This document shows, piece after piece, positions 1-39,754 of a DNA stretch of 39,754 nt; positions within the stretch are counted from its first letter, which is position 1; each line of letters begins with the position of its first letter. The translations under genes were made by a program, and so were the position numbers. The stretch is from the NCBI GenBank assembly GCA_024642365.1, contig JAHEBE010000003.1, positions 1 to 39,754 of the forward strand, read 5' to 3'. The notes beneath the pieces are model-generated. The model made no database searches. It had not been told where the DNA came from and saw nothing but the letters and a program-made list of their open reading frames with translations. This DNA comes from Algoriphagus sp. Lineage in GTDB: Bacteria; Bacteroidota; Bacteroidia; Cytophagales; Cyclobacteriaceae.

Positions 1-156
1 TGTCGCTTGAGTTTTGTAATCGGGATATTGTGGCAAAGAACTTACTCGAATATCTTCTTGATAGTTCGAATAGTTATTCTTACCCTCTGTAGTTGATTGA
101 TTGGTTTTGCAACCAACCAAAGCTACTCCAATTACAAGTCCCCAAAAGATTCTCAT
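1..156 (-). CDS. Small putative lipoprotein, partial (runs off left edge): MRIFWGLVIGVALVGCKTNQSTTEGKNNYSNYQEDIR...
   Basis: Minus-strand ATG at 154-156, open to window edge; hydrophobic signal followed by lipobox-like LVGC. Confidence 0.6.
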   Translation of the reverse strand, partial: MRIFWGLVIGVALVGCKTNQSTTEGKNNYSNYQEDIRVSSLPQYPDYKTQAT

Positions 157-163
157 GATTCGC

Positions 164-3100
164 TTAATTATCGATAATTACACAGTTTCCGTCCAGCACA
201 TCTTGCTCAATGCTTTTAAATTTTACGTCCGACTTGGTCGTTCCATTTGAATATTGAACTGTAACTCGGTCATTTCTGCCATAAGACTTTTCCGATTTCC
301 GAGGCGCAACTACTTGAGGTGCTGGTCTACCTCCGCTGGAAGCTGCAATCGCTGCCCGATTAGCCCGAGCCCCAGTATCCAATGTACTTCCTGCTTCTGC
401 TTTACTAGCTTGTCCTTGGCTTTCTACTTGTCTTCTTGGTTGAGCGGCATTGACTTGAGCGGGGTCCTGCTTTGGTAGGTCGGCACGAGTCACAAAAGAA
501 ACCATGTCTTCATTCAATTTTCCGATGAAGCGTTTAAACATTTCAAATGCCTCAAACTTATAGATCAAAAGTGGATCTTTCTGCTCATAGACTGCATTTT
601 GAACGGACTGCTTCAAGTCATCCATATCTCGAAGATGTTCTTTCCAGTTTTGATCGATGATCGCCAAGGTTACATTCTTTTCCAATGATCGAACTAGCTC
701 GCGTCCGCCGTTTGCAAGCATCGACTCCAAGTTCACAACTACTCCGATTTGCTTCAAGCCATCAGAAATTGGAACCATAATATCCTTAACCGTAGCGCCA
801 CGTTCCTCATGAACTTTTGTGAAGATCGGAAGCGCTGTTTCCATGATTCGATTATTCTTGCTCTGATAAGTCTCAAATGCCAACGTATAAAGCTCTCGCG
901 TTAAGGTATTGATATCCTTAGATTTAAGCTGATTTTCATTGATAGAAAAATCAACGCCAAGAGTACTGAAGGCATTCATTCGCAAGTTTTCTACATCTTC
1001 TGTGGACTTAGCCATATCGACCAAACTTTCAGAAACATCATAGATGATATTGAGAATATCAAGCTCAAGTCGTTCACCTTTTAGCGCATTTCTTCGACGC
1101 TTATACACAACTTCTCGCTGCGAATTCATTACGTCATCGTATTCTAGGAGTCTTTTTCTAGTACCAAAGTTGTTTTCCTCCACTTTACGTTGCGCACGTT
1201 CAATGGACTTGGTGATCATGCTATGCTGGATCACTTCTCCTTCATCTAGCCCCATTCGATCCATCAACTTTGCGATTCGGTCCGAACCAAAAAGTCTCAT
1301 CAAACTATCTTCCAGCGAAACAAAGAACTGAGAAGAACCAACATCCCCTTGACGTCCAGATCGACCACGAAGCTGTCTATCCACTCGCCGAGACTCATGT
1401 CGCTCGGTACCGATGATAGCCAAACCTCCCGCTTTTTTAGATTCTGGGGAAAGCTTAATATCCGTACCCCGACCAGCCATGTTAGTTGCTATGGTAACTG
1501 TTCCGCTTTGACCTGCGGCTGCAACCACATCGGCTTCTCTCGCATGCTGCTTCGCATTCAATACTTGGTGCGGTATTTTCTTCAAGGTGAGCATTCTACT
1601 CAGTACTTCCGAGATTTCAACCGAAGTCGTTCCCACAAGTACCGGTCGGCCTAGCGCTACCAATTCATTGATCTCGTCCACTACTGCATTGAATTTCTCG
1701 CGGACGGTTTTATATACTTTGTCTTCTCGATCATCTCGCTGAATGACACGATTCGTAGGAATTACAACTACATCAAGTTTATAGATTTCCCAAAATTCTC
1801 CAGCTTCGGTTTCAGCTGTACCGGTCATACCAGAAAGCTTATGATACATTCTGAAATAATTCTGAAGCGTAATCGTCGCATAAGTCTGCGTGGCGTCCTC
1901 TACTTTTACATTTTCCTTCGCCTCGATGGCCTGGTGCAATCCATCCGAATAGCGACGTCCTTCCATCACACGACCCGTTTGCTCATCGACGATTTTTACT
2001 TTTCCATCTACCAAGATGTATTCTGTATCCCGCTCAAACATACAATATGCCTTGAGCAATTGGTTTACGGTATGAATACGCTGGGCTTTCACTCCGTAAT
2101 CTTTGATTGCTTCTTCTTTGCGAATTAGCTTTTCTTTGTCATCAATATCTTCTGCTTTTTCTAGATCTGCGATTACAATTCCAATATCCGGTAAGATGAA
2201 AAAATCTGGGTTTTCATTTTTTGCAGTCATGGTTTCAATTCCACGATCTGTTAAATCTACCACATTCGATTTCTCATCAATTGTAAACAAAAGCGGCTCA
2301 TCTGCCTCTGGCATGTTTCGCTTGTTATCCTGCAAATAAAAGTTTTCCGTCTTTTGAAGAATCACTCGAATCCCTGGTTCGGAAAGATATTTAATCAAGG
2401 GCTTGTATTTAGGCATCCCTCGGAATGCTCTAAAAAGGGCTAATCCTCCGTCTTTATCATCGCCATCCGCAATTAGCTTTTTTGCCGAGGTCAAAAAGCC
2501 CTGAATTAATTTTCGCTGCTCATCCACCAAAGTCGAAACTCGTGGCTTCATATCATCAAACTCATGGACGTCGCCTTTTGGAACCGGTCCTGAGATAATC
2601 AATGGCGTTCTCGCATCATCAATCAAAACAGAATCGACCTCATCAATCATTGCAAAATGATGCTTTCCTTGGACCAAATCGCCTGCTTCCCGAGCCATAT
2701 TATCTCTCAGGTAGTCAAAACCGAATTCATTATTAGTACCATAGACAATGTCACTTGCATAGGCCTTTTTTCTTCCGGCTGAGTTCGGCGTGTATTTGTC
2801 GATGCAATCCACTGTCAACCCGTGGAACTCAAAAAGTGGGGCATTCCATTCGGAATCTCGTTTGGCGAGGTAATCGTTTACGGTTACGATGTGAACACCT
2901 CTACCGGCTAAAGCATTGAGGTACGCAGGCAAAGTAGAAACCAAGGTTTTACCTTCACCTGTTGCCATTTCGGCGATTTTACCTTTGTGTAAAACCATAC
3001 CACCGATAAGCTGTACATCGTAATGAACCATGTCCCAGACTACTTCAGTGCCTGCCGCTAGCCATTTGTTATGCCAGATGGCATCTTCTCCTTGGATTTC

Positions 3101-3550
3101 AACATTCTTTTTGGTCGCCGCTATTTCTCGGTCACGCAAATTTGCCTTTACGGTCAAGCCTCCCAATTCTTTAAATCTTCTAGCCGTTTCTTTGACTACA
3201 GCAAAAGCTTTTGGAAGAACTTTTAAGAGAATTTCTTCCAGGGCCTCATCACGATCTTTTTCAATTTGATCGATTTGATTAAAAAGTTGATCCTTTTCAT
3301 GAATTGCTGTTGGTGGTAATTCCTCCACGCCGGCTTTTACACTTAAGATTTTATCATCAAAACTTTTCAAGTGCTCATTTATCTGAGCTTTAATTTCTTG
3401 AGTTTTTGCCCGAAGCATCTCATCACTTAGTGATTTCAACCCCTCAAACTCAAGGTTAATTTCTTTCACTAAGGGAGTCAATTCTTTGATATCTCTATCG
3501 GACTTGGTGCCAAATACTTTTGCTAGTCCTTTTGCTATATAATCTAACAT
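164..3550 (-). CDS. secA: Preprotein translocase subunit SecA
   Basis: 1128 aa; MATGEGKTLVSTLPAYLNAL, VHIVTVNDYLAKRDSEW, GTNNEFGFDYLRDNM, ATNMAGRGTDIKL, RQLRGRSGRQGD. Confidence 0.97.
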   Translation of the reverse strand: MLDYIAKGLAKVFGTKSDRDIKELTPLVKEINLEFEGLKSLSDEMLRAKTQEIKAQINEHLKSFDDKILSVKAGVEELPPTAIHEKDQLFNQIDQIEKDRDEALEEILLKVLPKAFAVVKETARRFKELGGLTVKANLRDREIAATKKNVEIQGEDAIWHNKWLAAGTEVVWDMVHYDVQLIGGMVLHKGKIAEMATGEGKTLVSTLPAYLNALAGRGVHIVTVNDYLAKRDSEWNAPLFEFHGLTVDCIDKYTPNSAGRKKAYASDIVYGTNNEFGFDYLRDNMAREAGDLVQGKHHFAMIDEVDSVLIDDARTPLIISGPVPKGDVHEFDDMKPRVSTLVDEQRKLIQGFLTSAKKLIADGDDKDGGLALFRAFRGMPKYKPLIKYLSEPGIRVILQKTENFYLQDNKRNMPEADEPLLFTIDEKSNVVDLTDRGIETMTAKNENPDFFILPDIGIVIADLEKAEDIDDKEKLIRKEEAIKDYGVKAQRIHTVNQLLKAYCMFERDTEYILVDGKVKIVDEQTGRVMEGRRYSDGLHQAIEAKENVKVEDATQTYATITLQNYFRMYHKLSGMTGTAETEAGEFWEIYKLDVVVIPTNRVIQRDDREDKVYKTVREKFNAVVDEINELVALGRPVLVGTTSVEISEVLSRMLTLKKIPHQVLNAKQHAREADVVAAAGQSGTVTIATNMAGRGTDIKLSPESKKAGGLAIIGTERHESRRVDRQLRGRSGRQGDVGSSQFFVSLEDSLMRLFGSDRIAKLMDRMGLDEGEVIQHSMITKSIERAQRKVEENNFGTRKRLLEYDDVMNSQREVVYKRRRNALKGERLELDILNIIYDVSESLVDMAKSTEDVENLRMNAFSTLGVDFSINENQLKSKDINTLTRELYTLAFETYQSKNNRIMETALPIFTKVHEERGATVKDIMVPISDGLKQIGVVVNLESMLANGGRELVRSLEKNVTLAIIDQNWKEHLRDMDDLKQSVQNAVYEQKDPLLIYKFEAFEMFKRFIGKLNEDMVSFVTRADLPKQDPAQVNAAQPRRQVESQGQASKAEAGSTLDTGARANRAAIAASSGGRPAPQVVAPRKSEKSYGRNDRVTVQYSNGTTKSDVKFKSIEQDVLDGNCVIIDN

Positions 3551-3652
3551 GATTGCTAATTGTAATTCTCAAATTGAGGGCTAAAATTAAGCCCTTTTTA
3601 TTATAATTGATAATGAAGCCACTAGTATTAAGCCGCTTCATTTATACCTTTT

Positions 3653-4444
3653 TTAGAAATTAATTTTCCCTTGAAACACCTGTTCGGCTGGACCGATCAG
3701 CCATATTTCTTTAAATGTTCCATCGGGATTAGAGTCAAACTTTACAGACAACTGGCCTCCTAACGTATTGATTTGGATATGTGCTTTGGGCTGATCTCCC
3801 GCAAAAGCCAAAGCCGCAGCAGTAACACCGGTTCCACACGAAAGTGTTTCGTCTTCTACGCCGCGTTCATAGGTCCGAACGAATAATTTGTTGTCACTGA
3901 GTTTCTCAACAAAATTGACATTGGTACCAGCTGGCGCATAGCCGGCATCGTATCGAATTTGTTTTCCTTCTTCATAAACAGGATAGTCGGATGCAGAAGC
4001 CACAAATCTAACATGATGCGGAGATCCAGTATTGACAAACTGATCCTCTCCATTTCTCTGAACTTTACCAGCATCGCCCATTTTCAAATGAACCAAACCC
4101 TCACGTATCATCGCTTCATGAGGACCATCAATCGCCAGAAATCGGGTTTCTTGTTTTATTATTCCTAGAAAAGACGAAAATGCCACAGCACATCGTGCAC
4201 CATTTCCACACATACTTTGGCTTCCATCTGCATTGAAATAAATCATTTCGAAGTCAAAATCAGGATGATTCCGAATAAGAATAAGGCCATCAGCCCCTAT
4301 TCCAAATCTTCGATCACAAAGTTTTGAAACCAAGGCCAAATTGGAATCATCGACTAAATCATTTCGATCGTCAATCATGATAAAATCATTTCCCGTTCCC
4401 TGGTATTTATAAAAGAGTCGTTCCATAGTTCTGTATGGCTCCAA
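3653..4444 (-). CDS. dapF: Diaminopimelate epimerase (likely start at internal Met, 4426)
   Basis: KYQGTGNDFIMID, MCGNGARC, SCGTGVTAAALA motifs. Confidence 0.95.
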   Translation of the reverse strand: MEPYRTMERLFYKYQGTGNDFIMIDDRNDLVDDSNLALVSKLCDRRFGIGADGLILIRNHPDFDFEMIYFNADGSQSMCGNGARCAVAFSSFLGIIKQETRFLAIDGPHEAMIREGLVHLKMGDAGKVQRNGEDQFVNTGSPHHVRFVASASDYPVYEEGKQIRYDAGYAPAGTNVNFVEKLSDNKLFVRTYERGVEDETLSCGTGVTAAALAFAGDQPKAHIQINTLGGQLSVKFDSNPDGTFKEIWLIGPAEQVFQGKINF

Positions 4445-4502
4445 GTAGACAAAAATCTATCCAAGCCAATTCATATACACAAACTTAACCATCTTGTCAT
4501 AA

Positions 4503-4523
4503 AATCAGACTTATTGTCTGATT
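4503..4523. promoter_or_regulatory. Perfect 8-bp inverted repeat AATCAGAC-TTATT-GTCTGATT in the divergent dapF/sod intergenic region
   Basis: Read directly from sequence; function unknown. Confidence 0.4.
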
Positions 4524-4595
4524 CTCAATTTCAAATCCAACGATTTAATAGTTAATTTCAACTTTATTTAAGTAGCAAAATTTAAAATTCAAACC

Positions 4596-5354
4596 ATGAA
4601 ACCTCTCGAAAACCCGATCTCCCGTCGTTCATTTTTAGCTAACGGCTCTAAAGCAAGCTTAGCCTTAGGTTTAGCCGGCACGGGCATTTTAAGCTCAATG
4701 ACTGGGAGTGCAAATGCGAAAGAAAACAGAATACTTCCTACCGGATATACCCAAACTCCGTTAGCCTATAGCTATGATGCATTAGCCCCTCATATTGATG
4801 CCATGACCATGGAAATTCATTATACCAAACATGCTGCTGGATATGCTAAAAATCTCGGGGACGCGATTACTGAGGAAAAAGTAGCGATGAATACGCCCCT
4901 CGAAGATGTTCTCGCAAAAATTTCTGGGTACTCTACCAAAATGAGAAATAATGGTGGGGGACATTACAATCATGAGCTTTTCTGGAAATTAATGAGTCCT
5001 AACGGCGGAGGAAAGCCAGAAGGCGCACTAGCGGATGCAATTAACGCTTCTTTCGGAAGCTATGATGCTTTTGTAACAGCATTTGAAAATGCTGCAAAAA
5101 CCCGTTTTGGTTCAGGGTGGGCCTGGTTAGTCGTTGGTGAAAACAAAAAATTGGCTGTTGGTTCTACAGCAAATCAGGATAATCCATTGATGGACCTATC
5201 TGATTTCAAAGGCGTTCCGCTACTTGGATTGGATGTTTGGGAACATGCCTATTACCTAAATTACCAAAACAAACGCCCTGATTATGTTAGCGCATTTTGG
5301 AATGTTTTAGACTGGAAGGTTGTCGCTCAGCGATTTGCGGATGCTTCTCGATAA
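4596..5354 (+). CDS. Fe/Mn superoxide dismutase with Tat-type signal peptide
   Basis: SRRSFLANGSKASLALGLAGTGILSS twin-arginine leader; HYTKHAAGYAKNLN-like region, GGHYNHELFWKLM, GSGWAWLV, LLGLDVWEHAYYLNYQNKRPDYV. Confidence 0.93.
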   Translation: MKPLENPISRRSFLANGSKASLALGLAGTGILSSMTGSANAKENRILPTGYTQTPLAYSYDALAPHIDAMTMEIHYTKHAAGYAKNLGDAITEEKVAMNTPLEDVLAKISGYSTKMRNNGGGHYNHELFWKLMSPNGGGKPEGALADAINASFGSYDAFVTAFENAAKTRFGSGWAWLVVGENKKLAVGSTANQDNPLMDLSDFKGVPLLGLDVWEHAYYLNYQNKRPDYVSAFWNVLDWKVVAQRFADASR

Positions 5355-5374
5355 AAATCATCACATTCAATAAT

Positions 5375-5401
5375 AAAAAGGCCGGAATTTCCGGTCTTTT
5401 T
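5375..5401 (+). terminator. Rho-independent terminator after superoxide dismutase
   Basis: AAAAAGGCCGGAA/TTTCCGGTCTTTTT hairpin with T-tract. Confidence 0.75.
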
Positions 5402-5432
5402 CATTTATTTCAAGCATTCAATAAAACAAGCT

Positions 5433-5900
5433 ATGCAAGATCCAAAGTCACTTACTTCAGTCGCACTATTTCACGAAACATTTAAACACCCTGTTTTAAA
5501 GTCTCCTACAATTCCTTCTGAAACAAGGTGCAATTTGCGGGTTTCTCTACTTGCAGAAGAATTGAAAGAGTTGGAGGAGGCGATCGAAAATAAAGATCTC
5601 GTGGAAATTGCTGATGCCCTTTGTGATCTTCAGTATGTGCTTTCTGGAGCAATTCTTGAATTTGGATTAGGAGAAAAATTCAAATCTCTTTTTGACGAGG
5701 TTCAGCGTTCAAATATGAGCAAGGCCTGTGAAAATGAGGAAGAAGCCAAAGCCACAGTGGCGCATTATGAATCTAAAGGAACTACTTCTTTTTACGAAAA
5801 GGAAGGCGATTTATACTTGGTTTTTCGAGAAGGAGATCACAAAACCTTGAAATCAGTGAACTATTCACCAGCAGATTTGAAGGGTATTTTAGAAAAATAA
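5433..5900 (+). CDS. MazG-like / phosphoribosyl-ATP pyrophosphohydrolase-like NTP pyrophosphohydrolase
   Basis: LLAEELKELEEAIENKDLVEIADALCDLQYVLSG: EExxE...ExxD metal-binding pattern of the all-alpha NTP-PPase superfamily. Confidence 0.8.
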   Translation: MQDPKSLTSVALFHETFKHPVLKSPTIPSETRCNLRVSLLAEELKELEEAIENKDLVEIADALCDLQYVLSGAILEFGLGEKFKSLFDEVQRSNMSKACENEEEAKATVAHYESKGTTSFYEKEGDLYLVFREGDHKTLKSVNYSPADLKGILEK

Positions 5901-6755
5901 TTAGGAGGTCTTTAAGGGAGTTCCTTGATGGTTTTTTAATTCCACAATCTTTGACGGTAAATTAAATCCAGCTCCTTCTAAGGCTAGCAATACTTCCAAA
6001 ATAGCATTGCTATTTACATCCAAATCTGACATCCCTCGATCGAAGGTGTCCACCCAATAAGTAACTTGTAAGTTTAGGGTGCTTTCAGCCAAGCTGGATA
6101 CCCAGACGTTTGGTCCTTTGTTGCCACCAAGTACGCCACGTACTTTTGGAAGCGTCTTTGCTATTAATTCTATGGCGGCTTTATAATTGGACCCATAGTC
6201 CAGCCCTACTATAAAATCATATCGCAAGAACCCATCAATGGTAAAATTCACAAGTGGGTTTTTGATTATCGTTGCGTTTGGGATAAAGACATCTTTTCCA
6301 TCTGCGGTTTTGATCTGGGTGTCCCGAAGATTAAGCGAAAGTATTTGTCCCCGCATTCCATTGATATCGACGATATCTCCGATTCGAAAAGGCCGCTTGA
6401 AAGCAAGCAGAATTCCCGCAAGGAAATTTTCCCCTATATCTTTTAGAGCGAAACCAATAATAAAGGCTGAGATTCCCGCACCGGTTAATAATCCAGATAC
6501 AACTCCGGTCAGTCCAATGATTTTAAAAATCAAGAGCAATCCAACCAAAATCACCAAGGTTTTTAAAATCGTGGCAAGAAAATTTGCCAATAGTGGATCA
6601 TCCATTCGGATAGAAAGTCGTCTGCTAAGAATGGTTTTAGACTTTCTTCCAAGGAAAACGAAGATGATGAGGACCGCAACAGATACTCCAATCAAGATTA
6701 AACTATGCCTAATCGTTTCCCAATCAGTTTCAAAAAATTTTAACACTTCTTCCAT
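5901..6755 (-). CDS. Small-conductance mechanosensitive channel (MscS family), 284 aa from MEEVLKFF
   Basis: GAGISAFIIGFALKDIGENFLAGILLAFKRPFRIGDIV; the 325-aa ORF start lies inside the tRNA-Leu gene, so start moved to the Met at 6755. Confidence 0.9.
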   Translation of the reverse strand: MEEVLKFFETDWETIRHSLILIGVSVAVLIIFVFLGRKSKTILSRRLSIRMDDPLLANFLATILKTLVILVGLLLIFKIIGLTGVVSGLLTGAGISAFIIGFALKDIGENFLAGILLAFKRPFRIGDIVDINGMRGQILSLNLRDTQIKTADGKDVFIPNATIIKNPLVNFTIDGFLRYDFIVGLDYGSNYKAAIELIAKTLPKVRGVLGGNKGPNVWVSSLAESTLNLQVTYWVDTFDRGMSDLDVNSNAILEVLLALEGAGFNLPSKIVELKNHQGTPLKTS

Positions 6756-6820
6756 AAGTTGGAATTTAAGAAAAAATAGGTGCTTTTGCTTTTTGATAGA
6801 AGAGGAAATGAAAAAGGAAT

Positions 6821-6850
6821 AAAAAAAGCCCCGTATTTCTACGAGGCTTT
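6821..6850 (-). terminator. Rho-independent terminator after tRNA-Leu
   Basis: Minus strand AAAGCCTCGT-AGAAAT-ACGGGGCTTTTTTT. Confidence 0.75.
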
Positions 6851-6851
6851 G

Positions 6852-6935
6852 TACCAGGAGCGGGAATCGAACCCGCACGGGATTGCTCCCACAAGATTTT
6901 AAGTCTTGCGTGTCTACCTATTCCACCATCCCGGC
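6852..6935 (-). tRNA. tRNA-Leu(TAA)
   Basis: Minus strand GCCGGGATGGTGGAATAGGTAGACACGCAAGACTTAAAATCTTG...GGTTCGATTCCCGCTCCTGGTA; 7-nt loop CTTAAAA with anticodon TAA; long variable arm. Confidence 0.96.
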
Positions 6936-6976
6936 TTCACTTCGACTTGACGAAGCTACTTATTGACCGAAACAAG

Positions 6977-7002
6977 AAAGCCCTTGAATCAAGGGCTTTT
7001 TT
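6977..7002 (-). terminator. Hairpin with A/T flanks between the two tRNA genes
   Basis: AAAGCCCTTGAATCAAGGGCTTTTTT; long T-run is on + strand, weaker T-rich tail on minus. Confidence 0.5.
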
Positions 7003-7003
7003 G

Positions 7004-7076
<73 letters not shown>

Positions 7077-7213
7077 TTTTCAAACCTAGAACGTGATCTA
7101 AGCGTATTGTGGATGCAAAGGTAAGCTTCCGAAATAAAATTACAAGAATTCAGACCTTAATTTTTTATTGCCATGTGGCAAAACTAGCCTTAAAGCTGAT
7201 ATTCAGGCTTCTA

Positions 7214-8011
7214 TCAAAAGTCATAAGTAGCGAGTATTTTAATCATCTCGCCCACATTTCTGGCTTTTAGTTTCTTTAAAATGTTTTTTCGATGCGTACC
7301 AACTGTATTAATCGAAATATTTTGAAGCTCGCCGATTTCTTTTGACTCCTTCCCATCAAGAATCATTTTCGCGATTTCTTTTTCTTTTTTGGTCAGTTTT
7401 ATAGATCGCTTTTCAGGAGATTCTTTACTTACAAAAGCTCTTGTACCATCCTCTTTCTGATAGGAATAATTCCAATCATAGGACTTAATAGAAGGAGGGG
7501 TTGAAAGTTGCAATATCACATGGAGGTCGACAGCAAAGTTTCCTTGGGAGTCTATAATAAAAGGTTTTACTCTACCTGTTACCCAAATTATTTCCTGAGT
7601 AACCCGGTGAATCCATCGTGTAGTATAGGTAAATTCATAGGTATACCGTTCGGAAATTGTGAGGCTGTGAAATGAGTCAAATACAATTTTTTGAAAGCGA
7701 AATAATTCCTCTCGATCCTCGGGATGAATCATTGAGAAAGATGCTTCCATCCCTTTCTCTCTAAAAATCGATTCTGGGTACCCAGTAACTGATTCTACCT
7801 CCCCAGTAAAAAACGCCAAGCCTAAATTTCTATAATCAAAGCAAGCAATGATAAAACCCTCTCGCATGCCGATGTTTTTACTTAATGATTCCAGCTCAGT
7901 TAACATTCGAGCTTCATCTGGGTGATCCTTAAACTCTTGCTCCTGCCATTCCTTAAAAAACTTCGAATATTTGTCCTGCTTCCTGAGGTTTTTCAGAAGT
8001 ACTTTATCCAT
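7214..8011 (-). CDS. PAS-like sensor / LuxR-type HTH transcriptional regulator
   Basis: C-terminal LTKKEKEIAKMILDGKESKEIGELQNISINTVGTHRKNILKKLKARN (GerE/LuxR HTH); N-terminal PAS-like region (FREKGMEASFSMIHPEDREELF). Confidence 0.85.
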   Translation of the reverse strand: MDKVLLKNLRKQDKYSKFFKEWQEQEFKDHPDEARMLTELESLSKNIGMREGFIIACFDYRNLGLAFFTGEVESVTGYPESIFREKGMEASFSMIHPEDREELFRFQKIVFDSFHSLTISERYTYEFTYTTRWIHRVTQEIIWVTGRVKPFIIDSQGNFAVDLHVILQLSTPPSIKSYDWNYSYQKEDGTRAFVSKESPEKRSIKLTKKEKEIAKMILDGKESKEIGELQNISINTVGTHRKNILKKLKARNVGEMIKILATYDF

Positions 8012-8066
8012 AAAAATTTTCGGTTTCGGTTTTTAAATCAATTAAAGATACATAAAATCAAATAAT

Positions 8067-10673
8067 CTAGTTTTCAAACTTCTTTTTGATCTCATGCAGT
8101 TTTAACAATGCCTCAATCGGCGAAATCGAATTGATGTCAATTTTTTCGATCATTTCTTTGGCTTCCTTCATCTTAGGATCAAGCTCAAACATACTTAGCT
8201 GGTAGTTATTTTTAGGGACAGATTTCAAATTTTCTTTCCCCTTTTTTACCGATTTATCTTTTTCCAAATGAGCCATGATTTCCGCCGCTCGCAAAACAAT
8301 TGGGTTAGGCATGCCTGCCATTTGAGCGACATGGATTCCAAAGCTATGTTCACTTCCGCCGGCCTTAAGTTTACGCATGAAAATCACCTTGTCTCCCACT
8401 TCTTTTACCGAAACATTGAAATTTTTAATTTTTGGGAAATCCGCCGCAAGCTGGTTTAATTCATGGTAATGAGTGGCAAAAAGTGTTTTTGCTTTGAATG
8501 TGGGATGATTGTGTAAATATTCTACAATTGACCATGCTATTGAAACTCCATCGTAGGTAGAGGTCCCACGACCAATTTCATCCATAAGTACAAGGCTTCG
8601 GCCAGAAAGATTATTTAAAATACTTGCCGTTTCAGTCATTTCAACCATAAAGGTTGACTCACCTTTAGACAAATTATCCGAAGCTCCGACTCTGGTAAAA
8701 ACTTTATCTATGATGCCAATTCGGGCAAAAGAAGCTGGGACAAAAGAACCCATTTGAGCCATTAAAACGATTAACGCGGTCTGTCGAAGCAGGGCGGACT
8801 TTCCGGCCATATTTGGGCCTGTGATGATAATTATTTGCTGAGTGTCATTGTCCAAATAAATGTCATTTGGTACGTAATGCTCTCCTAGTGCTAATTGCTT
8901 TTCAATCACCGGGTGTCTTCCCTCTTTGATTTCAAGGGTTTCCGTTTCTGATAATTTTGGTCGAGAGTAATTGTTTGCTTTGGCAATAGTCGCAAAAGAA
9001 AGCAGGGCATCAAGGGTACCAAGAACTCTGGCATTTTGCTGAATTGGGATGACATATTGCGCTGTCTCCTCCACTAAAGCCTGAAAATATCGCTGCTCAA
9101 TCCCGACCATTTTTTCTTCAGCATTCAGAATCTTTTCTTCGTATTCTTTGAGCTCAGGAGTAATATACCGCTCCGCATTGACGAGCGTTTGCTTTCGAAT
9201 CCATTCTTCAGGCACTTTATCCTTGTGTGCATGGGTCACTTCTAAAAAGTATCCGAAAACTTTATTGAAGGCGATCTTTAAGGAAGAAATCCCTGTTTTT
9301 TCAATCTCCCTTTTCTGTATTCGTAATAAAAAATCTTTTCCAGAAGTAGCTAAACCACGATATTCATCTAATTCCTCATCCACCCCATCTTTGATTATTC
9401 CCCCTTGATGGGTGAGCATCGGAGCGTCTTCTTTAAGCTCTTTCTCTATTTTTTCCAGTAAAAACTCGCAAAGGTGTAGTTGGTCAGAAAGCTTTTTAAG
9501 GGTTGGATTTTGTTGGCTTTTGAGGAGATCCTTGATCGGCTTGGTGACCAACAATCCTTTTTTGATTTGGTTTACCTCGCGTGGATTAGCTCGGCCCACC
9601 ACCACCTTTGAGATCAAGCGCTCCAAATCTCCGATCAATTTCAGTGAGGCTAGTATTTCTTCAATTAAAGCTGGATTCTGAAAAAAGAAATCCACGACAT
9701 TTAATCTTTCCTCGATCTGGTTTTTCTCTTTTAAAGGCAAAACCAACCATTTTTTCATCATTCTTGAGCCCATCGGGGTAACCGTTCGATCAAGAATAGT
9801 AATCAATGGAACACCGCCTTCGTGCTGAGGAAAAACCAGTTCTAGATTACGAATCGTGAATTTATCCAGCCAGACATATTTCTCCTCTGCTATCCTGGAA
9901 ATCGAAGAAATATGCTGAATCTCTTTATGTTCGGTTTCCTCGAGGTAATACAAAATGGCACCTGCCGCAATAATTCCTGAATCCAAATCCTCAATCCCAA
10001 AACCCTTTAAATTGGCAGTACCAAAATGAGCTTTTAACTTTTCATAGGTGAAATCTTTCTGGAAAACCCAATCCTCACAATGAAAAGTGATGAATTCATC
10101 TTTGAGAATCTCAGCAGCTACTTTTTTGGCCGCTTTACTATAGATAATTTCTGAGGGGCCAAAGCTTTGAATCAACTTTTGCAGATAGGCCATTTTACCT
10201 TCTGCACACATAAACTCTCCTGTTGAAAGGTCCAAAAATGCAATCCCGTGTATTTCCTTTCCAAATTGGATTGACGCCAAATAGTTATTCTTTCGAGTAT
10301 CCAGCACTTGGTCGTTAAAGGATAAACCTGGAGTAACTAATTCGGTAACTCCTCTTTTGACAATCCCTTTCACTGATTTTGGATCTTCCAATTGATCACA
10401 GATCGCTACCCGATTTCCAGCACGAACTAATTTTGGCAAATAAGTATCTAGCGAATGGTGAGGAAAACCTGCAAGCTCAATATGGGAAGCAGATCCATTT
10501 GCTCGTTTGGTCAAGACAATGTCCAAAACTTTACTTGCTTTGATGGCATCTTCCCCGAAGGTCTCGTAAAAATCTCCCACACGAAAAAGCAGCAATGCTC
10601 CAGGATGTTTTGCCTTGATAGCATTGAATTGCTTCATTAGTGGAGTTTCTTTTCCGTCTTTTGATTTACTCAT
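8067..10673 (-). CDS. mutS: DNA mismatch repair protein MutS
   Basis: GDFYETFGEDA, TGPNMAGKSALLRQTALI, DEIGRGTSTYDGVSIAWSIVEYLH, TLFATHYHEL. Confidence 0.97.
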   Translation of the reverse strand: MSKSKDGKETPLMKQFNAIKAKHPGALLLFRVGDFYETFGEDAIKASKVLDIVLTKRANGSASHIELAGFPHHSLDTYLPKLVRAGNRVAICDQLEDPKSVKGIVKRGVTELVTPGLSFNDQVLDTRKNNYLASIQFGKEIHGIAFLDLSTGEFMCAEGKMAYLQKLIQSFGPSEIIYSKAAKKVAAEILKDEFITFHCEDWVFQKDFTYEKLKAHFGTANLKGFGIEDLDSGIIAAGAILYYLEETEHKEIQHISSISRIAEEKYVWLDKFTIRNLELVFPQHEGGVPLITILDRTVTPMGSRMMKKWLVLPLKEKNQIEERLNVVDFFFQNPALIEEILASLKLIGDLERLISKVVVGRANPREVNQIKKGLLVTKPIKDLLKSQQNPTLKKLSDQLHLCEFLLEKIEKELKEDAPMLTHQGGIIKDGVDEELDEYRGLATSGKDFLLRIQKREIEKTGISSLKIAFNKVFGYFLEVTHAHKDKVPEEWIRKQTLVNAERYITPELKEYEEKILNAEEKMVGIEQRYFQALVEETAQYVIPIQQNARVLGTLDALLSFATIAKANNYSRPKLSETETLEIKEGRHPVIEKQLALGEHYVPNDIYLDNDTQQIIIITGPNMAGKSALLRQTALIVLMAQMGSFVPASFARIGIIDKVFTRVGASDNLSKGESTFMVEMTETASILNNLSGRSLVLMDEIGRGTSTYDGVSIAWSIVEYLHNHPTFKAKTLFATHYHELNQLAADFPKIKNFNVSVKEVGDKVIFMRKLKAGGSEHSFGIHVAQMAGMPNPIVLRAAEIMAHLEKDKSVKKGKENLKSVPKNNYQLSMFELDPKMKEAKEMIEKIDINSISPIEALLKLHEIKKKFEN

Positions 10674-10758
10674 GGGGAGGGAATGGCTTTTATTTCTGGG
10701 TAAAATTCTGGTGATTCAGGGCTCAAATTAATGCAATCAAAAAGGAGAACAAAAAGGG

Positions 10759-11292
10759 ATGAAAAAATTAAGCATGGAAGAACTCGAAAGACTATCTGTC
10801 CAAGAGTATAAAGCAATTGAAAAATCCCCATTGGTATTGGTATTGGATAATGTAAGAAGCCTAAATAACGTAGGCTCAGCTTTCCGAACCGGAGACGCTT
10901 TCCGGGTCGAAAAAATTTTCCTATGTGGGATAACCGGAACTCCCCCACACCGGGATATTCAAAAAACAGCGCTCGGCGCTACAGAATCTGTCACTTGGGA
11001 ATATGTTAACCATACCACTCTGGCAGTCGAAAAACTTAAAGAAGAGGGCTATACTATTTGTGCTTTGGAACAAGTCGATCGCTCCATTATGTTGAATGAA
11101 TTTGAGGCAAAGGCAGATGGAAAATATGCACTAATCTTCGGAAATGAAGTCTTTGGAGTAGAAGATGAAGTACTTCAAACCTGTGATTATGTCCTTGAAA
11201 TACCTCAAATGGGGACTAAGCATTCTCTAAACATCTCTGTTACTTTAGGAATAGCCGTCTGGGATTTTATGGTAAAAATGAAACAGTTTTAA
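10759..11292 (+). CDS. TrmH/SpoU-family RNA methyltransferase
   Basis: LDNVRSLNNVGSAFRTGDAF, LIFGNEVFGVEDEVL, IPQMGTKHSLNISVTLGIAVWDF (SPOUT motifs). Confidence 0.92.
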   Translation: MKKLSMEELERLSVQEYKAIEKSPLVLVLDNVRSLNNVGSAFRTGDAFRVEKIFLCGITGTPPHRDIQKTALGATESVTWEYVNHTTLAVEKLKEEGYTICALEQVDRSIMLNEFEAKADGKYALIFGNEVFGVEDEVLQTCDYVLEIPQMGTKHSLNISVTLGIAVWDFMVKMKQF

Positions 11293-11702
11293 TTTTTTGA
11301 AAACCTGTACCGAATTCCAAAAGATCCTCTAAATAATGCACTATCATTAAATCCGATTATTGGCGCAGCTTCCATGTGAAAGCCAAAATCTTTTTGGTCG
11401 AAAGGATAAATATTCAAACCGACAGGAATCACAACTCCAGCAAAACTGCCTATTCTAGCTCCTAATCCTGCATAAAATTCAAAACTATTTTCTTTTTTGA
11501 GGATATAATTCCCTGCTAGTTCTAAAGATAAATCTTCAAAATATTGGTCTGTTCCCACTCGGAACTCTGGGATAAACCGCTCCCCAAATTGATAATTCAC
11601 GCCAAGGAAGGGAAGGTTACTTTGATGAAATGAAACGGTCGTTTGAGAAAAAACAGAAATTGAAAAGAATAGAAAATAAGCTAAAAAGAGTGTTTTTTTC
11701 AT
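11289..11702 (-). CDS. Putative small outer-membrane beta-barrel-like protein
   Basis: Signal peptide MKKTLFLAYFLFFSISVFSQ, alternating aromatic strands, terminal IRYRFSKN. Confidence 0.65.
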   Translation of the reverse strand: MKKTLFLAYFLFFSISVFSQTTVSFHQSNLPFLGVNYQFGERFIPEFRVGTDQYFEDLSLELAGNYILKKENSFEFYAGLGARIGSFAGVVIPVGLNIYPFDQKDFGFHMEAAPIIGFNDSALFRGSFGIRYRFSKN

Positions 11703-11729
11703 TTGTGTTAAATCAAGTTGTATAAAAGA

Positions 11730-12188
11730 TTAAAGTCCGAGGTCACTTAACTTAACATGTGTTTTTATCATATTACTAGAAGCTTTTGAGACTATTTTCC
11801 CAGACTCTTTAGCAATTACGGCCTCCCAATGGTTAAGGTTAGCCCCGGATCGAACTATCCTTGCTTCGACAATCACTTTTTCATCGAGTTTTGCAGCAGC
11901 CAAAAAATCAACATTTAAGTTAATCGAGCTCATCAAAAACTCAGATCCCAAAGTAAAATTAGCCATACCAATCACATCATCTAGCATCAAAGAAGAGATC
12001 CCCCCGTGAAGGATATTCCCGGGATTACAAAACTCTTTTCTAATCAAAAATTCAACTTTTGCATAGCCAAAATCTATGTCTAGTAGGGTGCCGGCAAGCC
12101 AGTTTCCTGCCGGTGAGGGTGTATTAGTTAGTTTTTGCCCCACAAAGGATTTAAAAAAGGCCAATCTAGGATTTATCTTATCTGTCAT
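11730..12188 (-). CDS. PaaI-like hotdog-fold thioesterase
   Basis: GNILHGGISSLMLDDVIGMANFT, LNVDFLAAAKLDEKVIVEARIV. Confidence 0.85.
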   Translation of the reverse strand: MTDKINPRLAFFKSFVGQKLTNTPSPAGNWLAGTLLDIDFGYAKVEFLIRKEFCNPGNILHGGISSLMLDDVIGMANFTLGSEFLMSSINLNVDFLAAAKLDEKVIVEARIVRSGANLNHWEAVIAKESGKIVSKASSNMIKTHVKLSDLGL

Positions 12189-12197
12189 AAATTTTTG

Positions 12198-12782
12198 TTA
12201 TTGAGTCAATTCATTAAAATCTTCAAGTAGAGTCTTCCAAGCTTCGAGTTCATTAGGAGTATGCCAAATCTGGCTCCATCCTTTGCTTGATTTCATTTCA
12301 ATTTTATCTCCTGCTTGAATGGCGAGGTCCAAGATTTTAACATACCGAAGATGGTCCGACTTATTGCCATTTTCGAAACTGTGACTTATCTCTTTTCCCT
12401 CGGTGCTGATCCTAAGTATAAGTGGCCAATCGGAATTTACCGGCTCTAAATAAATATAAGATTCGTCTTTGGAAGGATTAATAATCAAATTAATATTCAA
12501 ACAGGGGTTATTCTGAGGGCATTCGATTCCTTTTATTCGGTAAATCTCCATACCCGCATCCTTTCGGAGTTCTCTATTGTAATGTATTGCACGGACATTT
12601 TTGAAATAAAGCCGTGCCGAACTAAGCATCCGAAAATCCTCGTCTTGGCCGGAGTTATTGGCTCTTTGATCATTAAAAAACGAAAAGAAGATTACCAGTA
12701 AAATAGAAACCAGCCCGAAAATTTTGATGATTTTAAGTAATTCAGGCGTAAAAACCGGGTCCGGTTTTATCGGTTTAACCAT
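12198..12782 (-). CDS. Hypothetical protein with one N-terminal TM helix
   Basis: Overlaps the downstream end of the decarboxylase ORF by 8 bp; no recognised domain. Confidence 0.6.
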   Translation of the reverse strand: MVKPIKPDPVFTPELLKIIKIFGLVSILLVIFFSFFNDQRANNSGQDEDFRMLSSARLYFKNVRAIHYNRELRKDAGMEIYRIKGIECPQNNPCLNINLIINPSKDESYIYLEPVNSDWPLILRISTEGKEISHSFENGNKSDHLRYVKILDLAIQAGDKIEMKSSKGWSQIWHTPNELEAWKTLLEDFNELTQ

Positions 12783-14214
12783 TTGTGCTGATTGATTCTT
12801 TTTTGATTTCTTCGAGTTTGCTCATCAGTAAACTCCAGGCATTTTCAATATGTTTTTCACTGACATCAGTTTGCCCAATCACCCACCGGATTACAAATTT
12901 CCCATCTAATTTTGTATGAGAGAAAAATGCTTTTCCTGTTGCGTTTACCTGATTCATCCAGCTTTCATTGTGTCGGTTTTCATCTGCTAGCTGAAGATTT
13001 GTGGAATGAAACCTGAAACAAATCGTATTGAAATTAACAGGCGCAAGTATTTCAAGATCTGGATTAGACAAAATGAGTTTCTCTGCTGTTTTAGCTAAAC
13101 TCATGTGATTTCTTAGCTTTTCCCGAATTCCTTCCAGGCCATAGCTCCGAATCACAAACCACAATTTTAATGCTCTAAAGCGCCTTCCCAAAGGAATACC
13201 CCAGTCCCGATAGTTATTTACCTCTTCATCCAAATCGGTTTTGAGGTATTCAGGAGTCATGGAAAATGTATTGACCAAATACCTTGGTTCCTTCAAGTAC
13301 ATGATGGTACAGTCAAAATTGGTAAACATCCACTTATGTGGATTAAACACATAGCTGTCTGCTAATTCGTGACCTTGAATCAATCCTTGATATTCCGGCA
13401 ATAAAAGCGCTGTGCCCGCAAAAGCGGCATCAATGTGATGCCAAATACCAAATTCATGACAAATTGCGGAGATCTCTTTAATTGGATCCACCGCAGTAGA
13501 ACTTGTCGTTCCTAAAGCCGACACCACACAAAGTGGTTTAAACCCTTTGGCAATGTCCTCTTTGATTGCCAAAGAGAGTTCCTCCGGAATCATTGCAAAG
13601 TTATGATCTACCGGAATTCTCACGAGATTTGAAACTCCTATTCCAGCAATTTTCAAACCCTTGTCAATAGACGAGTGAACGTGTGCTGAGGAATAAACAC
13701 GAAAAACTTCTTTTCCAGAATATCCATTTTCATTTACCTGAAAGTTTGTTACCCTTTCTCGTGCGGTCAATATTGCACTTAAAGTAGCCGTACTAGCTGT
13801 ATCGTGTATGCAGCCTTTCCAACTAGAATCAATCCCTTTTGCATCTCTAAGCCAATCACAAACCCGCTCCTCTAGTTCGGTTGCAGCAGGGGAGGTAATC
13901 CAAGACATGCACTGCGCTCCTAAGGTTGACATGAGCATTTCTGCTAGAATAGAAGGTTCAGAATTGTTGGCTGGGAAATAGGCAAAAAATGATGGGTGCT
14001 GCCAATGGGTCATACCAGGGACGATTATTTCCTTAAAGTCCTCCATAATTTGATCGAAGGACTCTGGTTTTTCTGGTGGGCTTAGTGGAAGTTGATCCAG
14101 GATTTCTCGAGGGGCTATTCCGGGTGTTACACGATAGTTCTCTTTTTGCTCCAAGTAATCCGCCATCCAATCCACAAGCTCGTGAGCCCTTTTCCTAAAT
14201 TCTGATTTTTCCAT
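12775..14214 (-). CDS. PLP-dependent group II decarboxylase (aromatic-L-amino-acid decarboxylase-like)
   Basis: MTHWQHPSFFAYFPANNSEPSILAEML, HIDAAFAGTALLLPEY, DSYVFNPHKWMFTNFDC (PLP lysine). Confidence 0.92.
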   Translation of the reverse strand: MEKSEFRKRAHELVDWMADYLEQKENYRVTPGIAPREILDQLPLSPPEKPESFDQIMEDFKEIIVPGMTHWQHPSFFAYFPANNSEPSILAEMLMSTLGAQCMSWITSPAATELEERVCDWLRDAKGIDSSWKGCIHDTASTATLSAILTARERVTNFQVNENGYSGKEVFRVYSSAHVHSSIDKGLKIAGIGVSNLVRIPVDHNFAMIPEELSLAIKEDIAKGFKPLCVVSALGTTSSTAVDPIKEISAICHEFGIWHHIDAAFAGTALLLPEYQGLIQGHELADSYVFNPHKWMFTNFDCTIMYLKEPRYLVNTFSMTPEYLKTDLDEEVNNYRDWGIPLGRRFRALKLWFVIRSYGLEGIREKLRNHMSLAKTAEKLILSNPDLEILAPVNFNTICFRFHSTNLQLADENRHNESWMNQVNATGKAFFSHTKLDGKFVIRWVIGQTDVSEKHIENAWSLLMSKLEEIKKESISTNG

Positions 14215-14220
14215 TTTTAT

Positions 14221-14979
14221 TTATCGAACGTAAGATGCAGCATTGATATCAATTGTGGCTCCTGTGGCATGATCCGCAAGACCTGAACAAAGCAAGGTTA
14301 CCATAGGCGCAATATCCTCAGGCTCCGTCAGTGAGGACAATGCGATGTCATTCAACGCGAAATCTTCCCCATATTCTGAAAGGATTTCATTTGCCATATC
14401 TGTGCGGGTAAAGCCTGGGGCTATTAGGAACGCTTTTATTCCCTGCTTTCCATAGTGTCTGGCAATAGTTCGAGTAATGCTTACAATCGCGCCTTTTGAT
14501 GCTGCATACGCGATATAATCCGTAGTGTCTCCTCTGAAAGCTGCTCTCGAGGAAATATTGATGATTCTTCCGTTTTTCTGGTGTTTAGCCTGATCTACAA
14601 ATTCCTTACATAGAATCGCCAATGCTGTAGTGTTAACTGCAAGCGTTTCATCCCAAATATTCACCCATTCTTTCGTTGGTAAATTATCTGAAGCAGATTT
14701 GGCAATGCCTGCATTATTTACAATAGAGGAAATGGGGCCATATTTTTCTACTAACCGAGGAATATAGCCTATAACTTCATCTGAATTGGACAGGTCACAG
14801 GGTTCTAGGAATCCAGGAGTTGCAAATTCTTTTAGAAGTAAAGATGCCTCTTCTAAATTTTTGTTGAAATGAATGATAACGGTCGCACCTGATTCCGAAA
14901 GCTGTTTAGCGATTGCTCTTCCAATGCCGCGTGAGGCCCCGGTAACAAGAATTGTATGGTCTTTTAAAGAAATGTTCAT
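14221..14979 (-). CDS. Short-chain dehydrogenase/reductase (FabG-like)
   Basis: ILVTGASRGIGRAIAKQL, NNAGIA, YAASKGAIVSITRTIARHYGKQGI. Confidence 0.9.
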   Translation of the reverse strand: MNISLKDHTILVTGASRGIGRAIAKQLSESGATVIIHFNKNLEEASLLLKEFATPGFLEPCDLSNSDEVIGYIPRLVEKYGPISSIVNNAGIAKSASDNLPTKEWVNIWDETLAVNTTALAILCKEFVDQAKHQKNGRIINISSRAAFRGDTTDYIAYAASKGAIVSITRTIARHYGKQGIKAFLIAPGFTRTDMANEILSEYGEDFALNDIALSSLTEPEDIAPMVTLLCSGLADHATGATIDINAASYVR

Positions 14980-15053
14980 CAGAATTCGTGATTTTAAAAA
15001 GACAATTTAAATCGTCCGCTTTTCTCTTTTATGCTCTGTTAAATGTACCATTT

Positions 15054-15590
15054 CTAAATTTTAACCTGTTGTAAACCTGGTAATTGGACATGGCCTAAAT
15101 GATGCATCCCATGCCATGCATACATTAACGCCACTTCTCCCAGTGTTTGCGAGCGTTTCTTTTCTGGATGATAAAAGGTTTTTTCAAAATCATCCGCCCT
15201 CATTGAATTCAGAAGCACTCCCCACTTGTAATGAACTGCCTCAATGATTGCTAATGAAGAATCAATTTCCAGCTTTGAGTCAGGTAGATCCGCCCAAGCC
15301 GCTTCATCATAACCCTTCACTGTCGGATTATCCTCTGTTAGCGCCAATTTATATCGGATAAACGCATTCATGTGACTATCTGAAATATGGTGAATCACCT
15401 GTTTGATCGTCCATCCACCTGGTCTATAGGGTGTAGCTAAATATTTTTCGTCTTTATCCGCAAGTGCAGACTTTAGATATTTTGGAAATTGGATCAAGTA
15501 ATCCACCGCCTCTTTGATTTGGTTTGAATCGATGGAATTAGGCACAACAAATCTTCCAACTGGGTATTTTAAATGTTCGATGTCTATCAT
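15054..15590 (-). CDS. DinB/YfiT-family putative metal-dependent hydrolase or thiol transferase
   Basis: TPYRPGGWTIKQVIHHISDSHMNAFIRYKLALTEDNPTVKGYDEAAWADLPDS; WHGMHHLGHVQLPG. Confidence 0.88.
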   Translation of the reverse strand: MIDIEHLKYPVGRFVVPNSIDSNQIKEAVDYLIQFPKYLKSALADKDEKYLATPYRPGGWTIKQVIHHISDSHMNAFIRYKLALTEDNPTVKGYDEAAWADLPDSKLEIDSSLAIIEAVHYKWGVLLNSMRADDFEKTFYHPEKKRSQTLGEVALMYAWHGMHHLGHVQLPGLQQVKI

Positions 15591-15594
15591 AGTA

Positions 15595-16290
15595 TTATTT
15601 GCCTCCGGCTGCTAATGTTACCAAATCTACTGTTTTTGCCTTATTTGCCAATAATACATTCGCACAAGCACACATAGTTGCTCCTGTAGTCAGCACATCA
15701 TCCACGAGCATAATTCGATGATTTTCAATTGTCAAAGCTGGACAAAGCTGGAAAACATCATCAACATTAGACATTCGTTCAAGCCGACTTTTCTTCGTTT
15801 GAGTCTCTGTAAACTTTTTTCTTTCCAAGGCATTTTGAAGTGGGATATTCAATGCCTCACTGATTCCAAGCCCAAATTGTTCACTTTGGTTATAGCCTCT
15901 TCGTTTTAATTTAAGTGGGTGCAATGGAACAGGTACAATTAAAGTCCATTCCCCTGAATAATTACTTTCCAATAATAACCTTCCATATTTCAAGCCCAAC
16001 TCTCTTGCTAATTGAGGATTGTTTTTATATTTCAATTTGTGAAGGATTCTTTGACTGTTCCCTTCTTTCGTAAATTTCAAATAGGCCATCGCCTTTCCGA
16101 CATCACTAAGTCCTCTGATTTTATCGGTTAGGTCATTATCATTTGACCTTAAGTGATAACTGGTTACTGGCAATGTTCCAGCACAAATCGAACAAAGGCA
16201 TTTTTCATAATCAAAAAGCGTCCTTCCACATAAATCGCAGTTTCGTGGAAAAATTAAATCCAAAAAATCTTTAACAAAAAATAAACGCAT
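15595..16290 (-). CDS. ComF family protein (phosphoribosyltransferase-like)
   Basis: CDLCGRTLFDYEKCLCSIC Zn-finger, VPVPLHPLKLKRRGYNQSEQ, IMLVDDVLTTGATMCACANVL. Confidence 0.92.
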   Translation of the reverse strand: MRLFFVKDFLDLIFPRNCDLCGRTLFDYEKCLCSICAGTLPVTSYHLRSNDNDLTDKIRGLSDVGKAMAYLKFTKEGNSQRILHKLKYKNNPQLARELGLKYGRLLLESNYSGEWTLIVPVPLHPLKLKRRGYNQSEQFGLGISEALNIPLQNALERKKFTETQTKKSRLERMSNVDDVFQLCPALTIENHRIMLVDDVLTTGATMCACANVLLANKAKTVDLVTLAAGGK

Positions 16291-16371
16291 CGCTAAAAAG
16301 TCTTGTTGTAGTCTCCTAAGGATATATTCGTGGTATATTTGTAGTCCTAAGTTTCCTAAACTGTTAATTTA

Positions 16372-16716
16372 ATGAATCTTATAGAAGAATTCAACGCGTA
16401 TCGCAGCAAAATGAACGATAGTATCATGGCTGCAGATAATAAAGTACTAAAGCGTTTTTTCAATTTAGATACCAACGCATATGCTGAAGGGGAGATAGAT
16501 GTAAAAACCAAAGAAATGATTGGTTTGGCCTGCTCCATGGTTTTAAGATGCGATGATTGCATCAAATACCATTTGGGAAAGTGTTATGAAGCTAAACTAA
16601 CAAAGTCTGAAATTTTCGAAGTTTTTTCTATCGCTACCCTCATTGGAGGGTCTATTGTAATCCCTCATTTAAGAAGGGCTACAGAATATTGGGAAGAATT
16701 GGAAAAAGATAGCTGA
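16372..16716 (+). CDS. Carboxymuconolactone decarboxylase / AhpD-like protein
   Basis: LDVKTKEMIGLACSMVLRCDDCIKYHLGKCYEAKLTKSEIFE (CxxC-x3-H). Confidence 0.87.
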   Translation: MNLIEEFNAYRSKMNDSIMAADNKVLKRFFNLDTNAYAEGEIDVKTKEMIGLACSMVLRCDDCIKYHLGKCYEAKLTKSEIFEVFSIATLIGGSIVIPHLRRATEYWEELEKDS

Positions 16717-16717
16717 A

Positions 16718-17077
16718 ATGAAAAGAGATCTTGAACTGGAAAAACGTTGGTCCAAATTACTAGATGGGCTAAAAGAAACGATTGGAAAAAAACCTGCCGA
16801 CTTAAATGGCGTTCTTTTTCTTATTGGGGTTCAAGAACTTGGCCAGGGAACAAAAATATTCAGCAAAGAACAAAAGCAGGATTTAATGCACATCGCAATT
16901 TGTAAAGTGCTAAGTTTTGCTGGGTTTTATGAATTAGATTTTGTGGACCAAGATGGATGGCCACATTGGCTATTAATAAAAGAACTCCCAAATTTTGACA
17001 TACTTGAACAAGAAAAACTTCTCAAAATTCAAGTTTTAGAATACTTTGAAAAAGAATATCAAATCGAAATCAATTAG
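16718..17077 (+). CDS. Conserved-looking hypothetical protein, 119 aa
   Basis: Tightly packed between CMD-like and exonuclease genes. Confidence 0.6.
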   Translation: MKRDLELEKRWSKLLDGLKETIGKKPADLNGVLFLIGVQELGQGTKIFSKEQKQDLMHIAICKVLSFAGFYELDFVDQDGWPHWLLIKELPNFDILEQEKLLKIQVLEYFEKEYQIEIN

Positions 17078-17080
17078 CCA

Positions 17081-17842
17081 GTGAAAATTACATCATATAA
17101 TGTCAATGGAATCCGGGCGGCAATGAATAAAGGCTTCGTGGATTGGCTGGTAAAAGAAAAACCAGATGTAATTGGTTTACAGGAGGTTAAAGCTGAATTA
17201 AGCCAAATAAACCCAAGTGTTTTTGAGGATTTAGGTTATGAAATTTTCTGGTATCCAGCAGTAAAGAAAGGCTATAGTGGAGTAGCTATTTTGACCAAAA
17301 TAAAACCCAAATCAGTAAAATATGGAATGGGTTTGTCAAAATATGATGATGAAGGGAGGATACTTCAGGTAGATTTTGAAGACTTCAGTTTTATTTCATC
17401 TTATTTCCCATCTGGAACAACCGGTGACATTAGACAAGGTTTTAAGTATGAGTTTTTAGATGACATCTATGGTTATATGCAGGATTTAAGAAAAACTCAT
17501 CCAAAACTCATTCTAAGTGGTGATTATAACATTTGCCACAAACCAATCGACATACACAACCCCATTTCCAACAAAAACAGTTCTGGTTTTTTACCAGAAG
17601 AAAGAGCTTGGATGGATAAATTTACCACATCAGGATTCGTAGATAGTTTTAGGAAGTTTAATTCCGATCCTCACAACTACACTTGGTGGAGTTATAGAGC
17701 CGGTTCTAGAGCAAAAAATCTTGGATGGCGCATCGACTATCATATGGTTACGGAAGAAATGCAGGATAAATTGAAAAGCTCATTAATTTTACCAGATGCA
17801 ATGCACTCGGATCATTGCCCAATTACTATAGAAGTATCCTAA
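17081..17842 (+). CDS. xth: Exodeoxyribonuclease III (GTG start)
   Basis: ITSYNVNGIRAAMNKGFVDWLVKEKPDVIGLQEVKA, GWRIDYHMVTEEM, MHSDHCPITIE. Confidence 0.94.
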   Translation: MKITSYNVNGIRAAMNKGFVDWLVKEKPDVIGLQEVKAELSQINPSVFEDLGYEIFWYPAVKKGYSGVAILTKIKPKSVKYGMGLSKYDDEGRILQVDFEDFSFISSYFPSGTTGDIRQGFKYEFLDDIYGYMQDLRKTHPKLILSGDYNICHKPIDIHNPISNKNSSGFLPEERAWMDKFTTSGFVDSFRKFNSDPHNYTWWSYRAGSRAKNLGWRIDYHMVTEEMQDKLKSSLILPDAMHSDHCPITIEVS

Positions 17843-17882
17843 GAATTATAAAACAAGATCTTGATCTCTGAACATATTTATA

Positions 17883-18284
17883 ATGAAAACCATAAAAATT
17901 TCAATTCCTTCTCTAATTGAGAACATAAAAATAATTGAAAGCTTCATAGACAATGCTAAAGAAAGCTTTGAAATAAATGATGACATCTATGGTAACATTA
18001 TGATTTCAGTAACGGAATGCATCAGCAATGCGATTATCCATGGAAACCAAAATAACAAAGAAAAACTTGTTCACTTGGAGTTAGTCATGGAAAATGACAC
18101 GTTAAGATTCACGATTGAAGATGAAGGAAAAGGATTTGATTTGTCAGAATTAAAAGACCCAACAGCTCCAGAAAATATAGAAAAAACAGGAGGTAGAGGT
18201 ATATTTTTAATCAAACACCTAAGTGATGAAGTAAAATTTGAAGAAAATGGTAAAAAGACCATTTTATCATTTTACATGAATTAA
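17883..18284 (+). CDS. RsbW-like anti-sigma / GHKL ATP-binding protein
   Basis: VTECISNAIIHGN (N box), IEDEGKGFDLSELKDP, GGRGIFLIKHLSDEV. Confidence 0.87.
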   Translation: MKTIKISIPSLIENIKIIESFIDNAKESFEINDDIYGNIMISVTECISNAIIHGNQNNKEKLVHLELVMENDTLRFTIEDEGKGFDLSELKDPTAPENIEKTGGRGIFLIKHLSDEVKFEENGKKTILSFYMN

Positions 18285-18286
18285 TT

Positions 18287-18712
18287 ATGGCTATTCAATT
18301 CTTTTCAGAAGACGTTTCTTTCAATTTGCCTAACAAACAAAAAAGAAAGGCCTGGCTTAAAGAATTAGCAAAGACAGAATTATTCAAAATCGTTGAACTG
18401 AATTATATCTTCTGTTCTGACACTTATCTCCACCAAATCAACCTAGAATATCTAAACCACGATACTTATACAGATATTATCACTTTTGATAATTCTGAAA
18501 CTGAAGGAAAAATAGAAGGAGATATTTTTATCAGTATTGATCGAGTTAAGGAAAACGCAAGCCATCATCAAGTGGACTCAGAAACAGAATTGAGCAGGGT
18601 AATTAGTCATGGGTTATTTCATCTACTTGGATATAAAGACAAGTCAAAAAAAGATGTTGAAATGATGAGAAGCAAAGAAGAGTTAGCAATAACTCTATTC
18701 AGCGGAATGTGA
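18287..18712 (+). CDS. ybeY: Endoribonuclease YbeY
   Basis: DTYTDIITFDNSE, GDIFISIDRVKENA, SHGLFHLLGYKDKSKKDVEMMRSKEE. Confidence 0.92.
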   Translation: MAIQFFSEDVSFNLPNKQKRKAWLKELAKTELFKIVELNYIFCSDTYLHQINLEYLNHDTYTDIITFDNSETEGKIEGDIFISIDRVKENASHHQVDSETELSRVISHGLFHLLGYKDKSKKDVEMMRSKEELAITLFSGM

Positions 18713-18713
18713 A

Positions 18714-18729
18714 AGTTCCACGTGAAACA
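18714..18729. promoter_or_regulatory. Degenerate parS-like site AGTTCCACGTGAAACA (14/16 to consensus)
   Basis: Two mismatches to TGTTTCACGTGAAACA, right half perfect. Confidence 0.65.
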
Positions 18730-18752
18730 GCACGCTGAATTTTCAAAACAAA

Positions 18753-18768
18753 TGTTTCACGTGAAACA
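18753..18768. promoter_or_regulatory. parS: parS centromere site, exact 16-bp palindrome TGTTTCACGTGAAACA
   Basis: Exact match to the ParB/Spo0J parS consensus, 16 bp upstream of mnmG. Confidence 0.92.
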
Positions 18769-18784
18769 CATAAGATAAAACAGA

Positions 18785-20650
18785 ATGTTTCCAATATATG
18801 ATGTCATCGTAGTAGGAGCGGGCCATGCTGGTTGCGAGGCCGCACATGCTGCAGCAAAGATGGGTTCTAAGGTGCTGCTTTGTACGATGAATATGAATAC
18901 CATCGCGCAAATGTCTTGCAACCCTGCAATGGGCGGTGTGGCAAAAGGGCAGATCGTAAGAGAAATAGATGCGCTAGGAGGAATGTCAGGGATAATCTCA
19001 GATAAGTCCATGATTCAATTTAGGATGCTAAATAGATCAAAAGGGCCTGCAATGTGGTCGCCTAGAAGTCAAAATGACCGAATGAAATTTGCTGAAGAAT
19101 GGCGCTTAGCGCTAGAGCAAACCCCAAACGTAGATTTCTGGCAAGAAATGGTGACTGGTATTACTACCAAAAATGGTCAAGTGACTGGTGTCAGAACGGG
19201 CATAGGCTTGGAAATAGAAAGTAAATCTGTCGTACTTACAAATGGGACATTCCTAAATGGAATAATACATATTGGGGAAAAACAATTCGGAGGAGGAAGA
19301 ACTGGGGAAGCTGCTGCAAAAGGAATTACAGAACAATTGGTTGGTTTAGGCTTTGAAGCAGGTAGAATGAAAACAGGAACCCCTCCCAGAGTAGATGGCC
19401 GAAGCCTAGATTATTCCAAAATGGAGGTACAATTTGGAGACGAAGCACCTGAAAAATTTAGCTATTCAGATAAAACTAGCACGCTAAAAGAACAACGTAC
19501 TTGTTGGATTACCTACACCAATAAAGATGTTCATTCTAGTTTAGAAGAAGGTTTTGATAGATCTCCAATGTTTAATGGGCGAATTCAAGGTCTTGGTCCG
19601 CGTTATTGCCCGTCCATAGAAGATAAAATCAACCGATTCGCCGAGCGTGATAGACATCAAATATTCGTGGAACCAGAAGGGTGGAATACTGTGGAGATGT
19701 ATATAAATGGCTTTTCAACCTCACTACCTGAAGACATACAATATAAAGCGATGCGTAAAATCCCTGGATTTGAAAATGCTAAAATGTTCAGACCTGGATA
19801 TGCCATTGAGTATGATTTCTTTCCTCCAACTCAATTGAAATTAACCCTGGAAACCCAATTAATTGAAAATCTGTATTTCGCAGGACAAATAAATGGGACT
19901 ACAGGATATGAAGAGGCGGCATCGCAAGGCTTGGTAGCAGGAATAAATGCTTCCTTGAAAACTCAAGAAAAAGATCCCTTCTTACTCAAACGCTCCGATG
20001 CATATATCGGCGTTTTAATTGATGATTTGATCAATAAAGGCACAGAGGAGCCTTATAGAATGTTTACATCACGAGCAGAATTCAGGTTGTTACTAAGACA
20101 AGACAATGCTGATCTTCGACTCACTCCAATGGGCTACCAAATTGGTTTAGCAGATGAATTGAGGCTTGAAAATGTGAAGAAGAAAAAAGAAGAAACCTCA
20201 AAGTTGATCAATGATTTAAAACAGAAAAAAGTAAATCCAGAGCAAATCAACAAAGGTTTAGATGAAATAAACTCAGCCTCAATCAGGGAAAAAATATCAT
20301 TGGAAAAACTACTCAAAAGACCACAAGTTGGTATTCAAGAATTGAGTCAAATGGATCCGGAACTCAAAAAATACTTTGATACGTATTCAAAAGATGTGCT
20401 CGAACAAGCAGAAATTCAAATCAAGTATGACAGCTATATAGAGAAAGAGCAACAAATGGTCGAGAAGATTAGCAACATGGAAAATTATAAGATTCCTACC
20501 AAATTTGATTATCACGCCATTACTGCCCTTTCGGCTGAAGGAAAACAGAAATTAAGCAAGATTAGACCAGAAACGTTAGGACAAGCATCTCGGATTAGTG
20601 GTGTTTCTCCTGCGGACTTATCCATAATTACCGTATACCTTGGACGATAA
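18785..20650 (+). CDS. mnmG: tRNA uridine-5-carboxymethylaminomethyl modification enzyme MnmG/GidA
   Basis: YDVIVVGAGHAGCEAAHAAAKMG, SCNPAMGGVAKGQIVREIDALGG, RMKTGTPPRVDGRS, GQINGTTGYEEAASQGLVAGINA. Confidence 0.97.
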   Translation: MFPIYDVIVVGAGHAGCEAAHAAAKMGSKVLLCTMNMNTIAQMSCNPAMGGVAKGQIVREIDALGGMSGIISDKSMIQFRMLNRSKGPAMWSPRSQNDRMKFAEEWRLALEQTPNVDFWQEMVTGITTKNGQVTGVRTGIGLEIESKSVVLTNGTFLNGIIHIGEKQFGGGRTGEAAAKGITEQLVGLGFEAGRMKTGTPPRVDGRSLDYSKMEVQFGDEAPEKFSYSDKTSTLKEQRTCWITYTNKDVHSSLEEGFDRSPMFNGRIQGLGPRYCPSIEDKINRFAERDRHQIFVEPEGWNTVEMYINGFSTSLPEDIQYKAMRKIPGFENAKMFRPGYAIEYDFFPPTQLKLTLETQLIENLYFAGQINGTTGYEEAASQGLVAGINASLKTQEKDPFLLKRSDAYIGVLIDDLINKGTEEPYRMFTSRAEFRLLLRQDNADLRLTPMGYQIGLADELRLENVKKKKEETSKLINDLKQKKVNPEQINKGLDEINSASIREKISLEKLLKRPQVGIQELSQMDPELKKYFDTYSKDVLEQAEIQIKYDSYIEKEQQMVEKISNMENYKIPTKFDYHAITALSAEGKQKLSKIRPETLGQASRISGVSPADLSIITVYLGR

Positions 20651-21551
20651 AACCACAGAAAGATTAGCCAAATGCCCACTATGTAAAAGTGGGCTTTTTC
20701 TTAATGCACTTGAGGTAACTGATCACGCCGTAAGCAAGGAAGTATTTATCATATGTAAATGCACCAATTGTGAAGTTCTATTTACTAGTCCGAGACCAAA
20801 AGCATCAAGTATTGGACGGTACTATGATTTCCCAGAGTATTATTCTCATGATGATTCAAGAAAAAGCTTTACTCAAGTAATCTATCAATATGTTAGAGGT
20901 CTCGCCATAGGGAAAAAGGTGAAGATGATTGATTCCTTAGTAAAAAAGAAAGGAAATTTATTAGACTATGGTTGTGGTACTGGAGAATTTCTTTGGCATG
21001 CCAAACAAAATGGATGGAATGTAAGTGGGGTAGAACCAAATGAAAAAGCGAGGGTTTTGGCTAGCAAAAAAATGGAAAATAACATTGTTGCTAGCCTAGA
21101 TGACTTGCATGAGGCACATTCATATGATGTAATTACACTCTTTCATGTTCTTGAACATGTCCATAAGCTTAGAAAAACTGTCAAGAAACTTATAACAAGC
21201 TTAAAATCAAATGGTTATATCATTATTGCCATCCCAAATCCAGAGAGCTACGATGCCAAAAAATATGGAGATAAATGGGCTGCATGGGATGTACCAAGAC
21301 ATCTTTATCATTTTAATTCCAAATCCATGAAGTCTTTCCAAGAAATTTTTGGGTTAAAGCTAGTAGAACAAATAAAAATGCCTTTTGACAGTTACTACGT
21401 TTCATTATTATCCGAATCATATCTCAATCCGAATGCTTCAAGTCTTAAAAAATATTGGAAAGCGTTTTTTTCTGGACTTAAATCAAACAATGCAGCAAAA
21501 GGAAAACCAGGGAATTATTCGAGTACTATCTATTTATTTAAAAAGAAGTAA
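20640..21551 (+). CDS. Class I SAM-dependent methyltransferase with N-terminal Zn-ribbon
   Basis: CPLCKS...CKCTNC; LLDYGCGTGEFLWHAKQNGWNVSGVEPN; TTG start overlapping mnmG by 11 bp. Confidence 0.87.
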   Translation: MDDKTTERLAKCPLCKSGLFLNALEVTDHAVSKEVFIICKCTNCEVLFTSPRPKASSIGRYYDFPEYYSHDDSRKSFTQVIYQYVRGLAIGKKVKMIDSLVKKKGNLLDYGCGTGEFLWHAKQNGWNVSGVEPNEKARVLASKKMENNIVASLDDLHEAHSYDVITLFHVLEHVHKLRKTVKKLITSLKSNGYIIIAIPNPESYDAKKYGDKWAAWDVPRHLYHFNSKSMKSFQEIFGLKLVEQIKMPFDSYYVSLLSESYLNPNASSLKKYWKAFFSGLKSNNAAKGKPGNYSSTIYLFKKK

Positions 21552-21552
21552 A

Positions 21553-23223
21553 GTGAGAAATCTGATTGTCCTTTTCTTAGTCATTCTCATTTCCTCTTGT
21601 GCTAAACAAAGTACGCCAATGGGAGGACCTAGAGACCTAGATCCTCCAAAGGTAATTAGTATGAGCCCAGAAAATAATAGCCTCAATTCAACGCCAAAAG
21701 AGATAGAACTCGTGTTTGATGAATATATCAAACTAGATAATGCAACAAAAAATATAATAATCACTCCCCGCGTAAATAAGGACGAGGTAATCGTATCAGC
21801 TTTAAAAAACATTGTTACAATTGAGCTCAATCAAGAATTGGAGGATAGCACGACTTATGTTTTCAATTTCCAAAAATCAATTCAAGATCTTTCTGAAGGG
21901 AATCCTGCTGAAAACCTAAAGCTCGTTTTTTCTACAGGTTCAAGTATTGATAGTTTAACTTTTTCTGGATCAGTAAATACCTATTTCCCGGATGCTAGAG
22001 ATCCATTTGAAAACTTGCTGATTGGTTTATATGAAGCAAATGATACCACTGATTTATTTACTGCGAGTCCTTATTACATTTCACAAACGGATAGCACTGG
22101 TAATTTTACAATTACGAACATCAAAGCTGGTAGCTATCGAGCCTATGCCTGGAAAGACGCAAATAACTCGCTGAAGGCAGAATACAAATCCGAACTATTT
22201 GATTTCATCCCTGATACATTAACGATCAATCAAAATATCAGTGATGTAACTTTTAACTTAGCCAAAGGTGATCAAACACCAATTAGAATACTTAGATCAA
22301 GTCCGGTAGGATTAAGTTATGATGTAATTTTAAACAAGAATCCAATCAGCATTGATCTAGAGACGGAAGAATTAGGAAAAAGTATTTTTTACTCTGAATC
22401 AGATAAGCGAATCAGCCTCTATTCCAAAAGCCCATTAACGGATAGCATACCTATGAAAATCCAATTAGCGGATTCCGTAGGCAATACTATAGATTCTTTG
22501 ATTTGGTCAAAATTTGAACCTTCCGAACGAAAAAAAGAGGAATTAACTATTCAACCTAATTCTGGTAAAAGCTTCTACCAAAACTTAGCAATAGAATTAA
22601 AATTTAACAAACCCATAATCGATATCAATACAGACTCACTATTTATCTCCTACGATACGGCATCTGTTATCCCTGTTACTAAGCAAATGCTAGCTTTTTC
22701 CGATTCTTCAAGAAGAGATAAATTGTTAATTAGTCTAGTCATTGCTGATTCACTCGCTCAGGAAATATTTACGTTAAATGCGAAGGATTCTACTTTTCAA
22801 GACATCGAACAGGTCTATAATAAGGATCCATTAAAAGCGAACTATCGAAAATTAAAGCGAGAGACATTAGCCGACGAAATCTCCGGATCTATTCTAGGCA
22901 CAAGTGGTCCTTACATTGTACAACTCCTAAATAAGGATGAAATCAAACGAGAACTATACCTACCTACTGGCAATACCTTTTCGTTTGCACTTATAGAAGC
23001 AGGAATTTATCAAATTAGAGTCATTGCCGACAGTAATGGAAATAAACGCTGGGATCCAGCAAACTTTGAATCAAAAAGATTAGCTGAACAGGTTTTCTAT
23101 TTCGAGGATGAAGATCAAAGTAAGGACATAACCATAAGAGCCGGATGGACAGTTCCTGCTCAACTCATAGTAGCTAGACCAAAAACAGGAATAAATACTC
23201 AAAATACTCAAGTGGATAACTAG
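21553..23223 (+). CDS. Ig-like-domain lipoprotein (probable GTG start)
   Basis: MRNLIVLFLVILISSCAKQSTPMGGPRDLDPPKVISMSPENNS; lipobox ISSC; Big_5-like region. ATG ORF at 21385 would overlap the methyltransferase by 167 bp. Confidence 0.85.
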   Translation: MRNLIVLFLVILISSCAKQSTPMGGPRDLDPPKVISMSPENNSLNSTPKEIELVFDEYIKLDNATKNIIITPRVNKDEVIVSALKNIVTIELNQELEDSTTYVFNFQKSIQDLSEGNPAENLKLVFSTGSSIDSLTFSGSVNTYFPDARDPFENLLIGLYEANDTTDLFTASPYYISQTDSTGNFTITNIKAGSYRAYAWKDANNSLKAEYKSELFDFIPDTLTINQNISDVTFNLAKGDQTPIRILRSSPVGLSYDVILNKNPISIDLETEELGKSIFYSESDKRISLYSKSPLTDSIPMKIQLADSVGNTIDSLIWSKFEPSERKKEELTIQPNSGKSFYQNLAIELKFNKPIIDINTDSLFISYDTASVIPVTKQMLAFSDSSRRDKLLISLVIADSLAQEIFTLNAKDSTFQDIEQVYNKDPLKANYRKLKRETLADEISGSILGTSGPYIVQLLNKDEIKRELYLPTGNTFSFALIEAGIYQIRVIADSNGNKRWDPANFESKRLAEQVFYFEDEDQSKDITIRAGWTVPAQLIVARPKTGINTQNTQVDN

Positions 23224-23671
23224 AGATAGAACTGTGGATAAGAGTTAGATTAATTCTCATTTAAGATCAGTTACCAACAGCTGTATCAAAGCAAAATATC
23301 TATTTCATACATACTGGGGATAAACCTCAACTTATCCACTCAATCAACTCATCTAATCCACAGCTGATTTTTCAACAAAGAATTTAAAATTACTAATCCA
23401 CCAAATCAGCCCAAATAACCTACATTTCAGCAAATCAACAGTTTAGATGTGGATAAGAAAAGGATAACCTGTTAATAGAAAGAATTAACCATTAGCTAAA
23501 AAGTTGACAAGATTTTAAACAGCAGTTTTCAACAAATCCACACACTTAATAACCATAAAAGGAATTTTTTAAAAAATATTTTATTTCAACTATTATAAAT
23601 AAGAGCTGTGGATAAATCTTTTAATTTCAATTTAGCTTTGGTATTATTATAGGAACCCGAAATATCTAAAA
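23211..23671. other. oriC: Candidate chromosomal replication origin (oriC)
   Basis: Perfect DnaA boxes at 23233-23241(-), 23448-23456(-), 23607-23615(-); one-mismatch boxes at 23211-23219(-), 23315-23323(-), 23332-23340(+), 23354-23362(+); A/T-rich stretch 23563-23600. Confidence 0.85.
23563..23600. other. Candidate DNA unwinding element, 36/38 A/T
   Basis: aattttttaaaaaatattttatttcaactattataaat next to the perfect DnaA box at 23607-23615. Confidence 0.65.
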
Positions 23672-25423
23672 ATGGAAATATCTCGAATATTTGATCTAAT
23701 CCCTTACCAAATAGCCACGTTTGATAAGGAGATTGCATTAGCTAAAAAACATAATAATTCTTGGACTACTTTTTCATCAAGGAAAGTAAAAGAGCTAGTT
23801 GATAAGCTCAGTCTAGCATTTATCGATCATGGAATTAAAGCTGGTGAGAGAGTTGCGCTAATTTCAAATAATTGTCCGGAATGGAATATAGTGGATATGG
23901 CTTTACAACAAATTGGAGCCATTTCAGTCCCAATGTATCCTACCATTACTTCCGCGGATTACGAATATATTTTTAATCATTCTGAGGTTAAAATGATCTT
24001 TGTCGGAGATCAAGAAATATATCACAAAGCCAAAGGAGTCGCTTTAAATCGACCGATCGTTTCTTTTGACGATATCGAGGGAACAATCCCTTTTTATGAT
24101 TTTGTAGAAAAAGGGGCAAATGGTGATTTGCAAATCCTGGAGGATTCTAAAAATGCGGTAAAATCCTCTGACCTTTTTACAATCATCTATACCAGCGGTA
24201 CCACAGGCCGGCCAAAAGGGGTAATGCTTACGCATGAAAATGTAGTTTCCAATGTGCTCCAGGTCGGAAAGATATTTACACCGGAAAAAGGAACTTCAAG
24301 AGTTTTGAGCTTTTTACCATTGTGTCATATTTATGAGCGCTCCGCTTCTTTTGCTTACTTTTTTATGGGTTATGAGGTTTATTATGCAGAAAGCATGGAG
24401 ACGATAGGCGAAAATCTCAAAGAAATAAAACCTCATATTTTCAATACGGTACCTCGGTTATTAGAGAAAATCTATGATAAAATTGTGGCCAAGGGTTACG
24501 AATTGACCGGTGTGAAACGTGCCTTGTTTTTCTGGGCATTGAATCTTGGCTTGCAATATGATCCAGCAAAGGCTATGGGTGCTTGGTATGATTTCCAACT
24601 AAAATTGGCAAACAAGGTCATATTCAGTAAATGGAGAGAAGCCTTAGGAGGCGAAGTTCAGCAAATTAATTCCGGTGCTTCTGCTTTACAGCCGAGACTT
24701 GCGCGTGTATTTTGGGCTGCCGGTATCAAAGTCTGTGAGGGTTACGGTTTGACCGAAACGTCACCTGTAATATCTGCCTCCATCTGCAATTTTGAGGAAA
24801 TCAGAATAGGATGGGTTGGGAAGTTGATAGCTGATGTAGAAGTAAAAATTGCAGAAGATGGAGAAATTCTAGTCAAAGGCCCGAATGTCATGCAGGGATA
24901 TTATAAAGAACCTGACTTAACCGCAGAAGCACTCAAGGACGGCTGGTTCCATACGGGTGATATAGGGGAATTGGATGGTACTTATTTGAAAATTACCGAT
25001 CGGAAAAAAGAGATGTTTAAAACTTCGGGTGGTAAATATGTCGCACCTCAAGTATTGGAAAATAAATTTAAAGAGTCCAGTCTCATTGATCAGTTGGTAG
25101 TGGTTGGGGAAAATAGAAATTATCCGTCCGCATTGATTGTGCCTAGTTTCGAAGGACTAAAGGAGTATTGTAAACACAAAGGCATTCCATATACCTCGGA
25201 CTCGGAAATGATTGCCAAACCAGAAATCATAGAGAAATATGATCGAGAAGTTGAAAATGCCAACAAATTTTTCGCAAAATGGGAGCAGGTGAAGCGGTAT
25301 AAGTTACTTGGTAAATCTTGGTCCATTGAAACGGGTGAATTGACTCCGACGATGAAGCTTAAACGAAAAATCATTTATCAGAAATACGAGTCTGAAATTG
25401 AAAGCATTTATAAATCTGCTTAG
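23672..25423 (+). CDS. AMP-dependent long-chain acyl-CoA synthetase
   Basis: TIIYTSGTTGRPKGVMLTHENVVSN, GYGLTETSPVISAS, GWFHTGDIGELDGTYLKITDRKKEMFKTSGGKYV. Confidence 0.94.
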   Translation: MEISRIFDLIPYQIATFDKEIALAKKHNNSWTTFSSRKVKELVDKLSLAFIDHGIKAGERVALISNNCPEWNIVDMALQQIGAISVPMYPTITSADYEYIFNHSEVKMIFVGDQEIYHKAKGVALNRPIVSFDDIEGTIPFYDFVEKGANGDLQILEDSKNAVKSSDLFTIIYTSGTTGRPKGVMLTHENVVSNVLQVGKIFTPEKGTSRVLSFLPLCHIYERSASFAYFFMGYEVYYAESMETIGENLKEIKPHIFNTVPRLLEKIYDKIVAKGYELTGVKRALFFWALNLGLQYDPAKAMGAWYDFQLKLANKVIFSKWREALGGEVQQINSGASALQPRLARVFWAAGIKVCEGYGLTETSPVISASICNFEEIRIGWVGKLIADVEVKIAEDGEILVKGPNVMQGYYKEPDLTAEALKDGWFHTGDIGELDGTYLKITDRKKEMFKTSGGKYVAPQVLENKFKESSLIDQLVVVGENRNYPSALIVPSFEGLKEYCKHKGIPYTSDSEMIAKPEIIEKYDREVENANKFFAKWEQVKRYKLLGKSWSIETGELTPTMKLKRKIIYQKYESEIESIYKSA

Positions 25424-25520
25424 TGATTTTCTCTTGTTTCTTATGTTGAAAACAGAATTTGATTAGGATCAAAAAAAGTACTTTATTCTGATTTTGCTCT
25501 ATTCTCTTTAATTTATTCTG

Positions 25521-25560
25521 AATAATCCCATTACATCGGTATTTGTAATGGGATTATTTT
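25521..25560 (+). terminator. Terminator-like hairpin, 15-bp perfect stem, downstream of acyl-CoA synthetase
   Basis: AATAATCCCATTACA-tcggtatt-TGTAATGGGATTATTTT. Confidence 0.7.
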
Positions 25561-25592
25561 GTTTTAGGAGGTATTCCAGTTTTTTATTTGTG

Positions 25593-25633
25593 ATGCATGC
25601 ATAACTTTTTTGCAATTTAGTATGCATGCATAC
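25593..25633. promoter_or_regulatory. Paired palindromic operators upstream of marR-like gene
   Basis: ATGCATGCAT at 25593-25602 and GTATGCATGCATAC at 25620-25633 (core 25622-25631), 29 bp apart centre to centre. Confidence 0.7.
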
Positions 25634-25683
25634 AATTATTTTTATAAATTAGTAATCCAAAAAATGGAGAACTCTAAAAGCTA

Positions 25684-26154
25684 ATGAAACGCGAAGAAAC
25701 AGTCGATTACCATATCAAAAGTTCATGGCATGCAATTTCCCGAATGTACAATCAGAAAGCAGCATTGGAAGGCTTTACGACTGCCATCGGTTTTGTATTA
25801 ATTAATATTAACTCAAAAGAAGGAACTCCGGCAACCAAAATTGCTCCTCAAATCGGATTGGAAACAAGAAGCTTAACCCGAATGCTAAAAACGATGGAGG
25901 AAAAAGGCTTGATTTTCAAGAAGCCAGATTTAGTGGATAAGCGCTCTGTGAGAATTTATCTAACGGAAGAAGGAAAGCGGAAGAAGGAGAATTCTGTAAA
26001 AACGATTCGAGAATTCAATGAACAAGTCCGTACCGTGGTCAGTCAGGAAGAGTTGGATGTGTTTTTCTCGGTTTTCGATAAAATACAAGGAGTGATTGAT
26101 CAAGTTCAAATGGATAAGGAAATAAATCTTCAAAAAGAAATACTAGAATTTTAA
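25684..26154 (+). CDS. MarR-family transcriptional regulator
   Basis: APQIGLETRSLTRMLKTMEEKGLIFKKPDLVDKRSVRIYLTEEGKRKKE (winged HTH with DxR wing). Confidence 0.9.
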   Translation: MKREETVDYHIKSSWHAISRMYNQKAALEGFTTAIGFVLININSKEGTPATKIAPQIGLETRSLTRMLKTMEEKGLIFKKPDLVDKRSVRIYLTEEGKRKKENSVKTIREFNEQVRTVVSQEELDVFFSVFDKIQGVIDQVQMDKEINLQKEILEF

Positions 26155-26194
26155 CGAAATGGCCACTAGCCATTAACTACCAAAACCCAAAAAA

Positions 26195-28600
26195 ATGAAA
26201 AGAACCATTAAAAAAGTTGCCGTATTAGGCTCAGGAGTAATGGGATCCAGAATCGCCTGTCATTTCGCCAATATCGGTGTACAGGTACTTTTATTGGATA
26301 TCGTTCCTTTTGAACTTACCGAACAAGAACAAAAAAAGGGGCTAACTAAAGAAAGTCCTTTGGTAAGAAACAGAATTGTAGAGACCGCACTTCAAAATAC
26401 GTTGAAGTCTAATCCTTCTGCCATCTATGACAAGGCAAATGCTGCTCGAATAACTACAGGAAATTTTGATGATGATCTTCCAAAGATTAAAGATTATGAC
26501 TGGGTCATCGAAGTGGTTGTGGAGCGATTGGACATCAAACAACAGCTTTTTGAGAAAGTTGAAAAATACCGAAAGCCTGGAACTTTGATTACCTCAAACA
26601 CTTCAGGAATTCCTATGCATCTAATGTGCGAAGGAAGAAGCGAGGATTTTCAAGTTCACTTTGCAGGAACTCACTTTTTTAACCCGCCAAGGTATTTGAG
26701 GTTGTTGGAAATTATTCCAGCTCCAAAAACCAAACCTGAAATCATCGACTTTTTGATGGAATACGGAGACAAGTTCTTAGGAAAAGAAACGGTTCTTTGT
26801 AAAGACACACCAGCATTTATAGCGAATAGAATCGGAGTTTATGCGATTATCTCTGGGATGCACGCCATTGAAAAAATGGGTTTTGGCGTATCAGAAGTAG
26901 ATAAATTAACTGGTCCAGTGATCGGAAGAGCGAAGTCTGCTACTTTCCGAACCATGGATGTGGTTGGCTTGGATACTACGGTCAATGTGTCGAACAACTT
27001 ATATAAAGCGCTTCCACACGATGAATCAAGAGATAAGTTTAAGCTTCCAAAAATCGTAGAGGTACTTTACAACAATAAATGGTTCGGAGATAAAACCGGT
27101 CAAGGTTATTTTAAAATGATCCGTCATCAAGACGGAACAAAGGAATTAAAAGAGCTTGACTTCAATACTTATGAATACAAGCCGGTCGAAAAACCCAAGT
27201 TTAAAGCTCTTGAAGCTTCAAAAGAAATAGAAGATCTAAAGAAACGAATCAAGTTTCTAGTCAATTTCGATGATCGAGCTGGAGAGTTTTACAGAGCCTC
27301 CTTCTATGATTTATTTAAATACTGTTCGCATCGAATTCCTGAAATCTCCGATGAACTTTATCGAATTGATCAAGCAGTAAGTTCTGGTTTCGGATGGGAG
27401 CTTGGACCTTTTGAAACCTGGGATGCTTTAGGTGTCAGAGAGACAGTTTCTAAAATGGAAGCAGCAGGAGAGCCGGCGGCAAAGTGGGTTCATGAAATGC
27501 TCGCTGCTGGCCATGAGTCATTCTATAAAGTAGAAGGTGGCAAAAAACTTTACTACGATATTCCTACCAAGTCGTTTTTAGAAATTCCAGGAATTGAGAA
27601 TTTCATCATTTTGGATACGTTGAAGGCCGCAGGTAAGAAAATCTGGGGAAATGCCGGAGCTTCTGTTTACGACATGGGTGATGAGGTGATCGGATTGGAA
27701 TTTCATTCAAAAATGAATTCCATGGGTCAAGAAGTGATCGAAGGAATCAACACAGCGATATCGATGGCTGAGAAATCCTACAAAGGACTAGTAATCGGAA
27801 ACGAGGGTGGAAATTTCTCCGCAGGTGCTAACCTAGCCATGTTATACATGTTTGCAGGTGATCAGGAATATGATGAAATCAATTTGATGATCGCCCAATT
27901 TCAGAATACTATGATGCGGGCTAGATTCTCATCCGTACCGGTAGTGGTAGCGCCACATAATATGGCCTTAGGAGGCGGATGTGAACTTTCGCTTCATTCT
28001 GACCATATCCAAGCGCATGCTGAATTATACATGGGCTTAGTGGAAGTTGGTGTGGGATTGATTCCTGCCGGCGGAGGAACGAAAGAGATGACCCTTAGAT
28101 TCTCAAATAGTCTGATTGATGGTGATGTAGAGGTAAATCAACTTCAGGAGTATTTTATGAATATCGCTACTGCTAAAGTTTCCACTTCAGCAGCCGAGGC
28201 GAAAGGCTTGGGATATTTGAGAAAAGATGATGGAATTACCCTGAATAGAAAACGACAGTTGGCTGAAGCAAAGGCGAAAGTATTGGAACTGCATGCGGCA
28301 GGATATACTCAACCGATTCAGCAAACCAATATCAAAGTTTTAGGAAAAACATCTTTGGCTTTGTTTGAAGCTGGAATTACAGGGATGCGATATGGCGCTT
28401 ACATTTCAGAGCACGATGCGTTGATCGCTCGCAAATTGGCTTGGGTAATGTCTGGAGGAGACCTTTCTTCACCTACATTGGTTTCTGAGCAATATTTACT
28501 TGATCTGGAGCGAGAGGCTTTCTTGAGTTTGACTGGCGAAAAGAAAACACTGGAACGAATTCACAGCATTTTGTTCAAAGGCAAACCGCTTAGAAACTAA
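26195..28600 (+). CDS. Bifunctional 3-hydroxyacyl-CoA dehydrogenase / enoyl-CoA hydratase, FadN-like domain order
   Basis: N-terminal KVAVLGSGVMGSRIACHFANIGVQVLLLDI; THFFNPPRYLRLLEIIP; C-terminal crotonase GGNFSAGANLAMLY...ALGGGCELSLH. Confidence 0.93.
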   Translation: MKRTIKKVAVLGSGVMGSRIACHFANIGVQVLLLDIVPFELTEQEQKKGLTKESPLVRNRIVETALQNTLKSNPSAIYDKANAARITTGNFDDDLPKIKDYDWVIEVVVERLDIKQQLFEKVEKYRKPGTLITSNTSGIPMHLMCEGRSEDFQVHFAGTHFFNPPRYLRLLEIIPAPKTKPEIIDFLMEYGDKFLGKETVLCKDTPAFIANRIGVYAIISGMHAIEKMGFGVSEVDKLTGPVIGRAKSATFRTMDVVGLDTTVNVSNNLYKALPHDESRDKFKLPKIVEVLYNNKWFGDKTGQGYFKMIRHQDGTKELKELDFNTYEYKPVEKPKFKALEASKEIEDLKKRIKFLVNFDDRAGEFYRASFYDLFKYCSHRIPEISDELYRIDQAVSSGFGWELGPFETWDALGVRETVSKMEAAGEPAAKWVHEMLAAGHESFYKVEGGKKLYYDIPTKSFLEIPGIENFIILDTLKAAGKKIWGNAGASVYDMGDEVIGLEFHSKMNSMGQEVIEGINTAISMAEKSYKGLVIGNEGGNFSAGANLAMLYMFAGDQEYDEINLMIAQFQNTMMRARFSSVPVVVAPHNMALGGGCELSLHSDHIQAHAELYMGLVEVGVGLIPAGGGTKEMTLRFSNSLIDGDVEVNQLQEYFMNIATAKVSTSAAEAKGLGYLRKDDGITLNRKRQLAEAKAKVLELHAAGYTQPIQQTNIKVLGKTSLALFEAGITGMRYGAYISEHDALIARKLAWVMSGGDLSSPTLVSEQYLLDLEREAFLSLTGEKKTLERIHSILFKGKPLRN

Positions 28601-28639
28601 GCGCTCAGGAAATCTTATTTAACATCAAAAAAAATTCAA

Positions 28640-29815
28640 ATGGACGCATATATAGTAAATGGATATCGGTCGGCAGTGGGAAAATCTAAAAAAGGAGGTT
28701 TTCGATTTTACAGACCAGATGATTTAGCGGCAGATGTCATCAAGCATTTGATGGCAAATACTCCAGGTCTTGAAACCAAAATGATTGATGATTTAATCGT
28801 TGGGAACGCAGTACCTGAAGCCGAGCAAGGAATGCAAATGGGTCGAATGATCTCACTTTTAGCATTGGGAATTGACAATCCGGGATTTATAATTAACCGC
28901 TACTGCGGATCAGGATTAGAAGCGATTGCTTTGGCGGTAGGTAAAATCAAAGCTGGAATGGCGGATTGCATTATTGCAGGTGGAACAGAGTCAATGTCAC
29001 TTGTACCAATGATGGGTTACAAAACTGCGCTTAATTGGAAAATCGCAAAAGAGCACCCTTCCTATTACCTCAGCATGGGATTGACGGCCGAAGAATTGGC
29101 AAGAGAATATGAAATCACACGTGAGCAAGCAGATGCCTTTTCGGTGAAATCTCATGAAAAAGCATTAGCAGCAATCGCTGCTGGTAAGTTCAAAGATGAA
29201 ATTGTTCCTGTCGAAGTAGAAGAAACCTATTTGGATGAAAAGGGTAAAAAGAAAACCCGCAAATATGTCGTCGATACGGATGAAGGACCAAGACCTGGCA
29301 CGACCATGGAAGCCTTAGCTAGTTTGAGACCTGCTTTCAAAAACGGCGGACAAGTGACTGCCGGTAACTCTTCGCAAACTTCTGACGGAGCATCTTTTGT
29401 AGTGGTTATGTCAGAGCGAATGGTAAAAGAGTTGAACCTAGATCCAGTAGCTCGGATGATGTCTTACAGCGTAGCGGGAGTAGATCCACGAATCATGGGT
29501 ATCGGACCAAAAGAAGCAGTGCCCAAAGCATTGAAGCAAGCAGGCTTGACGCTTAATGATATTGACCTAATCGAGCTCAATGAAGCATTTGCAGCGCAAG
29601 GTCTTTCTGTGATGAAAGCTTTGGATATGAATCCGGACATCGTCAATGTCAATGGTGGTGCTGTGGCTTTAGGCCACCCACTGGGATGTACAGGAGCAAA
29701 ACTTTCTGTTCAGATTTTCAATGAACTGAGAAGAAGAGATAAAAAATATGGAATGGTTACCGCCTGCGTAGGTGGTGGTCAGGGTGTGGCTGGTGTTTAT
29801 GAGTTGCTTAAATAA
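28640..29815 (+). CDS. fadA: Acetyl-CoA acyltransferase (thiolase)
   Basis: RYCGSGLEAIALA, GGTESMSLVPMMG, ELNEAFAAQGLSVMKAL, NVNGGAVALGHPLGCTGAK, GMVTACVGGGQG. Confidence 0.95.
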   Translation: MDAYIVNGYRSAVGKSKKGGFRFYRPDDLAADVIKHLMANTPGLETKMIDDLIVGNAVPEAEQGMQMGRMISLLALGIDNPGFIINRYCGSGLEAIALAVGKIKAGMADCIIAGGTESMSLVPMMGYKTALNWKIAKEHPSYYLSMGLTAEELAREYEITREQADAFSVKSHEKALAAIAAGKFKDEIVPVEVEETYLDEKGKKKTRKYVVDTDEGPRPGTTMEALASLRPAFKNGGQVTAGNSSQTSDGASFVVVMSERMVKELNLDPVARMMSYSVAGVDPRIMGIGPKEAVPKALKQAGLTLNDIDLIELNEAFAAQGLSVMKALDMNPDIVNVNGGAVALGHPLGCTGAKLSVQIFNELRRRDKKYGMVTACVGGGQGVAGVYELLK

Positions 29816-29859
29816 TCCATCCGTATCAAATCGAAATAAAAACAGAAAACTAAAAGCAT

Positions 29860-31653
29860 ATGGCAACGCTAACAAAATCAACACAAGGAGGAGAATTCCT
29901 CATCAAAGATGTCAATTCAGGTGACATCTTTATCCCGGAGCAATTCACAGAAGAGCAGCGAATGATGGCTCAGGCGTGTCAGGACTTCATCGATACCGAG
30001 ATCACTCCAAACATCGAAGCAATTGACAGTATGAAAAACCCGGACTTAGTCCCTTCTATTTTCAAGAAGGCTGGCGATTTGGGTTTATTAGGTATCACTG
30101 TTCCTGAGCAATATGGTGGAATGGGAATGAGTTTCAATACCTCTATGTTGATCGCAGACATCATTGGAGCCGCAGGTTCTTTTTCTACTACTTATGGCGC
30201 TCATACTGGAATTGGTACCCTTCCAATTTTATATTATGGAAATGAAGCACAGAAATCAAAGTACCTTCCAAAGCTCGCAGTCGGCGAGTGGGCAGCATGC
30301 TACTGCTTGACGGAGCCGGATGCGGGTTCGGATGCCAATAGTGGAAAGACAAAAGCAACCTTGTCTGCTGATGGAAAACATTACTTGCTGAATGGTCAGA
30401 AAATGTGGATTTCAAATGCAGGCTTTGCGGACTTATTTATTGTTTTCGCCAAGATTGAAGATGATAAAAACCTCACCGCCTTCATTGTTGAAAAAACATT
30501 TGGTGGAATCACCATGAATGAAGAGGAAAAGAAAATGGGAATTAAGGGTTCATCCACCCGTCAGGTTTTCTTCAATGATTGCCCTGTTCCTGTCGAGAAC
30601 ATGCTTTCTGAACGGCAAAATGGTTTTAAGATCGCCGTGAATATTCTCAATATTGGACGAGTGAAACTAGGTGCAGGTGTGCTTGGTGGAGCGCGTACCG
30701 TTGCGAGTTTGGCGACTCAATATTCCACCGACCGAAAGCAATTTGGTGTCAGCATCAATTCCTTCGGAGCGGTGAAAGCAAAATTGGCCGAAATGGCTAC
30801 CCGAATTTTCGTGACCGAGTCGCTTTGTTACCGAGCAGGTCAGGATATTGAAGATCAAATCAATGCCTTGGTTGCAGAAGGAATGGATGAAACTGAAGCA
30901 AAATTGAAAGGGGTAGAAGCTTTTGCGATCGAATGTGCAATTGCCAAAATTCATGGTTCTGAAGTGCTGGACTACGTAGTAGATCAAGGCGTTCAAGTGT
31001 ATGGTGGTATGGGTTATTCGGCAGATGCACCTATGGAAAGAGCGTATAGAGACGCGAGAATCTCCCGTATCTATGAAGGAACAAACGAGATCAACCGAAT
31101 GCTGATGGTAGGAATGCTCTTGAAGCGTGCGATGAAAGGTGAAATCAATCTTTTCGAACCTGCAATGGCTGTATCGGCTGAATTGACAGGCGTTCCATCT
31201 TTTGAATCGATAGATAATTCTGAGCTTTTCGCAGCAGAAAAAGATGTCCTCAAGAAACTCAAAAAAGTGTTTTTGATGGTTGGAGGAAAAGCAGCGATGG
31301 CTCTTCAGGATAAAATTGAGGACGAGCAAGAGGTTATGATGAATCTTGCGGATGTGATGACCGAGATCTATGCAGCAGAATCTGGAATTCTACGAGCAGA
31401 GAAACTAGTGGGTATGAAGGGCGAGGCAGCTTGCAAAAATCAAATTGCGATGGCTCAGATTTACCTTTCTGAAGCAGTAGATAGAATAGCTATAGCAGCA
31501 AAAGAAGCGATCGGTAGTTTCACTAAAGGCGATGAGCAGAAGGTAATGTTGATGGGATTGAAGCGCTATACCAAAGCGGACTTGGTGGATACCAAAACAC
31601 TGAGAAGACAGGTTGCTGATTACATGATCGAACAAGGAAAATACCCGTTTTAA
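29860..31653 (+). CDS. Acyl-CoA dehydrogenase, FadE-like
   Basis: CYCLTEPDAGSDANSGKTKA, WISNAGFADLFIVFAKI, QVYGGMGYSADAPMERAYRDARISRIYEGTNEINRML. Confidence 0.94.
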   Translation: MATLTKSTQGGEFLIKDVNSGDIFIPEQFTEEQRMMAQACQDFIDTEITPNIEAIDSMKNPDLVPSIFKKAGDLGLLGITVPEQYGGMGMSFNTSMLIADIIGAAGSFSTTYGAHTGIGTLPILYYGNEAQKSKYLPKLAVGEWAACYCLTEPDAGSDANSGKTKATLSADGKHYLLNGQKMWISNAGFADLFIVFAKIEDDKNLTAFIVEKTFGGITMNEEEKKMGIKGSSTRQVFFNDCPVPVENMLSERQNGFKIAVNILNIGRVKLGAGVLGGARTVASLATQYSTDRKQFGVSINSFGAVKAKLAEMATRIFVTESLCYRAGQDIEDQINALVAEGMDETEAKLKGVEAFAIECAIAKIHGSEVLDYVVDQGVQVYGGMGYSADAPMERAYRDARISRIYEGTNEINRMLMVGMLLKRAMKGEINLFEPAMAVSAELTGVPSFESIDNSELFAAEKDVLKKLKKVFLMVGGKAAMALQDKIEDEQEVMMNLADVMTEIYAAESGILRAEKLVGMKGEAACKNQIAMAQIYLSEAVDRIAIAAKEAIGSFTKGDEQKVMLMGLKRYTKADLVDTKTLRRQVADYMIEQGKYPF

Positions 31654-31672
31654 ATTAATATAATCCGGTTTT

Positions 31673-31710
31673 AAAAGCCTCTAGTCGTGAAAGTGACTAG
31701 AGGCTTTTTT
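31673..31710 (+). terminator. Rho-independent terminator of the beta-oxidation cluster
   Basis: AAAAGCCTCTAGTC-gtgaaagt-GACTAGAGGCTTTTTT. Confidence 0.85.
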
Positions 31711-31785
31711 GTGGATAAATGTGTAAATTATAAAGAGTAGAATAATTGACTCAAAGCAAATACACATTTTTAAACGATCGGAACT

Positions 31786-32793
31786 ATGAAAAAACCCATT
31801 TTACTGGCTGCTGGGGCATTGTTAGGAACTCTATTTGTCTTTATGCTTTTCAAAGAAAATCCAGCTTCTGAGTTTTTAAATGCGCTCAGCACAGAACAAA
31901 GAAACAAAGTTGTTTTGGCATTTGATGATCCAAGGAAAGAAGTCTGGCATTTTATCCCAAGTTCCATGTTTCAGCGGGAGGGGATTTCAATCAAAGAACT
32001 TTCATTAAGCCAGCAAGACCAACTTTTTAGCTTGTTGCAACATTATCTTTCAAAATCTGGCTATGAAAAAGCAAGAAAAATCATGGATCTTGAAACAGTC
32101 CTAAGAGAGTTTTCAGGAGATTCAATTATGAGGGATCCAGGGAAATATTTTGTTTCTTTTTATGGCGATCCTGCGAAAGATGATATTTGGGCTTGGTCCT
32201 TCGAGGGGCATCATATTTCCCTAAATTTTGCAGTTGATGGAGAACAGGTGAGAGCAACGCCGCGATTTTTCGGTTCCAACCCAGGTATGATTCTCACAGG
32301 TCCAAGAGAAGGAGAAAGGACTTTAAAAGCGGAAGAGGATCTTGGTTTTACTTTGATCAATGCGCTTTCTGAAGCCCAACAAAAACAAGCGATCTTTCAA
32401 GAGGAATCTTTCAGAGATATTGTCACTTCAAATTTACCAGAGATAGACCCGCTTAAACCAGCTGGAATTGGTTTTGAACAACTCGATAAGATGCAACAAA
32501 TGATGCTTATCCAAATCATTGACGAGTACTTGAAAGCACTTCCCAAAAAACAAGAGAATGAAAGAAGAAATCAGATTCAGGAAGAAGGTCTAGATAAAGT
32601 TTATTTTGGGTGGGTAGGTGCAAAAGATTCGAGTTCTGCACATTACTATAGAGTCCAAGGAGAATCATTTTTGATTGAGTTTGATAATTCTCAGAATAAG
32701 GCAAACCACATTCATACGGTTTGGAGAGACTTTAATGGGGATTTTGGTAGAGATCTAATAAAAGAGCATTATGCAAACTCTGATCATCATTAA
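31786..32793 (+). CDS. DUF3500-like protein
   Basis: FVSFYGDPAKDDIWAWSFEGHHISLNFAVDGEQVRATPRFFGSNPG; VYFGWVGAKDSSSAHYYRVQGESFLIEFDNSQNKANHIHTVWRDFNGDFG. Confidence 0.8.
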   Translation: MKKPILLAAGALLGTLFVFMLFKENPASEFLNALSTEQRNKVVLAFDDPRKEVWHFIPSSMFQREGISIKELSLSQQDQLFSLLQHYLSKSGYEKARKIMDLETVLREFSGDSIMRDPGKYFVSFYGDPAKDDIWAWSFEGHHISLNFAVDGEQVRATPRFFGSNPGMILTGPREGERTLKAEEDLGFTLINALSEAQQKQAIFQEESFRDIVTSNLPEIDPLKPAGIGFEQLDKMQQMMLIQIIDEYLKALPKKQENERRNQIQEEGLDKVYFGWVGAKDSSSAHYYRVQGESFLIEFDNSQNKANHIHTVWRDFNGDFGRDLIKEHYANSDHH

Positions 32794-32997
32794 ACGCTAA
32801 GTTAACCGCATCATGGGAAGTAAAAGTTGACTTGGTAATTCCTCCGCCCCTTCTAAAAAAAATGTGTGAATACTTCTTCAAAAAAGGAAAATATCCTGTT
32901 TTTGAACCTTAGAATTTACCTTTTAATGACTAACTTTCTTTAAATCAGAAATTCAATTTTCGGCTGATTTTTCCACATTTTACTAAACCTCAATACC

Positions 32998-33111
32998 ATG
33001 GCTAAACAACCCGAAGGCAAGCCCAAAGACGATAAATCAAAGGCTACCAAAACCCTGAAAGAAAAGCGTGCTGCAAAAGCCGCAAAAAAGGAAAGCAAAA
33101 AAAACAGTTAA
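32998..33111 (+). CDS. Small lysine-rich basic protein, 37 aa (not in ORF track)
   Basis: MAKQPEGKPKDDKSKATKTLKEKRAAKAAKKESKKNS*; followed at once by a strong terminator. Confidence 0.6.
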   Translation: MAKQPEGKPKDDKSKATKTLKEKRAAKAAKKESKKNS

Positions 33112-33126
33112 AAAACACGGGAATCA

Positions 33127-33152
33127 GGGAAGCTAAAAGCTTCCCTTTTTTT
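33127..33152 (+). terminator. Rho-independent terminator after small basic ORF
   Basis: GGGAAGCT-aaa-AGCTTCCC-TTTTTTT. Confidence 0.85.
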
Positions 33153-33308
33153 GATCCCTAATCATTTCTGATTTTTTGATAGAAAATGCCATTCCATTCA
33201 TCGGAGGATTCCTACAGTTGACCTTCTAAATATTCTCATTGGTCTTATAAAAGCCACTGCAAGAGCCAGGAGGGGTAGTTTTGAAGCAATAATTAAAAAC
33301 ACACTCCG

Positions 33309-33701
33309 ATGAAAACCATTTTACTAATCGAAAACCATGACTTGATGCGGTTATTTCTTGTGAATTACCTCAGCTCAGAATATGAAGTTGTAAGCGTAGC
33401 CACCATCAAGGAAGCAAACGAATGGATTAAATACCAACAAGCAGATTTAGTCTTGGCAGATTTCCCGCAGAGCGAAGATGCTTTTGAAATGAAAAGACTT
33501 CAAGAGCAAATACAAGATGCTCAAACCAATCTAGTGGTCTTAACTGACCAAGATAAAAGTGAGCAACGCATCAAAGCATTACAATGGGGAGCAAAAGATT
33601 GCTTAAGCAAACCTTTCAATCCTGTTGAACTGAAGCTTCGCATTAAATCTCAGCTACCTGTTCACATGTCATTTTCAAGACAGTTTAGACCTGTTGCATA
33701 A
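33309..33701 (+). CDS. Receiver-only response regulator
   Basis: TILLIENHDLMRLFL, ADLVLADF, VVLTDQ, GAKDCLSKPFNPVELKLRI. Confidence 0.85.
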   Translation: MKTILLIENHDLMRLFLVNYLSSEYEVVSVATIKEANEWIKYQQADLVLADFPQSEDAFEMKRLQEQIQDAQTNLVVLTDQDKSEQRIKALQWGAKDCLSKPFNPVELKLRIKSQLPVHMSFSRQFRPVA

Positions 33702-33710
33702 GAACTTATC

Positions 33711-35741
33711 ATGAAAAAAGCACTTCTCGTTTTAGGAATCGCCTTGGTAGGCTGTGTTGCGGAGCCTGATTTTGTTAAAAACCCTGTTAAGACAGTGGAA
33801 GAAACGAATCAGTACGGAAATTTCAATTTCGCTACAATCCAAGAAACTAAATTAAACTTAAGTTTTACTGACGCGAAAGGATTGCCCTTTGCAGGAATCA
33901 AAATTGAGATTCTAGACCCTAAGACGAGAGAAGTTAGGTTTAAAGGATTTACAGATAAAAACGGAACGTTAAAAAGCAGTTTAAACCTTCCGTTAAATCT
34001 GGATAAGGTTTTCCTGGAGGCCAATTACATTGGTGTTCCAAACTTGCTTTTGCTTCCAATTACCAATCATGAGATCAAGCTTGCCTACGCTGGCGAAGTT
34101 GATCTTGCGCAAGTGTTGCCTTATGATGTAGATCAAAATTTAGTAAATGGAAGATATCTCAATGCAAGAGTTGCTGCCGAGCCAATCATCAAGTATGCTG
34201 CAGCCTATAACTCTCAAGGACTTCCGGCGAATTTGGAGCCGACTCTCGATTACATTTCGGCAACGATGCTTGAATACATCAATGCTTCGCTGCCCGAATC
34301 ACAACCTGTACCGACCTTTCACCCGACCTATTTAGCAGAAGGGAAAAAGACCACATTGGATATTTTAGAAGAAGCGGATGTTTGGTTCACGTTTGTCCAT
34401 GAAGGAGCCGGTTGGAGAAATTCACTCGGATTCTATACCTATCCGACTAATTCTCCTCCTCAGTCCTTGGATGATATTAAAGAGATTACAGTGCTCTTTC
34501 CAAACCTGTCCAAGCAAGGTAGCGGTGGATCGTTGAAATCCGGAAACAAGGTGCGGCTAGGTAGATTCCAACCTGGGGTTTCTATTGGCATCGTACTGCT
34601 GGCAAATGGATGGGATGGATCTAAAGTAGCGGGCTATTACCACAAGGTTTTTGCAGATAAAAAACTAAACCCGGAGCCAAACAATCTCTTAAAACAACAC
34701 AATGTCTTGCTTTGGGATGAAGCCAACAAACTCTTTTTACTGGGATTTGAAGACGTGAGAAGAGATAATATTCCGATTTCATGTGATCAAGACTTTAATG
34801 ATGCTATCCTATTTATTTCCTCCAATCCAGTAAGGGCAATCAGTACCGTGAACGTCAGTCCAATTGACAAACCCGGAACCCTTGACCGTGACGGTGATGG
34901 AATCAATGACAACTTGGATGAATACCCCGATGATGCGACTAAAGCATACGATAGCTTTTACCCTTCGGCGACTGGATTTGGAAGCTTTGCTTTTGAGGAT
35001 AATTGGCCGGAAATGGGAGACTATGATTTCAATGATTTGATTGTCGATTACCAATTCAGACATACTTTAAACAGCAATAATAAAGTAACCAATCTCGAAT
35101 CAAAGTTTGTTTTCCGCGCTATTGGAGCAGGGTTTAGAAATGGGTTTGGATTTGAAATAAACACCAATCCGAATAATGTACAAAGCGTGACGGGAAGTTC
35201 CATCGGTCCAAACCTGATCAAAAATGGCTCAAATGGTACCGAACTCAATCAATCCAAAGCAGTATTCATTGTGACGGATAATGTCCACCTACTTTTTGGA
35301 GCAACATCTTTTGTCAATACGCAAGAATCCGGAGTAAAACTTGACCCGAAAGAAGTCCTATTAAAAATCAAATTGAATACACCAACAGATTTGACAGCTT
35401 TGGGAAATGCCCCATACAATCCCTTTTTGATAATCTCTCAAGACCGTGGACGGGAAGTGCACCTCCCAGGATATCCACCGACAAGTCTTGCTGACCGTGG
35501 ATATTTTGGTACCGCAGATGATCAGACCATTGTGAATCAGTCAAAATATTACGTATCAAAAACTAGTTTACCCTGGGCGATTCATCTTCCAGAGACTTTT
35601 GAATACCCCTATGAAAAGTCAGACATCCGATCTGCACACCTTCGCTTTGATGGCTGGGCAAAGAGTACTGGAAGTACCTATTTGGATTGGTATCGGCCAC
35701 AAACCGGATACAGGAACCCTGAAAAAATATTTAGAAAGTAA
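33711..35741 (+). CDS. LruC-domain-containing lipoprotein
   Basis: MKKALLVLGIALVGCVAEP lipobox; DRDGDGINDNLDEYPDDATKAYDSFYP Ca-binding-type repeat; FEDNWPEMGDYDFNDLIVDYQF. Confidence 0.87.
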   Translation: MKKALLVLGIALVGCVAEPDFVKNPVKTVEETNQYGNFNFATIQETKLNLSFTDAKGLPFAGIKIEILDPKTREVRFKGFTDKNGTLKSSLNLPLNLDKVFLEANYIGVPNLLLLPITNHEIKLAYAGEVDLAQVLPYDVDQNLVNGRYLNARVAAEPIIKYAAAYNSQGLPANLEPTLDYISATMLEYINASLPESQPVPTFHPTYLAEGKKTTLDILEEADVWFTFVHEGAGWRNSLGFYTYPTNSPPQSLDDIKEITVLFPNLSKQGSGGSLKSGNKVRLGRFQPGVSIGIVLLANGWDGSKVAGYYHKVFADKKLNPEPNNLLKQHNVLLWDEANKLFLLGFEDVRRDNIPISCDQDFNDAILFISSNPVRAISTVNVSPIDKPGTLDRDGDGINDNLDEYPDDATKAYDSFYPSATGFGSFAFEDNWPEMGDYDFNDLIVDYQFRHTLNSNNKVTNLESKFVFRAIGAGFRNGFGFEINTNPNNVQSVTGSSIGPNLIKNGSNGTELNQSKAVFIVTDNVHLLFGATSFVNTQESGVKLDPKEVLLKIKLNTPTDLTALGNAPYNPFLIISQDRGREVHLPGYPPTSLADRGYFGTADDQTIVNQSKYYVSKTSLPWAIHLPETFEYPYEKSDIRSAHLRFDGWAKSTGSTYLDWYRPQTGYRNPEKIFRK

Positions 35742-35763
35742 GTTTTAGGTTGGTTTTTTTTAG

Positions 35764-35790
35764 CCCTGACTATTTGGTCAGGGTTTTTTT
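35764..35790 (+). terminator. Rho-independent terminator after LruC gene
   Basis: CCCTGAC-tatttg-GTCAGGG-TTTTTTT. Confidence 0.85.
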
Positions 35791-35936
35791 ATTGTGCCTT
35801 ATTACTGTTGAAAACAGTGGATTTTTACTCATCGAAGAATTGCAAGTATTGGTCGGAAAAAGCCGTCCACTCACCGTATAATCAAATTTTTCGTCATTCA
35901 TCCCTCTAGTTTTACAGCATCATAAATGAATAAATC

Positions 35937-36698
35937 ATGAAGGCAAGACCTACAATTCCTTTTGCAAAAAGAACATTCGACATCCTAGTTTCTGGAACAC
36001 TATTGATTCTGCTAAGCCCACTTTTCTTACTCGTTGGGTTACTTATTAAGCTAGAGTCCAAAGGCCCAATTTTCTATTATGCCTATCGGGTGGGGATGAA
36101 CTACCACACATTCAAGTTTTACAAATTTAGATCGATGCGAACCGACGCTGATCAATTAGTAGATAAAATGAAGCACCTCAATGCGTATCAACCTTCACAA
36201 GAAAAAGAAAGTCAATGGGCACCGTTGAACCGAAGTTTAATCGTTTCGGAATCTGAATTAGCGATTCGCATCCAAGATGCAGGAGTAATGCCAGAGGATG
36301 CCTACGAGGAACTTAAAAGCTCGGCATCTTCACAAGCATTTGTGAAGTTCAGCAACGATCCTCGAATCACTAAAGTCGGGAAGTGGATACGGAATCTAAG
36401 TATCGACGAGCTTCCTCAATTAGTCAACATTCTACTGGGAGATATGTCTTTGGTGGGAAATAGACCTTTGCCCCTTTATGAAGCGGAGCAGCTAACTTCT
36501 GATGAAGCAATTGGCAGATTTATGGGTCCTGCAGGATTGACCGGGCTATGGCAAGTAACTGAGCGGGGAAAAAAGGGAGTGGATGCAGCTTCACGTTGCA
36601 ACTTGGATATTTTTTATGCTCAGAATCACAACTTCTGGATGGACCTCAAGATTCTTCTTAAGACTCCACTAGCAGCGATCCAACACGAGAACGTCTAG
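35937..36698 (+). CDS. Bacterial sugar transferase (initiating polyprenyl-phosphate glycosyl-1-P transferase), short form
   Basis: KRTFDILVSGTLLILLSPLFLLVGLLIKLESKGPIFYYAYRVG, FRSMRTDAD, NDPRITKVGKWIRNLSIDELPQLVNILLGDMSLVGNRPLPLYE. Confidence 0.93.
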   Translation: MKARPTIPFAKRTFDILVSGTLLILLSPLFLLVGLLIKLESKGPIFYYAYRVGMNYHTFKFYKFRSMRTDADQLVDKMKHLNAYQPSQEKESQWAPLNRSLIVSESELAIRIQDAGVMPEDAYEELKSSASSQAFVKFSNDPRITKVGKWIRNLSIDELPQLVNILLGDMSLVGNRPLPLYEAEQLTSDEAIGRFMGPAGLTGLWQVTERGKKGVDAASRCNLDIFYAQNHNFWMDLKILLKTPLAAIQHENV

Positions 36699-36702
36699 TA
36701 TA

Positions 36703-37854
36703 ATGGAATTCCTAAACAAACTTACCTCTAAGCTGATTAGAAAGCCTTCCAGCGGGAAATTTATTCCCTTTATAGATGGGCTTCGATTCTTGGCAATAGT
36801 TCCTGTCGTATTTCAACATGCCAATGAACGGTTAGTTAAGTACGGGACACTTCCGGCCTTAGGTCCAATTGAAGAACAAGTATCATTTTTGATTTCAAGA
36901 GGGACTGTCGGTGTGTTTCTGTTTTTTGCGATCAGTGGATTTGTATTGAGCCTTCCGATTGCAAAATCCGGAAAAGCGGAGCGTTATGGGGAATACTTAA
37001 AGCGACGGATTTATCGCATTGAGCCACCCTTTCTTTTTTGGATGACTTGCTGTGCCTTGCTTTTACTGTTTATGGGGAAGTATCCTCCAATCGAACTTTT
37101 GAAACATTTCCTTGCCACTATTACCTATTCGCACCAGTTATTCTACCAAGACTATTCCATCATTAATCCGGTTGCTTGGTCATTGGAAGTGGAAATCCAA
37201 TTCTATTTATTGGCACCTTTTCTGGCCAGTTCTTATTTCGCTCGTCAAAATTTAAATCTGCGAAGAGTTGGGTTAATTGGTTTGATTGTTTTTTGGATTT
37301 TGATGCAGCATGCATTGGGCTGGCATCTTGCTCCATATAAGGCAAGTTTGCTTGGGCATTTGCCACATTTCTTGATTGGCATGCTCGCTGCAGACTTATA
37401 CCAATATCCCATAAAAGCCATTCAGAATTTTCGGTTTTGGGATCTGCTTTTTCCAGTGTTTGGGATTTTGATGGCGTTCACCTGGACAGAGGAACTGTTC
37501 AAGTCAATCGTTTTTGAATTTGCCTTGCTAGGGATATTCATGGCTGCATTTTATGGTAAGATTAGCCATCGCTTTTTGTCTATTTCCTGGATCGCTATTG
37601 TGGGAGGGATGTGTTATACCATCTATTTGATCCACCTTCCAATCCTCGAAGGCCTGTATTCATTCATCGGTAGATTCGGTCAATGGTCAGGCTATTTTGG
37701 TCAGTTATCGATAACGCTCAGTATTGCTCTGCCTTTGCTATTCCTTTGTAGCATCATTGCATATCGATTTATCGAGCAGCCATTTATGAAAAAGGAAAAG
37801 AAGCCAAAGACAAACACTTCACTTCCCCAGCTGCAGTCTTATCGAGAAGCATAA
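36703..37854 (+). CDS. Acyltransferase 3 family membrane protein
   Basis: FIPFIDGLRFLAIVPVVFQHAN, GTVGVFLFFAISGFVLSLP, AWSLEVEIQFYLLAPFLA. Confidence 0.92.
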   Translation: MEFLNKLTSKLIRKPSSGKFIPFIDGLRFLAIVPVVFQHANERLVKYGTLPALGPIEEQVSFLISRGTVGVFLFFAISGFVLSLPIAKSGKAERYGEYLKRRIYRIEPPFLFWMTCCALLLLFMGKYPPIELLKHFLATITYSHQLFYQDYSIINPVAWSLEVEIQFYLLAPFLASSYFARQNLNLRRVGLIGLIVFWILMQHALGWHLAPYKASLLGHLPHFLIGMLAADLYQYPIKAIQNFRFWDLLFPVFGILMAFTWTEELFKSIVFEFALLGIFMAAFYGKISHRFLSISWIAIVGGMCYTIYLIHLPILEGLYSFIGRFGQWSGYFGQLSITLSIALPLLFLCSIIAYRFIEQPFMKKEKKPKTNTSLPQLQSYREA

Positions 37855-37865
37855 ACTGCAACAAC

Positions 37866-38573
37866 ATGAAACAAATCGCATTTCTTTTAATTTTCTTCCT
37901 TGCTACAAAATTCTCCGTAGCGCAGGATTTCCAAGGCTTGACAATGGAGCGCCTTCGACCGCTTGATGTTTTGATTCAAGATGCGCTGGTAAATGCTCCC
38001 CTGATCAATCGACTGAGCAAAGGTCAAGCACAGAAGGAACAGGAAATTCTTTTGAACAGAAAAGCCTGGACTCAGCATATCGCATTGACTGGTGGATATA
38101 ATTATGGTAACGGAGTCGTTGCCGATAATCTTTCCTCACCGACAGATACACAAGCAGTCTTCCGGACTAGCACCTTCGCTTCATATAGTGTAGGAATTTC
38201 CCTTCGACTTCCAATCTCAGAATTTACCACGCAAAAAAACAAGGTAAAGATCCATGAGCTCGCGATTGAAGAAATGGAATATCAAAAAGAAGATTTAAGA
38301 AACGTCATCGCAGAGGAAGTGATCAAACGCTACAATTCTCTGGAGCGCGCCCTTACAACCATCAAACTTCAGGCACTAAAAGTAGAATCGAATGAAGCTG
38401 CAGTTCAAGTGACGGAGTCCTATTTCAAGTCCGGTACAGCAGACATTGATCAGTACAGAATGGCACTTGATATCTTGACTACCTCAAGAATTGAGTTGGA
38501 AAAAACGAAAAGTGATGCTTGGTACTACAAGCGGACCTTAGAAGAAATTGTAGGCGCTTCTATCCTAGACTAA
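37866..38573 (+). CDS. Short TolC/OEP-family protein (single repeat)
   Basis: Signal peptide ending SVAQ; PLDVLIQDALVNAPLINRLSKGQAQKEQEILLNRKAWTQHIALTGGYNYG; SYSVGISLRLPISEFTTQKNKVKIHELAIEEMEYQKEDLRNVIAEEVIKRYNSL. Confidence 0.8.
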   Translation: MKQIAFLLIFFLATKFSVAQDFQGLTMERLRPLDVLIQDALVNAPLINRLSKGQAQKEQEILLNRKAWTQHIALTGGYNYGNGVVADNLSSPTDTQAVFRTSTFASYSVGISLRLPISEFTTQKNKVKIHELAIEEMEYQKEDLRNVIAEEVIKRYNSLERALTTIKLQALKVESNEAAVQVTESYFKSGTADIDQYRMALDILTTSRIELEKTKSDAWYYKRTLEEIVGASILD

Positions 38574-38576
38574 GAC

Positions 38577-39754
38577 ATGAGCTTTATCCAAATTATCCGA
38601 CTCCTGGTGCGTTTTGCACCGTACATCCTGATCTCTGCATTTTTGATGGGAACTGTCACAGCTCTGATGACAATGAATGCCAAAAAGCAATATAAAAGCC
38701 ATACGCTATTAAATACCGGCTTGATCTCAGGCTACAATATCGAAAGCAATAAAGGAGACCGAATCGACTATGCTTTTACCAATAATGAGATGGAAAATCT
38801 CATCAACATCGCAAGTTCTTTCGAGACCTATCAGGAATTATCTGCTCGAATCTTAGCAGACTTAATGCTCGCTCAGGCAAATGGCAAGCAGGTTTTGATG
38901 GACGAAAATTTACCGGAATGGTATAAGTTATTGGAAGAAATTCCTTTTCAAATAGACCAAAACGATAGCCCTGAAAACGTTTATCAAGAAATCATTGCTA
39001 TTGCTAATGCAGATAAGGAAAATCCAATCTACCAACTCATGCATTCAAAAAATGCCTTTATGGGTTTGGAGCAATTGGAGAGTTTAAAGATTGCCAGAGA
39101 GGGAAGTTCGGATATGATTCGAATCGAATATTCCTCCATCGACCCTTACCTGAGTCAGCAGATTCTGAGCTTATTGACAGAGATATTCATCTTCAAACAA
39201 CAAAGCATCAAAGAAGGTCAGACGGATTCTGTGATTAATTTCTTCGAAGAAGCAACTCAAAAAACCCTTACCAGACTTCAGGGAGCTGAAGACGAGTTGC
39301 TAAAGTTTCGAGTGAAAAATCAAATCATCAACTATTACGAACAGACTCGATTCATCGCTGGAAACAGAGAAGAACTTGAAAAGCAATACCAAGAACAACT
39401 TCGCATCAAGGCAGCTTCAGAATCTGCTTTGAACCGAGTGAACCTGGAGATCAAAGACAAACGAATTCTTTCCTCCCTTCAAAACCAAATTGCCGTCAAT
39501 CAAGGAAAACTGGCGGATTACAATTTTGCCTTGATGGAGCTGGATTTAATCAATGGACAAGAAAAAGAAGACCCAAACCAAGCACTTCGCGCAGAGCTTC
39601 AAGGTAAAATCTCCTCTTTGCGTGCAGAAGTAATGGGGGCGACTTATGCGGTCGTGGATGTCAACCAGACTTCTGACGGATTGCCTACACAAAACTTGCT
39701 TTCCCAATGGTTGAGCTCAGTGATCACTAAAGAAGAATCAACCGCAAAGCTTCA
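38577..39754 (+). CDS. Wzz/GumC-like polysaccharide chain-length/export protein, partial at right edge
   Basis: ATG at 38577: MSFIQIIRLLVRFAPYILISAFLMGTVTALMTMNAKKQYKSHTLLNTG..., open to window end; N-terminal TM then long coiled-coil region. Confidence 0.75.
   Translation, partial: MSFIQIIRLLVRFAPYILISAFLMGTVTALMTMNAKKQYKSHTLLNTGLISGYNIESNKGDRIDYAFTNNEMENLINIASSFETYQELSARILADLMLAQANGKQVLMDENLPEWYKLLEEIPFQIDQNDSPENVYQEIIAIANADKENPIYQLMHSKNAFMGLEQLESLKIAREGSSDMIRIEYSSIDPYLSQQILSLLTEIFIFKQQSIKEGQTDSVINFFEEATQKTLTRLQGAEDELLKFRVKNQIINYYEQTRFIAGNREELEKQYQEQLRIKAASESALNRVNLEIKDKRILSSLQNQIAVNQGKLADYNFALMELDLINGQEKEDPNQALRAELQGKISSLRAEVMGATYAVVDVNQTSDGLPTQNLLSQWLSSVITKEESTAKL

Follow-up and report, generated by a model that had tools for sequence, protein, structure and literature searches.

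The region between positions 23211 and 23671 of the stretch of DNA analysed here (39,754 nucleotides in total, hereafter the window) is predicted from its sequence, with near certainty, to be the origin (oriC) at which this Algoriphagus starts to replicate its chromosome. This reading, which the preliminary description had already put forward, is supported by the conserved anatomy of the region, with a DnaA-box array kept throughout the genus, by the GC skew, which flips at the orthologous loci of two complete congeners, and by the proximity of a unique pair of parS sites. The window is contig C104 of a 3.4-Mb genome in 483 contigs that is about 83% complete. The features on which the analysis is based are the following; for the boxes, the match retained at the same position in the genus loci is given in brackets.

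18714-18729, no strand, parS-like site AGTTCCACGTGAAACA (sequence match)
18753-18768, no strand, parS site TGTTTCACGTGAAACA, a perfect palindrome (sequence match)
18785-20650, plus strand, mnmG/gidA (TIGR00136, E 1.2e-260)
21385-23223, plus strand, Big_5-domain protein gene, left neighbour of oriC (PF13205; found in 58/59 relatives)
23211-23671, no strand, predicted oriC, an intergenic DnaA-box array with an unwinding stretch (box counts; kept in genus and family)
23211-23219, minus strand, DnaA box 1, one mismatch, over the end of the Big_5 gene (at least 8/9 in 28/29 genus loci)
23233-23241, minus strand, DnaA box 2, perfect, 22 bp from box 1 (at least 8/9 in 20/29)
23315-23323, minus strand, DnaA box TTATCCCCA, one mismatch (at least 7/9 in 27/29)
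23332-23340, plus strand, DnaA box TTATCCACT, one mismatch (at least 8/9 in 20/29)
23354-23362, plus strand, DnaA box TAATCCACA, one mismatch (at least 7/9 in 26/29)
23394-23402, plus strand, weak DnaA box, two mismatches (at least 7/9 in 22/29)
23448-23456, minus strand, DnaA box, perfect (at least 7/9 in 23/29)
23526-23542, plus strand, tandem weak DnaA boxes TTTTCAACA/AAATCCACA, left of the unwinding stretch (at least 7/9 in 29/29 and 27/29)
23546-23562, plus strand, TTAATAACC-type repeat beside the tandem boxes, trio-like, with two NTN triplets in register (conserved)
23563-23600, no strand, A/T-rich stretch (36/38), presumed DNA unwinding element (A/T-rich there in genus and family)
23607-23615, minus strand, right-hand DnaA box, perfect, facing the A/T-rich stretch (at least 8/9 in 25/29)
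23672-25423, plus strand, AMP-binding acyl-CoA ligase gene, right neighbour of oriC (PF00501)

Within 461 bp the predicted oriC contains three perfect DnaA boxes, each of which reads TGTGGATAA on the plus strand, and four boxes with one mismatch, at a GC content of 28.6%. All seven had been listed in the preliminary description and were recovered at the same positions. In 2000 dinucleotide shuffles of the region, perfect boxes occurred 0.007 times on average (maximum 2, observed 3) and boxes with at most one mismatch 0.19 times (maximum 3, observed 7), which places the cluster far above chance. The A/T stretch of 36/38, likewise noted before, lies beside the boxes, and this value was reached nowhere else in the window. 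Box 1 falls on the final codons of the Big_5 gene. The true start of this gene probably lies downstream of 21385, because most alignments with homologues begin only near residue 50. An Rfam search at oriC matched no family.

The mnmG gene, which had been placed within 5 kb of the boxes, lies 2.6 kb from the first of them. According to the Big_5 protein, the nearest relatives are Algoriphagus species and the wider matches come from other Cyclobacteriaceae. Immediately to the right of oriC, genes for an acyl-CoA ligase, a MarR regulator and FadB-, FadA- and FadE-like proteins follow in a row (23672-31653) and constitute a fatty-acid oxidation set. Two tRNA genes were found by Rfam on the minus strand (6852-6935 and 7004-7076).

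Both the position and the anatomy of the array are conserved in relatives. In 29 of the 30 genus loci compared (the thirtieth, L036, is incomplete) the same two genes enclose the array, in a gap of 439-497 bp. The average of the 29 aligned sequences has 14 box-scoring positions, several of them weak, in fixed order and orientation. The best-kept part consists of the tandem boxes ending ATCCACA, followed by TTAATAAC or CTAATAAC, the A/T-rich stretch and an inward-facing box, and the module of tandem boxes and TTAATAAC is kept across genera of the Cyclobacteriaceae. The named Cyclobacteriaceae loci have a median of seven boxes with at most one mismatch, L178 being without the region. Outside this family, several loci of the order carry arrays of up to 16 boxes 3' of the Big_5 gene, and no box group was found at the corresponding place in 8 of the 20 other-family loci.

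GC skew was read in sampled 20-kb stretches of two complete congeners (G009 and G034), the genome of the window itself being split into contigs. In both, the skew turns from negative to positive at the orthologous locus and reverses about half a chromosome away, as the GC-skew test proposed earlier had called for. In G009 the arm up to 4.400 Mb is negative, and at the cluster there the value rises from -0.046 to +0.066, a flip within 20 kb; the skew turns back near 2.0 Mb of the 4.816 Mb, half a chromosome off. A few G009 stretches have the other sign. In G034 the flip near 0.61 Mb agrees within about 10 kb with the cluster at 0.618 Mb, and the skew turns back in the interval 2.40-2.73 Mb of 3.88 Mb. 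Among ten congeners, the 20 kb to the right of the array are positive (0.06-0.13) and the 20 kb to the left zero or negative. In G040, a 9-Mb genome of another family, the skew is too weak to be decisive. Perfect boxes are enriched around the locus, in G034 about 7-fold within 100 kb and 5-fold within 200 kb, whereas the enrichment in G009 is about 3- to 4-fold. Those of the boxes that were examined closely lie mostly inside genes; one, within a Gfo/Idh/MocA-type gene, is shared by this genome and G009 (L004:2792, L223:3262).

The two parS sites, which the preliminary description had overlooked, are situated between an ORF at 18287-18712 and mnmG, 4.5 kb to the left of the array, and no third match with one mismatch was found anywhere in this genome. 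parS sites lie 4.4-4.8 kb to the left of oriC in 66/66 named Cyclobacteriaceae loci, these being all those long enough for the test, and in 10/10 congeners. The predicted oriC is thus near parS.

The dnaA gene is located on another contig (C406) of the same genome, in agreement with its reported absence from the window. The array is separated from dnaA by 1.04 Mb in G009, 0.98 Mb in G022 and 0.76 Mb in G034, which bears out the earlier warning that a dnaA-anchored search would miss this oriC. The record of the complete congener G022 (C1) starts at dnaA (base 400), about 1 Mb from the origin. With dnaA 0.76-1.04 Mb from oriC, records rotated to dnaA, such as that of G022, therefore begin at the wrong place in Algoriphagus, and growth estimates that take dnaA as the anchor for coverage would be inaccurate.

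The location of the exact skew minimum could suggest that replication starts about 7 kb further left, near 16.3 kb of the window, and that the box array is a regulatory satellite. Nine of ten congeners have their cumulative-skew minimum to the left of the array, by 7.2-7.9 kb, and only G011 has it at the cluster; this offset corresponds to the place, near 16.3 kb, at which genes diverge (16290/16372). However, these diverging genes are only 81 bp apart, and the closest DnaA box with at most one mismatch is at 15454. Moreover, the ten-congener mean has a second, sharp skew change exactly at the array, from -0.064 in the 2 kb to its left to +0.125 in the 2 kb to its right, between two genes of the same direction, whereas the positive skew of the mnmG operon can come from its coding strand. 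We infer that the 7-kb offset of the minimum is an effect of this operon being co-directed. Skew at four-fold sites, determined gene by gene in the window, does not separate the 16.3-kb point from the array. Because no box group is present there, a start near 16.3 kb is considered very improbable.

It is extremely improbable that the array instead titrates DnaA or is a DnaA-regulated promoter while oriC lies elsewhere, for example at a group of perfect boxes on contig C164. The preliminary description had named an equal or denser box cluster at another locus as evidence against its own reading, and such a group, denser in perfect boxes, does exist on C164, with three perfect boxes in 106 bp (21684-21789) conserved in 57/61 genus genomes. 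Its orthologues, however, lie away from both the skew flip and parS: they are 67-305 kb from the array in the 13 genomes with both on one contig, and 114 kb (G009) and 163 kb (G034) from the skew flip. parS is present at the array and absent at the C164 element, which is also without an A/T-rich stretch bracketed by facing box modules. A start at this element is disfavoured because of its distance from skew flip and parS, and 23211-23671 remains the preferred oriC. Groups of perfect boxes on contigs C2, C387, C446, C475, C147 and C36 lie inside ORFs of at least 120 codons and were rejected. A plasmid origin was also considered; no similar plasmid sequence was found, and there is therefore no sign of one.

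The C164 group belongs to an element (L001:7632-7790, corresponding to G000:C164:21631-21789) composed of three perfect boxes and a one-mismatch box and situated between the convergent genes for a ClC channel and mtgA in 30/30 loci examined. Its perfect boxes are arranged as follows.

C164:21684, 21761 and 21781, plus, minus and minus strand, ClC-mtgA perfect boxes (start spacing 77 and 20 bp)

The element is present in one copy per genome in the 57 genomes, including all 41 of good quality. Relative to the fork, its orientation is shared by 12 of the 13 genomes in which its distance from oriC was determined. Its location between convergent genes makes a promoter function for ClC or mtgA unlikely. 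In seven genomes from other Cyclobacteriaceae genera the exact-box pattern was not found, and in the three of these with an mtgA-like gene (46-61% identity) no box group was found beside that gene; an Rfam search at the element matched no family. By analogy, the element resembles the E. coli DARS core or datA, or the DnaA-box clusters of B. subtilis, and is a candidate DnaA-control locus. Like these, it is a non-coding, single-copy, oriC-proximal box group. In the DARS core, box I is opposite in orientation to boxes II and III (PMC5742627), and the same layout is found here, box 1 being opposite to boxes 2 and 3. It differs from DARS in that boxes 1 and 2 lie 77 bp apart start to start, and from the E. 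coli and B. subtilis elements in its location between convergent genes and in a different phylum.

The arrangement of the predicted oriC suggests how it may function. DnaA would load at the Big_5 end of the box array and would be directed from there to the tandem boxes (23526-23542) and the facing box (23607), after which it could extend onto single strands via the adjoining trio-like triplets. The A/T-rich stretch at 23563-23600 would thereby open, and unwinding might be able to start from both of its sides. Two helicases loaded at the opened stretch would establish bidirectional replication, and the parS pair 4.5 kb off would let ParB/ParA segregate the new origins.

The predicted Algoriphagus oriC is nothing out of the ordinary as a structure and belongs to a group in which origins are readily assigned to the wrong place. 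A literature search found no described Algoriphagus or Cytophagales oriC; subscription papers and DoriC were outside its scope, and a database prediction may exist. We tentatively suggest, without great confidence, that Algoriphagus has a two-sided origin core, its unwinding modules facing each other over a single A/T-rich stretch, and in addition a separate single-copy ClC-mtgA control element of the DARS/datA kind; as far as this limited search goes, the latter would be the first control locus of its sort put forward in Bacteroidota. The analysis provides a well-defined, testable origin for a genus with dnaA far from oriC. The conserved array opens the way to oriC-plasmid and in vitro unwinding tests in Bacteroidota, and the conserved ClC-mtgA element opens DnaA control outside Proteobacteria and Firmicutes to direct test.

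Compared with known origins, the predicted oriC shares with the gidA-mioC type of E. coli a DnaA-box array with an A/T-rich unwinding stretch, the vicinity of gidA/mnmG and a dnaA gene that is not adjacent. It differs in its neighbours, the Big_5 and acyl-CoA ligase genes, in its about 14 box positions in 461 bp and in the boxes that bracket the A/T-rich stretch, facing inward. The basal unwinding system (BUS), as in B. subtilis and other bacteria, is defined by a box, a spacer of at most 16 bp and at least three trios (PMC8287927). The right-hand module at 23607 has this composition, with a perfect box, a 1-bp spacer and six NTN triplets, which are NAN on the complementary strand as in BUS (PMC8287927). 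The left-hand module (23526-23562) falls short of it, with only two consecutive NTN triplets against the minimum of three: its tandem boxes are followed by TTA ATA, as in BUS, whereas the two trios end in a break (ACC). A further difference from BUS is that such a module seems to be present at both sides of the A/T-rich stretch in Algoriphagus.
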